DNA from: Candidatus Rokuibacteriota bacterium | GTDB lineage: Bacteria; Methylomirabilota; Methylomirabilia; Rokubacteriales; CSP1-6 | Assembly (NCBI GenBank): GCA_016866775.1 | Contig: VGLJ01000031.1 | Location: forward strand, 1-54,917 | Direction: 5' to 3' | DNA: 54,917 bases | Shown here: one piece after another, positions 1 through 54,917 of the stretch | How positions within the stretch are numbered: the stretch's first letter is position 1 | Layout of the letters: each line of letters opens with the position of its first letter | The notes under the pieces: model-generated | Told to the model about the DNA's origin: nothing | What the model saw: the letters and a program-made list of their open reading frames with translations, nothing else | Database searches by the model: none | Translations under genes and position numbers: made by a program

Positions 1-72
1 CTCGCTTGTGCGTTTGCCCATCGCCATGGACCGCACTGTACGATCACGCCCTCGATGCTGACGAGGGATTTC

Positions 73-780
73 TCAGTGACTTTCACCACGGACTGCTAGG
101 CCCTCCGCGAGCGCCGCTAAACGTTCCGCATCGAGGATCGTCACGCGACGGCGCGTGACGCGGACGATGCCCGCCGTGCGCAGCCGGCCCAGCGATCGCG
201 AGACCAGCTCTCGCACCGTGCCGAGCCGCGCTGCCATCTCGTCGCGCGTCCCCGAGAGGTCGAACGTCCTACGGCCCGCGGCGCGTGACTCGGTCAGCAG
301 GAGGCCGGCGGTCCGTGCCGTGAGGTCCTTGAGCGCCAGCTGCTCGACGAGGCCCGCGAACGTCCGCACCCGGCGCGCCAGCACGCGAATGATCCCGAGC
401 GCGACGCCGGGATGGCGCCGGCACGCGTCGACGATGGCGGCGCGCGGGAGATAGAGGAGTCGCGAAGGCTCCGCGCCGACCGCTGTGGCGACATAGCCGC
501 CGCCATCGAGCAGCGGAACCTCGCCGAGTGTCGCGCCGGGCCCCTCCGTGTGCAGGATCTGCTCGCGTCCGCCGCGCGAGGACCGCACCAGGCGGATGCG
601 GCCCGCCATCACGACGAACAATCCCTCCGCCGGCGCGCCTTCCTCGAACACGCGCTCATCCCGCCGCACGTCGCGCACGGTCGCGCGCGCGGCGATGCGC
701 CGGAGCTCGCGCGCCGGAAGCGGCCGCAGATAGGGGATCGCGGCCAGGATTGCCTCGCGCTCGGGTGTGACTTTGGTCAT
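73..780 (-). CDS. Crp/Fnr-family transcriptional regulator
   Basis: 235 aa, usual length for the family. Residues about 20-135 form the cyclic-nucleotide-binding beta-roll (EGLFVVMAGRIRL, then GEVPLLDGGGY at the phosphate-binding cassette). Residues about 150-225 form a winged helix whose recognition helix includes TVRELVSRSLGRL. The usual Arg of the cAMP pocket (the R in a GELALLDGGPRSA-type cassette) is not evident, and the N-terminus has no cysteine cluster, so neither cAMP nor an Fe-S/oxygen signal can be assumed. It diverges from the Spy-like gene with about 60 bp between start codons, which makes that gene a plausible target. The ligand is unknown. Confidence 0.85.
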   Translation of the reverse strand: MTKVTPEREAILAAIPYLRPLPARELRRIAARATVRDVRRDERVFEEGAPAEGLFVVMAGRIRLVRSSRGGREQILHTEGPGATLGEVPLLDGGGYVATAVGAEPSRLLYLPRAAIVDACRRHPGVALGIIRVLARRVRTFAGLVEQLALKDLTARTAGLLLTESRAAGRRTFDLSGTRDEMAARLGTVRELVSRSLGRLRTAGIVRVTRRRVTILDAERLAALAEGLAVRGESH

Positions 781-839
781 GGATTCAGGGCGTCGGATCG
801 CGCGAGAGTGTCGATATCACCCAACCGGAGGTGCTGGCA

Positions 840-1379
840 ATGCTTCGCATCGTCCTCGTCGTCGCGCTGGTCCTTTCGCTCGGGGTGCTGACCGCCGCCG
901 CCCAGCACCATGGGCACGCACAGTCTGGCTCCGCGGCCCACGCTCCGGGCGGCCACGCCGCGCATCGGCAGATGCAGGCGACACTCGACGAGATCGATCG
1001 CGTGATCGCGAGCGGGCGTGGCGCCGGCATGGCGTTCGCCGCCGACCGGCACGGTTACCCCGGACCGCTGCACGTGCTCGAGCTCAAGGATCAGCTCCGA
1101 CTCACCCCGGCGCAGGAAGCGCGGATCATCGCGCTGCAGGAGGCGATGTTCGCAGACAGCCGGCCGAAGAGCGCGCGGCTCATGGAAGCGGAGGCGCGGC
1201 TGCGCCGGCTCTTCGCGGAGGGTGTCGCCGATGAAGCCGGAGTCCGTGCGGCGGTCGCGGAGAGCGAGCGCGCGCGCACGGAGGTTCGTCTCGTGCACCT
1301 CCTCACGCATCTGCAGACGCGCCGGGTGCTGACCGCCGAACAGCGGCGCCTCTATCACGAGGCCCGCTGGGCGCAGTGA
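840..1379 (+). CDS. Spy/CpxP-like periplasmic protein (LTxxQ type)
   Basis: 179 aa. An N-terminal signal peptide (MLRIVLVVALVLSLGVLTAA) is followed by a His-rich stretch (HHGH, HAPGGHAAHRQ) and an all-helical body with two LTxxQ-type motifs, LTPAQEARI and LTAEQRRLY. These are typical of Spy/CpxP/ZraP periplasmic chaperones and metal-stress proteins. ATG at 840 is chosen because GGAGGTG lies 6 nt upstream; a GTG at 831 overlaps that Shine-Dalgarno sequence. The His-rich segment suggests metal binding (inference). It is divergent from the Crp-like regulator. Confidence 0.75.
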   Translation: MLRIVLVVALVLSLGVLTAAAQHHGHAQSGSAAHAPGGHAAHRQMQATLDEIDRVIASGRGAGMAFAADRHGYPGPLHVLELKDQLRLTPAQEARIIALQEAMFADSRPKSARLMEAEARLRRLFAEGVADEAGVRAAVAESERARTEVRLVHLLTHLQTRRVLTAEQRRLYHEARWAQ

Positions 1380-1389
1380 CGGGCGACGG

Positions 1390-1737
1390 TTACGTGGGCT
1401 GACGAGGAAGACGTTCGTCAAGGAGGGCGATGACCCGGTCGAGCCGGTCGGTGACACCGTCGAGACGTTCGCTCGCGCCCCGGTCGAGCTCGAGAATGCT
1501 CGACCGCAGGCCGTCGAGACGAGGGACGACATCGCCGCGGAACTCGCCGAGAAAGGAGCGTGACGCCGCCCCGAACCCGAAAACGATCGTGAGAAGAATG
1601 CCGAGGCCGCTCAGGACGAGGCCCAGATCTCGAAAGACTTCAAGAGCCTCGAGAGCCAGGACGATCACGGTGAAGGACGCCGAGATCACCATCAGCGTCC
1701 ACCAGATGTTCCAGAGCCTCGGTTTGTTGGTGTCCAC
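1390..1737 (-). CDS. small two-TM membrane protein with C-terminal coiled coil
   Basis: 115 aa, GTG start. Two hydrophobic segments (about residues 12-32, WWTLMVISASFTVIVLALEA, and 38-56, LGLVLSGLGILLTIVFGFG) are followed by a heptad-like charged helix containing the related phrases LDGLRSSILELDRG and LDGVTDRLDRVIALLDE. No family is recognised. The layout resembles small membrane-anchored coiled-coil proteins that scaffold larger complexes, but no function can be assigned. Codon use matches the neighbours, and it sits alone between two unrelated genes. Confidence 0.55.
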   Translation of the reverse strand: MDTNKPRLWNIWWTLMVISASFTVIVLALEALEVFRDLGLVLSGLGILLTIVFGFGAASRSFLGEFRGDVVPRLDGLRSSILELDRGASERLDGVTDRLDRVIALLDERLPRQPT

Positions 1738-1795
1738 GGCGTGAGCCTCTCACCGGCCATGGAGTGGCGCAAGAGTATCTGCTCGGATACGGCCG

Positions 1796-3019
1796 CTACG
1801 CGCGGCCGGCGAGCTCGAGCGCGGCGCCGAGCAGCGTGTTCGCGCCGTGCACGATGTCGTCCATCGGCGTGAACTCCTCCTCGCAGTGGCTGCGGCCGTC
1901 GTGCGACGGCACGAACACCATCCCCGTCGGGCCGATGGCCGCCATGTACTGCGCGTCGTGGCCGGCGCCGGAGAGCATGCGCCGGTAGCCCGCGCCCGTC
2001 GCCTTCGCCGCCCGCTCGATCGTGCCGACGACCTCGCGATCGAACGGCGTGTAAGGCACGCGCCAGTAGTGCTCGAGCTCGTAGGTGACGCCCTCGCGCC
2101 GAGACACCTCGCGCACCGCCCGGTCGAGCAGCACCCGCGCGCGATCGAGCGTGGCGTCCTTCGGGTCGCGCATGTCGATGGAGAGCTGCACGCGGCCGGG
2201 GATCGCGTTGGGGATGTTCGGCTGCACGGTGAGGTTGCCGACGGTGGTCACGACGTCGCCGCCGAGCTCGCGCGCGATCCCGCGCACGCGGCCGACGACG
2301 TCCGCGGCGGCGACGAGCGCGTCATGCCGGATGCGCATCGGCGTCGGCCCCGCGTGATCCTGCACGCCGTGGATCGTGAGGCGCGACCACGCGATCGCCA
2401 CGATGCCTTCCACCACCCCGATCGACAGCCCTTCCTCTTCGAGGAACGGCCCCTGCTCGATGTGCAGCTCCAGGTACGCGCGAAGCGGGCGCGGGATGCA
2501 CGGCTCGCCGCCGAGATAGCCGATGCGCTCCAGCTCGTCGACGAGCCGGATGCCGTCCCTGTCGCGCGCGTTGTACGCGTCCTCGAGCGCGATCTTGCCG
2601 GCCATGACGCCGCTGGCGATCATCGCGGGCTGAAAGCGCGCGCCCTCCTCGTTCGTGAAGATCGCCAGCGTGAGGGGATGGCGGGTCCGCGTGCGCGCGT
2701 CGTTCAGCGTGCGGATGACTTCGAGGCCGCACAGGACGCCGAGCTGACCGTCGTACTTCCCGCCGGTGGGCACGGAGTCGGCGTGCGAGCCCATCATGAC
2801 CGGCGGAAGCCCGGGCTCGCCCGGCCGCTCGCCGAAGATGTTGCCCATCTGGTCGACGCTGACGCGGAGGCCCGCGTCCTTCATGCGTGCCACCAGCCAG
2901 TCGCGCCCGCGCTTGTCCTCGTCGGTGAGGGCGACGCGCGTGAGGCCGCCCTTCGCCGTGGCGCCGATGCGTCCGAGGTCCTCGATCGACTGCTCGAGCC
3001 GCTCGCGATCGATGTGCAT
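1796..3019 (-). CDS. M20-type Zn-dependent hydrolase (N-carbamoyl-L-amino acid hydrolase / beta-ureidopropionase / allantoate amidohydrolase family)
   Basis: 407 aa, full length for the hydantoinase/carbamoylase subfamily of M20 peptidases. Metal-ligand motifs appear in order: GSHADSVPTGGKYDG (about 77-91), TNEEGARF (about 122-129) and ELHIEQGP (about 188-195); near the C-terminus are SGAGHDAQYM and FVPSHDGRSHCEEE, which carry the last ligand and substrate-binding residues. The family removes carbamoyl groups from N-carbamoyl amino acids or ureido compounds with two metal ions. The exact substrate cannot be told from sequence. Its start lies 23 bp from that of the divergent Nudix gene, so promoters overlap or one gene is leaderless. 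Confidence 0.85.
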   Translation of the reverse strand: MHIDRERLEQSIEDLGRIGATAKGGLTRVALTDEDKRGRDWLVARMKDAGLRVSVDQMGNIFGERPGEPGLPPVMMGSHADSVPTGGKYDGQLGVLCGLEVIRTLNDARTRTRHPLTLAIFTNEEGARFQPAMIASGVMAGKIALEDAYNARDRDGIRLVDELERIGYLGGEPCIPRPLRAYLELHIEQGPFLEEEGLSIGVVEGIVAIAWSRLTIHGVQDHAGPTPMRIRHDALVAAADVVGRVRGIARELGGDVVTTVGNLTVQPNIPNAIPGRVQLSIDMRDPKDATLDRARVLLDRAVREVSRREGVTYELEHYWRVPYTPFDREVVGTIERAAKATGAGYRRMLSGAGHDAQYMAAIGPTGMVFVPSHDGRSHCEEEFTPMDDIVHGANTLLGAALELAGRA

Positions 3020-3042
3020 GGCCGAATTGTTACACTGGCGGC

Positions 3043-3567
3043 GTGTTCCTGTCGCCGACCACCGCGCGCTTCTGTCCGCTCTGCGGCGGCGCGCTGGTGC
3101 GCGAAGCGGTGCCGCCGGATCAGCGCGAGCATCCGGTCTGCGCGAAGTGCCGCTTCGTCTATTACCTGAATCCCAAGGTCGTCGGCTGCACGATCCCCGA
3201 GCAGGACGGGCGCATCCTGCTCACGCGGCGCACGATCAACCCGTCGCGCGGGCTGTGGACGTTCCCCGGCGGCTACGTCGACTTCGGCGAGACGGTCACC
3301 GACGCCGCGATGCGCGAGACGTGGGAAGAGACGGGGCTGAAGGTCGACCTCACGCGCCTCGTCGGCGTCTATACGTATCCCGGCGCGCCGGTGATCATCG
3401 TCTACGGCGCGCGCGTCATGTCCGGCACGCTCACGCCGTGCACGGAGAACGACCTGCTCGAGTGGGTGACCCCGACGGAGATCCCGTGGGACCAGCTCGC
3501 GTTTCCCTCCACGCGCGACGCGCTCCGCGACTGGGCCGGCGCGCATGGCGTGACCCCCGGCGGCTAG
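3043..3567 (+). CDS. Nudix hydrolase with N-terminal zinc ribbon
   Basis: 174 aa, GTG start. A zinc ribbon (CPLC at about 11-14, CAKC at about 33-36) precedes a Nudix domain whose box is intact: GGYVDFGE, then seven residues, then RETWEETGL (about residues 75-97). Zinc-ribbon Nudix proteins include NudC-like NAD(H) pyrophosphatases and other nucleotide-diphosphate hydrolases; at this length, without the extra NudC N-terminal domain, a general NDP-X hydrolase is the safe call. The stop codon overlaps that of the convergent P450 gene inside a single CTAG. Confidence 0.85.
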   Translation: MFLSPTTARFCPLCGGALVREAVPPDQREHPVCAKCRFVYYLNPKVVGCTIPEQDGRILLTRRTINPSRGLWTFPGGYVDFGETVTDAAMRETWEETGLKVDLTRLVGVYTYPGAPVIIVYGARVMSGTLTPCTENDLLEWVTPTEIPWDQLAFPSTRDALRDWAGAHGVTPGG

Positions 3568-4649
3568 CCCCCGAAGAGGGGAATCCGCGCGTTCGCCGAC
3601 GGGCGGTACGTCACTGTCCCGGCAAGTCCGTCGAGCGGGAGGCCCGCGCTGATCAGCGCCTGAACGCCCGCGACCGCGATCGTCGTGGCGACCGTCGCGC
3701 CCGGGCACGCGTGAGGGCCGACGCCGAACGTGAACACACGGGCGTCCGCGCGGGTCACGTCGAACGCCGCGGGATCCGGATTCACCGCCGGATCGCGATT
3801 CGCCGCCGCGAGCACCACGAGGATCGCGTCGCCGGCCCGCATGTCCACGCCGCCGATGCGGCCGTCCTCCGCGACGAACCGCCGCGTGTTCTGGACCGGC
3901 GCGTCGTGGCGCACCACCTCGAGGACGACCGCGGGCACGGCGAGGCGCAGATCGGCATGCCGCGCGAGCGCGAGCAGCGTGCTGCCGATCAATCCGGCGG
4001 TCGCGTCGTACGACTGCACGAGGACGCCCGTCACGTTCGCGATCATCGCGCCGGGATCGTTGCTCGCATCGCCGGTCCGATGATGGTCGTCTCCGCCGAC
4101 CGGCAGCGAGCGTACGAGGTCCAGCAGGTGGCGTGCGGCGCTGTCGGCGAGCGCGATGCTGTCTGCCGTCGCGCCGGGCGCGAAACCACCGACGAGGGCG
4201 CCGGTCTGTTGCGCGACCGACGGGAGCAGGTCCTCCGGTGCGCCGAGCAGGCTCGCCACGGCCTCCGCGGGCAGGCGGAACGCGAAGTCGCTCAGGCGGG
4301 CGGGGTCTCGATGCGGCGCGAGCGCCTCGACGAGCGCGCGGGCGCGCTCCCGCGCGACGCGATGGATATCGAACGCCTCCAGCCGCGACACGACGGCCGG
4401 CTTGAGCGACGCGTGGCGTGCGCCGTCGTTCTGACGGACGAGACGGCTGAAGATCTCTCCGGTCGGCCGGCCGACCAGCGCGCGCGGCACCGGCTCGGCC
4501 GTCGGGCGCACGCGACAGCGCGTGTCTTCGAGGATGGCCGTGACGGCAGCGGCGCTGGAGGCGACCCACATCCCGAGGCCGTCGTCACGATAGAGCGGAC
4601 GCTCGGCGACGAGGGCCTCGTAATACGGATAGGGATCGGCGGCGGTCAC
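3564..4649 (-). CDS. cytochrome P450
   Basis: 361 aa from the GTG at 4649. The heme-ligand loop FTFGVGPHACPGA holds the axial Cys; EVVR (inside VVLEVVRHD) is the K-helix ExxR, and VLVQSYDATAGLIGS is the I-helix region with an Ala-Thr pair. It is somewhat short for a bacterial P450 (about 390-410), with the shortfall at the N-terminus. A CTG at 4679 overlapping the upstream stop as CTGA would add ten residues (ITPRDPVAA...) and may be the true start. It is last in the leftward run thioesterase, HadA-like, HadB-like, P450, so a lipid or polyketide-like acyl substrate is plausible (inference). Confidence 0.85.
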   Translation of the reverse strand: MTAADPYPYYEALVAERPLYRDDGLGMWVASSAAAVTAILEDTRCRVRPTAEPVPRALVGRPTGEIFSRLVRQNDGARHASLKPAVVSRLEAFDIHRVARERARALVEALAPHRDPARLSDFAFRLPAEAVASLLGAPEDLLPSVAQQTGALVGGFAPGATADSIALADSAARHLLDLVRSLPVGGDDHHRTGDASNDPGAMIANVTGVLVQSYDATAGLIGSTLLALARHADLRLAVPAVVLEVVRHDAPVQNTRRFVAEDGRIGGVDMRAGDAILVVLAAANRDPAVNPDPAAFDVTRADARVFTFGVGPHACPGATVATTIAVAGVQALISAGLPLDGLAGTVTYRPSANARIPLFGG

Positions 4650-4675
4650 CGCCGCGACCGGGTCGCGCGGCGTGA

Positions 4676-5113
4676 TCAGCTCTCGCGCGAGGACAGCGCG
4701 ACGGTCGCCCTGCCGGTGACGACCTTCTCGCCCTTCTGGTTCTCGGCCGAGAGCTCGACGTCGACGAGGTGCGTGCCGTCCTTCGACGACTTCGCGAGCA
4801 CGCGGCCCTTGCACGTGATGACGTCTTTCAGCCGGACGAGCCCCTGGAAGCGGACGCCGAGCTTCCTCACGCTGCCCGCGCCGGCCCAGTCGGTCACGCA
4901 TTGGGCGACGAAGCCCATCGTCAGCATCCCGTGGCCGAACACGCCGCCCATGCCCGCGGCCTTCGCGAACTCGTCGTCCTGGTGGATCGGGTTGAAGTCG
5001 CCGGACGCGCCGGCGTAGCGCGTGAGCTGGATCTGCTGGATCGGTCCCTTCACCAGGACGGGCAGCTCCTGCCCGACGTCGACGTCCTCGGCGTAGACCT
5101 TCGCGTACTTCAC
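4676..5113 (-). CDS. MaoC-family (HadB-like) enoyl hydratase/dehydratase
   Basis: 145 aa single hotdog fold. The hydratase-2 motif ASGDFNPIHQDDEFA carries the catalytic Asp and His, and GVFGHGMLTMGFV is the following conserved segment. The GTG start at 5113 overlaps the stop of the upstream HadA-like gene (GTGA), so the two are translationally coupled. In mycobacteria and relatives a catalytic MaoC subunit (HadB) pairs with a non-catalytic hotdog partner (HadA) to dehydrate 3-hydroxyacyl thioesters; the same arrangement is seen here. The substrate is not determined. Confidence 0.85.
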   Translation of the reverse strand: MKYAKVYAEDVDVGQELPVLVKGPIQQIQLTRYAGASGDFNPIHQDDEFAKAAGMGGVFGHGMLTMGFVAQCVTDWAGAGSVRKLGVRFQGLVRLKDVITCKGRVLAKSSKDGTHLVDVELSAENQKGEKVVTGRATVALSSRES

Positions 5114-5565
5114 AGCCGCACCACCGTCACGCCGCGCATCGTGGCCACCAGCTCGTTCTTCGCGTCGGTCACGGACGTCTCGCGGACGACGAACGCCATC
5201 GGTCCGCTCCGGCCGCTCTTCTCGTAGACGTCCGTGATCTTCGGACGGCACAGGAGCGTCTCGCCGGCCAGGATCGGGCGGTGGAGCCCGAACTCCTGCT
5301 CGCCGTGCAGGATCCGCGAGATGTCGACGCCGAGGTCCTTCAGCATCGTGTTCGTGTCCGCGTGCTCGTCGCGGAACGTGATCGCGAACGTCGGCGGCGC
5401 GATGATGTCGCCGAACTCGGAGGCCGCGCCGACGCGGTCGTCGAGGTAGAACGGGCTCAGGTCGCCGATCGCGCGCGCGAAGTCCTTGATGCGGCCGCGC
5501 TCCACCGTCACCGAGTACGGCGGGTACTCCTTGCCCTTGATGTCCGTGTTGATCCGGATCGGCAT
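5110..5565 (-). CDS. FAS1-like / MaoC N-terminal dehydratase (HadA-like partner subunit)
   Basis: 151 aa. It resembles the MaoC_dehydrat_N family: GKEYPPYSVTVERGRIKDFA, IAPPTFAITF, then a hotdog core without the catalytic Asp-x4-His motif. It would supply the substrate-binding half of a heterodimeric 3-hydroxyacyl dehydratase with the MaoC protein encoded next. Start ATG 5565 overlaps the stop of the upstream thioesterase (TGATG), and its own stop overlaps the next start (GTGA). The tight coupling of all three supports one complex or pathway. Confidence 0.8.
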   Translation of the reverse strand: MPIRINTDIKGKEYPPYSVTVERGRIKDFARAIGDLSPFYLDDRVGAASEFGDIIAPPTFAITFRDEHADTNTMLKDLGVDISRILHGEQEFGLHRPILAGETLLCRPKITDVYEKSGRSGPMAFVVRETSVTDAKNELVATMRGVTVVRL

Positions 5566-5960
5566 CAGCCGTCCGCCTTCTTCATCGCGCGCGCGAGGAA
5601 CTTCTGGAGGTCGTTGACGAGGAAGCGCTCGTGCGTCGCCTCGGCCACCTTCTCCTTCGGGTCGTGGACCTCGACGGAGAAGACGAAGCGGCGGCCGTCC
5701 GTCTCGAGGAGCGTCGCCTTCGCGCGCACCTCCATGCCGAGCGGCGTCGCGCCGAGGTGCGTCATCTCCACCTTCGTCCCGACCGTGGCCGCGCCCGCGG
5801 GCAGGTGCGGGAGCAGCATCGCGTTGCACGCGTTTTCGATGAACGTGAGCACCGCCGGTGTCGCGAACACCATCACGCCCTTGTTGCCCATCGCGTCCGC
5901 CGTCATGTCCGCGGTGACCGTGCGCGAGATCTCGTGCGTGGTGCCGGGCGCCAGGTTCAT
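5565..5960 (-). CDS. hotdog-fold thioesterase (FlK-like)
   Basis: 131 aa, ATG at 5960. Features of the fluoroacetyl-CoA-thioesterase-like (FlK) group are seen: VLTFIENACNAML carries the helix Glu, THLGATPLGMEVRAKATL carries the catalytic-region His and the LG-G-V strand, and the C-terminal strand is RFLVND. It probably hydrolyses a small acyl-CoA or acyl thioester. First gene of the overlapping leftward set with HadA-like, HadB-like and P450, so it may clear mis-primed or end-product thioesters for that pathway (inference). Longer upstream reading is ruled out by unconserved Arg/Ala-rich translation. Confidence 0.75.
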   Translation of the reverse strand: MNLAPGTTHEISRTVTADMTADAMGNKGVMVFATPAVLTFIENACNAMLLPHLPAGAATVGTKVEMTHLGATPLGMEVRAKATLLETDGRRFVFSVEVHDPKEKVAEATHERFLVNDLQKFLARAMKKADG

Positions 5961-5968
5961 GGCGGCAT

Positions 5969-6709
5969 TTAGCGCGGGAACAGCAGCAATTGCAACCCCA
6001 TGACGACGAGGAGACCCTCGACGATCAGGAGGAACACGCGCTCGCTCATGCGCTCGAGCATGCGCCGCGCGATCCACGTCCCGAGGAACATCGAGCCGCC
6101 GAGGACGCAGCCGAGCCCGACCGTGTCCCACGAGAGCAGCGCGTAGCGCGCGAACACCGCGCCGCGCGTGAGGTGCATCGCCATGGTGCAGACCGACTCG
6201 GTGCCGATGTAGGCCGCGCGCCGGAGGCCGAACGCGAGGAAGAACGGCGTGGCGACGGGGCCGGTCGTGACGACGACCGACGAGAGCGCGCCGACGCCCG
6301 CGCCCACGAGCGGGAAGTGGCGCAGGCGGATCACCATCCCGCTCGCGTCCAGCAGCCGTCTGAGCGGCAGCGCGGCCAGGAGGAAGAGGCCGATGCCGCG
6401 CGCGAGCCACTCGCTGCGCGTCATGCCCGCGAACAGCATGGCGCCCAGCATGGTCGCGGGGACGGCACCGGCGAGGAACGCGAGGATCACGCGCGGCTGC
6501 ACGTCGTGACGGCTCCACCACACGCGCGCGAGGTTGCCGACGGCCATCGTGACGGTGAGGACGGGGATGGCGACGCGCGCGCCGAGCAGCAGCGTGAGGA
6601 TCGGGAGCAGCGTGATGCCGGTGCCGAAGCCCGCGACGCCGCCGACCACGGAGCCGGCGAGGGCGCCGGCGATCGCCACCGCCCAGCCGACGGCATCGAG
6701 CCCGAACAC
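5969..6709 (-). CDS. TauE/SafE-family membrane permease (sulfite/organosulfonate exporter family)
   Basis: 246 aa from GTG 6709, about the usual length, with 7-8 hydrophobic segments. Two halves each carry a glycine-rich start typical of the family: GSVVGGVAGFGTGITLLPIL and, in the second half, VGAGVGALSSVVVTTGPVATP. An upstream ATG at 6793 would add a non-hydrophobic tail overlapping the MFS remnant on the other strand, so it was not chosen. The family exports sulfite, sulfoacetate or related anions; the substrate here is unknown. Downstream stop is 9 bp from the thioesterase start, so co-transcription with the hotdog/P450 set is possible. Confidence 0.8.
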   Translation of the reverse strand: MFGLDAVGWAVAIAGALAGSVVGGVAGFGTGITLLPILTLLLGARVAIPVLTVTMAVGNLARVWWSRHDVQPRVILAFLAGAVPATMLGAMLFAGMTRSEWLARGIGLFLLAALPLRRLLDASGMVIRLRHFPLVGAGVGALSSVVVTTGPVATPFFLAFGLRRAAYIGTESVCTMAMHLTRGAVFARYALLSWDTVGLGCVLGGSMFLGTWIARRMLERMSERVFLLIVEGLLVVMGLQLLLFPR

Positions 6710-6731
6710 CGCGTGATCATAGCAGCGCCCG

Positions 6732-6866
6732 ATGACTCTCTGGCTCGCGGCGGCCGGCGCCTTCGTGGTCGCGCTCGACTCGATGATGAACATCGCGTTC
6801 CCGGCGATCGCGGCGGCGTTCGCCGTCCCGCCCGAGACGATCCAGTGGAAGCTCGCCGTCTCATAA
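6732..6866 (+). pseudogene. remnant: N-terminal end of an MFS transporter
   Basis: A 44-codon open frame whose first part reads as a DHA2-type major facilitator N-terminus: GAFVVALDSMMNIAFPAIAA then PPETIQW, i.e. TM1, the conserved D-S..N-A-PAI motif and the approach to TM2. Similarity stops at about 6848 and a TAA follows at 6864-6866. A full transporter would need about 400 more codons, so this is the 5' stub of a deleted gene. It runs into a HEPN remnant read from the opposite strand. Confidence 0.6.
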
Positions 6867-6973
6867 GACGGCAGTGCGGCAGAGGCGATTGCCCGGCCGG
6901 CGCGTAGGTCGTTGTCGGCAGTTGCCAGCCATCCGCGGACGAGCTCGAGCCGAACCTCTTCAGGCGGCCTCGT
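6842..6973 (-). pseudogene. remnant: N-terminal end of a HEPN-domain gene
   Basis: Directly after the minimal nucleotidyltransferase, in another frame overlapping its stop, the minus strand reads RPPEEVRLELVRGWLATADN, then DLRAGRA and ETASFHW, which matches the first helix of HEPN proteins (normally continuing into an FHAQQAAEK-type helix). Similarity ends at about 6845 and the frame runs on into unrelated sequence. The expected initiator position is ACG (6973-6971) rather than ATG. This is the lost toxin half of an MNT-HEPN pair. Confidence 0.55.
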
Positions 6974-7343
6974 GAAGAACGATGCCCTCCTTCCACGCCG
7001 GATAGGCCAACCCCCCGATCACGGTCTTGGATTCCTCGAACTCTTCTTCCCCCATGACCCACGGCTCGGCGACGACACCGGCGCCTCTGAGCACTTCGTA
7101 CAGTGCTACGAGTAGGGGACGATAGTCTTCGGGCCGGAGTCGCCGTACGACGACGAGAAGGTCGAAATCGCTGTCTGACCGCGCGTCGCCGCGTGCACGA
7201 GACCCGAAGAGAATCACTCTTCGCACCTCGCTTCCGAACCTAGACACGACCCGCTCGGCCAGCACCTGAGCGATCGGGAGATCAGAGGAACGGATCGTCG
7301 TCGCTCTGATTCTATGCCCACGACGGGAATGACGCCGCCTCAT
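6960..7343 (-). CDS. minimal nucleotidyltransferase (MNT, antitoxin-type)
   Basis: 127 aa. The nucleotidyltransferase signature GSRARGDARSDSDFDLLVV (about residues 47-65) holds the GS motif and the D-x-D metal ligands, followed by a short alpha/beta body. In MntA-HepT systems such proteins AMPylate and silence a HEPN RNase encoded alongside. Here the HEPN gene is only a stub immediately downstream, so this antitoxin appears orphaned. The first 20 codons (MRRRHSRRGHRIRATT) are not conserved-looking, and the real start may be further in. It diverges from the UGSC operon. Confidence 0.75.
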   Translation of the reverse strand: MRRRHSRRGHRIRATTIRSSDLPIAQVLAERVVSRFGSEVRRVILFGSRARGDARSDSDFDLLVVVRRLRPEDYRPLLVALYEVLRGAGVVAEPWVMGEEEFEESKTVIGGLAYPAWKEGIVLHEAA

Positions 7344-7417
7344 TCGACAGTCCCTCTGAGTCCGAGTTGCGCGTGTGCTGGAGCGGGTGATAGCGTGGCC
7401 GCACCCAGGAGGCCCCG

Positions 7418-8446
7418 ATGCCCACGCTGACCTCGAAGCGCCACAAGGTCGAAGACCTCGACGCCGTCGAGTTCTGCTTCCAGCAGGGCTGGACGGATGG
7501 CTTGCCCGTCATCCCGCCCACGGAAGATCGCGTGCTGGCGATGCTGAAGGCGGCGGATCTGAAGCCCGACGATCAGGTCGGGTACATCGAGAACCGCGCG
7601 GTCGCCGTCAGCGCGGAGAAGGTCGCGCTCAACGCGGTCATGGCGGGCTGCCGGCCGGAGTACATGAAGGTCGTCGTCGCCGCGGTACAGGGCATCTGCG
7701 ATCCCGCGTGGGCCTATCACGGGCCGGGCACCTCGACCGGCGGCGCCGGCGTGCTGATGATCGTGAACGGTCCCATCGCGCGGCAGCTCGACATCAACGC
7801 CGGCGACAACCTCTTCGGGCCCGGCTGGCGCGCGAACGCGACGATCGGGCGCGCCCTGCGCCTCGTCATGCGCAACATCGCGGGCTCGAAGCCGGGGCTG
7901 CTCGACCGCGGCACGCTTGGTCACCCCGGCAAGCTCTCCTACGTGATCGCCGAGAACGAGACGGAGAGCCCGTGGACGTCGCTGCACGTCGAGCGCGGCT
8001 TCAAGAAGGAGCAGAGCACGGTGACCGTGCTCGCCGCGCAGGGGCCGCAGCAGTTCTACAACCAGCTGTCGAACACGGCCGAAGGCATCCTGACGACGTG
8101 CGCCGATTCGATGCGGGTGTCCGGCGGCATCGGAGGCCAGCCGGAGTACACGGTGATCATCGCGGGCGAGCACATGAAGACGATCGCCGCCGACGGCTGG
8201 ACCAAGAAAGAGATCCGGCAGTTCCTCTTCGAGAAGACGCAGGTCTCGCACGAGCATCTCAAGCGTACGAACCGTCTCGCCGGCGCCGTGCAGCCGGGCG
8301 ACGACAAGAAGATGCGCTCCCTGGTCGCGGCGCCCGACGATTTCCTCGTCGTGGCCGCCGGCGGCAAGGCCGGCGCGTTTTCCGGCTTCATCGCAGGATG
8401 GGGCAGCAAGCGGTCGTCCAGGGCAGTCACCAAGGAGGTCAAGTGA
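7418..8446 (+). CDS. conserved protein co-encoded with UGSC selenoprotein (function unknown)
   Basis: 342 aa, ATG preceded by AGGAGG. I do not recognise a named enzyme family. It is soluble, without signal peptide or membrane segments. Notable conserved-looking phrases are FCFQQGWTDGLPVIPPTED near the N-terminus, MAGCRPEYM, GPGTSTGGAG, a glycine-rich GDNLFGPGWRANATIGRA (about 127-144) and GTLGHPGK. Two cysteines near the middle (AGCRPEYM, QGICDPAW) could be redox active. Its stop overlaps the ATG of the selenoprotein gene by 1 nt and that gene's Shine-Dalgarno sequence lies within it, so the two are translationally coupled and probably form one enzyme. Confidence 0.7.
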   Translation: MPTLTSKRHKVEDLDAVEFCFQQGWTDGLPVIPPTEDRVLAMLKAADLKPDDQVGYIENRAVAVSAEKVALNAVMAGCRPEYMKVVVAAVQGICDPAWAYHGPGTSTGGAGVLMIVNGPIARQLDINAGDNLFGPGWRANATIGRALRLVMRNIAGSKPGLLDRGTLGHPGKLSYVIAENETESPWTSLHVERGFKKEQSTVTVLAAQGPQQFYNQLSNTAEGILTTCADSMRVSGGIGGQPEYTVIIAGEHMKTIAADGWTKKEIRQFLFEKTQVSHEHLKRTNRLAGAVQPGDDKKMRSLVAAPDDFLVVAAGGKAGAFSGFIAGWGSKRSSRAVTKEVK

Positions 8447-8973
8447 TGGAGCTCCTCGATCCCACCGTCGAGCAGCCGCAACAGGCGATCGACTTCGCCC
8501 CGCGCCCGAAGGCGCTCGCGGGCAAGCGCGTCGCGCTCATCGAGAACACGAAGTACAACTCCGACCGCCTCCTGGAGAAGATCGGCGACATCCTCAAGAA
8601 GGAGCAGGGGATCGCCGAGTGGAAGATCTTCCACAAGCACAACTCCTCGGTGCCCGCGCACAAGGAGGTCATCGACGAGGTGAAAGCCGCTTACGACCTC
8701 ATGGTCGCCGGCGTCGGAGACTGAGGGTCCTGCTCGTCGGGCAGTGTGCTCGACGGAATCCTGCTGGAGAAGAACGGTATCCCGTCCGCGTCGATCGTGA
8801 CCGACGTCTTCGAGGTCACCGGCCGCGCCATGGCCGAGCAGTGGGGGCTGCCGTACTACAAGTTCCTCTCGATGCCGCATCCCATCGCGAACCTCACCGA
8901 GGCGCAGCTCGACCAGCGCGCGCGCGAGATGGCGCCGCAGATCGTGAAGCTGCTGCTTGAGGGACAGGGATAA
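8446..8973 (+). CDS. UGSC-family selenoprotein (Sec93 encoded by in-frame TGA 8722-8724)
   Basis: 175 aa when TGA is read as selenocysteine. The protein reads ...LMVAGVGD-U-GSCSSG..., the hallmark U-G-S-C redox motif (U93, C96), and the frame continues with 82 well-formed codons (GILLEKNGIPSASIV, then PYYKFLSMPHPIANLTE) to a normal stop at 8973. Read as a stop, the TGA would cut the protein in the middle of its conserved core, and no good start site begins the second half. ATG 8446 has AAGGAGG upstream and overlaps the previous stop. Candidate SECIS hairpins follow the TGA. The family is thiol/selenol redox-like, but reaction and partner are not established. A selD gene is present in the same window. 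Confidence 0.88.
8730..8756 (+). promoter_or_regulatory. candidate bacterial SECIS element of the UGSC gene
   Basis: Two alternative hairpins lie just downstream of the TGA at 8722-8724: CTGCTC(8730-8735)/GGGCAG(8739-8744) with loop GTC, and TCGTCG(8734-8739)/CGACGG(8751-8756) with an 11-nt loop starting 16 nt after the TGA. The second has the geometry expected of bacterial SECIS elements, which lie within the coding region at about 16-37 nt from the UGA to the loop. Structure was judged by eye only. Confidence 0.5.
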
Positions 8974-8976
8974 CAT

Positions 8977-9045
8977 CGGAGGGGGCCGTCGAGGCCCCCT
9001 CCGAAGCCTCCCCCCGGAATCGGAGTGCGCCGGCGGAGCCGGCGC
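8977..9045 (+). repeat. dispersed double-hairpin repeat, family A, copy 1
   Basis: Two perfect hairpins separated by 23 nt: CGGAGGGGGCC (8977-8987)/GGCCCCCTCCG (8993-9003) with loop GTCGA, and GCGCCGGC (9027-9034)/GCCGGCGC (9038-9045) with loop GGA, followed by TCGAACC. The same pair of hairpins in inverse order and strand lies at 21066-21140. It sits directly after the selenoprotein stop codon, where it may also serve as transcription terminator or mRNA stabiliser. Confidence 0.75.
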
Positions 9046-9052
9046 TCGAACC

Positions 9053-10015
9053 TTGAGGGAGTTTCGGCCGGCGTGGTGGTGCCTGAACCGCCACGCGCAG
9101 ACCATCTGGGGGCCGCTGTTCCGCACGGAGCGCGTGCCGCTCCGGCGCGAGCGCGTGCCGCTCGACGACGGCGACTTCGTCGATCTCGACTGGCTCGACG
9201 GTGACGCGCCGCCGGGCGCGCCCCTCGTGCTCGTTCTCCACGGACTCGAAGGGTCGTCGGGCTCGCACTATGTCGGCGGGCTCCTCGCCGGCGCCCGCGT
9301 CCGCGGCTGGCGCGGCGTCGTCCTGAACTTCCGGTCCTGCAGCGGCGAGCTGAACCGGCTGCCTCGCTTCTATCACTCGGGCGACACCGGCGATCTCGAC
9401 GCGATCGTCCGCCTGCTGATGGCGCGCGAGCCCGGCGGGCGCTTCGGCGTCACGGGCATCTCGATCGGCGGAAACGTGCTGCTGAAGTGGCTGGGCGAGC
9501 GCGGCCCCGACGCCCCGGCGGCGCTCGCCGGCGCCGTCACGATCTCGGTGCCGTTCGACCTGACCGCATGCGCGGAGGTGCTCGACCGCGGCTTCGCGAA
9601 GCTCGTCTACACCGCGAACTTCATGCGCACGATGCGGCGGAAGGTCCTCGAGAAGGCGCGCGCGTATCCGGGCTTCGTGAACGTCGCGGCCGTGCGGCGC
9701 GCGCGGACCTTCGCCGTCTACGACTCGCTCGTCACCGCGCCCCTCTCCGGCTTCGCGGACGCGCGCGACTACTGGCGGCGCGCGAGCAGCCTGCCGTACC
9801 TCGGCGCGATCGCGCGGCCGACGCTGCTCCTCAACGCGCGCGACGACCCGTTCATTCCGGCGGAGTCGCTGCCGAAACCTCAAGATCTGTCGCCGCACGT
9901 GCGGCTCGTCGTCACGCCGCGTGGAGGCCACGTCGGCTTCGTCGAAGGCTCGCCGTGGCGCTGCGACTCGTGGGCCGAGCGCCGCGCGCTCGACTTCCTC
10001 GCGCGCGTCCTCTAG
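9053..10015 (+). CDS. YheT-like alpha/beta hydrolase
   Basis: About 320 aa from a TTG at 9053; the exact start is uncertain because the sequence just upstream is the double-hairpin repeat and no Shine-Dalgarno is clear. Family signs: RPAWWCLNRHAQTIWGPLFR at the N-terminus, oxyanion segment LHGLEGSSGSHY, nucleophile elbow GISIGGNVL, Asp in NARDDPFIP and His in TPRGGHVGF. YheT/ABHD1-type proteins are esterase-like hydrolases acting on lipophilic esters; the natural substrate is unknown. The conserved R-H-Q-T start argues that the protein begins close to the chosen codon. Confidence 0.8.
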   Translation: MREFRPAWWCLNRHAQTIWGPLFRTERVPLRRERVPLDDGDFVDLDWLDGDAPPGAPLVLVLHGLEGSSGSHYVGGLLAGARVRGWRGVVLNFRSCSGELNRLPRFYHSGDTGDLDAIVRLLMAREPGGRFGVTGISIGGNVLLKWLGERGPDAPAALAGAVTISVPFDLTACAEVLDRGFAKLVYTANFMRTMRRKVLEKARAYPGFVNVAAVRRARTFAVYDSLVTAPLSGFADARDYWRRASSLPYLGAIARPTLLLNARDDPFIPAESLPKPQDLSPHVRLVVTPRGGHVGFVEGSPWRCDSWAERRALDFLARVL

Positions 10016-10016
10016 C

Positions 10017-11303
10017 ATGACCGCCATGCACACCGATGCGTGGGGCTTGCCGGTCACGACGTCGTCCACGAACGCGCTCGAGCACTACGTCAGCGGCGCG
10101 CGCGGCCTCCTCGGATGGGAAGCCTGCGCGCTCGACGAGTTCTCCGCGGCCACGCGCGAGGATCCCGCGCTGGCGCTCGCTCACGCCGGCACCGCGGCGT
10201 GTCTCTTCCTCGAAGAGCGATTCGCGGAAGCGCGCTCGGCGGCGGAGACGGCGCGCGCGACCGCCGGCGCGGCGTCGGCGCGCGAGCGCTCGCACGTCGA
10301 GGCGATCGCGCTCCTCGTCAGCGGCAAGCCGCCGGACGCCGAGCGCGCGATGAAGGAGCACCTCGCGGCGTTTCCCCGGGACCTCACGGTGCTCCAGCGT
10401 CTCTACTTCATCTGGTTCTGGCAGGGGCGCTTTCCCGAGATGCTCGACTTCACGACGGCGATCGCGCCGCACTACGAGGGCGCGCGCTTCTTCGGCGGCC
10501 TCCACGCCTTCGCGCTGGAGCAGGCGAACCGGTGCGACGACGCGGTGCGGATGGCCGACGCGGCGATCACCCGCGACCCGCGCGATGCCTGGGGCGTCCA
10601 CGCGCTCGCGCACGCGCTGTACGAGCAGGCCGTCTTCGACACCGGGATCACCCGCCTGCCACCGGCCACGCACCGGTGCACCGGCCTGAACTGGTTCCAC
10701 AACCACCTCGTCTGGCACCTCGCGCTGATGCACTTCGCGAAAGGCGAGTTCGAGCGCGCCTCCGCGATCGGGCGTGGCGCTTTCGAGCGCGCGCCGTCGT
10801 CGATCGCGGGCGATCTGCACGACTCGATCTCGCTGCTCTGGCGGCTCGCGCTCGTCGGCGAGGACGTGCGCGAGCGATGGCAGCCGTTCGTCGAGATCGC
10901 GCGCCAGCGGCTCGATCGCCAGGGCCTGCTCTTCCACGCGGCGCATCTCGCCATGGCGCTCGCGGGCGGCGGGGACTGGGCGACGGCCGAGCGTCAGCTC
11001 GGCATGCTGCACGAGCGCGCGCCGAAGGATCGCACCGGCCTCGTCGGTGACGTGCTCGTCCCGCTCGTCGAAGGTCTGCATGGGTTCGCCGGCGGTGACT
11101 GGCGGCGCGCGATCGAGCGCATCGAGCCGGTTCGGGGGCGCATCGTCGAGCTGGGCGGCAGCCGCGCGCAGCGCGACGTCTTCCACGACACGTTCCTCGA
11201 GGCCTGCTTCCGCGCAGGCGACATGGACCGCGCGCAACGCTACCTGACCGAGCGCATCGCGCGCCGTCCCGACCCCTTCTGGGTCACGCGCGCAGCCGCT
11301 TAA
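10017..11303 (+). CDS. TTC38-like tetratricopeptide repeat protein
   Basis: 428 aa from ATG 10017 (a second ATG at 10026 is equally possible; neither has a good Shine-Dalgarno). Helical repeats run throughout; the segment HALAHALYEQAVFDTGI followed by GLNWFHNHLVWHLALMHFAK is typical of the TTC38 family of TPR proteins. No signal peptide or membrane segment, so cytoplasmic. Function of bacterial members is unknown. The last codons run into the residual histidine kinase sequence in a different frame, so the 3' end could have been altered by that rearrangement, although the C-terminus looks complete. Confidence 0.75.
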   Translation: MTAMHTDAWGLPVTTSSTNALEHYVSGARGLLGWEACALDEFSAATREDPALALAHAGTAACLFLEERFAEARSAAETARATAGAASARERSHVEAIALLVSGKPPDAERAMKEHLAAFPRDLTVLQRLYFIWFWQGRFPEMLDFTTAIAPHYEGARFFGGLHAFALEQANRCDDAVRMADAAITRDPRDAWGVHALAHALYEQAVFDTGITRLPPATHRCTGLNWFHNHLVWHLALMHFAKGEFERASAIGRGAFERAPSSIAGDLHDSISLLWRLALVGEDVRERWQPFVEIARQRLDRQGLLFHAAHLAMALAGGGDWATAERQLGMLHERAPKDRTGLVGDVLVPLVEGLHGFAGGDWRRAIERIEPVRGRIVELGGSRAQRDVFHDTFLEACFRAGDMDRAQRYLTERIARRPDPFWVTRAAA

Positions 11304-12090
11304 CCTCGTCTTCCCGGCGCAGGTCTTCGTCAACCTCGCGACGAACGCCTGCCAGGCGATGGCGAGCGCGGCGGGACACGGACGGTTGATCGTCGAGACC
11401 GGCGTGCGCGCGGGGGTGATCGGGATCGCGTTCCAGGACGATGGTCCCGGGATCTCGAGGGAGCATCAGCGCAAGATCCTCGATCCATTCTTCACGACCA
11501 AAGCCGATGGCACCGGCCTCGGTCTCAGCATCTCGTACGGGATCATCAAGGAGCACGGCGGCGAGATCTCGGTCCGCAGCATCCCCGACAAGGGCACGAC
11601 GTTCCTCATCGAGCTGCCGATCGTCGCGCCCTCTTCCGAGGCGTCGGACGTCTCCACGAGGCGTCACGCGGCCGACGCGCTCTCCGACCCTCCCGCCGCG
11701 CCCAAGTCCGGCATCACGCGCGTGCTGATCGTCGACGACGACGAGGCGCTGCTCGGAACGCTGAGCGACGTCGTCCGGGCCCTCGGCCACGAGGACCACG
11801 CCACGTCCTCGGGCGCCGAAGCGCTGGAGATCGCGGCCACGCTGCGGCTCGACGTCGCCGTGATCGACTTGAACATGCCCGGCGGGGTCTCGGGTCTGGA
11901 CCTGCTCAAGCGGCTGATCGCGGCGCAGCGGGGCATCCGGGTGATCGTCCACACGGGCAGCGTGGATCCCGGGCTCGAGCGCGAGAGCCGAGCGCTCGGC
12001 GCGAGCGACTTCCTCCGGAAGCCCGTCGACCTCGACTCACTCGAGCGTGCGATCGCCCGCGCGGTCGGGAGCCTGTCCCAGATCGCCTGA
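11290..12090 (+). pseudogene. 5'-truncated hybrid histidine kinase (HATPase_c + receiver)
   Basis: The open frame begins inside the ATP-binding domain: N-box QVFVNLATNACQAM, G1 box DDGPGIS, F box FFTTK, G2 box GTGLGLSISYG. After a linker there is a receiver domain with DDD acidic triad, phospho-acceptor VIDLNMPG, HTG and LRKPVD. There is no sensor, no H-box helix and no start codon before the N-box; an ATG at 11359 would cut the N-box in half. The kinase core therefore cannot work alone. It abuts the TPR gene end at about 11300, which looks like a recombination junction. The receiver part alone might still fold if expressed from 11359. Confidence 0.7.
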
Positions 12091-12098
12091 CGCGAGTC

Positions 12099-13892
12099 TC
12101 AGGCCTTGTGCCAGTTCGCGAGGTTCCACAAGGTCGAGTCCCAGCCGGACTGAGCGATCCCGCGCAAGCGGTTGGCCGCGGCGCCCACGCCGTTGCGCCA
12201 CAGCACCGGGACGACGACCACGTGCTGGATGAGCAGGTCGTTCATCCGGATGAACATCGCGGCGCGCTTGACCGGATCCATCTCCTGCTCGGCGCCCTTC
12301 CAGAGCCGGTCGTACTCCTCGCTGCGCCAGCGCGTGATGTTCCGTCCCGCCCACTTCGTCTCCTTGCTCGCGATGTCCCACGAGACGAACTGCCGCATGA
12401 TCGACTGCGGGTCGGGCGCGTTGAGGTTCGTCGTGTACATCTGGAGATCGGTGTAGAAGTGCGAGTACGTGTCCGGGTTCGCGGCGTCCGACGAGAAGTA
12501 GACCGACGCGACCACCGACTTCACCTCGATGTCGATGCCGGCCTTCGCGCAGGCCTGCTTGATGATCGCCTGCGTCTTCTGGCGGGGCGCATTGATCGAC
12601 GTCTGGAAGACGAAGCGCAGCCGCTTGCCGTCCTTCGCCCGGATGCCGTCGGCGCCGCGTTTCCAGCCGGCGGCGTCGAGCACCTGGTTCGCCCTGTCGA
12701 CGTTGAACTCCCAGCGGGTGTTGCCCGAGCGGTAGCGCGACGGCGCGTTGAGGAAGTTCGCCGTGGCCTGCCCCTGGCGGCCGTAGATCTGCTCGTGCAC
12801 CGACGCGCGATCGACGAGGAGGTTCAGCGCCTGGCGCACGGCGACGTCCGCGAGGACCGGATGCGTCGTCTTGAGGCTCGAGCGCTCGCCGTCGACTTCC
12901 TTCGACGGGTCGGTGAAGTTGCACTGCACGTGCTCGACGCCGCCTCCCGCCCACACGTCGACCCGGCCCTTGCCACCCTGCTCGAGCCGCCGCAGGATGT
13001 CGTCCTCGACCTGCATGTTCCACGCGTAGTCGTACTCGCCGGTCTGGAGGACCGCACGGGCCGCGGACACGGCATCGCCGCCGCCCTTCATCTCGAGGGT
13101 GTCGAAGAAGGGGCGATTCGGCTGGTGATACGCCGGGTTCAGCTCGGCGCGCACGATGTCCCCGGGCTTGAAATCGACGAACCGGTACGGTCCCGTGCCG
13201 ACGGGCTTGAGGTTCGTCGGCGCCTCGCGCGACTGGCCGCCCTTGTAGGCCGCGAAGAGATGCTTCGGGATGATCGGCCGGTTGCCGCAGAAGGCGTCGA
13301 ACCAGAAGGGCGTCGCATCCTTGTAGACGACCTTCACCGCGTGCTCGTTGAGCTTCTCGACGCGCGTGATGTCGCGGTACGAGGCGATGTTGACGGTCGC
13401 GGTGGCGGGGTCGGCCGCGTACTCCCAGTTGAAGACGATGTCGTCGGCGGTCAGCGGCTTGCCGTCGTGCCACGCCACGCCCTTCTTGATCTGCCAGACG
13501 ACCGACGTGCCGTCCTTGCTCAGGTCGCCGTTCTCGACCGTGGGGATGCGCTCGGCGAGGATCGGCGCGAGGTTGCCGTCCGGATCGTACGCGGCGAGCG
13601 GCTCGTAGAAGATCCGCGACGCGTCGAGGTCTTTCGTGCCCGTGCCGAAGTGCGGGTTCAGGAGCGTCGGCGCCTGCCACCAGAGCACGCGCAGCGCGCC
13701 GCCGCCGCCGCGGCGCGTCGGCGTGAAGGCCGGCGCGCGCGTCTGCGCCTGCGCGACGCCCGCGCTCGCGAGCATCTGCGCGGCCATCGGCGCCGTGAGC
13801 CCGAGGCCGATCATCGTCTGCACGAACGCGCGCCGCGTGAGCCGGCCCCGCCTCACCTCGCCGAGGAGCTCGCGAATCCCGTGGTCGTCCAT
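12099..13892 (-). CDS. ABC transporter substrate-binding protein, peptide/nickel (family 5) type, copy 1
   Basis: 597 aa. A Tat-type signal (RLTRRAFVQTMIGLGLTAPM ending near ASAGVAQA) suggests folded export. The body is SBP_bac_5: KKGVAWHDGKPLTADDIVF, GTGPYRFVDFKPGD, DRASVHEQIYG. It is the last gene of the leftward operon, its ATG overlapping the OppC-like stop (TGATG). It is a close paralogue, of identical length, of the protein encoded by the first gene of the operon at 15901-17694. Likely ligands are oligopeptides or similar; sequence does not define which. No ATPase genes accompany the operon in this window. Confidence 0.9.
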   Translation of the reverse strand: MDDHGIRELLGEVRRGRLTRRAFVQTMIGLGLTAPMAAQMLASAGVAQAQTRAPAFTPTRRGGGGALRVLWWQAPTLLNPHFGTGTKDLDASRIFYEPLAAYDPDGNLAPILAERIPTVENGDLSKDGTSVVWQIKKGVAWHDGKPLTADDIVFNWEYAADPATATVNIASYRDITRVEKLNEHAVKVVYKDATPFWFDAFCGNRPIIPKHLFAAYKGGQSREAPTNLKPVGTGPYRFVDFKPGDIVRAELNPAYHQPNRPFFDTLEMKGGGDAVSAARAVLQTGEYDYAWNMQVEDDILRRLEQGGKGRVDVWAGGGVEHVQCNFTDPSKEVDGERSSLKTTHPVLADVAVRQALNLLVDRASVHEQIYGRQGQATANFLNAPSRYRSGNTRWEFNVDRANQVLDAAGWKRGADGIRAKDGKRLRFVFQTSINAPRQKTQAIIKQACAKAGIDIEVKSVVASVYFSSDAANPDTYSHFYTDLQMYTTNLNAPDPQSIMRQFVSWDIASKETKWAGRNITRWRSEEYDRLWKGAEQEMDPVKRAAMFIRMNDLLIQHVVVVPVLWRNGVGAAANRLRGIAQSGWDSTLWNLANWHKA

Positions 13893-14815
13893 CACTTGCC
13901 TCCGAGGACCTTGCGCGGATCGAGGGCATCGCGCAAGCCGTCGCCCATGTAGTTGATCGACAGCACGGTCAGGAAGATCGCGGCGCCGGGGAAGAGCGCC
14001 CAGTGCGGCGCGAAGTCCAGGTTGTCCTTGGCGTCGAAGAGGATGCGGCCCCAGGACGGGATGTCGGGCGGGAAGCCGAGCCCGAGGAACGAGAGCGACG
14101 ACTCCGCGATGATCGCCGCGGCGACGTCGATGGTGGCGGCGACGATCACCGGGCCCATCGCGTTCGGCAGGATGTGGCGCCACACCTGGCGCACGGGCCG
14201 CGCGCCGAGCCCGCGCGCCGCCTCCACGAACTCCTTCTCGCGCAGCGAGAGGAATTGCGCGCGCACGAGCCGGGCCACCGTCATCCAGCGGAGCCCGCCG
14301 ATGACGGCGACGATGAGGATGAAGACGCCGAGCTCCGGGCCCAGGAATTTCCTGAGGCTGTCCCGGAACAGGTAGACGATCAGCAGCAGCAGCGGCAGGC
14401 CGGGGAGTGAGAGGAACAAGTCGGTGATGCGCATGAGGACGTGGTCGGCGCTGCCGCCGAGCTGGCCCGCGATCGCACCGATCAACACACCCAGCGTGAT
14501 CGCGATGAGCATCGAGATGATGCCGACCGCGAGCGAGATGCGGCCGCCGTAGAGCATGCGCGCGAGCACGTCCTGGCCGAGGTCGTCGGTGCCCATCGGG
14601 TGGGCCCACGACGGCGCCTTCAGCTTGGCCTTGAAGTCGATGGCGTCGATCGGCACGCGATAGACGAGCGGCCCCGCGACGACCGCGACGGCCATCGTCG
14701 CGAGGAGCACCAGGCCCACCATCGCCAGCCGGTGCTTGACGAAGCGCCGCGTCGCCTCGCGCCAGAGCGAGGTGCGCGGCTGCGCGTCGCGGAGGGGCAG
14801 CGCTACGGTCGCCAT
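13892..14815 (-). CDS. ABC transporter permease, DppC/OppC type
   Basis: 307 aa, six predicted TM segments. The N-terminal OppC_N part (RRFVKHRLAMVGLVLL) and the external WAHPMGTDDLGQDVLARMLYG motif are typical of DppC/OppC proteins. The cytoplasmic EAA loop, which contacts the ATPase, is EFVEAARGLGARPVRQVWRHILPN. It is coupled to OppB-like upstream (1 bp apart) and overlaps the binding-protein ATG downstream. It forms a heterodimeric pore with the OppB-like protein. ATP-binding subunits must be encoded elsewhere. Confidence 0.93.
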   Translation of the reverse strand: MATVALPLRDAQPRTSLWREATRRFVKHRLAMVGLVLLATMAVAVVAGPLVYRVPIDAIDFKAKLKAPSWAHPMGTDDLGQDVLARMLYGGRISLAVGIISMLIAITLGVLIGAIAGQLGGSADHVLMRITDLFLSLPGLPLLLLIVYLFRDSLRKFLGPELGVFILIVAVIGGLRWMTVARLVRAQFLSLREKEFVEAARGLGARPVRQVWRHILPNAMGPVIVAATIDVAAAIIAESSLSFLGLGFPPDIPSWGRILFDAKDNLDFAPHWALFPGAAIFLTVLSINYMGDGLRDALDPRKVLGGK

Positions 14816-14816
14816 G

Positions 14817-15776
14817 TCATCGGTAGCTGATCCTCGGGTCGAGCCAGCCGTAGAGGATGTCGGCCACGAGGTTCGAGAGCACGACGAGCGCCGAGTACAC
14901 GAAGGTCACCGCCATCACGACCGGCGTGTCGTTCGCCAGGATCGAGTTGATGAGGAGCGAGCCGATGCCCGGCACGCGGAAGATCTGCTCGGTGATGATG
15001 GCCCCCCCGAAGATGCCCGGGACCTGCAGCGCGAGCAGCGTGACCACCGGGATGAGCGCGTTGCGCACCACGTGCTTCACCACGGTCGTCTTCTCGGAGA
15101 GGCCCTTCGCGCGCGCCGTGTTCACGTAGTCGAGGCGAATCACGTCGAGCACGGCGGAGCGCATGAACCGCGTGAGCGTCGCCCCCTGGAAGAGGCCGAG
15201 CACGGCGATCGGCATGATCGACTGCCGCAGCTGCTCCCAGTACCAGCGCCAGCCCGTGGCGCTGATGTCCGCGCGATAGATGAACGGCAGCCAGTCCAGC
15301 CAGATCGAGAACACGAGGATGAACACGAGCCCCGTGAAGAACGTGGGGAGCGAGAAGCCGATGAAGGCGAACGTGGTCGCGATCTGGTCGAACAAGGAGT
15401 AGGGGCGCAGGGCGGACATCGTGCCGATGGGCAAGGCGATGATGACGCCGAGGACGAGCGCCGAGCCGAGGATGAAGAGGCTCGTCGGCAGACGCTGGAG
15501 GATCAGCGTGTCGACGTCGACCCGGCTCACGAACGAGAACCCCCAGTCGCCCTTCATCATCGAGACGAACCAGCGCAGATAGCGGACGGCGATCGGATCG
15601 TCGAGCCCGAACTTCGCGCGGAGGTTGGCGCGCACTTCCGGCGGAACGTTGGGGTTGGTCGCGAGCTCCTCGAACGGATCCCCCGGCGCCATGGCGAGGA
15701 TCGTGAACAGCACGAGGCTGATCCCCAGCAGCACCGGGATCAGGATCAACACTTGCCGGATGACGTACTTCGACAT
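14817..15776 (-). CDS. ABC transporter permease, DppB/OppB type
   Basis: 319 aa with about six TM segments. The N-terminus YVIRQVLILIPVLLGISLVLF and the MAPGDPFEELATN motif are characteristic of DppB/OppB, as is the EAA loop DYVNTARAKGLSEKTTVVKH. Partner of the OppC-like permease. Between its start and the preceding binding-protein stop lie 124 bp containing a family B double-hairpin repeat, which could uncouple expression of the abundant binding protein from that of the permease. Confidence 0.93.
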   Translation of the reverse strand: MSKYVIRQVLILIPVLLGISLVLFTILAMAPGDPFEELATNPNVPPEVRANLRAKFGLDDPIAVRYLRWFVSMMKGDWGFSFVSRVDVDTLILQRLPTSLFILGSALVLGVIIALPIGTMSALRPYSLFDQIATTFAFIGFSLPTFFTGLVFILVFSIWLDWLPFIYRADISATGWRWYWEQLRQSIMPIAVLGLFQGATLTRFMRSAVLDVIRLDYVNTARAKGLSEKTTVVKHVVRNALIPVVTLLALQVPGIFGGAIITEQIFRVPGIGSLLINSILANDTPVVMAVTFVYSALVVLSNLVADILYGWLDPRISYR

Positions 15777-15812
15777 TCCTCTTCGAGGGGCTCAGGGCGG
15801 ATCGATCGAGTT

Positions 15813-15884
15813 GGGGGGCTCCGGGTGCCCCCCAAGCCCCCCGACGCTCCGGCCCCCGAGTGAATCCGGGGCCTTCGCGAGTGC
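15813..15884 (+). repeat. dispersed double-hairpin repeat, family B, copy 1
   Basis: Hairpin GGGGGGC (15813-15819)/GCCCCCC (15827-15833), then AAGCCCCCCGACGCTCCGG, a second hairpin GGCCCC (15851-15856)/GGGGCC (15868-15873) around GAGTGAATC, and a tail TTCGCGAGTGCC. The same modules in the same order and strand occur at 19579-19653. It sits in the operon between the first binding-protein gene and the OppB-like gene, as REP elements do in some transporter operons. Confidence 0.75.
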
Positions 15885-15900
15885 CATCTCTTCTCCCGTC

Positions 15901-17694
15901 CTACCCTTCGCGGTGCCAGTTGGCCAGGTTCCAGAAGTCCGAGTCCCAGCCGCTCTGCTCCACGCGCATGCGGTTCGACACCGCGGCCACGCGCGGGCGG
16001 AACACGACCGGAATGACGACGACGTTCTGGATGACCATCTCGTTCATCTTGATGAAGAGCGCCGCGCGCTTGACGGGGTCGAGCTCGGACTCCGCCGCGC
16101 GGTAGAGCTTGTCGTACTCCTCGTTGCGCCACCGCGTGATGTTGCGCCCCTGCCACTTGTTGTCCTTCGACGCGACCTCCCACGACGTGAACTGGTTCAT
16201 GAACAGCTCGGGGTCGGGCTGCGTCATGGTCGTCGTGTACATCTGGAGGTCGGTGTAGAACTTCGTGTACGTGTCGGGGTTCGCCACGTCGGAGGAGAAG
16301 TACACCGACGCCGTCACCGACTTGAGCTCGAGGTCGATGCCCGCCCGGGCCGCGGCCTGCTTCACGATGGCCTGCGTCTTCTGCCGCGGGGCGTTGATCG
16401 AGGTCTGGTAGAGGAACTTCAGCTTCTTGCCGTCCTTCGCCCGGATGCCGTCGGGCCCCTTCTTCCAGCCCGCCTGCTCCAGGATCTGGTTGGCCTTGTC
16501 GATGTTGAGCTCGTACCTCGTGGCCTTCGACGCGAAGCGCTTCGGCTCGTTCAGGAAGTTCGCGGTGGCGACGCCGGTGCGGCCGTAGATCTGCTCCTGG
16601 ACCGACGCGCGGTCGACCAGGAGGTTGAGCGCCTGCCGCACGGCCGGATCGCTGAGGACCGGATGCGTGGTCTTGATGCTCGAGCGCTCGCCGTCCACGT
16701 CCTTCGTCGGGTCCGTGAAGTTGCACTGGATGTGCTCGATGTTGCCGCCGGCCACGATGTCGGCCTTGCCCTTGCCGCCCTGCTCCATGCGCTTGAGGAT
16801 CTCGTCCTCGACCTGCATGTTCCACGCGTAGTCGAACTCACCGGTCTGGATGACGGCGCGCGCGGCCGAGACCGCGTCGCCGCCGCCCTTCATCTCGATG
16901 GTGTCGAAGAAGGGACGGTTGGGCTGATGGTAGTTCTGGTTGATCTCGCCACGGACGACGTCGCCCGGCTTGAAATCGACGAACTTGTAGGGGCCGGTGC
17001 CGACGGGCTTGAGGTTCGTCGGCGCCTCGCGCGACTTCGCGCCCTTGAAGGGCTCGAACAGGTGCTTCGGGATGATCATGCCGCGCACGCCGACGAACGG
17101 ATCCGCCCAGAACGGCGTCGGCTTGTTGAAGGTGACCTTGATGGTGTGGCTGTCGATCTTGTCGACCTTGATGTCCTTGTAGGTGCCGATCGACACCGAC
17201 GCGGTCGCCGGATCCGCCGCGAACTCCCACGTGAACACGCAGTCGTCGGCGGTGAACGGCTTGCCGTCGTGCCACGCCACGCCCTTCTTCAGCTTCCACG
17301 TGACCGACCGGCCGTCACGCGACACGCCGCCGTTCTGCACGCTCGGGATCTCGGCGGCGAGGATGGCCGTCAGGGTGCCGTCCGGATCCCACGACGCCAG
17401 CGGCTCGTAGAAGATGCGCGAGCCGTCCTGGTCCTTCGTGCCGACCGCGAAGTGCGGGTTGAGCAGCGTCGCGCCCTGCCACCACAGCGTTCTGAGCGCG
17501 CCGCCGCCGCCCCGCTTGGTCGGCTTGTACGCGAGCTTCCCGGCCTGCGCGTGCGCGACACCGGCCGAGGCGAGCATCTGACCCGCGAGCGGTGCCGTGA
17601 GACCGAGGCCGATCATCGTCTGGACGAACGCGCGGCGGCCCAGCCGGCCCGCCTTCACGTCGTCGATGAGATTCCTGAGGTCTTTCTCGTCCAT
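15901..17694 (-). CDS. ABC transporter substrate-binding protein, peptide/nickel (family 5) type, copy 2
   Basis: 597 aa, closely related along its length to the protein at 12099-13892. Tat-type signal GRLGRRAFVQTMIGLGLTAP ending near ASAGVAHA; SBP_bac_5 motifs KKGVAWHDGKPFTADDCVF, GTGPYKFVDFKPGD and DRASVQEQIYGRTG. First gene of the leftward operon, with GGAGG upstream of its ATG at 17694. Two binding proteins for one permease pair suggest distinct ligands, or a recent duplication placed at both ends of the operon. The IS1380-type element lies about 100 bp upstream, where the promoter would be expected. Confidence 0.9.
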   Translation of the reverse strand: MDEKDLRNLIDDVKAGRLGRRAFVQTMIGLGLTAPLAGQMLASAGVAHAQAGKLAYKPTKRGGGGALRTLWWQGATLLNPHFAVGTKDQDGSRIFYEPLASWDPDGTLTAILAAEIPSVQNGGVSRDGRSVTWKLKKGVAWHDGKPFTADDCVFTWEFAADPATASVSIGTYKDIKVDKIDSHTIKVTFNKPTPFWADPFVGVRGMIIPKHLFEPFKGAKSREAPTNLKPVGTGPYKFVDFKPGDVVRGEINQNYHQPNRPFFDTIEMKGGGDAVSAARAVIQTGEFDYAWNMQVEDEILKRMEQGGKGKADIVAGGNIEHIQCNFTDPTKDVDGERSSIKTTHPVLSDPAVRQALNLLVDRASVQEQIYGRTGVATANFLNEPKRFASKATRYELNIDKANQILEQAGWKKGPDGIRAKDGKKLKFLYQTSINAPRQKTQAIVKQAAARAGIDLELKSVTASVYFSSDVANPDTYTKFYTDLQMYTTTMTQPDPELFMNQFTSWEVASKDNKWQGRNITRWRNEEYDKLYRAAESELDPVKRAALFIKMNEMVIQNVVVIPVVFRPRVAAVSNRMRVEQSGWDSDFWNLANWHREG

Positions 17695-17790
17695 TCCTGC
17701 CTCCTGGAGGAGTTAGCCTGCTTCATTCATGAACGTACACGCACATGGGCACGGCCGGGCCAATCCTGGCCCCAGCGTGGCGTTCTAGGG

Positions 17791-19401
17791 TCGGCAGATG
17801 ATTTTCGGGCGAAGATTCGATGAGCACGCGACCCCGACGCATCGCAAAGCGCGGAGCGGGACACTGCAGAGGCACCGCCAGTGATACGCCGGCCCGGGTC
17901 ACGCGGCGCGGGGCGTCGCCGGCGAACGCTACGTGGCACCGACGGCGCGCGCGAGGTGTCGCCACGTGGTCAGCCACGGAAAGGTCTGCGGCAAGTGCAC
18001 GACGATCCGCCGGGCCGAACGCTCGACCCACGCCGCGAGCTTGATCAGCCGCTCGCGCAGCGTCGTGACCTGCGCGTCGGCGCAGGCGGTCTTCCCCGCG
18101 CGGCGCCGCAGCTCCTGAAACAGGATGTAGGCGGCCAGCGCGAGCAGGACCCGAAACTGGTTGGCCAGGAATCGCGAACACCTGGTGCGGTCCATCTCCA
18201 GCCCGTGATGCAGTTCCTTGAGCCGGTTTTCGACGGCGCCCCGCTGGCAGTACACCTCGTAGACCGCCTGCGGCCGGGTGGTCAGATTGGTCACCACGAA
18301 CCGCGGATTGTTCTTGGGCGCGCGCCCCGGATGCCGGACGACCTCGGCCTTGAAGATGACGCGCCGCTTGCGCGTCCACGTCTGGGCGGCGTAGCGCGTC
18401 TCGCCATACAGATGCGCGGTCTCGCCCGTCTGGCGCGAGAGCACGCGGGCGCGGCCCATCAGCCGCCGCGCGCGCTTCTCCCAGCGCCGGGTGCTCGCCA
18501 TGGCCACGACGTACTCGACGCCTTCGCGCTCCAGGAACGTGACCAGCTTGGCGCTGGCAAAGCCCCCGTCCAGGCGCACGCGGAAGCTCGCCGCCGGAAA
18601 GGCCACGCGCAGCTTGCGCAGCAGGGCCCGCAGGATCCCGCGGGCGCCCAGGCCGGCCGGCGCTTTGCCGGGACGCAGCACCGCGGCCACGGCAAACTGC
18701 GCCGGTTCGTCGTTGAAGGTCACCGTGGCCACGATCGGCAGATAGCACCAGGTATCGTAGTGGCCGTTGAAGAAGGCGAACTCCTGCTGGCCGTGGGTGG
18801 GGTCGTCGGTGGGATCCAGATCGAGCGTAATCCGCGTGGCGCGCCCGTGCAGGCGCCGCCGCTGCTGCGCGATCGCGGTGTCGGCCAGCACGTGGGTCAT
18901 GGCCCGCAGCTCCCGCGCGCTCACGACGTTCTCGAAGCGCGACAGCGTGGGCTGGGAGGCCAGGCCGAGCCCCGAGATCGGATCGCGTCCGAGCACCAAT
19001 TTGTGGATGGGATCGTGGACCAGCCGGGCGGCGTCGTTGCAGTCGGCGTAGCCGCCGCACAGCCCGAAGATCCGTTGCTGCAGCAACTCGATCGTCTCGT
19101 GCAGGACCTTGCCCGGCTGGCGCGCGTCGTCGAGGCAGGCCGCCAACCGGGCCGTCAAGCCCAGCTGGGTGTCCAGGGCTTTCCCCAGCAACACGCCGCC
19201 GTCCGTGCTGGCGTCGGGCTGGTCGCAGCGGGCGACGACCGGCTTCACAAACCCATCGCGCGGGAACGTGACCTGCGCTATACAGTCTGTGGCCATCGAG
19301 CCTCCTCGCGCCGGTGTGATGAAGCGTCTCGTCACCGCATTCATAGCACCTGTGCGGGGCTCGGTGGCTCTTCTCTTTCATCTTTCGCGAATTGTCCAGG
19401 T
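17791..19401 (-). mobile_element. IS1380-type insertion sequence (approximate ends)
   Basis: The transposase gene is flanked by non-coding sequence on each side. A possible 5-bp direct repeat TAGGG occurs at 17786-17790 and 19402-19406. Just inside it the right end reads, inward on the minus strand, ACCTGGACAATTCGCGAAAG, while the left end reads TCGGCAGATGATTTTCGGGC; these are only loosely alike, so the terminal inverted repeats are uncertain and the stated ends are a best estimate. The element lies between the ABC operon and the TlpA-like gene. Confidence 0.5.
17929..19344 (-). CDS. IS1380-family transposase
   Basis: 471 aa, or 455 from the internal ATG at 19296 which gives MATDCIAQVTFPRDG. 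DDE-type motifs in order: first Asp in TRITLDLDPTDDPTHG, FNGHYDTWCYLPI, second Asp in RVRLDGGFASAK and a C-terminal YCQRGAVENRLKELHHGLEM (Y-x3-R-x3-E region) with the catalytic Glu. Length and motif spacing are complete, with no frameshift, so it may be active. Catalyses cut-and-paste movement of the surrounding element. Confidence 0.9.
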   Translation of the reverse strand: MNAVTRRFITPARGGSMATDCIAQVTFPRDGFVKPVVARCDQPDASTDGGVLLGKALDTQLGLTARLAACLDDARQPGKVLHETIELLQQRIFGLCGGYADCNDAARLVHDPIHKLVLGRDPISGLGLASQPTLSRFENVVSARELRAMTHVLADTAIAQQRRRLHGRATRITLDLDPTDDPTHGQQEFAFFNGHYDTWCYLPIVATVTFNDEPAQFAVAAVLRPGKAPAGLGARGILRALLRKLRVAFPAASFRVRLDGGFASAKLVTFLEREGVEYVVAMASTRRWEKRARRLMGRARVLSRQTGETAHLYGETRYAAQTWTRKRRVIFKAEVVRHPGRAPKNNPRFVVTNLTTRPQAVYEVYCQRGAVENRLKELHHGLEMDRTRCSRFLANQFRVLLALAAYILFQELRRRAGKTACADAQVTTLRERLIKLAAWVERSARRIVVHLPQTFPWLTTWRHLARAVGAT

Positions 19402-19494
19402 TAGGGCCCTGTCGTGGGCGAAACTATACACGATGGCGGGCGGTTGCATGGCATCGGCGAGGTATACTGCGGCGAGACAACCGACGTCACCCAG

Positions 19495-20190
19495 ATGACC
19501 AGATTCGGGCCCCTGGTGGTCGCTTTCATCCTCGCGCTCGTCGCCGCCGGCGTCGTCGTCTTCGGGGTTTCCTTACATGGGGGGGCCGGGACGGCCCCCC
19601 CAAGCCCCCCCACGCTTCGGGCCGGGAGTGAATCCCGACCCTCCGCGAGTGCCGATGGGCCCCGCGTCGAAGACCAGGCACGGGTCACCGCTTCGAAGGC
19701 GCCGCGGCGCGCGGGGCGCGTGTTGCCGCTCGAGGACGCGTTCCGCGAGCTCGACCTGATCAGGCCCTCGCGGCAGAAGTACGCCGAGGATTTCACGCTG
19801 GCGCTCGCCGACGGCGGGTCGTTCCGCCTGAGCGATCACCGGGGCAAGATGGTGCTGATCAACTTCTGGGCGACGTGGTGTCCGCCGTGCCGCGAGGAGA
19901 TGCCGGCGCTCGAGCGCCTCTATCGCCAGCACAAGGACCATGGGCTCGTGCTCGTCGCCGTGTCGCTCGACGCGGATCCCAAGGTCGTGCCGCCCTACCT
20001 CCGCGCGAGCAAGCTCACGTTTCCCGTCGCGCTCGATCCGAAGGCCGAGGTCGCGAACAGCTACGGCGTGCGCGCGCTCCCGTCGAGCTTCGTGGTCGAC
20101 CGGCAGGGGACGATGACGGCGCTCGCGCTCGGCCCGCGCGCGTGGGACAACGACGCCTCGCACTCGCTCGTCGAAGGACTGAGCCGGTGA
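19495..20190 (+). CDS. TlpA-like membrane-anchored thiol-disulfide oxidoreductase
   Basis: 231 aa from ATG 19495. An N-terminal TM anchor (PLVVAFILALVAAGVVVFGV) is followed by a low-complexity stretch encoded by a family B repeat (about residues 29-53), then a thioredoxin/AhpC-TSA-like domain facing the periplasm: FTLALADGGSFRLSDHRGKM, active site WCPPC, cis-Pro segment ALPSSFVVD. Its stop overlaps the GTG of the CcdA-like gene, matching the usual pairing in which CcdA passes electrons across the membrane to a TlpA/ResA-type reductase for cytochrome c maturation or disulfide reduction. Confidence 0.85.
   Translation: MTRFGPLVVAFILALVAAGVVVFGVSLHGGAGTAPPSPPTLRAGSESRPSASADGPRVEDQARVTASKAPRRAGRVLPLEDAFRELDLIRPSRQKYAEDFTLALADGGSFRLSDHRGKMVLINFWATWCPPCREEMPALERLYRQHKDHGLVLVAVSLDADPKVVPPYLRASKLTFPVALDPKAEVANSYGVRALPSSFVVDRQGTMTALALGPRAWDNDASHSLVEGLSR
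19579..19653 (+). repeat. dispersed double-hairpin repeat, family B, copy 2 (inside a gene)
   Basis: Hairpin GGGGGGGCC (19579-19587)/GGCCCCCCC (19593-19601), AAGCCCCCCCACGCTTCGG, a second hairpin CGGGA/TCCCG around GTGAA, then CCTCCGCGAGTGCC. Same modules as 15813-15884. Here it lies in frame within the TlpA-like gene just after the membrane anchor and is translated as a Gly/Ala/Pro/Ser-rich linker. Confidence 0.75.
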
Positions 20191-21059
20191 CCGAGCCCCT
20201 CGGCGTCGTCGTCGCGTTCACCGCGGGGCTGTTCTCGTTCCTCTCGCCCTGCGTGCTGCCGCTGTTCCCGTCGTACCTGTCGTTCGTCACCGGCATGTCG
20301 GTCGCCGACCTGCAGGCGGATCTCACCGCCGCCGCGCGGCGCCGCGTGCTGCTGCACTCGCTCGCGTTCGTGGTCGGGTTCTCGGTGGTGTTCGTCTCGC
20401 TGGGCGCCTCGTTCAGCGCCGCGGGACAGATCCTGCTCGACTACCGGGAGTGGATCCGCGAGGTGGGTGGAGTCCTCATCGTCGTCTTTGGATTTCTGAT
20501 TGCCGGATTGTTTGGCTGGTTGTGGCGACAATCGATTCCGCTGATCGCGCTGGTCGCCGCTGTCCTTGCGATCGGAGTGGCTGTGCTGGTGTGGCTGACG
20601 GGCCCGCGCGCTTTGCTCTTTGTGCCGGCGCTCGTGATTGCCGCGTGGTTGGCCGATCTCTTCAACCGCGCGCAGCAGGTGCAGCTACGCGAGAAGCCGG
20701 TAGGCTACGCGGGGTCGTTCGTGGTCGGTCTCACGTTCGCGATCGGATGGACCCCATGCGTCGGCCCGATCCTCGGCGCAATCCTTTCCCTCGCGGGCAC
20801 CGCGGAAACGGTCGCTCGTGGCGTTGGCCTGCTCGTCGCGTACTCAGCGGGACTGGGCGTACCGTTCTTGCTGTCCGCGGTAGCGCTTGGCGGGTTCTTG
20901 AAGTTCTTCAGACGCTATCGGCCGTTCATCCCAGTCGTCGAGCGCGCGGCCGGTGTGATCCTCGTGGTCGTCGGCGTGCTCGTGTTCACCAACTTGTATG
21001 TCTCGCTCAATGCGTGGGCGAACGCATTTACCCCCGACTGGCTGTTGAAGCGCTTGTGA
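20187..21059 (+). CDS. CcdA-type cytochrome c biogenesis / thiol-disulfide electron carrier, with extra hydrophobic insert
   Basis: 290 aa, GTG start overlapping the TlpA-like stop. The DsbD transmembrane family pattern is clear: first half FLSPCVLPLFPSYLSF with the redox Cys, second half FAIGWTPCVGPILGAI with its partner Cys. Between the halves (about residues 106-172) is an additional hydrophobic stretch, IPLIALVAAVLAIGVAVLVW and LLFVPALVIAAWLADLF, which ordinary CcdA proteins lack and which looks like two more membrane spans. The DNA for this insert is visibly less GC-rich than its surroundings. Moves reducing equivalents from cytoplasmic thioredoxin to periplasmic TlpA-like proteins. Confidence 0.85.
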   Translation: MTEPLGVVVAFTAGLFSFLSPCVLPLFPSYLSFVTGMSVADLQADLTAAARRRVLLHSLAFVVGFSVVFVSLGASFSAAGQILLDYREWIREVGGVLIVVFGFLIAGLFGWLWRQSIPLIALVAAVLAIGVAVLVWLTGPRALLFVPALVIAAWLADLFNRAQQVQLREKPVGYAGSFVVGLTFAIGWTPCVGPILGAILSLAGTAETVARGVGLLVAYSAGLGVPFLLSAVALGGFLKFFRRYRPFIPVVERAAGVILVVVGVLVFTNLYVSLNAWANAFTPDWLLKRL

Positions 21060-21065
21060 GCGGCG

Positions 21066-21140
21066 GGTTCGAGCGCCGGCTTTGCCGGCGCAACCCGTCC
21101 TGGGGGGAGGCCTCGGAGGGGGCCATCGAGGCCCCCTCCG
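21066..21140 (-). repeat. dispersed double-hairpin repeat, family A, copy 2 (inverted)
   Basis: GGTTCGAGCGCCGGC with hairpin GCGCCGGC (21073-21080)/GCCGGCGC (21084-21091), a GGGGGGAGGCCT spacer and hairpin CGGAGGGGGCC (21114-21124)/GGCCCCCTCCG (21130-21140). It is the reverse complement of the repeat at 8977-9045, with loop and spacer differences. It fills the gap between the CcdA-like gene and thrB, ending 1 nt before the thrB start codon. Confidence 0.75.
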
Positions 21141-21141
21141 A

Positions 21142-22053
21142 ATGAAAGTCCACGTCAGCGTCCCCGCGACGTCCGCGAATCTCGGCCCTGGGTTCGACGC
21201 GCTCGGGCTCGCCGTCAGCCTCTACAACGAGGTGGAAGTGCGCGAGGCCGCGAAGACGACGGTCGCCGTCGAAGGCGAGGGGACGGGCCGTCTGCCCGCG
21301 GGAGACAAGAACGTCGTCGTGCGCGCGCTCCGGCTCGTGTACGACGCGGTCGGCCGCAAGGCGGACGGCTGGACCGTCCGCTGCGTGAACCGCATTCCGC
21401 CGGCGCGCGGACTCGGGTCGAGCGCGGCGGCGTGGGTCGGCGGGCTCGTCGCGGGCAACGCGCTCCTCGGCTCGCCGCTCGATCGCGCGAGGATCCTGCG
21501 GCTCGCCGCGCGCGCGGAGGGTCATCCGGACAACGTCGCGGCCGCGGTGTACGGCGGCCTCACCGTCGCCGGCGGCGAGGGCGAGAGCGTGGTCGCGCTC
21601 AGTCTGCCGGTGCCGCCGTCGCTCGTGTGGGTCGCGCTGATCCCCGACGTCACGAGCTCGACGGCGGAGGCGCGCGCGGTGTTGCCCCCGAAGGTCCCGC
21701 GCGCGGATGCGGTGTTCAACGTGCAGCGAGTCGCCTTGCTCCTTGCGAGCCTTCAGGCCGGACGCGTCGACACGCTCGCCGCAGCGCTCGACGATCGCCT
21801 GCATCAGCCGTATCGACGGCGGCTCTTCCCCTGGATGCCGTCGGTGATCAGCGCCGCGCGCGCGGCGGGCGCGCTCGGGTGCGTGTTGAGTGGCGCGGGC
21901 CCGTCGATCCTCGCGGTCGCGCCCGGAGTCGCCGAGAGCGAGGCGGTCGCGTCGGCGATGGAGAAGGCGCTCTCACGGGCCGGCGTGGGCGGCTCCGCGC
22001 GCGTGCTCGCGGTCGACACGCAGGGCGCCGCCGTGCGCGAGCAGCCCTCGTGA
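21142..22053 (+). CDS. thrB: homoserine kinase
   Basis: 303 aa. A GHMP kinase: N-terminal VSVPATSANLGPGFDALG, ATP-binding loop PPARGLGSSAAAWVGG (about 84-99), EGHPDNVAAAVYGGLT, and the C-terminal LSGAGPSILA glycine motif. It phosphorylates L-homoserine to O-phosphohomoserine on the way to threonine. ATG at 21142 follows the repeat hairpin directly, leaving no Shine-Dalgarno and possibly burying the start. The stop overlaps the GTG of the dCTP deaminase gene (GTGA), so the downstream gene is coupled to it. No other threonine genes are adjacent. Confidence 0.93.
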   Translation: MKVHVSVPATSANLGPGFDALGLAVSLYNEVEVREAAKTTVAVEGEGTGRLPAGDKNVVVRALRLVYDAVGRKADGWTVRCVNRIPPARGLGSSAAAWVGGLVAGNALLGSPLDRARILRLAARAEGHPDNVAAAVYGGLTVAGGEGESVVALSLPVPPSLVWVALIPDVTSSTAEARAVLPPKVPRADAVFNVQRVALLLASLQAGRVDTLAAALDDRLHQPYRRRLFPWMPSVISAARAAGALGCVLSGAGPSILAVAPGVAESEAVASAMEKALSRAGVGGSARVLAVDTQGAAVREQPS

Positions 22054-23189
22054 GCGCGGTGCGCGCGGGCGTCCTGCCGGATCACGCGCTGCGCGCGGCG
22101 GCGCGCGACGGGTGGATCACCGCGAGCACGCCGCTCGCCGACGTGCAGTTCCAGCCCTCGAGCCTCGACCTGCGCCTCGGCGCCGTCGCGTATCAGCTGC
22201 GCGCGAGCTTCCTGCCGTATCGTCAGCCGGTCCAGACGCGCCTCACGCAGAAGGACTTCACCGACGTCGACCTCGTGATCGACGAGCTCTCGCTGGCCTC
22301 CGGCGCCACGTTGCAGCGCGGCTCCGTCTATCTGATCCCGCTGCTGGAGTCGCTCGCGCTGCCGCGCGAAGTGCGCGGGCGCTGCAACCCGAAGAGCACG
22401 ACGGGACGCCTCGACATCTTCACGCGTGTCATCGCGGACGACACCGTGCGCTTCGACGAGATCGACGCGGGCTATCGCGGCCCGCTCTACGTCGAGGTCT
22501 CGCCGCAGTCGTTCCCCGTGCGCGTCTACGCGGGCACGTCGTTGAGCCAGCTCCGGCTCATGGCGGGGGCGACGACGCTGAGCGATACCGCGCTCGAGCG
22601 TCTCTATCGAGAGACGCCGCTGCTGTTCGACGACGACGACCAGCCGATTTCCGCGACCCGCCGGGTGATCAGCGACGGCCTGTGCATGGGCGTCGATCTC
22701 TCCGGGCGGCACACCGACGGCATCATCGGCTACCGCGCGCACGCCAACCCACCGGTCGTCGACCTCAACAAGGTCGGCTTCTACGATCCTCAAGACTTCT
22801 GGGAGCCGATCAAGCGTCCGAACCGCGACGCCTACATCCTCGAAGCGAACCGCTTCTACATCCTCGCGTCGAAGGAGCGGATCCGCGTGCCGCCCCCGTA
22901 TGCCGCCGAGATGGTCGTCTACGACGCCGGCGCGGGCGAGATCCGCACGCACTACGCGGGGTTCTTCGATCCGGGCTTCGGGTTCGGCGCGGGTGCCGTG
23001 CTCGGCACGAAGGTCGTGATGGAAGTGCGCGCGCGCGAGGTGCCGTTCATGGTCTACGACGGACAAACGTCGTTCAAGGTGGGCCTCGAGCGGCTCGCGG
23101 CGCCGCCGGACCGCGTGTACGGGGTGGGCCTGGGGTCGTCCTACCAGCACCAGACCCTCACACTCAGCAAACACTTCCGCCGGCCGTGA
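22050..23189 (+). CDS. dcd: 2'-deoxycytidine 5'-triphosphate deaminase
   Basis: 379 aa, GTG start within the thrB stop. Belongs to the long bacterial dCTP deaminase family, longer than E. coli Dcd (about 190 aa): FQPSSLDLRLGAVAYQLRAS at the N-terminus, VRGRCNPKSTTGRLDIFTRV with the subunit-interface Arg/Ser region, FDEIDAGYRGPLYVEVSPQS containing the catalytic Glu region, and a second related half (YNPKS-like motifs absent). Deaminates dCTP to dUTP for thymidylate synthesis. The pup-like gene follows after 111 bp with its own promoter. Confidence 0.88.
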   Translation: MSAVRAGVLPDHALRAAARDGWITASTPLADVQFQPSSLDLRLGAVAYQLRASFLPYRQPVQTRLTQKDFTDVDLVIDELSLASGATLQRGSVYLIPLLESLALPREVRGRCNPKSTTGRLDIFTRVIADDTVRFDEIDAGYRGPLYVEVSPQSFPVRVYAGTSLSQLRLMAGATTLSDTALERLYRETPLLFDDDDQPISATRRVISDGLCMGVDLSGRHTDGIIGYRAHANPPVVDLNKVGFYDPQDFWEPIKRPNRDAYILEANRFYILASKERIRVPPPYAAEMVVYDAGAGEIRTHYAGFFDPGFGFGAGAVLGTKVVMEVRAREVPFMVYDGQTSFKVGLERLAAPPDRVYGVGLGSSYQHQTLTLSKHFRRP

Positions 23190-23217
23190 ATTCCCTGCGC
23201 GGCCCCGATCTTGCCGG

Positions 23218-23258
23218 GTGCTAATATCACGGTGAGGAACGCCACGCGGAGGCGTTCC
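23218..23258 (+). promoter_or_regulatory. candidate promoter and 5'-leader hairpin of the pup-like gene
   Basis: An extended -10 element TGC-TAATAT (TG at 23219-23220, TAATAT 23222-23227) lies in the dcd-pup gap; a transcript starting near 23234 would begin with the hairpin GGAACGCC (23236-23243)/GGCGTTCC (23251-23258), loop ACGCGGA. No convincing -35 box. The hairpin may stabilise the mRNA or act on translation of the small protein. Confidence 0.4.
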
Positions 23259-23300
23259 GGCTGGACGGCTCACCCGCGGTAGTGCCCGATGGAGGGCAAG

Positions 23301-23504
23301 ATGGCTGAGCAGAAGAGGAAAGAGACCCGCCCGACCAAGCCCGCGGACGGCGCCGGCGACGGCGCGAACGCGAACCCCGAGCTGGCGAAGAAGGGCAAGA
23401 AGATCAAGGAAGACATCGACAAGCTGCTCGACGAGATCGACGACATCCTCGAGGAGAACGCCGAGGAGTTCGTCAAGAGCTACGTCCAGCGGGGCGGCGA
23501 GTAG
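23301..23504 (+). CDS. pup: Pup-like (prokaryotic ubiquitin-like) protein ending in GGE
   Basis: 67 aa from ATG 23301, chosen because GGAGGG lies 4 nt upstream; ATG 23289 lacks a site. A disordered charged N-terminus (MAEQKRKETRPTKPADG) leads to a Pup helix, IDKLLDEIDDILEENAEEFV then KSYVQRGGE. The EENAEEFV and YVQ-GG motifs match actinobacterial Pup closely. C-terminal Glu means it can be ligated by PafA without Dop deamidation. No dop, pafA, mpa or proteasome gene is in the window, so partners lie elsewhere. It is 3 bp upstream of the FmdB gene and may be co-transcribed with it. Confidence 0.88.
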   Translation: MAEQKRKETRPTKPADGAGDGANANPELAKKGKKIKEDIDKLLDEIDDILEENAEEFVKSYVQRGGE

Positions 23505-23507
23505 CCG

Positions 23508-23732
23508 ATGCCCGTCTACGAGTATCGCTGCCGCGGGTGCGGGAAGGACTTCGAGAAGTATCTCCCGCGCACGTCGAGCGCGGTCGCGTGCCCGACCTGC
23601 GACAGCGCGGACGTCACCCGCAAGCTCTCCGTCTTCGGCATGAAGAGCGACGGTTCCCTGATGCCGTCCGCCGCCGGCGCCGCCATGAGCGGCGGTGGAG
23701 GATGCTGCGGCGGCGGTTGCGGCTGCCACTGA
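23508..23732 (+). CDS. FmdB-family zinc-ribbon protein
   Basis: 74 aa. Begins MPVYEYRCRGCGKDFEKYL and has a second knuckle CPTC, forming the CxxC...CxxC zinc ribbon of the FmdB/putative regulatory family. The C-terminus is a Gly/Cys-rich tail (GGGGCCGGGCGCH) with five cysteines and a final His, a common metal-binding extension. Family function is not established; an early proposal was regulation of formamidase or amide metabolism genes. Starts 3 bp after the pup-like stop. Confidence 0.85.
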   Translation: MPVYEYRCRGCGKDFEKYLPRTSSAVACPTCDSADVTRKLSVFGMKSDGSLMPSAAGAAMSGGGGCCGGGCGCH

Positions 23733-23765
23733 TCGAGGGCCCTTCGGAGCCCTTCGTCCTCTGAG

Positions 23766-24671
23766 ATGGACCTCCGCCGGCTCGAGATCTTCGCGAAGGT
23801 CGCCGAGCTCGGCAGCTTCTCGCGCGCCGCGCAAGCGTCGTCCCTGACCCAGCCCACCGTCTCCGAGCACGTGCGCGCGCTCGAGGACGAGCTGGGCGTC
23901 CAGCTCCTCGACCGGCTCGGCCGCGGCGCGTCCACCACGCGCGCGGGCCAGCTCCTGCTCGGCTATGCACAGCGCATGCTGGCGCTCTCGCGCGAGGCGC
24001 GCCAGGCGATCGACCAGTTCCAGGGGCGGCTCTCCGGCGAGCTGATCGTCGGCGGCAGCACGATTCCCGGCGAGTACGTGCTGCCCGCGGTCATCGGGCA
24101 GTTCAAGGCGAAGCAGGCCGACATCTCGATCGTGCTCCTGATCGGCGACAGCCGGCAGGTGAGCGACTGGGTGGACGACGGGCGCGTGGAGCTCGCGATC
24201 GTCGGCGCGCGGCCGGCTCAGCGCACCCTCGAGGCGCGCGAGCTCATGGAGGACGAGCTCGTCGTGGTCGTCCCCGCGGAGCACGGCTGGGCCAAGCGCG
24301 ACACCGTGACGCTCGCCGAGGTGCAGCGGGAGCCGATGGTCGTCCGCGAGCGCGGCTCGGGCTCGCGCGAGGCGCTCGAGCGCGCGCTCGACGAGGCGGG
24401 CACCGGCCTCGCGGACTTTCGCGTCGTCGGCGAGATGGGATCCACGCAGGCGATCAAGCAGGCGGTGCGCGCGGGTCTCGGCATCTCGTTGATCTCGGCG
24501 CGCGCGGTGGGCGACGAATGCCGCGCCGGCTACGTCGTCTGTCTCAAGATCGAGCGGCTCGCGGTGCGCCGCGCGTTCTACCTCATCACCCACCGCGAGC
24601 GCACGCGCTCGCCGCTCGGCCTCGCGTTCCTCTCGTTCCTCGAATCCCAGTTCCCGGGTCGAGTATCGTAA
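23766..24671 (+). CDS. LysR-family regulator of the selenium-metabolism-associated type
   Basis: 301 aa. N-terminal winged helix (MDLRRLEIFAKVAELGSFSR, then LTQPTVSEHVRALEDELGV) and a periplasmic-binding-like effector domain with GSTIPGEYVLP, the usual ligand-site loop, and VRAGLGISLIS. CysB/CysL-like in pattern. It lies 5 bp upstream of selD on the same strand; LysR proteins of this subtype are recurrently found beside selenium genes, so a selenium- or sulfur-derived effector is a reasonable guess. The role and ligand are inferred from context only. Confidence 0.8.
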   Translation: MDLRRLEIFAKVAELGSFSRAAQASSLTQPTVSEHVRALEDELGVQLLDRLGRGASTTRAGQLLLGYAQRMLALSREARQAIDQFQGRLSGELIVGGSTIPGEYVLPAVIGQFKAKQADISIVLLIGDSRQVSDWVDDGRVELAIVGARPAQRTLEARELMEDELVVVVPAEHGWAKRDTVTLAEVQREPMVVRERGSGSREALERALDEAGTGLADFRVVGEMGSTQAIKQAVRAGLGISLISARAVGDECRAGYVVCLKIERLAVRRAFYLITHRERTRSPLGLAFLSFLESQFPGRVS

Positions 24672-24676
24672 GCACC

Positions 24677-25735
24677 ATGACGGGCACGGAGATCCGCCTC
24701 ACGTCGTACGCGTCCTGCGCCGGCTGAGCGTCCAAGATGGCTCCTGGAGATCTCCAGGAGGTGCTGGGCGCGATCAAGCCGGGGGCGGGCGGGGAGATCC
24801 ACGACCTGCTCGTGGGGCTCGGCCGCGCGGACGACGCCGCCGTCTATCGGCTGACGCCCGACCTCGCGATCGTCGAGACCGTCGACTTCTTTCCGCCCGT
24901 CGTCGACGACGCCTACACGTGGGGCGCCGTCGCCGCCGCCAACGCGATGTCGGACGTGTACGCGATGGGCGGCGAAGTCCTCTTCGCGCTCGCCGTCGCC
25001 GGCTTCCCGCGCGAGCTGCCCAAGGCGATCATCAGCGAGGTGTTCCGCGGCGGCGCGGAGAAGGTCGCCGAGGCGGGCGGCGTCATCGCCGGCGGCCACA
25101 CCGTGATCGATCCCGAGCCGAAGTACGGGCTCTGCGTCACGGGGCGCGTGCATCCCGATCGCGTCTTCATCAAGGGAGGCCTGCGCGCGGGCGACCGGCT
25201 GTTCCTTTCGAAGCCGCTCGGCACCGGCGTGATCACGACCGCCGCGAAGGACGGCGCGACGTCCGCGGAGATCGTCGCGGGGGCGGTCGCGAGCATGCTG
25301 CGTCTCAACCGCGTCGCCGCGCAGGTGGCGCAAGCGGTCGGCGCCCACGGAGCCACCGACATCACCGGCTTCGGGCTCCTCGGTCACGGCGCGGAAATGG
25401 TCGAGGCGTCCGGCGCGGGCATTCGCGTCTCGGCGTCGCGGCTCCCGTTCCTGCCCGGTGCCAGAGACCTCGCGGACGAAGGCCGCTTCAGCGGCGGCAT
25501 GAAGCGCAACCGCCGCCATCTCGACGCCGTGCTCGGCCCGCGCCTCGTGATCGACGCGTCGCTGCCGGCGGGGCTCGTCGGATTGCTGAGCGAGTCCGAG
25601 ACCTCCGGAGGACTGCTCTTCGGCGTGTCCCGCGACCGCGCGGGTGAGGTCGCCGCCGCGTTCAAGGAGCGCGGCGAGACGTGCGCGGAGATCGGCGAAG
25701 TGACCGGCGCCGCCACGATCACGATCGTCCCGTAG
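24677..25735 (+). CDS. selD: selenide, water dikinase, a selenoprotein (Sec17 encoded by TGA 24725-24727)
   Basis: 352 aa when TGA is read as Sec. The N-terminus IRLTSYASCAG-U-ASK aligns with E. coli SelD IRLTQYSHGAG-C-GCK: U17 takes the place of catalytic Cys17 and K20 matches Lys20, while the second cysteine (Cys19) is Ser here. Downstream: FFPPVVDDAYTWGAVAAANAM-type ATP site, GGHTVIDPEPKYGL, TGFGLLGHGAEM. Makes selenophosphate from selenide and ATP for Sec-tRNA synthesis. An ATG at 24737 after the TGA would drop the active site and is not the true start. A perfect palindrome follows the TGA. Confidence 0.92.
24741..24760 (+). promoter_or_regulatory. bacterial SECIS candidate of selD (perfect palindrome)
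   Basis: CTCCTGGAGATCTCCAGGAG is a perfect 20-nt palindrome, folding as an 8-bp stem CTCCTGGA/TCCAGGAG with loop GATC. The loop begins 22 nt after the TGA, within the 16-37 nt window where SelB-binding hairpins lie in bacterial selenoprotein genes. It is inside the coding sequence. Confidence 0.65.
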
Positions 25736-25849
25736 CCCGTATCATCGTCAATCCCAATACAAAGCGGCGGCTCATCGCATCGCTCCCGACGATTTCTCGA
25801 TGAAGTTTTCGCTGCTTGCGCTTGCAACCGCTCGCGCGCACCCATAGAT

Positions 25850-26528
25850 TTCGTCCTCGTGGCATCGCTCACGCGCCGGCGCGCATCTCACCGCTGACGA
25901 GATCGCGAAGGGCCAGCGCACCGACCTCGACAAGACCAAGGCGGTGTACGACTGGATTCTCGCCAACACGTACCGCGAGCCGAAGGTGCGCGGCTGCGGC
26001 ACCGGCGACATCAAGGCGATGCTCGAGACCAAGAACTTCGGCGGCAAGTGCGCCGACCTCAACGGCCTCTTCGTCGGCCTGGTGCGCGCCGTCGACGTGC
26101 CGGCGCGCGACGTCTCCGGGATCCGCGTCGCGCCCTCGGTGTTCAACTACCGCTCGCTGGGCGCGGGGAGCGCGAACATCAGCAAGGCGCAGCACTGCCG
26201 CGCCGAGGTCTTCCTGCAGGACTACGGCTGGGCGGCGATGGATCCCGCCGACGTGGCGAAGGCCGCGCGCGAGGAGACGAACGAGAAGCTCGCGATCGAC
26301 CATCCGCTCATCGCGCCGGTTCGCGCGAAGCTCTACGGCGGCTGGGAAGGCAACTGGCTCGCGTACAACGTGGCGCACGACGTGAAGCTGCCGAAGGCGA
26401 CCCAGGGCGGCAAGGTCGGGTTCCTCATGTATCCGCAGGCGGAGACGGCCGACGGGCGCCGCGACAGCCTCGATCCCGACACGTTCAAGTACACCATCAC
26501 AGTTGCACTCGCGGGCCCCGGGCGCTAA
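25850..26528 (+). pseudogene. transglutaminase-like protein, 5'-disrupted
   Basis: The frame from about 25850 to 26528 carries a transglutaminase core: KTKAVYDWILANTYREP, catalytic Cys in GGKCADLNGLFVGL, catalytic His in KAQHCRAEVF and Asp in GWAAMDPADV. It has no start codon before a GTG at 25944 that would begin inside the domain, and the N-terminal domain usual for such secreted proteins is absent. Upstream at 25800 an ATG opens a signal-peptide-like start, MKFSLLALATARAHP, which stops at 25847. Both pieces probably come from one gene whose middle has been lost. The active-site residues themselves are intact, so expression from GTG 25944 cannot be excluded. Confidence 0.6.
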
Positions 26529-27042
26529 AGCGCCCGCCCGCTCGGCTGTCTCGCTTCGCTCGATCGTCGGGGCGGCGAGTCTGCTCGGGCTCGCCGCCGC
26601 GGCCGACGCCGAGACCTCGCGGTTCGTCCCATGGACGCGCGCCGAGGTCCCCACGCTCGCGCTCAAGGATCTCTCCGGGCGCGCGCACACGCTGGCGGAC
26701 TACCGCGGCAAGGTGGTGCTCGTCAATTTCTGGGCGACGTGGTGCGAGCCCTGCCGCGAGGAGCTGCCCTCGATGCGCGCGCTGCGCGAGCGGCTCGCCG
26801 GCCGGCCGTTCGAAGTCCTCGCGGTGAACTACGGGGAGTCGGCGAGCCGCGTGCGCGAGTTCCTCGAGCGCGAGCGTCTGGACTTCGTCACGCTGCTCGA
26901 TCCCAACCAGGACGCGGCGCGCGCGTGGCGCGTGCGTGTGCTTCCGGGCAGCTTGGCCAGTGACGAGGCATTGCGGACGGTGCGGACGCTGCTGCCGGCG
27001 GCGCCGGCTACGACGACGCCCGGCGGGCGCGGAGGACGCTGA
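26503..27042 (+). CDS. TlpA-like thiol-disulfide oxidoreductase with probable internal deletion
   Basis: 179 aa from a TTG at 26503; start uncertain. Hydrophobic export segment (SIVGAASLLGLAAAADA), then VPTLALKDLSGRAHTLADYR and the thioredoxin active site WCEPC, FEVLAVNYGES, LLDPNQDAARAWRVRVLP. In relatives the cis-Pro loop goes on through a strand pair of about 20-25 residues before the last helix; here RVLPGS is joined directly to LASDEALRTVRTLLPA, as if that part was deleted in frame. The fold may be impaired. Overlaps the preceding pseudogene by 26 bp and the convergent zinc-finger gene by 35 bp. Confidence 0.65.
   Translation: MHSRAPGAKAPARSAVSLRSIVGAASLLGLAAAADAETSRFVPWTRAEVPTLALKDLSGRAHTLADYRGKVVLVNFWATWCEPCREELPSMRALRERLAGRPFEVLAVNYGESASRVREFLERERLDFVTLLDPNQDAARAWRVRVLPGSLASDEALRTVRTLLPAAPATTTPGGRGGR
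26520..26535. repeat. short perfect hairpin across the transglutaminase stop codon
   Basis: GGGCGC (26520-26525), loop TAAA, GCGCCC (26530-26535). The loop contains the stop codon of the transglutaminase-like frame. No T-tract follows. It may be a terminator-like or palindromic element at the gene junction. Confidence 0.45.
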
Positions 27043-27268
27043 GGAGGCGCTGTTTCAGCTCGGGCGGAATCGGGGCCTCGCGGAGCTTCTTCGCGGCGTC
27101 GACGGTGCCGCGGTAGGTGTTCACGAAGGCCACGCAGGGCCCGCAGCTCTCGATGTGCCAGTCGATCAGCTCGCGGGTCGCTTTCGGCAGGCTCCCGTCG
27201 AGATAGTCGCCGATCAACTCGGCGATCTGGCGACATTCGATCTCGGACGGCTCCACCATGGTCCTCAT
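27008..27268 (-). CDS. zinc-finger (zf-HC2) anti-sigma-like protein
   Basis: 86 aa, or 83 from ATG 27259, which has a weak GAGG upstream. The zf-HC2 pattern is complete: Cys in IECRQIAELIGDYLDG, then HIESCGPC giving H-x3-C-x2-C. A short helical tail (ELKQRLLSVLRARR) follows, with no TM segment, so a cytoplasmic anti-sigma factor is likely. No sigma factor gene is adjacent, which is unusual. It overlaps the 3' end of the convergent TlpA-like gene. Confidence 0.75.
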   Translation of the reverse strand: MRTMVEPSEIECRQIAELIGDYLDGSLPKATRELIDWHIESCGPCVAFVNTYRGTVDAAKKLREAPIPPELKQRLLSVLRARRASS

Positions 27269-27352
27269 TATATGTAGATGGCTGGGTGCCTCCAGGCGAT
27301 TCTTGGCCTACTGCGATTGCACCCCGCCCGAGGCGCCCGTATTCTGCCCGGG

Positions 27353-28414
27353 ATGCCGGCCCGCGCCGCGCTGCTCACGCCCTTCGCGTTCCCCTCCGTC
27401 CGCGGCAACGCCGTCACCGTGTCCCGCATCGCGCGAGGCCTCGTCCGTGGCGGCGTCGAGGCACGCGTGTGGGACCGTTCGTCGACCGACGAGGCGACGA
27501 TCGAAGCCGAGGTCGAAGCGTTCGCGCCGTCGATCGTGCACGCGTTTCACGCCTGGCGGGTGGGACCGCTCGCGCTCCGGCTGGCGCGGCGCGCGGAGAT
27601 CCCGCTCGTCGTCACGCTCACCGGGACCGACGCCAATCACGACCTCTTCGATCCCGGGCGCGCAGCGGGGGTGCGGCGCGTGCTCGAGGGCGCCGCCGGG
27701 ATCGTCGTCTTCGACGACTCGATTCGCACGCGCGTGGCGGGCGCGTTGCCGGACGTCGCCTCACGCATCGTACGCGTGCCGCAGGCGGCGGAGCTCGAGA
27801 CCGCCGCGCCCTTCGATCTCGACGCCGCGTGGCCGGGGCTGCCGTCCGGGCGCGTGGTCTTCGCGTTTCCCGCGGGGGTCCGCCCGGTGAAGCGTCCGCT
27901 CATGCCGCTCGCCCCGCTCGATGCCGTCGCCGCCCGGCATCGGCACCTCCGCCTCGGCTACGCCGGCCCGCTTCTCGATCCTGAGGAGGGCAAGGCGCTG
28001 CTCGCGGAGCTCTCCCACCGCCCCTGGGCCCGCTACCTCGGCACCGTGCCTCACGAGGCGATGGCGTCGTTCCTGGCGCAGGCCGACGTGGTCCTCAACT
28101 GCTCGCTCTCGGAAGGCGGCATGGCGAACTCGGTCCTCGAGGCGCTGGCCTGCGGGCGCGCCGTTCTCGCTGCCGACATCGAAGGCAATCGCTCGCTCGT
28201 TGCCCACGACGTGAGCGGGCTCCTCTTCCACGACGAAACGGAACTCGCCGCGATGGCCGAACGTTTGGTGGTCGACCCGGCCCTCCGCGCGCGGCTGGGG
28301 ACGGCAGGGCGCGCGCGGGTGCTCGCGGACTTTCCGCCGTCACGCGAGATCGAGGGGTACCTCGCCGTCTACGCGGCCGTCTGGCAGATCGCTTGCACCC
28401 GTAGGGGCCCCTAG
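27353..28414 (+). CDS. glycosyltransferase family 4-type
   Basis: 353 aa from ATG 27353. GT-B fold: N-terminal Rossmann part begins AALLTPFAFPSVRGNAVTV, with VTLTGTDANHDLF; the C-terminal GT1/GT4 domain includes GYAGPLLDPEEG, LGTVPHEAM, the donor-binding NCSLSEGGMANSVLEALACG (E-x7-E type) and DIEGNRSLVAHDVSGLL. Transfers a sugar from a nucleotide donor; acceptor unknown. It stands alone between an anti-sigma-like gene and the MoxR operon, not in a polysaccharide cluster. Confidence 0.8.
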   Translation: MPARAALLTPFAFPSVRGNAVTVSRIARGLVRGGVEARVWDRSSTDEATIEAEVEAFAPSIVHAFHAWRVGPLALRLARRAEIPLVVTLTGTDANHDLFDPGRAAGVRRVLEGAAGIVVFDDSIRTRVAGALPDVASRIVRVPQAAELETAAPFDLDAAWPGLPSGRVVFAFPAGVRPVKRPLMPLAPLDAVAARHRHLRLGYAGPLLDPEEGKALLAELSHRPWARYLGTVPHEAMASFLAQADVVLNCSLSEGGMANSVLEALACGRAVLAADIEGNRSLVAHDVSGLLFHDETELAAMAERLVVDPALRARLGTAGRARVLADFPPSREIEGYLAVYAAVWQIACTRRGP

Positions 28415-28479
28415 AGACCGGCTCCGGCGCACCCATATAATGAGGGGCGCAACACCACCCCGTGAGAGAAGGAGACCGC

Positions 28480-29493
28480 ATGACGCAGGACCCTCGGGTC
28501 GAGCAGTTCATCTCGTCCTTCCAGGCGCTGCGGCGTGAGGTCGAAAAGGTCATCGTCGGGCACCGGGACATCATCGATCACGTCCTGATCGGGATGTTCG
28601 CCGGCGGGCATGTCCTCCTCGAAGGCGTGCCCGGACTGGGCAAAACGCTGCTCATCAAGACGCTCGCCGAAGGGCTCGAGCTGTCGTTCGCGCGGGTCCA
28701 GTTCACGCCGGACCTGATGCCGGCGGACATCATCGGGACCAACATCATCGTGGAGGACGCGGACGGCCGGAAGCACTTCCAGTTCCAGTCGGGCCCGATC
28801 TTCGCGCACATCCTGCTCGCCGACGAGATCAACCGCGCGACGCCGAAGACGCAGTCCGCGCTGCTCGAGGGCATGCAGGAAGGCGCCGTCACCGTCGGCG
28901 GCGTCTCGCGGCCGCTGCCGCCGCCCTTCTTCGTGCTCGCGACGCAGAACCCGATCGAGATGGAAGGGACGTATCCGTTGCCCGAGGCGCAGCTCGACCG
29001 CTTCCTCTTCAAGCTGCGCGTGCGCTATCCCGCGATCGAGGAGCTGAACGCGATCATCGACCGCACGACGCAGGTGCGCGCGGTCACGGTCGATCGCGTG
29101 ATGACGGGACCGAACGTGCTCGCGTCCCGCGAGCTCGTGCGCGAGGTGCCCATCGCCACGCACACGCGCGACTTCGCGTCCGCGATCGTGATGGCGACGC
29201 ATCCGCAGTGGGCGCAGGCGCCCGACGTCACGCGCCGGTTCGTGCGCTACGGCGCGAGCCCGCGCGGCGCGCAGGCGCTCGTGCTCGGTGCGAAGGTGAA
29301 GGCGCTCGCCGAGGGCCGCTACAACGTCAGCGTCGACGACATCCGGTACCTCGCGGCGCCCGCGCTGCGCCACCGCGTGATCCTGAACTTCGAAGGTGAG
29401 GCCGAAGGCATCGACGTCGACACGCTGATCGAGCAGATTGTCGACACGGCGGCCACGACGACCACCCAGGGCAAGGAGCAGTTCGTCCGCTGA
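28480..29493 (+). CDS. MoxR-family AAA+ ATPase
   Basis: 337 aa from ATG 28480, with AGAAGGAGA upstream. Walker A GVPGLGKT (about 49-56), Walker B ILLADEINRATPKTQSALLE, sensor 1 region LATQNPIEMEGTYPLPEAQLDRF with the arginine-finger segment. MoxR ATPases are chaperones working with DUF58 and VWA proteins on metal insertion or envelope complexes; those partners follow in the next three genes. First gene of a five-gene operon running to 37586. Confidence 0.92.
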   Translation: MTQDPRVEQFISSFQALRREVEKVIVGHRDIIDHVLIGMFAGGHVLLEGVPGLGKTLLIKTLAEGLELSFARVQFTPDLMPADIIGTNIIVEDADGRKHFQFQSGPIFAHILLADEINRATPKTQSALLEGMQEGAVTVGGVSRPLPPPFFVLATQNPIEMEGTYPLPEAQLDRFLFKLRVRYPAIEELNAIIDRTTQVRAVTVDRVMTGPNVLASRELVREVPIATHTRDFASAIVMATHPQWAQAPDVTRRFVRYGASPRGAQALVLGAKVKALAEGRYNVSVDDIRYLAAPALRHRVILNFEGEAEGIDVDTLIEQIVDTAATTTTQGKEQFVR

Positions 29494-29510
29494 GGCGGGG
29501 AGGAGAGACG

Positions 29511-30956
29511 GTGCCGCATCCCGACACCCTCGATCGGCTGGTTCGCGAGATCGCCACGCAGGTGCGGTGGCGCCGCGCCGAGCACTACGGCCTGCGCGGT
29601 CTCTTCTGGGGCGCGGTCGCGGCCGTGGTGCCGCTGCTGTTCCGCCTCGCGCTCGGCCCCTGGGCTCTCGCGCTCGCCATCGCGCTGCTCACCGCCGGTG
29701 TGGTGACCGGCGCGCTGTTCGGTCTCCTCAAGCGCGTCTCGCCCGCGGACGCCGCGCGCCTCGCCGACCGCGAGTTCGGGCTCGACGAGCGCCTCAGCAC
29801 CGCGCTGGAATGGGCGGAGCGTGACGATCGGACGCAGCTCGTCGACGCGCTCGTCGTCGACGCGGTCGCGCGCGTCGAGGCGGTGCAGCTCCGGCAAGTC
29901 GTGCGGCGGATCCTGCCGCGCGAGACCCGCCTGCTGCCGGTGCCGGTCGTGCTCGCCGCGATCCTCGCGTGGGCACCGCCGCTGCCGCTGCCGACCGCGA
30001 GCCTTCCCGACTTCTCGGCGGGGGCGCAGAAGGAAGAGGCGCGCGAGCGCGGCGACGGCACGATGCTCGAGGACCGCGCGCGCCCGCTCGCGAAGGACAA
30101 GCAGCAGCGGCCGGTGTTCGAGGAGCGCGACTGGGCGCAGAAGGGCGCGACCGGCGCGGCCGCGACCGCCGGCGACCTGTCCGCCGTGTTCAAGGACACG
30201 TCGCTCGCGAACCAGCGGCCCGACTTCAACAGCTTCCTCAAGAAGGGCGACGAGCGTCTGAAGATGCTCGAGCAGACGGATCGCCTGCCGGACCTCCAGT
30301 CCGACTTCACGTCGAGCCAGTACAAGATGGTCTTCCGGAAGTCGAAGGAGCTGAAGAGCGGGCTGCGCGACACGGTCTCGCCGCAGAAGCTGAAGGAGCT
30401 GCTCGAGGAGATGGAGCGGCTCGGCCGCAAGAGCGGCGGCGGCTGGGGACAGGACGTCTCCGAGGGCATGGAAGCGCTCGAGGGCGGCTCGACCGACCGC
30501 GCGATGGAAGCGATGCAAAAGGCGCTCGACAAGATGCGCGCGCAGGACGAGGCGCAGCGCGGCGGCAAGGGGCTCCGCGGCGGGCGCGAGTCCGATCGGC
30601 GCAGCGGCCGTGAAGGCGGCCGGGGCGAGGGCAGCCCCGAAGACCAGGACTTCGGCGAAGGCGAAGGCATGATGCCCGGCAAGGGCAAGAGCGGCGCGCC
30701 GAAAGGCGAGGCGTCGCAGCGGCTGCGCGCCAACCCGTACGACGTCGGCGTCGAGGGTGAATCGCGCCGGGGCAAGAAGGACGGGTTCGACACGAACCTC
30801 ACGGGACGTGCCGGCAAGATGTCTTCCCGCCTCTCGTACATGGGCATCATCGGCCAGTACAAGAACGCGATGGAGGACGCGATCTCGCGCGAGCAGATCC
30901 CGCGGGACTTCCACGGGCAAATCAGGGACTACTTCCAGGCGCTCGACGAGCGATAG
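29511..30956 (+). CDS. membrane protein with long charged coiled-coil region (DUF4175-like), MoxR operon
   Basis: 481 aa, GTG start with GAGGAGAG upstream. Two N-terminal TM segments (GAVAAVVPLLFRLALGPWAL, LAIALLTAGVVTGALFGLL), a third at about 145-160 (VPVVLAAILAWAPPLPL), then a long hydrophilic region with helices and a Gly/Arg/Glu-rich disordered part (about 340-410; GREGGRGEGSPEDQ). The layout is that of the DUF4175-like proteins encoded between moxR and DUF58 genes. The C-terminal KMSSRLSYMGIIGQYKNAM may be a conserved anchor. Function unknown; likely membrane scaffold for the MoxR/VWA machine. Confidence 0.7.
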   Translation: MPHPDTLDRLVREIATQVRWRRAEHYGLRGLFWGAVAAVVPLLFRLALGPWALALAIALLTAGVVTGALFGLLKRVSPADAARLADREFGLDERLSTALEWAERDDRTQLVDALVVDAVARVEAVQLRQVVRRILPRETRLLPVPVVLAAILAWAPPLPLPTASLPDFSAGAQKEEARERGDGTMLEDRARPLAKDKQQRPVFEERDWAQKGATGAAATAGDLSAVFKDTSLANQRPDFNSFLKKGDERLKMLEQTDRLPDLQSDFTSSQYKMVFRKSKELKSGLRDTVSPQKLKELLEEMERLGRKSGGGWGQDVSEGMEALEGGSTDRAMEAMQKALDKMRAQDEAQRGGKGLRGGRESDRRSGREGGRGEGSPEDQDFGEGEGMMPGKGKSGAPKGEASQRLRANPYDVGVEGESRRGKKDGFDTNLTGRAGKMSSRLSYMGIIGQYKNAMEDAISREQIPRDFHGQIRDYFQALDER

Positions 30957-30958
30957 AC

Positions 30959-31849
30959 GTGCCGTCCGTCGATCGCCACGCGTTCTTCACGCCGGACTTC
31001 CTGGCGCAGCTCGAGCGTCTCACGCTCGCGTCGCGCCGCGTCTTCCGCGGCCGCGTCAAGGGCGAGCGCAAGAGCCCGCGGCGCGGCCACTCGGTCGAGT
31101 TCTGCGACTACCGCGCGTACGGGGTCGGCGACGACCTCCGCTACGTCGACTGGAACGCGTACGGTCGTCTCGACCGCCTCCACGTCAAGCTCTTCGTCGA
31201 CGAGGAGGATCTCTGCCTGCACCTGCTCCTCGACGCCTCGGCGTCGATGGACTTCGGGCGCCCGACCAAGCTCGAGTACGGCGCGAAGCTCGCGGCGGCG
31301 CTCGGCTTCGTCGGTCTCGTCGGCCTCGAGCGCGTGGGCGTCGGCATCCTGCGCGAGCGCGCCGCCGAAGGCTGGGCGCCGACGCGCGGGCGCAACCAGT
31401 TCCCCGCCCTGCTCGACTTCCTCACGGGCGTCGCGCCCGCGGGACCCACGCGACTCAACGAGGCGATGGCCGCGTACGCGCTGAGGTCGCGGGAATCGGG
31501 CCTCGCCGTCGTCATCTCCGATCTGCTGGACCCCGCCGGGTACGAGGCGGGGCTGCGCGCGCTGCTCGAGCGGCGCTTCGACGTGCATCTGATCCACCTC
31601 CTCGACCCCGAGGAGATGAATCCGGAGCTCTCCGGCGACTTCCGGCTGACCGACGCCGAGACGGGTGAAGTGCAGGAGCTGAGCGTCGACCGCGAAGCGA
31701 TCCGCGCGTACCGGGAGAAGCTGCACGCCTTCCTCGAGCGCGCGGAGACCCTCTGCCGCGCGCAGGAGATCGGGTATCACCGCGTGATCACGGACACTCC
31801 CGTCGAGGAGTTCGTGCTCTCGCAGCTGAAGGGACTCGTGCTCGCATGA
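30959..31849 (+). CDS. DUF58-domain protein (VWA-like)
   Basis: 296 aa, GTG start 2 bp after the previous stop. The DUF58 core is plain: GHSVEFCDYRAYGVGDDLRY then VDWNAYGRLDRLHVKLF, followed by a degenerate MIDAS, LLLDASASMDFG. The rest resembles a von Willebrand A fold (VVISDLLDPAGYEAGL). No TM segment. It is a standard partner of MoxR ATPases. Stop overlaps the ATG of the large VWA gene (ATGA). Confidence 0.88.
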   Translation: MPSVDRHAFFTPDFLAQLERLTLASRRVFRGRVKGERKSPRRGHSVEFCDYRAYGVGDDLRYVDWNAYGRLDRLHVKLFVDEEDLCLHLLLDASASMDFGRPTKLEYGAKLAAALGFVGLVGLERVGVGILRERAAEGWAPTRGRNQFPALLDFLTGVAPAGPTRLNEAMAAYALRSRESGLAVVISDLLDPAGYEAGLRALLERRFDVHLIHLLDPEEMNPELSGDFRLTDAETGEVQELSVDREAIRAYREKLHAFLERAETLCRAQEIGYHRVITDTPVEEFVLSQLKGLVLA

Positions 31850-34800
31850 CGTTTCTGTCTCCGTTCGCGTTCCTGCTCTTCGGACTGGCGCTGCCGCTGG
31901 TCATGCTCTACTTCCTCAAGGTGCGGCGCCGCGAGCGTCGCGTGCCGAGCCTGCTCCTCTGGGAGCCGGCGCTGCGTGACCGCGAAGCCTCGACGTTCTT
32001 CCAGCGTCTGCAGCGCGACCCGCTGCTGATCCTCCAGCTCCTCGCGCTCCTCGCGCTCACGCTCGCGCTCGCCCGGCCGACGGTCACCGTGCTCGGCGAC
32101 GGCGCCCGCAAGGTCGTCGTCGTCCTCGACAACTCCGCCTCGATGAGGGCGCGCGACGTCTCGCCGACACGCTTCGACCGCGCGAAGGCGGAAGCCGCCG
32201 CGCTCGTGCGCCGCCTCTCCGAGGGCGCCGAGGTGATGGTCATCGAGTCCGGCGTGCAGCCCCGCGTGACCGCGGCGCTGAGCCGCGACCGCGACCGCGC
32301 GCTCGGCGCGATCTGGTCGGCGCGCCCGCACGATCTTCCCCATCGCCTCATGGAAGCGATCCGGATCGCGCGCGCGCTCGTGGGGACCGATCCGCGCGCG
32401 GAGATCCACGTCTTCACCGACGGGGCCTACAGTCTGGCCGCCACGCCGGAGACCACGGACGCGCGGCTGCGCTGGGTCGGCGTGGGCTCCGGCGGCAAGA
32501 ACGTCGCGGTCACGAACCTCGCCGTGCGCAAGGCGTCGTTCGGCACGTTCGAGTACCAGGCGTTCGCCTCGCTCGTGAACTGGACGCCGGACACGCAGAC
32601 GTTCTCCTTCACGCTGTCGATCGACGACAAGCCGATCGCCGAGAAGTCGGTGACCCTCGAGCCGCAGGTGCGGCGCTCGGTCGTGCTGCCGTTCACGCAC
32701 AACGGCGGCGGCACGGTGAAGGCGTCGATCGACGTCCGCGACGACCTCGACACCGACAACACCGCGTGGGCCGTGCTGCCGCCGCCGCGCAAGATCGCCG
32801 TGCTGCTCGTCAGCCCGGGCAACCTGTTCCTCGAGAAGGTGCTGCGCACCGATCCGCAGGTGTCCGTCGAGGTGCGGACCCCGGACCAGTACCAGGGCGG
32901 CATGGAAGGGGCCGACGTCGTCGTCCTCGACTCGGTCAGCCCGCCGCGCGTCGGGGCGGGGCGGTTCGTCTTCGTGAACGGCGTGCCCGCGGACGTGCCG
33001 ATCGAAGTGCTCGGGCGCAGCACCGAGCGCCCGACGGTGATGGACTGGGACCGCGCGCACCCGATCATGCGTCACGTGGAGTTCTCGAAGGTCACCATCG
33101 AAGAGTCGCTGCGCATCCGGCCGCTGGCTGCCGGCCGTCCGCTCGTCGAGGCGGTGGGCGGACCGCTGATCTACGCGCTGGAGGAGACCGACCGGAAGGC
33201 GATCTTCATCGGGTTCGACCTCTTCCGCACGGACTTCCCGCTGCGCGTGGCGTTCCCGCTGATCCTCTCGAACGGCCTGCGCTGGCTGCATCCCGCGGGC
33301 CTCGACCAGTCGAGCCTCCAGCTCGCGGCGGGTCAGCCGATCCTGCTGCCGGTCGAGCACGGCGTGACGTCGGTCACCGTCGCGACGCCGAGCGGACGGT
33401 CGGTCAAGGGACAGGTCACCCGCGGCGTCGCCAGCTTCACGGAGACCGACGAGGTCGGCGTCTACACGCTCACCACCGCGCGGGGCGAGATGCGCGTGGC
33501 GGTGAACCTCACCGACGCGGAGGAATCGAATCTCGTCACGCGTCCGCTGCCGGCGTCGGCGCCACGCCCACCGGAGGCGGCCGCGCCCACCCCGATCCAG
33601 CGCGAGCTCTGGCCGATGTTCGTGGCGATCGCCCTCGCACTGCTGCTGCTCGAAGCGTTGCTCTACTGGCGGCGACAGAGCGCGGGGCGGATGCGGCTGC
33701 CGAGCAGTCCCGGGGACCAGTGGGCGCTCGCGGTGCGCGGCGTGCTGCTCGTCCTGCTGTGCCTGACGTTCGCGCGGCCCACGCTGCCGCGCTGGGTGGA
33801 TCGTCTCAACGTCGTCTTCCTCCTCGATCAGTCGGACAGCGTGAGCCTGGCCGCGCGCGAGCGCGCGGTTCGCTTCGTCGCCGACGCGACGAAGCACATG
33901 AAGGGCGGCGATCGCCAGGGCGTGATCGTCTTCGGCGAGCAGGCGCTCGTCGACCAGTCGCTGTCGAACCGCAAGGACGTCGCCCGGCCGACGGCGGAGG
34001 TGGGCGGGCGGGCGACCGACCTCTTTCAGGCGATCCAGCTCGCGCTGGCGAGCCTGCCGCCGGGTCACGCCAATCGGATCGTCATGCTGACCGACGGGCG
34101 GCAGACCGCGGGCAACGCGCGCTCCGGCGCGCAGGCGGCGAAGGACTCGGGCGCCGACCTCTACTACGTGGCGGCGCCGCTCACGTTCACGCAGGAAGTG
34201 GTCGCCGAGTCGATGGTGCTGCCGCAGGAGGTGAAGCACGGCGAGCCCTTCCAGGCGAAGGTCGTCGCGTGGAGCTTCAAGGAGGCGCAGGGACGCCTCT
34301 CGCTCTTCCGCAACGGCGAGTTCCTCGGCTCGCAGGTCGTGCGCTTCCAGCCGGGCAAGAACGTCTTCAGCTACCGGCAGGCGCTCGACAACAGCGGCAT
34401 CCACGTCTACCAGGCCGCGCTGGAGATCGACGGCGACACGATCGAGGACAACAACCGCGCGGTCGGCACCGTCGTGGTGCGCGGCAAGCCGCAGGTGCTG
34501 CTCGCGGAGAAGGACCGCGCGCAGGCGCAGTCGCTCGCCGCCGCGCTGCGCTCCCAGAACATGGACGTGACCGTCGTCGAGGCGAGCCAGGTCCCGAAAG
34601 ACATGGCCGGCCTGCAGAAGTACGACGGCATCGTGCTCTCGAACGTCTCGTCGCTGAAGCTCACGAAGCCGCAGATGGCGCTTATCCGCGACTACGTCCG
34701 GGACCAGGGCGGCGGGCTGATGATGATCGGCGGCGAGGAGAGCTTCGGCCTCGGCGGCTACTACCGCACGCCGATCGAAGAGGCGCTGCCCGTCACGATG

Positions 34801-36240
34801 GAAGTGAAGCAGAAGGTCGAGATCCCGAGTCTGGCTGTCGTGCTCTCGATCGACCGCTCCGGATCGATGGCCATGGCCACCGGCGACGAGAAGATCACCA
34901 AGCTCGACCTCGCGAAGGAGGCCGCGCACCTCGTCGTCGATCTCCTCGACGAGCGCAACGAAGTCGGCGTGCAGAGCTGGGACACCGAGTTCATCTGGGA
35001 CGTCCCGATACGCGCGGCCCGCGACAAGGGCGCGATCCACCACGCGATCGCGACGGTCAAGGCGGGCGGCGGGACCGACGGCTACCCCGCGCTGAAGGAG
35101 ACCTACAGCCAGCTCTTCGAGCGCCCCGCGCTCCTCAAGCACGTCATCTTCCTCTCCGACGGCCAGATGACCCGCGGCGACTTCACGGGTCTCCTGCGCC
35201 GGATGGTGAAGGACAAGATCACGGTCTCCTCGGTGGCGATCGGCAAGGACGCCGACGTCCAGCTCATGGTCGACATCGCGAAGTGGGGCAAGGGCCGCTT
35301 CTACTACACCGAGTACTCGCAGACGATCCCGCGGATCTTCACGCTCGAGACCCAGCTCGCGTCGAAGGCCTCGCTCGTCGAGCAGCCGTTCAAGCCGCAG
35401 CTCACGGCGCCGGGCCACGAGGCGATGCAGGACATCGACTGGAAGAACGTCCCGCCGCTCGGCGGGTACGTGGCGACCACGGTGAAGAGCACGGCCGAGC
35501 TCGTGCTGATGAGCCACAAGGAGGATCCGGTCCTCGCCACGTGGCGCTACGGCGTGGGCCGCGCGGCGGCGTTCACCTCGGACGCGAAGGCGAAGTGGAG
35601 CGTCCTCTGGCTCCGGTGGCGCGACTTCAACAAGTTCTGGGCGCAGCTCACGCGCTGGACGCTGCGCAGCGGGACGCGCAGCGACACCGTGGCGTCCGTC
35701 GAGCGGCGTGACGGCGTCGGCGAAGTCCTCGTGGACGCGGTCGATAGCAAGGGCGAGTTCATCAACTTCCTCGACTCGCAGGTCGGTGTGGTCGCGCCGA
35801 ACAAGGAGCGCACGGTCATCGACCTGGAGCAGGTGGCTCCGGGCCGGTATCGCGGCCGCTTCCCCGCGCCGCAGGAAGGTGTCTACCTCCTCGGCATGGC
35901 ACAGCGCCGGAACGACCAGGTCATCGGCTCGCAGCTCGCCGGCCTCGTCGTGCCGTACGCGCGCGAGCTCCGCGATCTCGGCGTCGACGAGACGTTCCTG
36001 CGCGAGCTGGCCGAGCTGACGGGCGGCGGCAGCCTCGACGACCCCCGCGGCGCCTTCCTGAAGGCGCGCCGCGAGTCCCGGATCGCGGTCGATATCTGGC
36101 CCTGGCTCGTCGGCATCGCCGGTGTCATGCTGTTACCGGAGATTGCGCTCAGACGCGTCGGCACGGCCGCCCTGGGCTTCCTGGCCCGCTGGTTCCGGCG
36201 GCGGGAGCGTGCCGGCACGGACGGGGAGGTCAGCCGATGA
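31846..36240 (+). CDS. 1464-aa triple-VWA membrane protein (BatA-like fused to a second VWA/GATase-like protein)
   Basis: Starts as a BatA-like protein: TM1 FLLFGLALPLVMLYFLKVRR, TM2 near 60-77, VWA MIDAS DNSAS at about 95-99. A TM at about 595-610 and another near 630-645 introduce a second half with a degenerate VWA (LLDQSDSVS, about 660), a class I glutamine-amidotransferase-like fold without catalytic Cys (about 885-985; GLMMIGGEESFGLGGYY) and a third VWA with perfect MIDAS DRSGSM (about 1003). The C-terminal TM is about 1410-1430. In most genomes the two halves are separate genes. One uninterrupted frame of even codon use. Likely a scaffold for MoxR-dependent assembly. Confidence 0.85.
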   Translation: MTFLSPFAFLLFGLALPLVMLYFLKVRRRERRVPSLLLWEPALRDREASTFFQRLQRDPLLILQLLALLALTLALARPTVTVLGDGARKVVVVLDNSASMRARDVSPTRFDRAKAEAAALVRRLSEGAEVMVIESGVQPRVTAALSRDRDRALGAIWSARPHDLPHRLMEAIRIARALVGTDPRAEIHVFTDGAYSLAATPETTDARLRWVGVGSGGKNVAVTNLAVRKASFGTFEYQAFASLVNWTPDTQTFSFTLSIDDKPIAEKSVTLEPQVRRSVVLPFTHNGGGTVKASIDVRDDLDTDNTAWAVLPPPRKIAVLLVSPGNLFLEKVLRTDPQVSVEVRTPDQYQGGMEGADVVVLDSVSPPRVGAGRFVFVNGVPADVPIEVLGRSTERPTVMDWDRAHPIMRHVEFSKVTIEESLRIRPLAAGRPLVEAVGGPLIYALEETDRKAIFIGFDLFRTDFPLRVAFPLILSNGLRWLHPAGLDQSSLQLAAGQPILLPVEHGVTSVTVATPSGRSVKGQVTRGVASFTETDEVGVYTLTTARGEMRVAVNLTDAEESNLVTRPLPASAPRPPEAAAPTPIQRELWPMFVAIALALLLLEALLYWRRQSAGRMRLPSSPGDQWALAVRGVLLVLLCLTFARPTLPRWVDRLNVVFLLDQSDSVSLAARERAVRFVADATKHMKGGDRQGVIVFGEQALVDQSLSNRKDVARPTAEVGGRATDLFQAIQLALASLPPGHANRIVMLTDGRQTAGNARSGAQAAKDSGADLYYVAAPLTFTQEVVAESMVLPQEVKHGEPFQAKVVAWSFKEAQGRLSLFRNGEFLGSQVVRFQPGKNVFSYRQALDNSGIHVYQAALEIDGDTIEDNNRAVGTVVVRGKPQVLLAEKDRAQAQSLAAALRSQNMDVTVVEASQVPKDMAGLQKYDGIVLSNVSSLKLTKPQMALIRDYVRDQGGGLMMIGGEESFGLGGYYRTPIEEALPVTMEVKQKVEIPSLAVVLSIDRSGSMAMATGDEKITKLDLAKEAAHLVVDLLDERNEVGVQSWDTEFIWDVPIRAARDKGAIHHAIATVKAGGGTDGYPALKETYSQLFERPALLKHVIFLSDGQMTRGDFTGLLRRMVKDKITVSSVAIGKDADVQLMVDIAKWGKGRFYYTEYSQTIPRIFTLETQLASKASLVEQPFKPQLTAPGHEAMQDIDWKNVPPLGGYVATTVKSTAELVLMSHKEDPVLATWRYGVGRAAAFTSDAKAKWSVLWLRWRDFNKFWAQLTRWTLRSGTRSDTVASVERRDGVGEVLVDAVDSKGEFINFLDSQVGVVAPNKERTVIDLEQVAPGRYRGRFPAPQEGVYLLGMAQRRNDQVIGSQLAGLVVPYARELRDLGVDETFLRELAELTGGGSLDDPRGAFLKARRESRIAVDIWPWLVGIAGVMLLPEIALRRVGTAALGFLARWFRRRERAGTDGEVSR

Positions 36241-37586
36241 TCCTTCGATCCGCACGACGACCCCTGGTCATGCTCGTGGCGCTCGTGGCCGTGATGTCCT
36301 TCGTCAGCGCGGCGGAGGCCGCACAGGTCAAGTCGCGCGTGGTGCTGATCGCACCGTTCGACGCGTCCTCGCTCGACGCGGACGAGCGCTGGATCGGCGA
36401 AGCCGTCGGGGAGGTCCTCCGCCTGTCCTTCGTGCAGCACCAGGCGTTCATTCCGCTCGAGCGGAGCCGGCTCCGCGCGCTGGGCGCCCCCACGGTGTGG
36501 GGCAACGAGGTCGTGCAGCAGGCCGCGCGCAGCATGCGCGCCGACGTCGCGATCTTCGGGCGTGTGACCCGGACGGGGAGCGACCTCGTCCTCCAGCCGC
36601 GCTATCTCGAGGTCAAGCCGCCCGGCGAGCCCGTGGCGCTCGAGGAGATCGCGGTCGGCGACGGCCAGCTCTTCGCCAAGCTCGCCACGCTGCCCACGGT
36701 GTACGCGCGTGCGCTGCGCGTCCCGCTGACGGAAGCCGAAACCGCGCGCATTGAAAAGGCCGCGCGCCCGACGCGCAGCCTCCGGGCGCTCGAGCTGTAC
36801 GCGCGCGCCCACGTCGCGCTGACGCGGGGCGGGCAGGACGCGAACGAGAGCGCGGTCGACCTGCTCTCGCGCGCGATCGAGTCGGATGCCAGCTTCGTTG
36901 CCGCGCAGTTCGCGCTGGGCACGGTTCACCAGGCGCTCGGGAATCGCTGGAAGGCGCAGGCGCAGTACCGCGCGGCGACCCAGCTCGATCCGACGCAGCC
37001 CGAGCCCTACAAGGCGATCGGCGATCTCTTCCTCATCCAGCCGCGGCGGCTGTTCGATCAGGCGCTCGAGGCCTACGCGAAGGCCATCGAGCTGCGGCCG
37101 TACTACGCCGACGCGCACGTGGGCCTCGGCGACGCGCGCGCCGCCAAGGGCGACACCGACGGCGCCATCAAGGCGTACCAGCAGGCGCTGGTCTACAACG
37201 CGATGAGCCCGCGCGTGCACCTGAGCCTGGGGAAGATCTACTTCGGCGAGAAGGGCCTCTACTACGAGGCGGTGAACGCCTACAAGAAGGCGATCGACCT
37301 GGACTCCTCGTCCGTCGAAGCGCGCATGGGCCTCGGCGAGGTCTACGAGGACAAGGGCCTCTGGAAGGAAGCCGCGGACGAGTACCGCAAGGTCATCGAG
37401 CTCGACGCGAAGCACACCGGCGCCATGTACAACCTCGCGATCGTCTACGAGAAGAAGGATCCCCGCGAGGCGATCGCGCAGTGGGAGCGCTACATCGCGC
37501 TCGCGTCCCAGCTCCCGGCTGAGAAGGACTGGGTCGACGTCGCCCGGCAGCACCTCCGCAAGCTGAAGAGCCAGATCAAGGACTAG
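36237..37586 (+). CDS. secreted TPR protein with N-terminal CsgG/TolB-like domain, end of MoxR operon
   Basis: 449 aa; ATG overlaps the previous stop (ATGA). Signal peptide (LVMLVALVAVMSFVSAAEA), then an alpha/beta domain (VVLIAPFDASSLDADERWIG, ADVAIFGRVTRTG) like those of CsgG/TolB-N type proteins, then at least six TPR units from about 225 to 430 (AQFALGTVHQALGNRWKAQA, YADAHVGLGDARAAKGDTDG, ARMGLGEVYEDKGLWKEAAD). Periplasmic scaffold probably serving the MoxR/VWA machine encoded upstream. Confidence 0.8.
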   Translation: MILRSARRPLVMLVALVAVMSFVSAAEAAQVKSRVVLIAPFDASSLDADERWIGEAVGEVLRLSFVQHQAFIPLERSRLRALGAPTVWGNEVVQQAARSMRADVAIFGRVTRTGSDLVLQPRYLEVKPPGEPVALEEIAVGDGQLFAKLATLPTVYARALRVPLTEAETARIEKAARPTRSLRALELYARAHVALTRGGQDANESAVDLLSRAIESDASFVAAQFALGTVHQALGNRWKAQAQYRAATQLDPTQPEPYKAIGDLFLIQPRRLFDQALEAYAKAIELRPYYADAHVGLGDARAAKGDTDGAIKAYQQALVYNAMSPRVHLSLGKIYFGEKGLYYEAVNAYKKAIDLDSSSVEARMGLGEVYEDKGLWKEAADEYRKVIELDAKHTGAMYNLAIVYEKKDPREAIAQWERYIALASQLPAEKDWVDVARQHLRKLKSQIKD

Positions 37587-37590
37587 GGCC

Positions 37591-38589
37591 CTGAACGAGC
37601 TCCGGAAGGATCCCACGCGCGGACAGTGGGCACTCATCCGCCCGAAGCCCGCGACCCACGCGACGGACGAGTGTCCGCACTGCCCGGGCGCCGAAGCCTC
37701 GAGCGGCCCCGAGATCGCCGCGTACCGCAAGGACGGCTCCGCGCCGAACACGCCCGGCTGGATGGTGCGCGTGGTCCCGGAGCGCGATCCCTACTTCCGG
37801 ATCGAGGACGAGCTCGTGCGTGAAGGCGTCGGCATGTTCGACATGATCACGCCGCGCGGCGCGAGCGAGCTGATCGTCGAGTCGCCGCGGCACGACGACA
37901 CGCTCGCCACGATCGACCCGGAGCAGCTCGAGGACGTGCTGTGGATGTATCGCGACCGGCTCCTCGACCTGAAGCGCGACAGCCAGATCCGCGACATCCT
38001 GCTCTCGCGCCGCCACAAGAAGCCCGGCGTCAGCCCGCACCATCCGTATTCGCGGGTCACGGCGATCCCCATCGTGTTCGACGAGAAGCGCCGCGAGCTG
38101 CGCGAGGCGCGCGAGTACTACCAGTACAAGCGGCGGTGCCTCTACTGCGACCTTTTGCGCCAGGAGGTCGCCGTGCGCGAGCGCGTCGTGCGCCTGACCA
38201 AGTCGTTCGCGTGCCTCGTGCCCTACGCCGCGCGCACGCCGCTCGAGGCCTGGATCCTCCCGCGCCGCCACGGCTGGTCGTACGAGGACGCGCTGACCGC
38301 GGAGACCGCGCCCGAGCTGTCCACGTTGCTGTCGCAGTTCTTCGCGGCGCTGGCGCGCGACTTCGGCGACCCGGGGTACGAGATCGTGCTCCACACCGCG
38401 CCGAACGTCCGGTCGCGGATCCTGCTCGGCGAATGGGCGACGATCCGAGACGACTACCACTGGCACATCGAGATCGTCACCCAGCCCGAAGCCGCGAACC
38501 GGGTCGGGGGCATCTTCGTGAACGAGGTCCCCCCGGAAGAGACCGCGCTCAAGCTCCGGGAGGCCATCGGGGGAGATTCTGGCTTCTAA
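37591..38589 (+). CDS. GalT-like nucleotidyltransferase/phosphorylase-family protein with altered HxH motif
   Basis: 332 aa if started at CTG 37591; no ATG/GTG/TTG precedes the conserved N-terminus (NELRKDPTRGQWALIRPKPA, then ECPHCPGAE with zinc cysteines). An ATG at 37762 would remove that part. Family features: zinc knuckle CLYCDLLRQE, C-terminal HIT-like WHIEIV. The catalytic segment, HPHSQ in GalT relatives, reads HPYSR (H151-P-Y153), so the nucleophile His is replaced by Tyr. The protein is therefore a divergent member; activity as a uridylyltransferase is doubtful. It starts 4 bp after the MoxR operon's TPR gene. Confidence 0.75.
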   Translation: MNELRKDPTRGQWALIRPKPATHATDECPHCPGAEASSGPEIAAYRKDGSAPNTPGWMVRVVPERDPYFRIEDELVREGVGMFDMITPRGASELIVESPRHDDTLATIDPEQLEDVLWMYRDRLLDLKRDSQIRDILLSRRHKKPGVSPHHPYSRVTAIPIVFDEKRRELREAREYYQYKRRCLYCDLLRQEVAVRERVVRLTKSFACLVPYAARTPLEAWILPRRHGWSYEDALTAETAPELSTLLSQFFAALARDFGDPGYEIVLHTAPNVRSRILLGEWATIRDDYHWHIEIVTQPEAANRVGGIFVNEVPPEETALKLREAIGGDSGF

Positions 38590-38637
38590 GTCCCTGTCCG
38601 GTGGAGCGTTTTTGGAAGGTCCAACCACGGTTCTCTC

Positions 38638-38706
38638 TTGACAGCGCTGGTCGGGGGCGGCAAACTCCGACTGAAATGGTCGCCGATCTAAATCGTCGGG
38701 TATAGT
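38638..38706 (+). promoter_or_regulatory. candidate iscR promoter and operator
   Basis: TTGACA (38638-38643), 17-nt spacer, weak -10 CAAACT (38661-38666). Overlapping the expected transcript start is CCGACTGAAATGGTCG (38667-38682), an interrupted CGAC/GTCG inverted repeat resembling Rrf2/IscR operators. An alternative -10 TATAGT lies at 38701-38706. Placement just before the iscR-like gene suggests autoregulation. Confidence 0.45.
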
Positions 38707-38713
38707 CGAGGGC

Positions 38714-39154
38714 GTGACAATGCTGCGGTTCACCAAGCGCGCGGATTACGGGCTGATGGCGATTCACTACATCGCGGTCCACGAGGACCTCGGGGCGGTG
38801 AGCGCCAAGCGGATCGCGGACGAGTTCCACATCCCGTCCGAGCTGCTCGCGAAGATCCTGCAGCGCCTCGCGAAGAAGAAGCTGATCACGAGCCAGAACG
38901 GGCCCAAGGGCGGGTACGTGCTCGCGCGGCGCCCGGCGGAGATCTCGGTGGGTGACGTGGTGCGCGCGCTGGAGGGACCGGTCAACATCGTGAGCTGCCT
39001 CGAAGACGCGAGCGATTGTCCCCAGATGGCGCACTGCAACCTGCGGCGCCCGGTGCAGAAGATCCAGGCGGCGATTACGCAGGTGCTCGACACGATGAGC
39101 CTGTCGGAGCTGACGGGCGCGGACGTCCCCGAGCTGTTCACGATCAAGGCGTGA
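38714..39154 (+). CDS. iscR: Rrf2-family Fe-S regulator, IscR type
   Basis: 146 aa, GTG start (ATG two codons in is possible). Rrf2 winged helix (FTKRADYGLMAIHYIAVHED, SELLAKILQRLAKKKLI, GPKGGYVLAR) and three cysteines C95, C102, C108 in SCLEDASDCPQMAHC, the [2Fe-2S] ligand set of IscR. First gene of the ISC operon, with a candidate operator in its promoter. Expected to repress the operon when its cluster is assembled. Confidence 0.88.
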   Translation: MTMLRFTKRADYGLMAIHYIAVHEDLGAVSAKRIADEFHIPSELLAKILQRLAKKKLITSQNGPKGGYVLARRPAEISVGDVVRALEGPVNIVSCLEDASDCPQMAHCNLRRPVQKIQAAITQVLDTMSLSELTGADVPELFTIKA

Positions 39155-39201
39155 GGGGTGTGGGGTCCTCGGTTGTGGGGCCCCATGGTCAAGGAGAGGC
39201 G

Positions 39202-40428
39202 ATGGCGCTGAAGTTTCCGATCTTCATGGACTCGCAGTCGACGACCCCGGTGGACCCGCGGGTGGTCGAGGCGATGATTCCGTACTTCACCGAGAAGTTC
39301 GGGCATCCCGCGAGCCGCAACCACCCGTTCGGGTGGGAAGCGGAGGGCGCGGTCGACAAGGCGCGCGAGCAGCTCGCGGCGCTCATCGGCGCGCGTGATC
39401 CCAAGGAGCTGGTCTTCACGTCCGGCGGGACGGAGTCGATCAACCTCGCGATCAAGGGCGTGGCCGAGATGTACCGCGAGAAGGGCACCCACATCGTCAC
39501 CACCGTCATCGAGCAGCGCGCGGGCCTCGACGTGTGCAAGCGGCTCGAGCGGCAGGGCTACACGGTGACCTACGTGCCCGTGCAGGCGGACGGCCTCGTC
39601 GACGTCGAAGAGATCCGCAAGGCGATCACCGACAAGACCATCCTGATCTCGGTGATGTTTGCCAACAACGAGGTCGGCACGATCCAGGACATCGCGGCCA
39701 TCGGCACGCTGGCGAAAGAGAAAGGCATCATTTTTCATACTGATGCGACGCAAGCCGTCGGGAAAGTTCCTCTCAACGTCGAGGCGATGGGCATCGACCT
39801 GCTCTCGTGCACGGCGCACCTGATCTACGGGCCGAAAGGCGTGGGCGCGCTCTACGTGCGCCGCAAGGCGCCGCGCGTGCGCATCGCGCCGATGATGGAC
39901 GGCGGCGGGCACGAGCGCGGCATGCGCTCCGGCACCCTGCCGGTGCCGCTCATCGTCGGCTTCGGCAAGGCCGCGGAGATTTGCCGCGCGGAGATGGAGC
40001 AGGAGGGCGCCAGGCTCAAGACGCTGCGCGACCGCCTGCAGGATACGATCCTCTCCAACGTCGACGAGGCGTTCCTCAACGGCCACCCGGAACGCCGGCT
40101 GCCGCACAACCTGAACATCTCGTTCGCCTACGTCGAGGGCGAGTCGGTCCTCATGGGCCTCAACAAGGAATCGGCGCTCTCGTCGGGATCGGCGTGCACG
40201 TCGGCGACGCTGGAGCCGTCGTACGTGATCAGCGCGCTCGGCGCGAGCGCGGAGCTGGCGCACTCCTCGATCCGCTTCAGCCTCCACCGCTTCACGACGC
40301 AGGAGGAAGTGGACTACGTGGCCGCGAAGACGATCGAGGTGATCAAGCGGCTGCGCGACATGTCGCCGCTCTACGAGCTCGCGAAGGAAGGCGTGGACCT
40401 GAAGTCGATCCAGTGGAAGGCTGAGTAA
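39202..40428 (+). CDS. iscS: IscS-like cysteine desulfurase paralogue lacking the PLP lysine
   Basis: 408 aa, ATG with AAGGAGAGG upstream. Overall fold and most PLP-pocket residues match IscS (TSGGTESINLAIKG, HTDATQAVGK, GGGHERGMRSGTLPV, mobile-loop SSGSACTSATLEPSY with Cys332). The Schiff-base Lys is replaced: SGHKIYGPKG of E. coli reads TAHLIYGPKG, L207. The catalytic His104 (TEHKAV) reads IEQRAG, Q105, and MHVNNE reads MFANNE. It should not form an internal aldimine. Archaeoglobus IscS, in which Asp replaces this Lys, is a known precedent that still supports cluster assembly with IscU. Second gene of a full ISC operon; a canonical desulfurase is at 45162. Confidence 0.9.
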   Translation: MALKFPIFMDSQSTTPVDPRVVEAMIPYFTEKFGHPASRNHPFGWEAEGAVDKAREQLAALIGARDPKELVFTSGGTESINLAIKGVAEMYREKGTHIVTTVIEQRAGLDVCKRLERQGYTVTYVPVQADGLVDVEEIRKAITDKTILISVMFANNEVGTIQDIAAIGTLAKEKGIIFHTDATQAVGKVPLNVEAMGIDLLSCTAHLIYGPKGVGALYVRRKAPRVRIAPMMDGGGHERGMRSGTLPVPLIVGFGKAAEICRAEMEQEGARLKTLRDRLQDTILSNVDEAFLNGHPERRLPHNLNISFAYVEGESVLMGLNKESALSSGSACTSATLEPSYVISALGASAELAHSSIRFSLHRFTTQEEVDYVAAKTIEVIKRLRDMSPLYELAKEGVDLKSIQWKAE

Positions 40429-40442
40429 GGGGGGCGAGGGGC

Positions 40443-40826
40443 ATGGCCTACAGCGAGAAGGTCGTCGATCACTACAACAACCCGCGCAACGTCGGGTCTT
40501 TCACGAAGGACACGCCGGGAGTCGGGACGGGGCTCGTGGGCGCGCCGGAGTGCGGCGACGTCATGAAGCTCCAGATCAAGGTCAACCTCGAGACCGGCGT
40601 GATCGAGGACGCGAAGTTCAAGACGTTCGGCTGCGGCAGCGCCATCGCGTCCTCCAGCCTGGCCACGGAGTGGCTCAAGGGCAAGACCGTCGACGAGGCG
40701 GCCAAGATCAAGAACACGGACATCGTGAACGAGCTGAAGCTGCCGCCGGTGAAGATCCATTGCTCGGTGCTGGCCGAGGATGCGATCAAGGCGGCGCTCG
40801 CGGACTACAAAGAAAAGCACGCGTAG
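40443..40826 (+). CDS. iscU: Fe-S cluster assembly scaffold IscU
   Basis: 127 aa. All cluster residues are present: C37 and D39 (PECGDVM), C64 (FGCGSAI), H106-C107 (KIHCSVL), plus the chaperone-recognition motif LPPVK at 100-104. Builds [2Fe-2S] clusters with sulfur from a desulfurase and hands them on via HscA/HscB. Fifteen bp after iscS and 17 bp before iscA. Confidence 0.95.
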   Translation: MAYSEKVVDHYNNPRNVGSFTKDTPGVGTGLVGAPECGDVMKLQIKVNLETGVIEDAKFKTFGCGSAIASSSLATEWLKGKTVDEAAKIKNTDIVNELKLPPVKIHCSVLAEDAIKAALADYKEKHA

Positions 40827-40842
40827 GAGGTCCAGAAGGGTC

Positions 40843-41172
40843 ATGGCGCTGACACTCTCTGAAGAGGCGGTCAAGCAGGTCAAGAAGCTCAAGGAGGAGC
40901 AGCAGCTCGGCGACGAGGTCTTCCTCCGCATGGGCGTGAAGGGCGGAGGCTGCTCCGGCATGTCGTACGCCCTCGAGTTCGACTCCGAGAAGGGCCCGCA
41001 CGACAAGGAGTTCGACATCGACGGCGTGAAGGTCGTCTGCGACAAGAAGAGCTATCTCTACCTGACCGGGACGACCCTCGACTACGTGAAACAGGGACTG
41101 ACGGGCGGCTTCACCTTCGTGAACCCGCAGGCGAAGTCGGCGTGCGGGTGTGGTGAATCCTTCAGCGTGTAA
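40843..41172 (+). CDS. iscA: A-type Fe-S carrier IscA
   Basis: 109 aa from ATG 40843 with a GGAGG/GAAGGG region upstream. A-type carrier cysteines C37 (GGGCSGMSY) and C101/C103 (ACGCGESF) are all present. Carries iron or Fe-S clusters from scaffold to apoproteins. A hairpin-plus-T-run follows before hscB. Confidence 0.93.
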   Translation: MALTLSEEAVKQVKKLKEEQQLGDEVFLRMGVKGGGCSGMSYALEFDSEKGPHDKEFDIDGVKVVCDKKSYLYLTGTTLDYVKQGLTGGFTFVNPQAKSACGCGESFSV

Positions 41173-41196
41173 GCGGGCTCGTCCGCTGCGACGCGA

Positions 41197-41220
41197 CGGG
41201 CCCGCCGCAGGGCCCGTTTT
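41197..41220 (+). terminator. intrinsic terminator / attenuator between iscA and hscB
   Basis: CGGGCCC (41197-41203), loop GCCGCA, GGGCCCG (41210-41216), then TTTT. It lies 25 bp after the iscA stop and directly before the hscB Shine-Dalgarno. Because hscB, hscA, fdx and iscX continue on the same strand, it probably lets only part of the transcripts through. Confidence 0.65.
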
Positions 41221-41235
41221 CATTTGAGGAGGCAC

Positions 41236-41811
41236 GTGAACTACTTCGAGGTCTTCGGTCTGGAGCGGAAGCTCGGCATCGACGCCGCCGCGCTGCAGCG
41301 GCGGTTCTACGAGCTCTCGCGCCAGTCCCATCCCGACTTCCACCAGGCGGCGCCGGCGGAGGAGCAGGCGCGCATCCTCGATGCCTCAGCGCGTCTGAAC
41401 GCCGCCTACCGCGCGCTGCGCGATCCCATCGCGCGCGTCGAGTACCTGGTGCGCCTCGAAGAAGGACGCGAGACGAAAGAAGGAGATACGGTCAAGCCGA
41501 AGGCGCCGCCGGAGCTCCTCGCGGAGATGTTCGAGATCCAGGAGGCGCTCCAGGAGGCGCGCGCCGGCGGCCTCGACGAGGCGGCCCGGGAGACGCTCTC
41601 CGCGCAGCGCGAGCGGCTCGTCGCGCGGCGCGAGGCGGAAGAAGCGCGCATCACCGGTGAGCTCAGCGCCGCGTGGGACGCGGCGGCCGAACGGGCGAAG
41701 GCGCTCGCGTCCTTCAAGGCCGCGCTCGCCACGCGCGCGTACCTGCGCACGGTGATCGACGATCTGACGGAGGTCCTGGAGGCGACGGATGTCGCGCATC
41801 ATCGGCATTGA
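41236..41811 (+). CDS. hscB: Fe-S co-chaperone HscB
   Basis: 191 aa, GTG at 41236 after GAGGAGG. J-domain with HPD (RQSHPDFHQAAP, about residues 33-35) followed by the C-terminal HscB helical domain that binds IscU. N-terminal FEVFGLERKL is typical. No tetracysteine zinc-finger extension as in human HSC20. Its 3' end overlaps the hscA start by 23 bp. Confidence 0.9.
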   Translation: MNYFEVFGLERKLGIDAAALQRRFYELSRQSHPDFHQAAPAEEQARILDASARLNAAYRALRDPIARVEYLVRLEEGRETKEGDTVKPKAPPELLAEMFEIQEALQEARAGGLDEAARETLSAQRERLVARREAEEARITGELSAAWDAAAERAKALASFKAALATRAYLRTVIDDLTEVLEATDVAHHRH

Positions 41812-43645
41812 CCTCGGGACGACGAACAGCCTCGTCGCGTACGTCGACGAGAAGACGGGGCTGCCCCGTGTGATCTCCGACGAGGACGGCCGCGTCCTCC
41901 TGCCGTCGATCGTCTCCTTCACGCCCGACGGCGTGCTCGTGGGCGAGGCGGCGCGCCGCCAGCTCGTGCGACGTCCGACGAGCACCGTGTATTCGGTGAA
42001 GCGGTTCATGGGCCAGGGATATGGCGACGTCAAGGACGAGCTGAAGTTCTTTCCGTTCACCATCGTTCCGGTCGACAACGTCGTCAGTATCCGTCTCGAC
42101 GATCGGACCGTCACTCCTCCTGAAGTGTCGGCCGTCATTCTCAGGACCCTCAAGGAGCGCGCCGAGCGGCACTTCGGCGAGACGATCGAGAAGGCGGTCG
42201 TGACCGTCCCGGCCTACTTCAACGACAGCCAGCGTCAGGCCACGCGCGACGCCGGACGGATCGCGGGCCTCGACGTCGTGCGCATCGTGAACGAGCCGAC
42301 GGCGGCGTCGCTCGCCTACGGGCTCGATCGCCTGAAAGAAGGCGTCGTCGCCGTCTACGACCTGGGCGGGGGCACGTTCGACATCTCGATCCTGCGCGTG
42401 CAGGACGGCATCTTCGAGGTGCTCGCCACGAACGGCGACACGCACCTCGGCGGCGACGACTTCGACCGCGTGATCACGCTGTGGCTGCTCGAGGACATCC
42501 AGTCTCGGCACTGCGCCGATCTCGAGCGCGACGGGATCGACCTCGCGCGCGATCACGAGGTGATGCAGGAGCTGCGCCTCGCGGCGGAGGCGGCGAAGAT
42601 CCGGCTGTCGAGCGCGGAGCGAACGACCCTCACGCTGCCGCTCGGCAGCTTCACGTACCACCGCGACATCGCGCGCGCCGAGCTCGAGCGCCTCATCGAC
42701 CCGCTCGTGGGCAAGACGCTGGGGCCGGTCCGGATGGCGCTCGCCGACGCGGGGCTGCGCCCGTCGCAGGTGGACGAGGTCGTGATGGTGGGCGGCTCGA
42801 CGCGCGTGCCGCTCGTGCGCCGCCGCGTCCAGGAGCTCTTCGGCAAGACGCCGCACAGCCAGCTCAACCCCGACGAGGTCGTGGCCCTCGGCGCCGCGGT
42901 GCAGGCGCACATCCTCGCGGGCGGCATCACGAGCATGCTGCTCCTCGACGTGACGCCGCTGTCGCTCGGCATCGAGACGTTCGGCGGGATCGTGAGCGTG
43001 CTGATCGCCCGCAACACCACGGTGCCCACGAGCGCGCGCGAGATGTTCACCACGTCGGTCGACGGGCAAACCGTGGTCGACCTGCATGTCCTCCAGGGCG
43101 AGCGTGAGCTCGCGAAGGACTGCCGCTCGCTGGCGCGGTTCGAGCTCCGCGGGGTCGATCCGATGCCCGCGGGGATGCCGAAGATCGAGGTGACATTCCT
43201 CATCGACGCGAACGGCATCCTCCAGGTCCAGGCGAAGGAGCTGCGCACGGGCAAGGCCGCGTCGATCGAGGTGAAGCCGACGTACGGGCTGAGCGAGGCC
43301 GACGTGGAGCGCATGGTCGAGGACTCGTTCACCTACGCGGAGGCGGACGTCGAGACGCGGATGCTCATCGAGACCCGGAACGAGGCCGAGACCGTCATCA
43401 CCCACGTCGAGCGGGCGCTGCGCCAGGGCGCGCAGCTCGTCGAGGCGGACGAGCGGGCGCAGATCGAGGCCGCGCTCGCCACGCTCAAGGCGGTGCGCGA
43501 CGGTCAGGACCGCGACGCGATCCGCGAGGCGACGACGGCGATGAACCGCGTCACCGAGCCGCTCGCGGAGCGGATGATGGACGCCGCCCTCAAGAGCGCG
43601 CTCGGCACGCGACGCGCCGCGGAAATCATAGGGAGTTCGGAGTAG
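41789..43645 (+). CDS. hscA: Hsp70-type Fe-S chaperone HscA
   Basis: 618 aa, the usual length. Nucleotide-binding domain motifs: IIGIDLGTTNSLVAYV, VVTVPAYFNDSQRQATRDAG, NEPTAASLAYGLD, AVYDLGGGTFDISIL, VMVGGSTRVP; substrate domain begins near 380 (LLLDVTPLSLGIETFGG). Short C-terminal tail as in HscA rather than DnaK. Acts with HscB on IscU's LPPVK motif to release clusters. Confidence 0.93.
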   Translation: MSRIIGIDLGTTNSLVAYVDEKTGLPRVISDEDGRVLLPSIVSFTPDGVLVGEAARRQLVRRPTSTVYSVKRFMGQGYGDVKDELKFFPFTIVPVDNVVSIRLDDRTVTPPEVSAVILRTLKERAERHFGETIEKAVVTVPAYFNDSQRQATRDAGRIAGLDVVRIVNEPTAASLAYGLDRLKEGVVAVYDLGGGTFDISILRVQDGIFEVLATNGDTHLGGDDFDRVITLWLLEDIQSRHCADLERDGIDLARDHEVMQELRLAAEAAKIRLSSAERTTLTLPLGSFTYHRDIARAELERLIDPLVGKTLGPVRMALADAGLRPSQVDEVVMVGGSTRVPLVRRRVQELFGKTPHSQLNPDEVVALGAAVQAHILAGGITSMLLLDVTPLSLGIETFGGIVSVLIARNTTVPTSAREMFTTSVDGQTVVDLHVLQGERELAKDCRSLARFELRGVDPMPAGMPKIEVTFLIDANGILQVQAKELRTGKAASIEVKPTYGLSEADVERMVEDSFTYAEADVETRMLIETRNEAETVITHVERALRQGAQLVEADERAQIEAALATLKAVRDGQDRDAIREATTAMNRVTEPLAERMMDAALKSALGTRRAAEIIGSSE

Positions 43646-43650
43646 CCGTC

Positions 43651-43974
43651 ATGGCGATCCACCGCGTGACGTTCCTGCCCCTGGGAAAGACCGTGGAAGT
43701 CGACGACGAAAAGTATCCGCTGGCGGATCACGGCAAGCCGGGATCGCTCCTCGACATCGCGCTGGCCAACGACATCCACCTCGAGCACAACTGCGGCGGC
43801 AGCTGCGCGTGCACGACGTGCCACGTGATCGTGAAAGAAGGCGAGGCGAGCCTGTCGGCGATGGAAGGGGACGAGGAAGACCGGCTCGACATGGCCGAAG
43901 GCCTCACCATCCACTCCCGCCTCGGCTGCCAGGCGGTCGTGCGCGGCGACGTGACCGTGGAGATCCCCAAGTGA
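43651..43974 (+). CDS. fdx: ISC-type [2Fe-2S] ferredoxin
   Basis: 107 aa. Cluster ligands C48, C54, C57 (NCGGSCACTTC) and C93 (RLGCQAVV) have the adrenodoxin/ISC-ferredoxin spacing; C52 is an additional cysteine inside the loop. Donates electrons to sulfur reduction on IscU. Its stop overlaps the iscX GTG start (GTGA). Confidence 0.93.
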   Translation: MAIHRVTFLPLGKTVEVDDEKYPLADHGKPGSLLDIALANDIHLEHNCGGSCACTTCHVIVKEGEASLSAMEGDEEDRLDMAEGLTIHSRLGCQAVVRGDVTVEIPK

Positions 43975-44177
43975 CGATCGGATGGCGGGACGCGGAAGAC
44001 ATCGGGATCGGGCTCAGCGAGAAGTACCCGGACATCGACCCGCTGACGGTCCGGTTCACGGACCTCCACCGCTACGTCACGGAGCTCCCGGACTTCAAGG
44101 ACGACCCGAAGGCGTCAAGCGAGAAGATCCTCGAGGCCATCCAGATGGCGTGGCTCGACGAGTTCCGGAACAAGTGA
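43971..44177 (+). CDS. iscX: IscX-like Fe-S assembly protein
   Basis: 68 aa, GTG start in the fdx stop. Begins TIGWRDAEDIGIGLSEKYPD and has the conserved DPLTVRFTDLH and DFKDDPKASSEKILEAIQMAW. IscX binds IscS and iron and modulates desulfurase activity; keeping it beside an IscS with no catalytic lysine is notable. Ends 4 bp from the convergent DsrH-like gene. Confidence 0.9.
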   Translation: MTIGWRDAEDIGIGLSEKYPDIDPLTVRFTDLHRYVTELPDFKDDPKASSEKILEAIQMAWLDEFRNK

Positions 44178-44181
44178 CGTG

Positions 44182-44427
44182 TTACCAGGTCACCACGTGA
44201 TCGGCCGAGAAGATCAGCTCGGCGAGGCGCTCGTAGGACAGCTCGTCGGGCACGCGGCGCGTCTCCGCGCCGGCGGGCAGCGCGGGCGCGGTCGTGGCGT
44301 CGAGGAGCGCGATCGTCACGTGGTCGCCGGCGCCGAGCTGCGCGGCGATGACCGCGGCCGCCTCCGCGGCATGGTCGCCCTTGAAGAGGTGGAGCACCCG
44401 TGGCACGGGAGCGTCCGCGCTCCCCAT
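44182..44427 (-). CDS. DsrH/TusB-like small protein without cysteine
   Basis: 81 aa. DsrH/TusB-like outline: VLHLFKGDHAAEAAAVI at the N-terminus and a final ELIFSADHVVTW. It has no cysteine at all, so it cannot carry persulfide itself. ATG overlaps the stop of the upstream DsrE-type gene (both at 44427). The weakest member of the trio in terms of family recognition; assigned largely from its ending and its neighbours. Confidence 0.55.
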   Translation of the reverse strand: MGSADAPVPRVLHLFKGDHAAEAAAVIAAQLGAGDHVTIALLDATTAPALPAGAETRRVPDELSYERLAELIFSADHVVTW

Positions 44428-44783
44428 CAGAAGACGAGCACGCGGCGGCTGGCGCGGACGAGCGCGGCGATGTCGCTCGCGCTGACCGGAATCACTCGGT
44501 GGCCCTCGGTGTTCCAGTCCGCCGCGGTCGGCACCGCGTCGGCGGCCACGTGGAACGGCACGCCGACCGCCTTGAGGTTCGCGCGGAACTTCGCGACGTC
44601 ATCGCCGTCGACGAGATCGTCGGTATCCTCGTCGAGCAGGTGGACGGCGGGGCCCGTGAGCACGAGCGTGACGTCATGTTCTCCGGAGACGATGCCGAGC
44701 CCGATGCGCATCGCCTCGTTCGCACGGTGGGACTCGCGCGGATCGACGGAGATGAGGACGAGGATGGGCTGGTCGTCGGCCAC
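44427..44783 (-). CDS. DsrE/DsrF-like protein
   Basis: 118 aa. DsrE-fold signs: ILVLISVDPRESHRANEAMR, HDVTLVLTGPAVHLLDE, LKAVGVPFHVAADAV and a terminal RRVLVF. It contains no cysteine, unlike sulfur-transferring DsrE/TusD. Second of a three-gene leftward set (DsrE-like with cysteines, this, DsrH-like) resembling the TusBCD/DsrEFH layout. Probably structural in a heteromeric complex. Confidence 0.65.
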   Translation of the reverse strand: MADDQPILVLISVDPRESHRANEAMRIGLGIVSGEHDVTLVLTGPAVHLLDEDTDDLVDGDDVAKFRANLKAVGVPFHVAADAVPTAADWNTEGHRVIPVSASDIAALVRASRRVLVF

Positions 44784-44796
44784 GGCGGGCGCGCGC

Positions 44797-45123
44797 TCAG
44801 TTCAGCGCGACGAAGCGATCGGTGCCGTTGATGATGTCCGTCAGCACGACGAGCCCGCAGTAGGTGATGCGGTCGGCGTCGCGCAGCGGGATGCGACGCT
44901 TCTGGCAGCCGTAGGCGCAGACGAAGAGCTTCATGCCGCGCTCGGCGAGCGCCGGCACGCGCGCGTCGTCGAGCGCGCGCACGCCGTCGTCGATCAGGTA
45001 GAGATACACGTCGCCGCCGCGGGCGAGCGTCGCCTCCGAGAGGCCGACGGCGGTGTCGAGATTGACGGGACGCTCGGGGCCGGTGGAGAGCAGCAGCCCG
45101 AGCTTTTTTCGGGCGAGGTCCAT
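44797..45123 (-). CDS. DsrE-family sulfur-relay-like protein with cysteines
   Basis: 108 aa from ATG 45123. KLGLLLSTGPERPVNLDTAV at the N-terminus, then MKLFVCAYGCQKRRIPLRDA with the cysteine position used for persulfide in DsrE/TusD (C-x3-C here), and ITYCGLVVLTDIINGTD. It is the only one of the three small proteins with cysteines and so the likely sulfur carrier. Divergent from the cysteine desulfurase gene with 38 bp between starts, which supports receiving sulfur from it (inference). Confidence 0.7.
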   Translation of the reverse strand: MDLARKKLGLLLSTGPERPVNLDTAVGLSEATLARGGDVYLYLIDDGVRALDDARVPALAERGMKLFVCAYGCQKRRIPLRDADRITYCGLVVLTDIINGTDRFVALN

Positions 45124-45161
45124 CGGGGCCGAGCCTAGCATCCGAGGAAGGGGAGAGCAAC

Positions 45162-46319
45162 ATGACGCGCCGCGTGTACCTCGATCACAACGCCTCGACC
45201 CCCGTGCATCCGGAGGTCGTGACGGAGATGACGCCCTACTTCGCCGACGTCTACGGCAATCCGTCGAGCGTGCACGGCTTCGGCCGCGACGCGCGCGAAG
45301 GTGTCGACGTCGCGCGCGAGCGGATCGCGACGTTCCTCCGGGTTCCACCGGACCAGATCGTGTTCACCTCGGGCGGCACGGAGTCGGACAACTTCGGCGT
45401 CAAGGGCCTGGCGCTGGCGCGCGGCCGGGGCCACGTCATCACGTCGCGCATCGAGCACCACGCGGTGCTGCGCACCGTGCAGGCGCTGGAGGCGCAGGGC
45501 TTCACCGCGACGTACCTCCCGGTCGACGCGTACGGCGCCGTCGATCCGGACGACGTCCGCAAGGCGATCCGCCCCGACACGGTCGCGATCAGCGTGATGC
45601 ACGCGAACAGCGAGGTCGGCACGCTGCAGCCGATCACCGAGATCGGGCGGATCGCACGCGAGCACGGCGTGCCGGTGCACGTCGACGCGGTGCAGACGTT
45701 CGGCAAGGTTCCGATCGACGTCGATGCCATGGGCATCGACCTCCTGTCGTTCTCCGCGCACAAGATCTACGGGCCGAAGGGCGTCGCCGGCCTCTACATC
45801 CGCAAGGGCACCAAGATGGTCGCGATCCAGCACGGCGGCGAGCACGAGCGGCGCCGCCGCGCGGGGACCGAGAACGTGCCGGGCATCGTCGGCTTCGGCA
45901 AGGCGGTCGAGGTCCGCGGGCGTGAGATGCACGACGAAGCGCGGCGGGTGAGCGCGCTGCGCGACCGTCTCTGGGAGGGGATCGCGGCCCGCGTGCCCGA
46001 CGTCCGCTTGAACGGGCATCCCACGAACCGGCTGCCGGGGACCGCGAGCCTCTGCTATCGCCACGTCGAGTCCGAGTCGATCGTGCTCGGCCTCGACCTC
46101 AAGGGCATTGCCGTGTCCGCGGGCTCCGCGTGCACGTCGGGCAACGTCGAGCCGTCCTACGTGCTGGTCGCGATGGGGCTCCCGCTCGACTGGGCGATGG
46201 GCGCGGTGCGCTCCTCGCTCGGCCGGTCGACGACCGCCGAGGACGTGGACTACGTCGTCGACTCCGTGGCGCCCCTCGTCCAGAAGCTCAGGCAGGCGCT
46301 GCCTGTGGGAGCGGCGTGA
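45162..46319 (+). CDS. cysteine desulfurase, canonical NifS/IscS type
   Basis: 385 aa, ATG after AAGGGGAGAG. All catalytic residues are present: SRIEHHAVLRTV with the active-site His, HVDAVQTFGK, PLP lysine K201 in SFSAHKIYGPKG, and the mobile-loop Cys in SAGSACTSGNVEPS. Removes sulfur from cysteine as persulfide. It is followed by an IscU-like scaffold (overlap GTGA) and CysE, which feeds cysteine synthesis. It is the only desulfurase in the window that looks catalytically competent. Confidence 0.92.
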   Translation: MTRRVYLDHNASTPVHPEVVTEMTPYFADVYGNPSSVHGFGRDAREGVDVARERIATFLRVPPDQIVFTSGGTESDNFGVKGLALARGRGHVITSRIEHHAVLRTVQALEAQGFTATYLPVDAYGAVDPDDVRKAIRPDTVAISVMHANSEVGTLQPITEIGRIAREHGVPVHVDAVQTFGKVPIDVDAMGIDLLSFSAHKIYGPKGVAGLYIRKGTKMVAIQHGGEHERRRRAGTENVPGIVGFGKAVEVRGREMHDEARRVSALRDRLWEGIAARVPDVRLNGHPTNRLPGTASLCYRHVESESIVLGLDLKGIAVSAGSACTSGNVEPSYVLVAMGLPLDWAMGAVRSSLGRSTTAEDVDYVVDSVAPLVQKLRQALPVGAA

Positions 46320-46687
46320 GGTACAGTGAGACGCTGGTCGATCATTTCCTCAACCCGCGCAACGCCGGGTTGATGCGAGAGCCGGACGCGGTCGGCGAGG
46401 GTGAGTACGCCGGCTGCGGCGACCTCGCGCGCGTGTTCCTGCGGGTGCGCGACGGCCGTGTGGCCGAGGCCCGGTTCCAGGCCTACGGCTGCGGGCCCAC
46501 GATCGCCGCCGCCAGCGCGGGCAGCGAGCTCATCGCGCTGCGACCCGTCGAGGACCTCGCGCATCTCAAGCCGGAAGAGGTCGAGCGCGCGCTCGACGGG
46601 CTGCCCGAGGATCGCAAGCACGCGGCCGAGGTCGTGGCCGACGCGGTCCGCGCCGCCGCGGGCCAATGGCTGAGCCAAAGGAGCTGA
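46316..46687 (+). CDS. NifU/IscU-like scaffold lacking the third cysteine
   Basis: 123 aa, GTG in the desulfurase stop. IscU/NifU-N signs: [19 protein letters not shown]34-x-D36 (AGCGDLAR), C59 (AYGCGPTI). At the third ligand position, where IscU has KIHCSVL, this protein reads RKHAAEV, so His102 is kept and Cys is Ala103. The LPPVK chaperone motif is absent. It may bind a cluster with other ligands, act as sulfur acceptor, or be specialised for the adjacent desulfurase. Confidence 0.8.
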
Positions 46688-46689
46688 GC

Positions 46690-47349
46690 GTGTTCGATGC
46701 GCTTCGACGCGACATGCGCACGGTGTTCGAACGGGACCCCGCCTCACGCTCGCGCCTCGAAGCGCTCTTCTGTTACCCCGGCGTCCACGCGCTCGCGTTC
46801 CACCGCATCGGGCACAGGCTGTGGCGGCGCGGCTGGTTCGGGACGGCGCGCTTCGTCTCCCACGTCTCGCGGTTCCTGACGGGCATCGAGATCCATCCCG
46901 CCGCCCGCCTCGGCCCGGGGCTCTTCATCGACCACGGGATGGGCGTGGTGATCGGCGAGACGGCCGAGGTCGGCAAGAACGTCACGATCTACCAGGGCGT
47001 GAGCCTCGCGGGCACGAGCCTCAAGCGCGAGAAGCGCCACCCGACACTGGGCGACAACGTGGTCGTCGGCGCCGGCGCCAAGGTGATCGGCGCGATCTAC
47101 ATCGGTGACAACAGCCGCATCGGCGCCGGCTCCGTCGTCGTGCGCGACGTCCCGCCGAACTCCGTCGTCGTCGGCGTCCCGGGCCGCGTGACGTACAAGG
47201 ACGGGCAGCGCGTCACCGACGAGGTCGACCTGAACCAGACCGATCTGCCCGACCCGGTGACGCGCGCGCTCGATCAGCTCGTCGAGCGTCTCCGCGGGCT
47301 CGAGGCGGAGGTGGAGACGCTGCGCAAGCGCGCGGACGGCGTCGAGTGA
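46690..47349 (+). CDS. cysE: serine O-acetyltransferase
   Basis: 219 aa from GTG 46690, chosen for AAAGGAG 6 nt upstream and because [20 protein letters not shown] matches the family start; an ATG at 46666 overlaps the previous gene. Left-handed beta-helix repeats with [20 protein letters not shown] (catalytic His/Asp), [20 protein letters not shown] and [13 protein letters not shown]-type turns. Makes O-acetylserine from serine and acetyl-CoA for cysteine synthesis, which supplies the desulfurase encoded two genes upstream. Confidence 0.93.
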
Positions 47350-47930
47350 GCGACCGTCCGACGCCGGTCGTCGATCGCGCTGCGGCGTGGTCGATCCTGA
47401 CGGAGTTCACCCGGAGCGATAGCCTGCGCAAGCACGCCCGCGCCGTCGAGGCGTCGATGCGCGCGTACGCCGGCACGTTCGGCGCGGATCGGGAGGCGTG
47501 GGGCATCGCCGGGATGCTCCACGACTTCGACTACGAGATGCATCCGCGCGCGCCGCATCATCCGATGAAGGGCGCGGAGATCCTGAAGGCGCGCGGCGTC
47601 GCGCCGGAGATCGTCTACGCCATCCTCGCGCACGCGGACTACTCCGGGATGCCGCGGCGCGCGCTGCTCGACCGCGCGCTCTACGCGTGTGACGAGCTCT
47701 CGGGGTTCGTGCATGCGTGCGCGCTCGTGCGGCCGGGCCGCGTGATCGCGGGGCTCGAGCCCGCGTCGGTGAAGAAGAAGCTCAAGGACAAGGCGTTCGC
47801 GCGCACGGTCAATCGCGACGACGTCTACCGGGGCGCCGAGGAGCTGGGCGTGGAGCTCGACGCGCACATCGCGTTCGTCGTGCGGGCGCTCACCGGCGTC
47901 GCCTCCGAGATCGGGCTGAGCGCCGGGTAA
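47346..47930 (+). CDS. HD-domain phosphohydrolase
   Basis: 194 aa, GTG start overlapping the cysE stop. HD-domain ligands: first His in [14 protein letters not shown] pair in [12 protein letters not shown], later H in AHADYSGMP and D in YACDELSGF. Family members hydrolyse nucleotides or phosphate esters; HDIG-type proteins of this size are common and uncharacterised. Likely co-transcribed with cysE upstream and dinB downstream. Confidence 0.85.
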
Positions 47931-47933
47931 TCC

Positions 47934-49103
47934 ATGGCCCCGCGCGCCATCACGCACGTCGATATGGACGCGTTCTATGCGGCGGTGGAGCAGCGTGATC
48001 GGCCGGAGCTGCGCGGCCAGCCCGTCATCGTCGGAGGGGAGCCCGGCGGGCGCGGCGTCGTCTCCGCGGCGTCCTACGAGGCGCGCGTGTACGGCGTGCG
48101 CTCGGCGATGCCGATCAGCCAGGCCTCCCGCCTCTGCCCGCATGGACACTTCCTCCGCGTCGACATGGCGAAGTACCAGCGCGTGTCGGCGGAGATCATG
48201 ACGATCCTCGACGCGTTCAGTCCGCTCGTGGAGCCGATCTCCGTCGATGAGGCGTTCGTCGATCTCACCGGCACGGAGTCGCTCTTCGGTCCGCCGGTCG
48301 AGGCCGTCCGGAAGATCAAGGCACGGATCCGCGAAGCGACCCAGTTGACCGCGTCCGCGGGCCTCGCGCCGAACAAGTTCCTCGCGAAGATCGCGTCGGA
48401 CCTGAAGAAGCCGGACGGTCTCGTCGTCGTTCCGGCGGGCGGCGAAGCGGCGTTCCTCGCGCCGCTGCCGATCGGCCGGCTGTGGGGCGTCGGCAAGGTC
48501 ATGGCCGAGGCGCTGTCAGGCCTCGGGATCACCACGATCGGCCAGCTCCAGCGGATGCCGCGTGCGGTGCTCGTGCGGCGTTTCGGCGACCACGGCGCCG
48601 ACCTCCACGACCTCGCGTTCGGACGCGACGAGCGTCCCGTCGAGCCCGACACCGCCGCGAAGTCGATGGGCGCGGAGGAGACGTTCGAGAGCGATTGCCG
48701 CGATCCCGCGCGGCTCGCCACGGTGCTGCGCGAGCAGGCGGAGCGGGTCGCGCGCGAGCTGCGCGAGTCCAGCGTGGCCGCCGCGCGCATCACGCTCAAG
48801 CTGAGGTTCAGCGACTTCCACACGATCACGCGCGCCGTGACCGGCGATCCCACGCAGGACGGCCTCGAGCTCTACCGCCGCGCGCGCAGTCTCCTCGACC
48901 GCGAGCACCTCGACCAGCCGGTGCGGCTGATCGGCATCTCCGCGTCGACGCTCGGCCCCGCGGCCTCGGGGCAATTGCCTCTCCTCGATCCGGCGATGAT
49001 CCGCCGCGAGCGTCTCGCGAAGGTCGTCGACGGCCTCGCGGAGCGTTTCGGCGACGACGTCGTGCGTCCCGCGTCGCTACTTCGTCCTCCCGACGCGTGC
49101 TAA
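47934..49103 (+). CDS. dinB: DNA polymerase IV (Y-family)
   Basis: 389 aa. Catalytic motifs HVDMDAFYAAVEQRDRPELR (Asp, steric-gate aromatic) and PISVDEAFVDLTGT (Asp-Glu), YEARVYGVRSAMP in the fingers, the thumb HhH region LPIGRLWGVGKVMAEAL, and a little-finger domain to the end. No clear beta-clamp motif is seen at the C-terminus. Error-prone translesion polymerase. Sits 3 bp after the HD gene; no LexA box was seen. Confidence 0.93.
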   Translation: MAPRAITHVDMDAFYAAVEQRDRPELRGQPVIVGGEPGGRGVVSAASYEARVYGVRSAMPISQASRLCPHGHFLRVDMAKYQRVSAEIMTILDAFSPLVEPISVDEAFVDLTGTESLFGPPVEAVRKIKARIREATQLTASAGLAPNKFLAKIASDLKKPDGLVVVPAGGEAAFLAPLPIGRLWGVGKVMAEALSGLGITTIGQLQRMPRAVLVRRFGDHGADLHDLAFGRDERPVEPDTAAKSMGAEETFESDCRDPARLATVLREQAERVARELRESSVAAARITLKLRFSDFHTITRAVTGDPTQDGLELYRRARSLLDREHLDQPVRLIGISASTLGPAASGQLPLLDPAMIRRERLAKVVDGLAERFGDDVVRPASLLRPPDAC

Positions 49104-49142
49104 ACTACTGAACAGCCGTTCACTTCCGTCTCAGGAGCACGG

Positions 49143-49898
49143 ATGGATCGCCTGATCGCCTATGATCGTCTGGCCCGCGAGGACCGCTTCGTCCGCATGC
49201 GGGCGCGCGACGTCGGCGAGCTCAAGATCGCGCAGGGGTTGCCGCCGTTCCCCGGGCTGGCGACGCACGAGCAGATGCGCGACCGCGTGCACGGCATTCT
49301 CGTGGGCGAGCTCCAGGCGATGGAGGGCGCGGGCCGCACGGTGTTCGACTTCCCCGACGCGCCGTGGGAATTCACCATGGACATCGCGCGCCAGGTCTGG
49401 GACGAGTCGCGTCACGTGGAGATCTACCTCGGGCTGCTCGATCACCTCGGCGGCTACGTCGGCGAGTACCCCGAGACCACGATCCTCTGGCGCTGCGCGT
49501 GCGCCGAGGACGCCGCCGCGCGCGTGGCGGGCGTCAACCGGGGACTCGAAGGGCTCGCGTGCGACGTCTTCAACCAACTCGTGCACATCGCGCGCAAGCT
49601 CGGCGATCCGATCCTCGAGCGCTCGGTCGACTTCGTGCTCGCGGACGAGATCACGCACGTGCGCATGGGCTCGCGCTGGCTCAACGAGCTGACGCGCGGC
49701 GACGCCGACCGCCGGCGCAAGGCGATCGAGTTCCAGGACTCGATCGACGAGCGCTTCAACCTCGCCGGCTCGCGGCAGGACGGCGAGCACGAGCTGGTCG
49801 CGATCTCGATCGCGAAGGACGCGCGCAGGCTCGCCGGCTTCACGGACGAGGAGATCGAGCGGCTCGTCAAGAGCACGCAGCGCTCGCAGGTGTACTGA
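49143..49898 (+). CDS. ferritin-like protein (DUF455-like), first of a pair
   Basis: 251 aa. Helical, with carboxylate/His diiron-type ligands: GELQAMEGAGRTV, DESRHVEIYLGLLDHLGG and DEITHVRMGSRWLNEL. The E...E-x2-H...E...E-x2-H pattern of ferritin-like oxidases is present. Substrate unknown; relatives occur near hydroxylation or carboxylase genes. A GGAGCACGG region precedes the ATG. Its stop overlaps a likely CTG start of the next gene (CTGA). Confidence 0.75.
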   Translation: MDRLIAYDRLAREDRFVRMRARDVGELKIAQGLPPFPGLATHEQMRDRVHGILVGELQAMEGAGRTVFDFPDAPWEFTMDIARQVWDESRHVEIYLGLLDHLGGYVGEYPETTILWRCACAEDAAARVAGVNRGLEGLACDVFNQLVHIARKLGDPILERSVDFVLADEITHVRMGSRWLNELTRGDADRRRKAIEFQDSIDERFNLAGSRQDGEHELVAISIAKDARRLAGFTDEEIERLVKSTQRSQVY

Positions 49899-50869
49899 TC
49901 GCGCACCCGCTCGCCGGCTCGTTTTCCGTCGAGGCCTCCGCCCGCCTCATCCGCGCGTACCGCTACGTCGAGGAGCGCACGATGCGCATCCTCGGCGGCT
50001 GGATCGCGCTGACGCCCGAGCTGCCCGTCAAGCTCCTGTTCGGCCGCCACGTCTGGGACTGCGCGCAGCACGCGGACCTCTGGGGCAAGCGACTGCCCGA
50101 GCTCCGCGAGCCCGCCCAGCAGTCCGAGCCCGCGAACGAGCGCGTGGTCGCGTTCATGGACCTGATCGAGAACTGCCAGACTCCGGCGGCGACGGCCGAG
50201 CGGGTGACCGGCATCTATCGCGTGGTGAAGCCGCACCTCGCGGCGGTGTACGCGCGTCACCTCGCCGACGCGAACGCGATCTACGAGCCGCCCACGCGCC
50301 GAATCCTGCAGCGCTGCCTCGACGAGGAGCGACGCCACGTGGCGGCGGGCAGGATGATCGTCGAGCGCTTCGCCGCCGACTCCGCCTGGCGCGCGCGCGG
50401 CGCGGACTGGGAGCAGCGGCTGCTCGCGGCGCTCGGCGCCGCCGGCGGCATCGCGGGCGCGGGCGGCACGGATCGCGATTTCACCGCGCCCCCCTCCGCG
50501 GCGACCGAATCGTCGCCCTGGCATCCCGCGCGCGACGTCGTCGCGCTCGGCTCCGCGTTCCGGCCGGACGTCGTCCCCGCGGAGCTCGCGGAGCGCATCG
50601 AGGCGCACGGCCGCGCGCTCCTCGCCGGGGATCGCGCCGCGCTCGCGCAGGACGTCGAAGCGGAGGCGCGCGCCGCCGTCGACGCGACGTACGTCGATCT
50701 GCGGGGGCCGTGGGAGCGCGCGCGCGTGGTCGCGTGCGCGCGCATCGGCGCCTACCGCGTGCTCAAGCTCGCGCTCGAAGGCGTCGCGGGACGGACGATG
50801 CTCCAGCTGCGCTGGCGCCCCGTGGACGGCGCGTGGCGTATCGCCGCCGCCGACGTCGTGCCGTCGTAA
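49895..50869 (+). CDS. ferritin-like protein with C-terminal SnoaL/NTF2-like segment (CTG start)
   Basis: 324 aa if begun at CTG 49895 in the CTGA overlap; no ATG/GTG/TTG serves before ATG 49981, which would discard the well-formed helix SFSVEASARLIRAYRYVEER. The first ~185 residues are ferritin-like helices (GRHVWDCAQHADLWGKRLPE, CLDEERRHVAAGRMIVERF). After a Gly/Ala linker, residues about 215-324 form an alpha/beta segment (RVVACARIGAYRVLKLALEG, MLQLRWRPVDGAWRIAAADV) resembling NTF2-like folds. Function unknown; probably works with the preceding ferritin-like protein. Confidence 0.65.
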   Translation: MIAHPLAGSFSVEASARLIRAYRYVEERTMRILGGWIALTPELPVKLLFGRHVWDCAQHADLWGKRLPELREPAQQSEPANERVVAFMDLIENCQTPAATAERVTGIYRVVKPHLAAVYARHLADANAIYEPPTRRILQRCLDEERRHVAAGRMIVERFAADSAWRARGADWEQRLLAALGAAGGIAGAGGTDRDFTAPPSAATESSPWHPARDVVALGSAFRPDVVPAELAERIEAHGRALLAGDRAALAQDVEAEARAAVDATYVDLRGPWERARVVACARIGAYRVLKLALEGVAGRTMLQLRWRPVDGAWRIAAADVVPS

Positions 50870-50897
50870 GACGAGCGACCGTCATGGACGTGGCCTA

Positions 50898-52247
50898 GTG
50901 TTTCGCGCCGTGCTCGTCGCCAACCGCGGCGAGATCGCCCGCCGCGTCTTCCGCGCCTGCCGCGGCCTCGGCATCCGGACGATCGCCGTGTATTCCGAAG
51001 CGGACCGCGACGCCGCGCACGTCCGCGAGGCCGACGAGGCGGTCCTGATCGGACCCGCGCCCGCGCGCGAGAGCTACCTCGCGATCGATCGCATCCTCGA
51101 GGCCGCGCGACGGACCGGCGCCGACGCCGTCCATCCCGGGTACGGCTTCCTCTCGGAGAACTGGCGCTTCGCGCAGGCGTGCGCCGACGCGGGGATCACG
51201 TTCATCGGGCCGTCGCCGGCCGCGATCCAGGCCATGGGCGACAAGAGCGAAGCGCGCCGTCTCATGGCGAAGGCCGGCGTCCCCGTGGTGCCCGGCACGC
51301 CGGGTCCGATCAGCGGCATCGAGGAGGCCACACAGTTCGGGAACGCGGCCGGCTTTCCGCTGCTCCTCAAGGCGGCGAAGGGCGGTGGCGGGATCGGCAT
51401 GGCCCGCGTGAGCGCGGCCGGCGAGCTCGCGGCGGCATTCGCGGCCGCCACGCGCCGAGCGGCAGCCGCGTTCGGCGAGGGCGCGGTGTACGTCGAGCGC
51501 TACCTCGAGCGGCCGCGGCACGTCGAGGTGCAGGTGTTCGGCGACAGCGCGGGCACGGTCGTTCACCTTCACGAGCGCGACTGCTCGATCCAGCGCCGCC
51601 ATCAGAAGCTCATCGAGGAGTCGCCCGCGCCCGGGCTTCCTGCCGCGACGAAAGCAGGGCTCACGGCCGCCGCCGTCGCGGGCGCGCGCGCGATCGGGTA
51701 CGTCAACGCGGGCACGATGGAGTTCCTCGTCGAGGAGAGCGGTCGGCTCTCTTTCATCGAGATGAACACGCGCCTGCAGGTCGAGCATCCGGTCACCGAG
51801 GAGGTCACGGGCCTGGATCTCGTGGTCGCGCAGCTCCGGGTCGCCGCGGGCGAGGCGCTGCCGTGGCGCCAGGACGAGGTCGCGCAGCGTGGCGCCGCCA
51901 TCGAGTGTCGCGTGTACGCCGAGGATCCCGCGAAGAACTTCCTGCCGTCGCCGGGCACGGTGAGCCGGCTCGTGCTGCCGGAAGGCGAGGGGATTCGCGT
52001 CGAGTCGGGCATCGTGGAAGGCGCGTCGGTGCCGGTCCATTACGATCCGTTGCTGCTGAAGCTCGTGGCGCGCGGCGCGGACCGCGCCGAGGCCGTCGCG
52101 CGGCTCGACCGTGCCCTGGAGGGATGCGTGGTCGAAGGCGTGCGCACGACGATCCCGTTCGTGCGGCGGGTCCTCGGCGACGCGCGATTCCGCGCCGGGA
52201 GCGTGCACACGCAGATGATCGAACAAGGAGCGTTCAGAGATGCCTGA
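50898..52247 (+). CDS. acyl-CoA carboxylase biotin carboxylase subunit
   Basis: 449 aa, GTG start. Biotin carboxylase motifs: VLVANRGEIARRVFRACR, GYGFLSENWRFAQAC, glycine-rich ATP loop KAAKGGGGIGM, HERDCSIQRRHQKLIEE, catalytic FIEMNTRLQVEHPVTEEVTG. Carboxylates the biotin of the carrier protein encoded 7 bp inside its own 3' end (next ATG at 52240). With the carboxyltransferase at 52973 it forms an acetyl-, propionyl- or other acyl-CoA carboxylase; substrate not set by sequence seen here. Confidence 0.9.
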   Translation: MFRAVLVANRGEIARRVFRACRGLGIRTIAVYSEADRDAAHVREADEAVLIGPAPARESYLAIDRILEAARRTGADAVHPGYGFLSENWRFAQACADAGITFIGPSPAAIQAMGDKSEARRLMAKAGVPVVPGTPGPISGIEEATQFGNAAGFPLLLKAAKGGGGIGMARVSAAGELAAAFAAATRRAAAAFGEGAVYVERYLERPRHVEVQVFGDSAGTVVHLHERDCSIQRRHQKLIEESPAPGLPAATKAGLTAAAVAGARAIGYVNAGTMEFLVEESGRLSFIEMNTRLQVEHPVTEEVTGLDLVVAQLRVAAGEALPWRQDEVAQRGAAIECRVYAEDPAKNFLPSPGTVSRLVLPEGEGIRVESGIVEGASVPVHYDPLLLKLVARGADRAEAVARLDRALEGCVVEGVRTTIPFVRRVLGDARFRAGSVHTQMIEQGAFRDA

Positions 52248-52455
52248 GGAGATCCGCGCGCACATCACGGGCGTCGTCTTCCAGATCCCCACCAAGCCCG
52301 GAGACAAGGTCGGCGCCGGTGACGCCGTCATCGTGCTCGAGTCGATGAAGATGGAGATCCCAGTCGAGGCCCCGCGCGCCGGCGCCGTGAAGGAGATCCG
52401 CGTGCAGGAAGGCCAGACGGTCCAGGAAGGCGACGTCGTCGCCATCCTCGAGTAG
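52240..52455 (+). CDS. biotin carboxyl carrier (biotinyl-domain) protein
   Basis: 71 aa, a stand-alone biotinyl domain. The biotinylation site is VLESMKMEIPVEAP (Lys of MKM, about residue 34), with the usual G-D turns (KPGDKVGAGDAV, EGQTVQEGDVV). Overlaps the biotin carboxylase 3' end by 8 bp. Shuttles carboxyl-biotin between carboxylase and carboxyltransferase. Confidence 0.93.
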   Translation: MPEEIRAHITGVVFQIPTKPGDKVGAGDAVIVLESMKMEIPVEAPRAGAVKEIRVQEGQTVQEGDVVAILE

Positions 52456-52464
52456 GAGGCCTCC

Positions 52465-52971
52465 ATGAGCCTCGACCTCATCCGCGGGCTTTACGACTAC
52501 CACGCCTGGGCGAACCGCCGGCTCTTCGACGTTGCGGTCGAGCGCGGCGAAGCAGCCGTGACGCGCGACATGGGCCCGCAGTGGAGCTGGCCGACGATCC
52601 TGAAGATGTTCGCCCACATCTACGGCGCCGACGCGATCTGGCTCGGCCGGTGGAAGAGTGCCGCGCCCTCCTCGTTCCCCGGCAACGATCTGCCGTCGAT
52701 GGCGGCGCTGCGCACGGCGTGGGATGCCTTCGAGGTCCAGCAGCGCGCGTATCTCGACGCGCTGACGGAGGCGGACCTCGCGCGCGTGCTCGACTACAAG
52801 AACCTGCAGGGCGTGCCGCAGCGCGCGCCGATGTGGCAGCTGCTCCAGCACGTGCCGAACCACGCCACGCACCACCGCAGCGAGATCAACACGATGCTGA
52901 CGCTGATCAGCGGCTCGCCGCCGGACACCGGGATCAACAGCTTCATCCTCGCCAAGGCGACGAAGGCCTGA
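52465..52971 (+). CDS. DinB/YfiT-like putative metalloenzyme
   Basis: 168 aa four-helix bundle. The His triad of the DinB superfamily is seen: YDYHAWANRRL, MFAHIYGADAIW and PNHATHHRSEINTML. Family members are nickel/zinc-binding thiol transferases or hydrolases. It is placed within the carboxylase set, 9 bp after the biotin carrier and 1 bp before the carboxyltransferase, so co-expressed; its role in that pathway is unknown. Confidence 0.85.
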   Translation: MSLDLIRGLYDYHAWANRRLFDVAVERGEAAVTRDMGPQWSWPTILKMFAHIYGADAIWLGRWKSAAPSSFPGNDLPSMAALRTAWDAFEVQQRAYLDALTEADLARVLDYKNLQGVPQRAPMWQLLQHVPNHATHHRSEINTMLTLISGSPPDTGINSFILAKATKA

Positions 52972-52972
52972 C

Positions 52973-54526
52973 GTGTCGATGAAGGACCTCGCCGCCGACC
53001 TCGCGCGCCGTCGCGACGCCGCGCGCGCGATGGGTGGCGAGGACGCGGTGGCGCGCCAGCACGCCGCCGGCAAGCTCACCGTCCGCGAGCGCATCGACCT
53101 CTTGTTCGATGCGGGGACGTTCACGGAGCTCGGCGTGCACGCGACGCACGCGGGGATCTCTCCCGACATGGCGGGGAAGACCACGCCCGCCGACGGCGTC
53201 ATCACGGGCTTCGGCGCGATCGGCGGCCGTCTCGCGTCGGTCATCGCCTACGACTTCACCGTGATGGCGGGCTCGATGGGCAAGACCGCCGAGGTGAAGT
53301 GCAACCGCGCGCGCGAGATCGCCTACGGCAAGCGCATGCCGATGATCTGGCTCATCGACTCCGCCGGCGCGCGCATCCAGGAGGCGATCGGCTCGCGGAA
53401 CTTCGCGGGCTCGGGCCTGCTCTTCCGCGAGGAGTCGATCATGTCGGGGGTCGTGCCGCAGGTGGCGGCGATGATGGGCCCCGGGGCCGCGGGCACCGCC
53501 TACATCCCCGCGCTCGCCGACTTCGTCCCGATGGTGAAGGGGACGAGCCACATGGCGCTCGGGGGCCCGCCGCTCGTGAAGGCGGTGGTCGGCGAAGACA
53601 TCTCGGCGGAGGACCTCGGGGGCTCGAAAGTCCACTGCGAGATCTCCGGCGTCGGCGATCTCGAGGTCGCCGACGATCGCGAGTGCCTCGCGGCGATCAA
53701 GACGTATCTCTCGTATTTCCCGTCGAACAATACCGAGCGTCCGCCTGCTGTCGCGTGTCAGGACCCGGCGGAGCGTCGCGACGAAGAGCTGCTCTCGATC
53801 GTCCCCGACAACCCGCGGCGCGCCTACGACGTGAAGAAGGTCGTGCGCGGGGTGGTCGACCGCGACAGCTTCTTCGAGATCAAGCCGGGGTTCGCGAAGA
53901 ACATCGTCGTCGGCCTCGCGCGACTGGCCGGGATGCCGGTCGGCGTCGTGGCGAACCAGCCGATGGTCCTGGGCGGCGCGCTCGACAACGACGCCGCGGA
54001 CAAGGCGGCGCGGTTCATCCTGCTCTGCGACGCCTTCAACATCCCGCTGGTGTTCCTGCAGGACGTCCCCGGCTTCATGGTCGGCTCGAAGGTGGAGCGC
54101 GCCGGCATCATCCGGCACGGCGCGAAGATGCTCTACGCGGTGAGCGAGGCGACGGTGCCGAAGCTCACGGTGGTGATACGCAAGGCGTACGGCGCCGGCT
54201 ACTTCGTGATGTGCGGCCGGGGCTACGAGCCGGACCTGATCGTGGTGTGGCCGACGGCGGAGATCAGCGTGATGGGCCCCGAGGGCGGCACGAACATCAT
54301 CTTCCGCAAGGAGATCGCGTCAGCGTCGAACCCGGACGAGGAGCGCGCCCGCCGCGTGGCGGAATTCCGCAAGCTGATCGACCCGTACGTGGCCGCCGGC
54401 GCCGCGCTGGTCGACGACGTGATCGACCCGCGCGAAACCCGCCCGACGCTGATCCGCGCGCTGTTGATGGCGCAGACGAAGGTCGTCCAGCGACCCTGGA
54501 AGAAGCACGGAGTGATGCCGGTCTGA
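52973..54526 (+). CDS. acyl-CoA carboxylase carboxyltransferase subunit (PccB-like)
   Basis: 517 aa, GTG start (an ATG lies three codons in). Crotonase-fold carboxyltransferase in two halves: GKLTVRERIDLLFDAGTFTE, GSRNFAGSGLLFREESIMSG and GPGAAGTAYIPALADFVPM in the first, DVPGFMVGSKVERAGIIRHG and KAYGAGYFVMCGRGYEPDL in the second. Transfers the carboxyl group from carrier-biotin to an acyl-CoA. Completes the carboxylase set started at 50898. Confidence 0.92.
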   Translation: MSMKDLAADLARRRDAARAMGGEDAVARQHAAGKLTVRERIDLLFDAGTFTELGVHATHAGISPDMAGKTTPADGVITGFGAIGGRLASVIAYDFTVMAGSMGKTAEVKCNRAREIAYGKRMPMIWLIDSAGARIQEAIGSRNFAGSGLLFREESIMSGVVPQVAAMMGPGAAGTAYIPALADFVPMVKGTSHMALGGPPLVKAVVGEDISAEDLGGSKVHCEISGVGDLEVADDRECLAAIKTYLSYFPSNNTERPPAVACQDPAERRDEELLSIVPDNPRRAYDVKKVVRGVVDRDSFFEIKPGFAKNIVVGLARLAGMPVGVVANQPMVLGGALDNDAADKAARFILLCDAFNIPLVFLQDVPGFMVGSKVERAGIIRHGAKMLYAVSEATVPKLTVVIRKAYGAGYFVMCGRGYEPDLIVVWPTAEISVMGPEGGTNIIFRKEIASASNPDEERARRVAEFRKLIDPYVAAGAALVDDVIDPRETRPTLIRALLMAQTKVVQRPWKKHGVMPV

Positions 54527-54566
54527 ACCGAGGGGAGGGCCTTAGATCAAGCGGCCCGGCCCAGAT

Positions 54567-54728
54567 TTAGGATGACTCCCACGCGAGAAAACCATCGAGA
54601 AACTTCTCGATCTCGGGCGTCCGCTGGCCTTTCCGCAACTGCATCCAATTGATGCCGAATCGAGTGGCCCTATCCTGATCGAGCTTATACATGGATCCAC
54701 TGCTGTCCAAGTTCAGGACTCCTGACAT
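54567..54728 (-). CDS. small orphan ORF, 53 aa
   Basis: Reads MSGVLNLDSSGSMYKLDQDR and ends in RTPEIEKFLDGFLAWESS. No family recognised and no Shine-Dalgarno seen. Lower GC than surrounding genes. It lies between the carboxyltransferase and the probable transposase end, so it could be a fragment of a mobile-element or DNA-associated gene. Low confidence that it is expressed; otherwise the gap from 54527 to 54740 shows nothing recognisable. Confidence 0.3.
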   Translation of the reverse strand: MSGVLNLDSSGSMYKLDQDRATRFGINWMQLRKGQRTPEIEKFLDGFLAWESS

Positions 54729-54740
54729 GGGCGAAGAAGT

Positions 54741-54917
54741 TCATGCATCACCGGGGGCCTCGTAGACCAGGGTCAGGCTCGTTCCCGGGCACAGAACCTC
54801 AAGCGCGGTGAGGGTCGCACACACGTGGGCCAGGGCCTGGTTGCTGCGCGGGTTCGCCAGGGAATGCAGGCGGATCCGCAGGTGCTGAGCGTCTGGGATG
54901 ACATCCACGCTCGACGA
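54741..54917 (-). CDS. 3' end of a probable transposase (partial, runs off the window)
   Basis: 58 codons enter from the right edge: IPDAQHLRIRLHSLANPRSN, then QALAHVCATLTALEV and TLVYEAPGDA before a TGA. The LHSLANPRSN...LVYEAP pattern resembles the C-termini of a group of bacterial DDE transposases. No catalytic part is in view, so intactness cannot be judged. Confidence 0.4.
   Translation of the reverse strand, partial: SSSVDVIPDAQHLRIRLHSLANPRSNQALAHVCATLTALEVLCPGTSLTLVYEAPGDA

Follow-up and report, generated by a model that had tools for sequence, protein, structure and literature searches.

Organisation of the locus

The window, the whole 54,917-nucleotide stretch of Candidatus Rokuibacteriota DNA that was analysed, contains on its forward strand an open reading frame at 8446-8973 that is interrupted by an in-frame TGA at 8722-8724. 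As the original prediction had described, the TGA lies in GVGD-U-GSCSSG and is followed by 82 further codons, which end at a TAA. Readthrough gives a UGSC family selenoprotein of 175 residues with selenocysteine (Sec) at position 93. The readthrough protein matches PF24696 (Pfam) over its full length, through the TGA, with 193.6 bits (cut-off 25) and NF041046 (NCBIfam) with 139.6 bits (cut-off 125), and it carries the UGSC/CGSC motif with Sec or Cys at the motif column. The 92-residue fragment upstream of the TGA, taken alone, stays under the NF041046 cut-off.

The gene is preceded on the same strand by a 342-codon frame at 7418-8446, hereafter the partner, which ends with TGA 8444-8446 and overlaps by one base the UGSC ATG at 8446-8448. 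No family in Pfam, NCBIfam or PHROGs matches the partner. Downstream, also on the forward strand, lies a YheT-like alpha/beta hydrolase gene (8957-10015, start probably near 9056; PF00561, 66.7 bits); a homologue occupies this position after the pair in 28 of 32 related loci. The hydrolase gene is followed at 9921-11303 by a gene that was likewise picked out by synteny and has homologues in 20 of the 32. A TauE/SafE-like exporter gene at 5969-6793 is divergent from the pair and is one of four genes in the genome over the cut-off for TauE (sulfite exporter-like). Its homologues occur near 7 of the 32 loci; these loci are orthologous and thus do not constitute independent evidence, and the exporter was set aside as a hint at a sulfonate substrate.

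TGA 8722-8724 as a selenocysteine codon

The open frame beyond the TGA was dropped as evidence for Sec since such extensions are common by chance in DNA as GC-rich as this window: of 199 comparable frames (TGA-ended and longer than 90 codons), 70 likewise stay open for 82 codons or more beyond the TGA. Three checks proposed with the original prediction, namely the identity of the TGA column in homologues, a bSECIS element downstream of the TGA and the presence of selA, selB and selC in the same genome, all gave positive results. Among the 47 copies of the first set of loci, 46 have TGA at the Sec column and one, from a Burkholderiales MAG, has TGC; in the larger homologue set, with copies from many genomes, TGA accounts for 83/84 and TGC for 1/84. 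Plasmid-borne UGSC relatives of Arthrobacter, Roseovarius, Variovorax and haloarchaea have Cys at this position, and Paracoccus and Acidovorax plasmids have TGA. On plasmid pFER4 of Paracoccus ferrooxidans, which also carries selA and selB close to the UGSC gene (locus L138, 8369-8938), the annotation breaks this gene at the TGA into two hypothetical proteins, as had been anticipated for standard gene calling; the case exemplifies how gene annotation can split selenoprotein genes.

The bSECIS hairpin extends over 8735-8755, pairing 8735-8743 with 8747-8755 around a GUG loop (8744-8746). It displays a stem of 9-10 bp located 19 nt past the UGA, with a folding energy of -17.3 kcal/mol, and thereby agrees with all published constraints (loop of 3-9 nt with a G in the first two loop positions, spacing of 16-37 nt, stem of 4-16 bp and MFE of at most -7.5; PMC13188914). 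Over 37 distinct sequences, 97.9% of the cells are paired and five of the nine pairs present compensatory changes on both sides, while pairing does not exceed 47.4% in a control in which the partner strand was slid. Hairpins of the bSECIS type follow 12 of the 1183 TGAs in the window. Ser100, whose codon falls on the hairpin loop (8743-8745), is encoded by AGT in each of the 81 Sec copies that have Ser there and by TCG in the Cys copy; otherwise AGT is rare, contributing 0.2% of the Ser codons in the remainder of the UGSC genes and 2% in the partner genes.

The genome contains the full Sec machinery. Genes selB, selA and selC are clustered on one contig (C43), and selD, encoding selenophosphate synthetase, is located in the same window as the UGSC gene (24677-25639, forward strand; TIGR00476, 335.5 bits through one TGA). 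SelD is itself a selenoprotein, with its Sec codon at 24725-24727 in SCAG-U-ASK and a bSECIS-like hairpin. Of 95 genomes of the phylum, 84 have a SelB match over the cut-off. Contig C63 of the present genome encodes a probable further selenoprotein (6156-6446), recognised as a thioredoxin-family match that is interrupted by a single in-frame TGA.

A sequencing error, a pseudogene mutation or a genome-wide reassignment of TGA, which a single TGA in an otherwise open frame of a fragmented assembly (159 contigs) might bring to mind, is refuted by the conservation of this TGA in all but one of the 84 homologues, by the covariation of the hairpin and by the adjoining partner frame, whose terminal TGA indicates that this codon is also an ordinary stop here. 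The frame at 8446-8973 thus encodes, with near certainty, a UGSC family selenoprotein in which UGA 8722-8724 is the Sec codon, because the HMM match through the TGA, the conserved TGA column, the covarying bSECIS and the complete Sec machinery all lead to this reading.

A conserved pair of genes

The genome holds eight UGSC genes, all with TGA, and eight partner homologues, which are one-to-one neighbours in either gene order with no orphans. In Acidovorax T1 a single frame, continuing across the TGA, encodes a fusion of the Sec-containing UGSC protein with the partner. Fused UGSC-like/partner homologues are also present in Vibrio and Sporomusa, with DMGTS in place of the Sec/Cys motif; the partner can thus occur in the absence of this redox centre. 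Fused UGSC-like/partner genes without Sec/Cys at loci L141 (5404-7089) and L142 (6317-8041) both adjoin aconitase X and DUF126 genes. The association with the upstream gene put forward in the original prediction is therefore strongly supported by the eight-to-eight adjacency and the natural fusions, and the two proteins very likely form one two-subunit enzyme, as judged from gene organisation. Rokubacterial genomes contain up to 12 UGSC copies, and the presence of multiple paralogous pairs in a genome suggests that more than one substrate is used.

Eleven residues are invariant among 20 diverse partners: D27, P30, P34, T35, G77, G118, P119, N140, R145, E179 and G316. Structural similarity search with Foldseek revealed weak matches of the partner to class I fumarase and to ring-opening amidases (E >0.001), leads that were set aside at such scores. 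Profile comparison ruled out the partner as a homologue of thioredoxin or of UGSC itself. It is also not a homologue of GrdE (hhalign 0.1-0.2%); in this comparison, made with GrdE, a value of 0.17% gave no indication of a pyruvoyl-type partner.

By 2008 the UGSC selenoproteins had already been named as a family, represented in the GOS data by 255 Sec and 21 Cys sequences and counted among the most abundant selenoproteins of aquatic metagenomes (PMC2398784). The same study reported a fusion to a domain termed Unknown_1, for which the 342-residue partner family is a likely candidate. A 2026 review lists UGSC with families of largely uncharacterised function (PMC13188914), and our literature search found no published function for these proteins. 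The proposal of an undescribed selenium-dependent enzyme consequently requires amendment: the family already has a name (PF24696, NF041046, PMC2398784), while its function and substrate are still undescribed, and an enzyme activity is for that reason something we infer. The present protein shares with the known family (PF24696/NF041046) the full-length HMM match, the UGSC motif, the Sec/Cys column and the fusion to a second domain, and shows no essential difference from it; the additions made here are the definition of a partner, the occurrence of eight paralogous pairs within a single genome and the conservation of gene order. The new elements are the strict association with the partner, the expansion of paralogues in Rokubacteria and the remote relationship to GrdB/PrdB described below.

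Remote similarity to GrdB and PrdB and predicted fold

Profile-profile comparison by hhalign of UGSC with the Sec-bearing ends of GrdB and PrdB gave 94.2% (E 1.1e-7) with the Sec columns aligned. When the Sec column was masked the value was 89.9%, and the Sec column was still placed on the Sec column. Against PrdB alone the real UGSC profile reached 51.7%, compared with less than 1% for shuffled and reversed profiles. The similarity is remote (116 columns, 18% identity) and escaped single-sequence HMM searches: with the GrdB/PrdB models (PF07355, TIGR04483) there was no NCBIfam match to E 10 and no Pfam match at 0.001. Like GrdB/PrdB, UGSC presents U-x-x-C after a strand, followed by a GIP strand and a late HP motif, and its two-gene organisation with the partner recalls GrdE-GrdB. 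Unlike them, it has no HMM match to their models and only the Sec-bearing end in common, and its partner, in contrast with glycine reductase, is unrelated to GrdE. UGSC is thus not a member of the GrdB/PrdB family but probably a relative, possibly working in a similar manner. Besides UGSC, these genomes also carry genes for GrdB- and PrdB-like selenoproteins, likewise with TGA; GrdB-type selenoproteins with adjacent GrdE, as well as PrdB-like selenoproteins, are found on contig C11 (locus L101) and at loci L059 and L060.

The AF2 model of UGSC (pLDDT 87.8) displays an alpha/beta architecture in which Sec93 follows the strand extending from residues 85 to 91 and immediately precedes the helix of residues 94-109. 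Flavodoxin, WrbA and lumazine synthase are among the best Foldseek matches of the model, with modest scores and mixed with generic alpha/beta matches, and no thioredoxin is listed among the matches. PDB sequence searches with UGSC, the partner and GrdB returned nothing relevant, and no solved GrdB was found. UGSC is accordingly predicted to be a flavodoxin-like alpha/beta domain with Sec at the N-terminus of the helix that follows the central strand. Together with the GrdB/PrdB link, this model argues against the likely Trx-like fold suggested for UGSC (PMC2398784).

Gene neighbourhood of related pairs

The survey of neighbouring genes revealed no single pathway that would indicate a common substrate, but diverse catabolic and transport genes. 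Related loci contain CoA transferases, TRAP and tripartite transporters and thiolases, and TPR models were the commonest hit among the flanking proteins. Cys-type pairs lie close to thioredoxin system genes in Arthrobacter (trxB-trxA-partner-UGSC), Roseovarius (partner-UGSC-trxB) and Variovorax (trxB near partner-UGSC). Adjacency to thioredoxin reductase was seen in these three plasmid records and in none of the Rokubacterial neighbours scanned.

Proposed mechanism

In glycine and proline reductases, cleavage of a carbon bond proceeds via a selenoether and a selenenylsulfide (PMC10298544). The conserved Sec-x-x-Cys motif of UGSC, the trxB/trxA genes beside Cys-type pairs, the presence of a partner and the catabolic and transport surroundings would together fit a reductase of small organic acids that is recharged by a dithiol. 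We propose, with a probability of roughly 0.6, that the UGSC selenoprotein and its partner constitute a two-subunit, GrdB/PrdB-like, dithiol-recharged reductase. UGSC would be the selenol subunit, its Sec position matching that of the C-terminal part of GrdB/PrdB, while the partner, through its invariant residues, would bind and activate a small substrate, probably a carboxylate. The selenolate of UGSC would then attack the substrate with expulsion of the leaving group, Cys96 would resolve the selenium adduct as a selenenylsulfide, and thioredoxin/thioredoxin reductase or a similar dithiol would reduce the latter. Such a pair would be akin to glycine or proline reductase minus the pyruvoyl subunit. 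That the chemistry itself is of the GrdB/PrdB kind, a point argued by analogy, has about an even chance of being correct. The defined partner and the remote link to glycine and proline reductases nevertheless provide the UGSC family with a concrete, testable mechanism.

Two other functions were considered for the pair. It might be a Se-dependent peroxidase or detoxifying reductase, to which the partner would give substrate specificity. Most Sec families are redox enzymes (PMC2398784) and the exchange of Sec for Cys among relatives suits simple redox chemistry; however, no peroxidase family in Pfam or NCBIfam matches, and the related loci carry the transport and catabolic genes described above rather than oxidative stress genes, making this function unlikely. 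Less probable still is a thioredoxin-like thiol/selenol oxidoreductase with the partner as a bound accessory or target protein. The UxxC motif resembles the CxxC of the thioredoxin family (PF00085), a Trx-like fold has been considered likely in the literature, as noted above, and trxA/trxB are neighbours of some pairs. In contrast, UGSC shows neither profile nor fold similarity to that family (hhalign to thioredoxins 1.05%, E 0.051; predicted flavodoxin-like fold with Sec after the third strand), and a strict 1:1 pairing with a partner is atypical of general thioredoxins.

Returning to the GrdB/PrdB-like reductase, the pairs could, more tentatively, stand next to glycine and proline reductase as a third class of selenol-nucleophile reductases, in which a GrdB/PrdB-homologous Sec subunit would operate with substrate activation by an uncharacterised family and the paralogous pairs of Rokubacteria would act on different organic acids. 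As a separate observation, phosphosulfolactate synthase-like genes lie near Cys-type UGSC pairs of Arthrobacter and Natrinema (loci L133, 5666-6454, and L134, 6494-6961).
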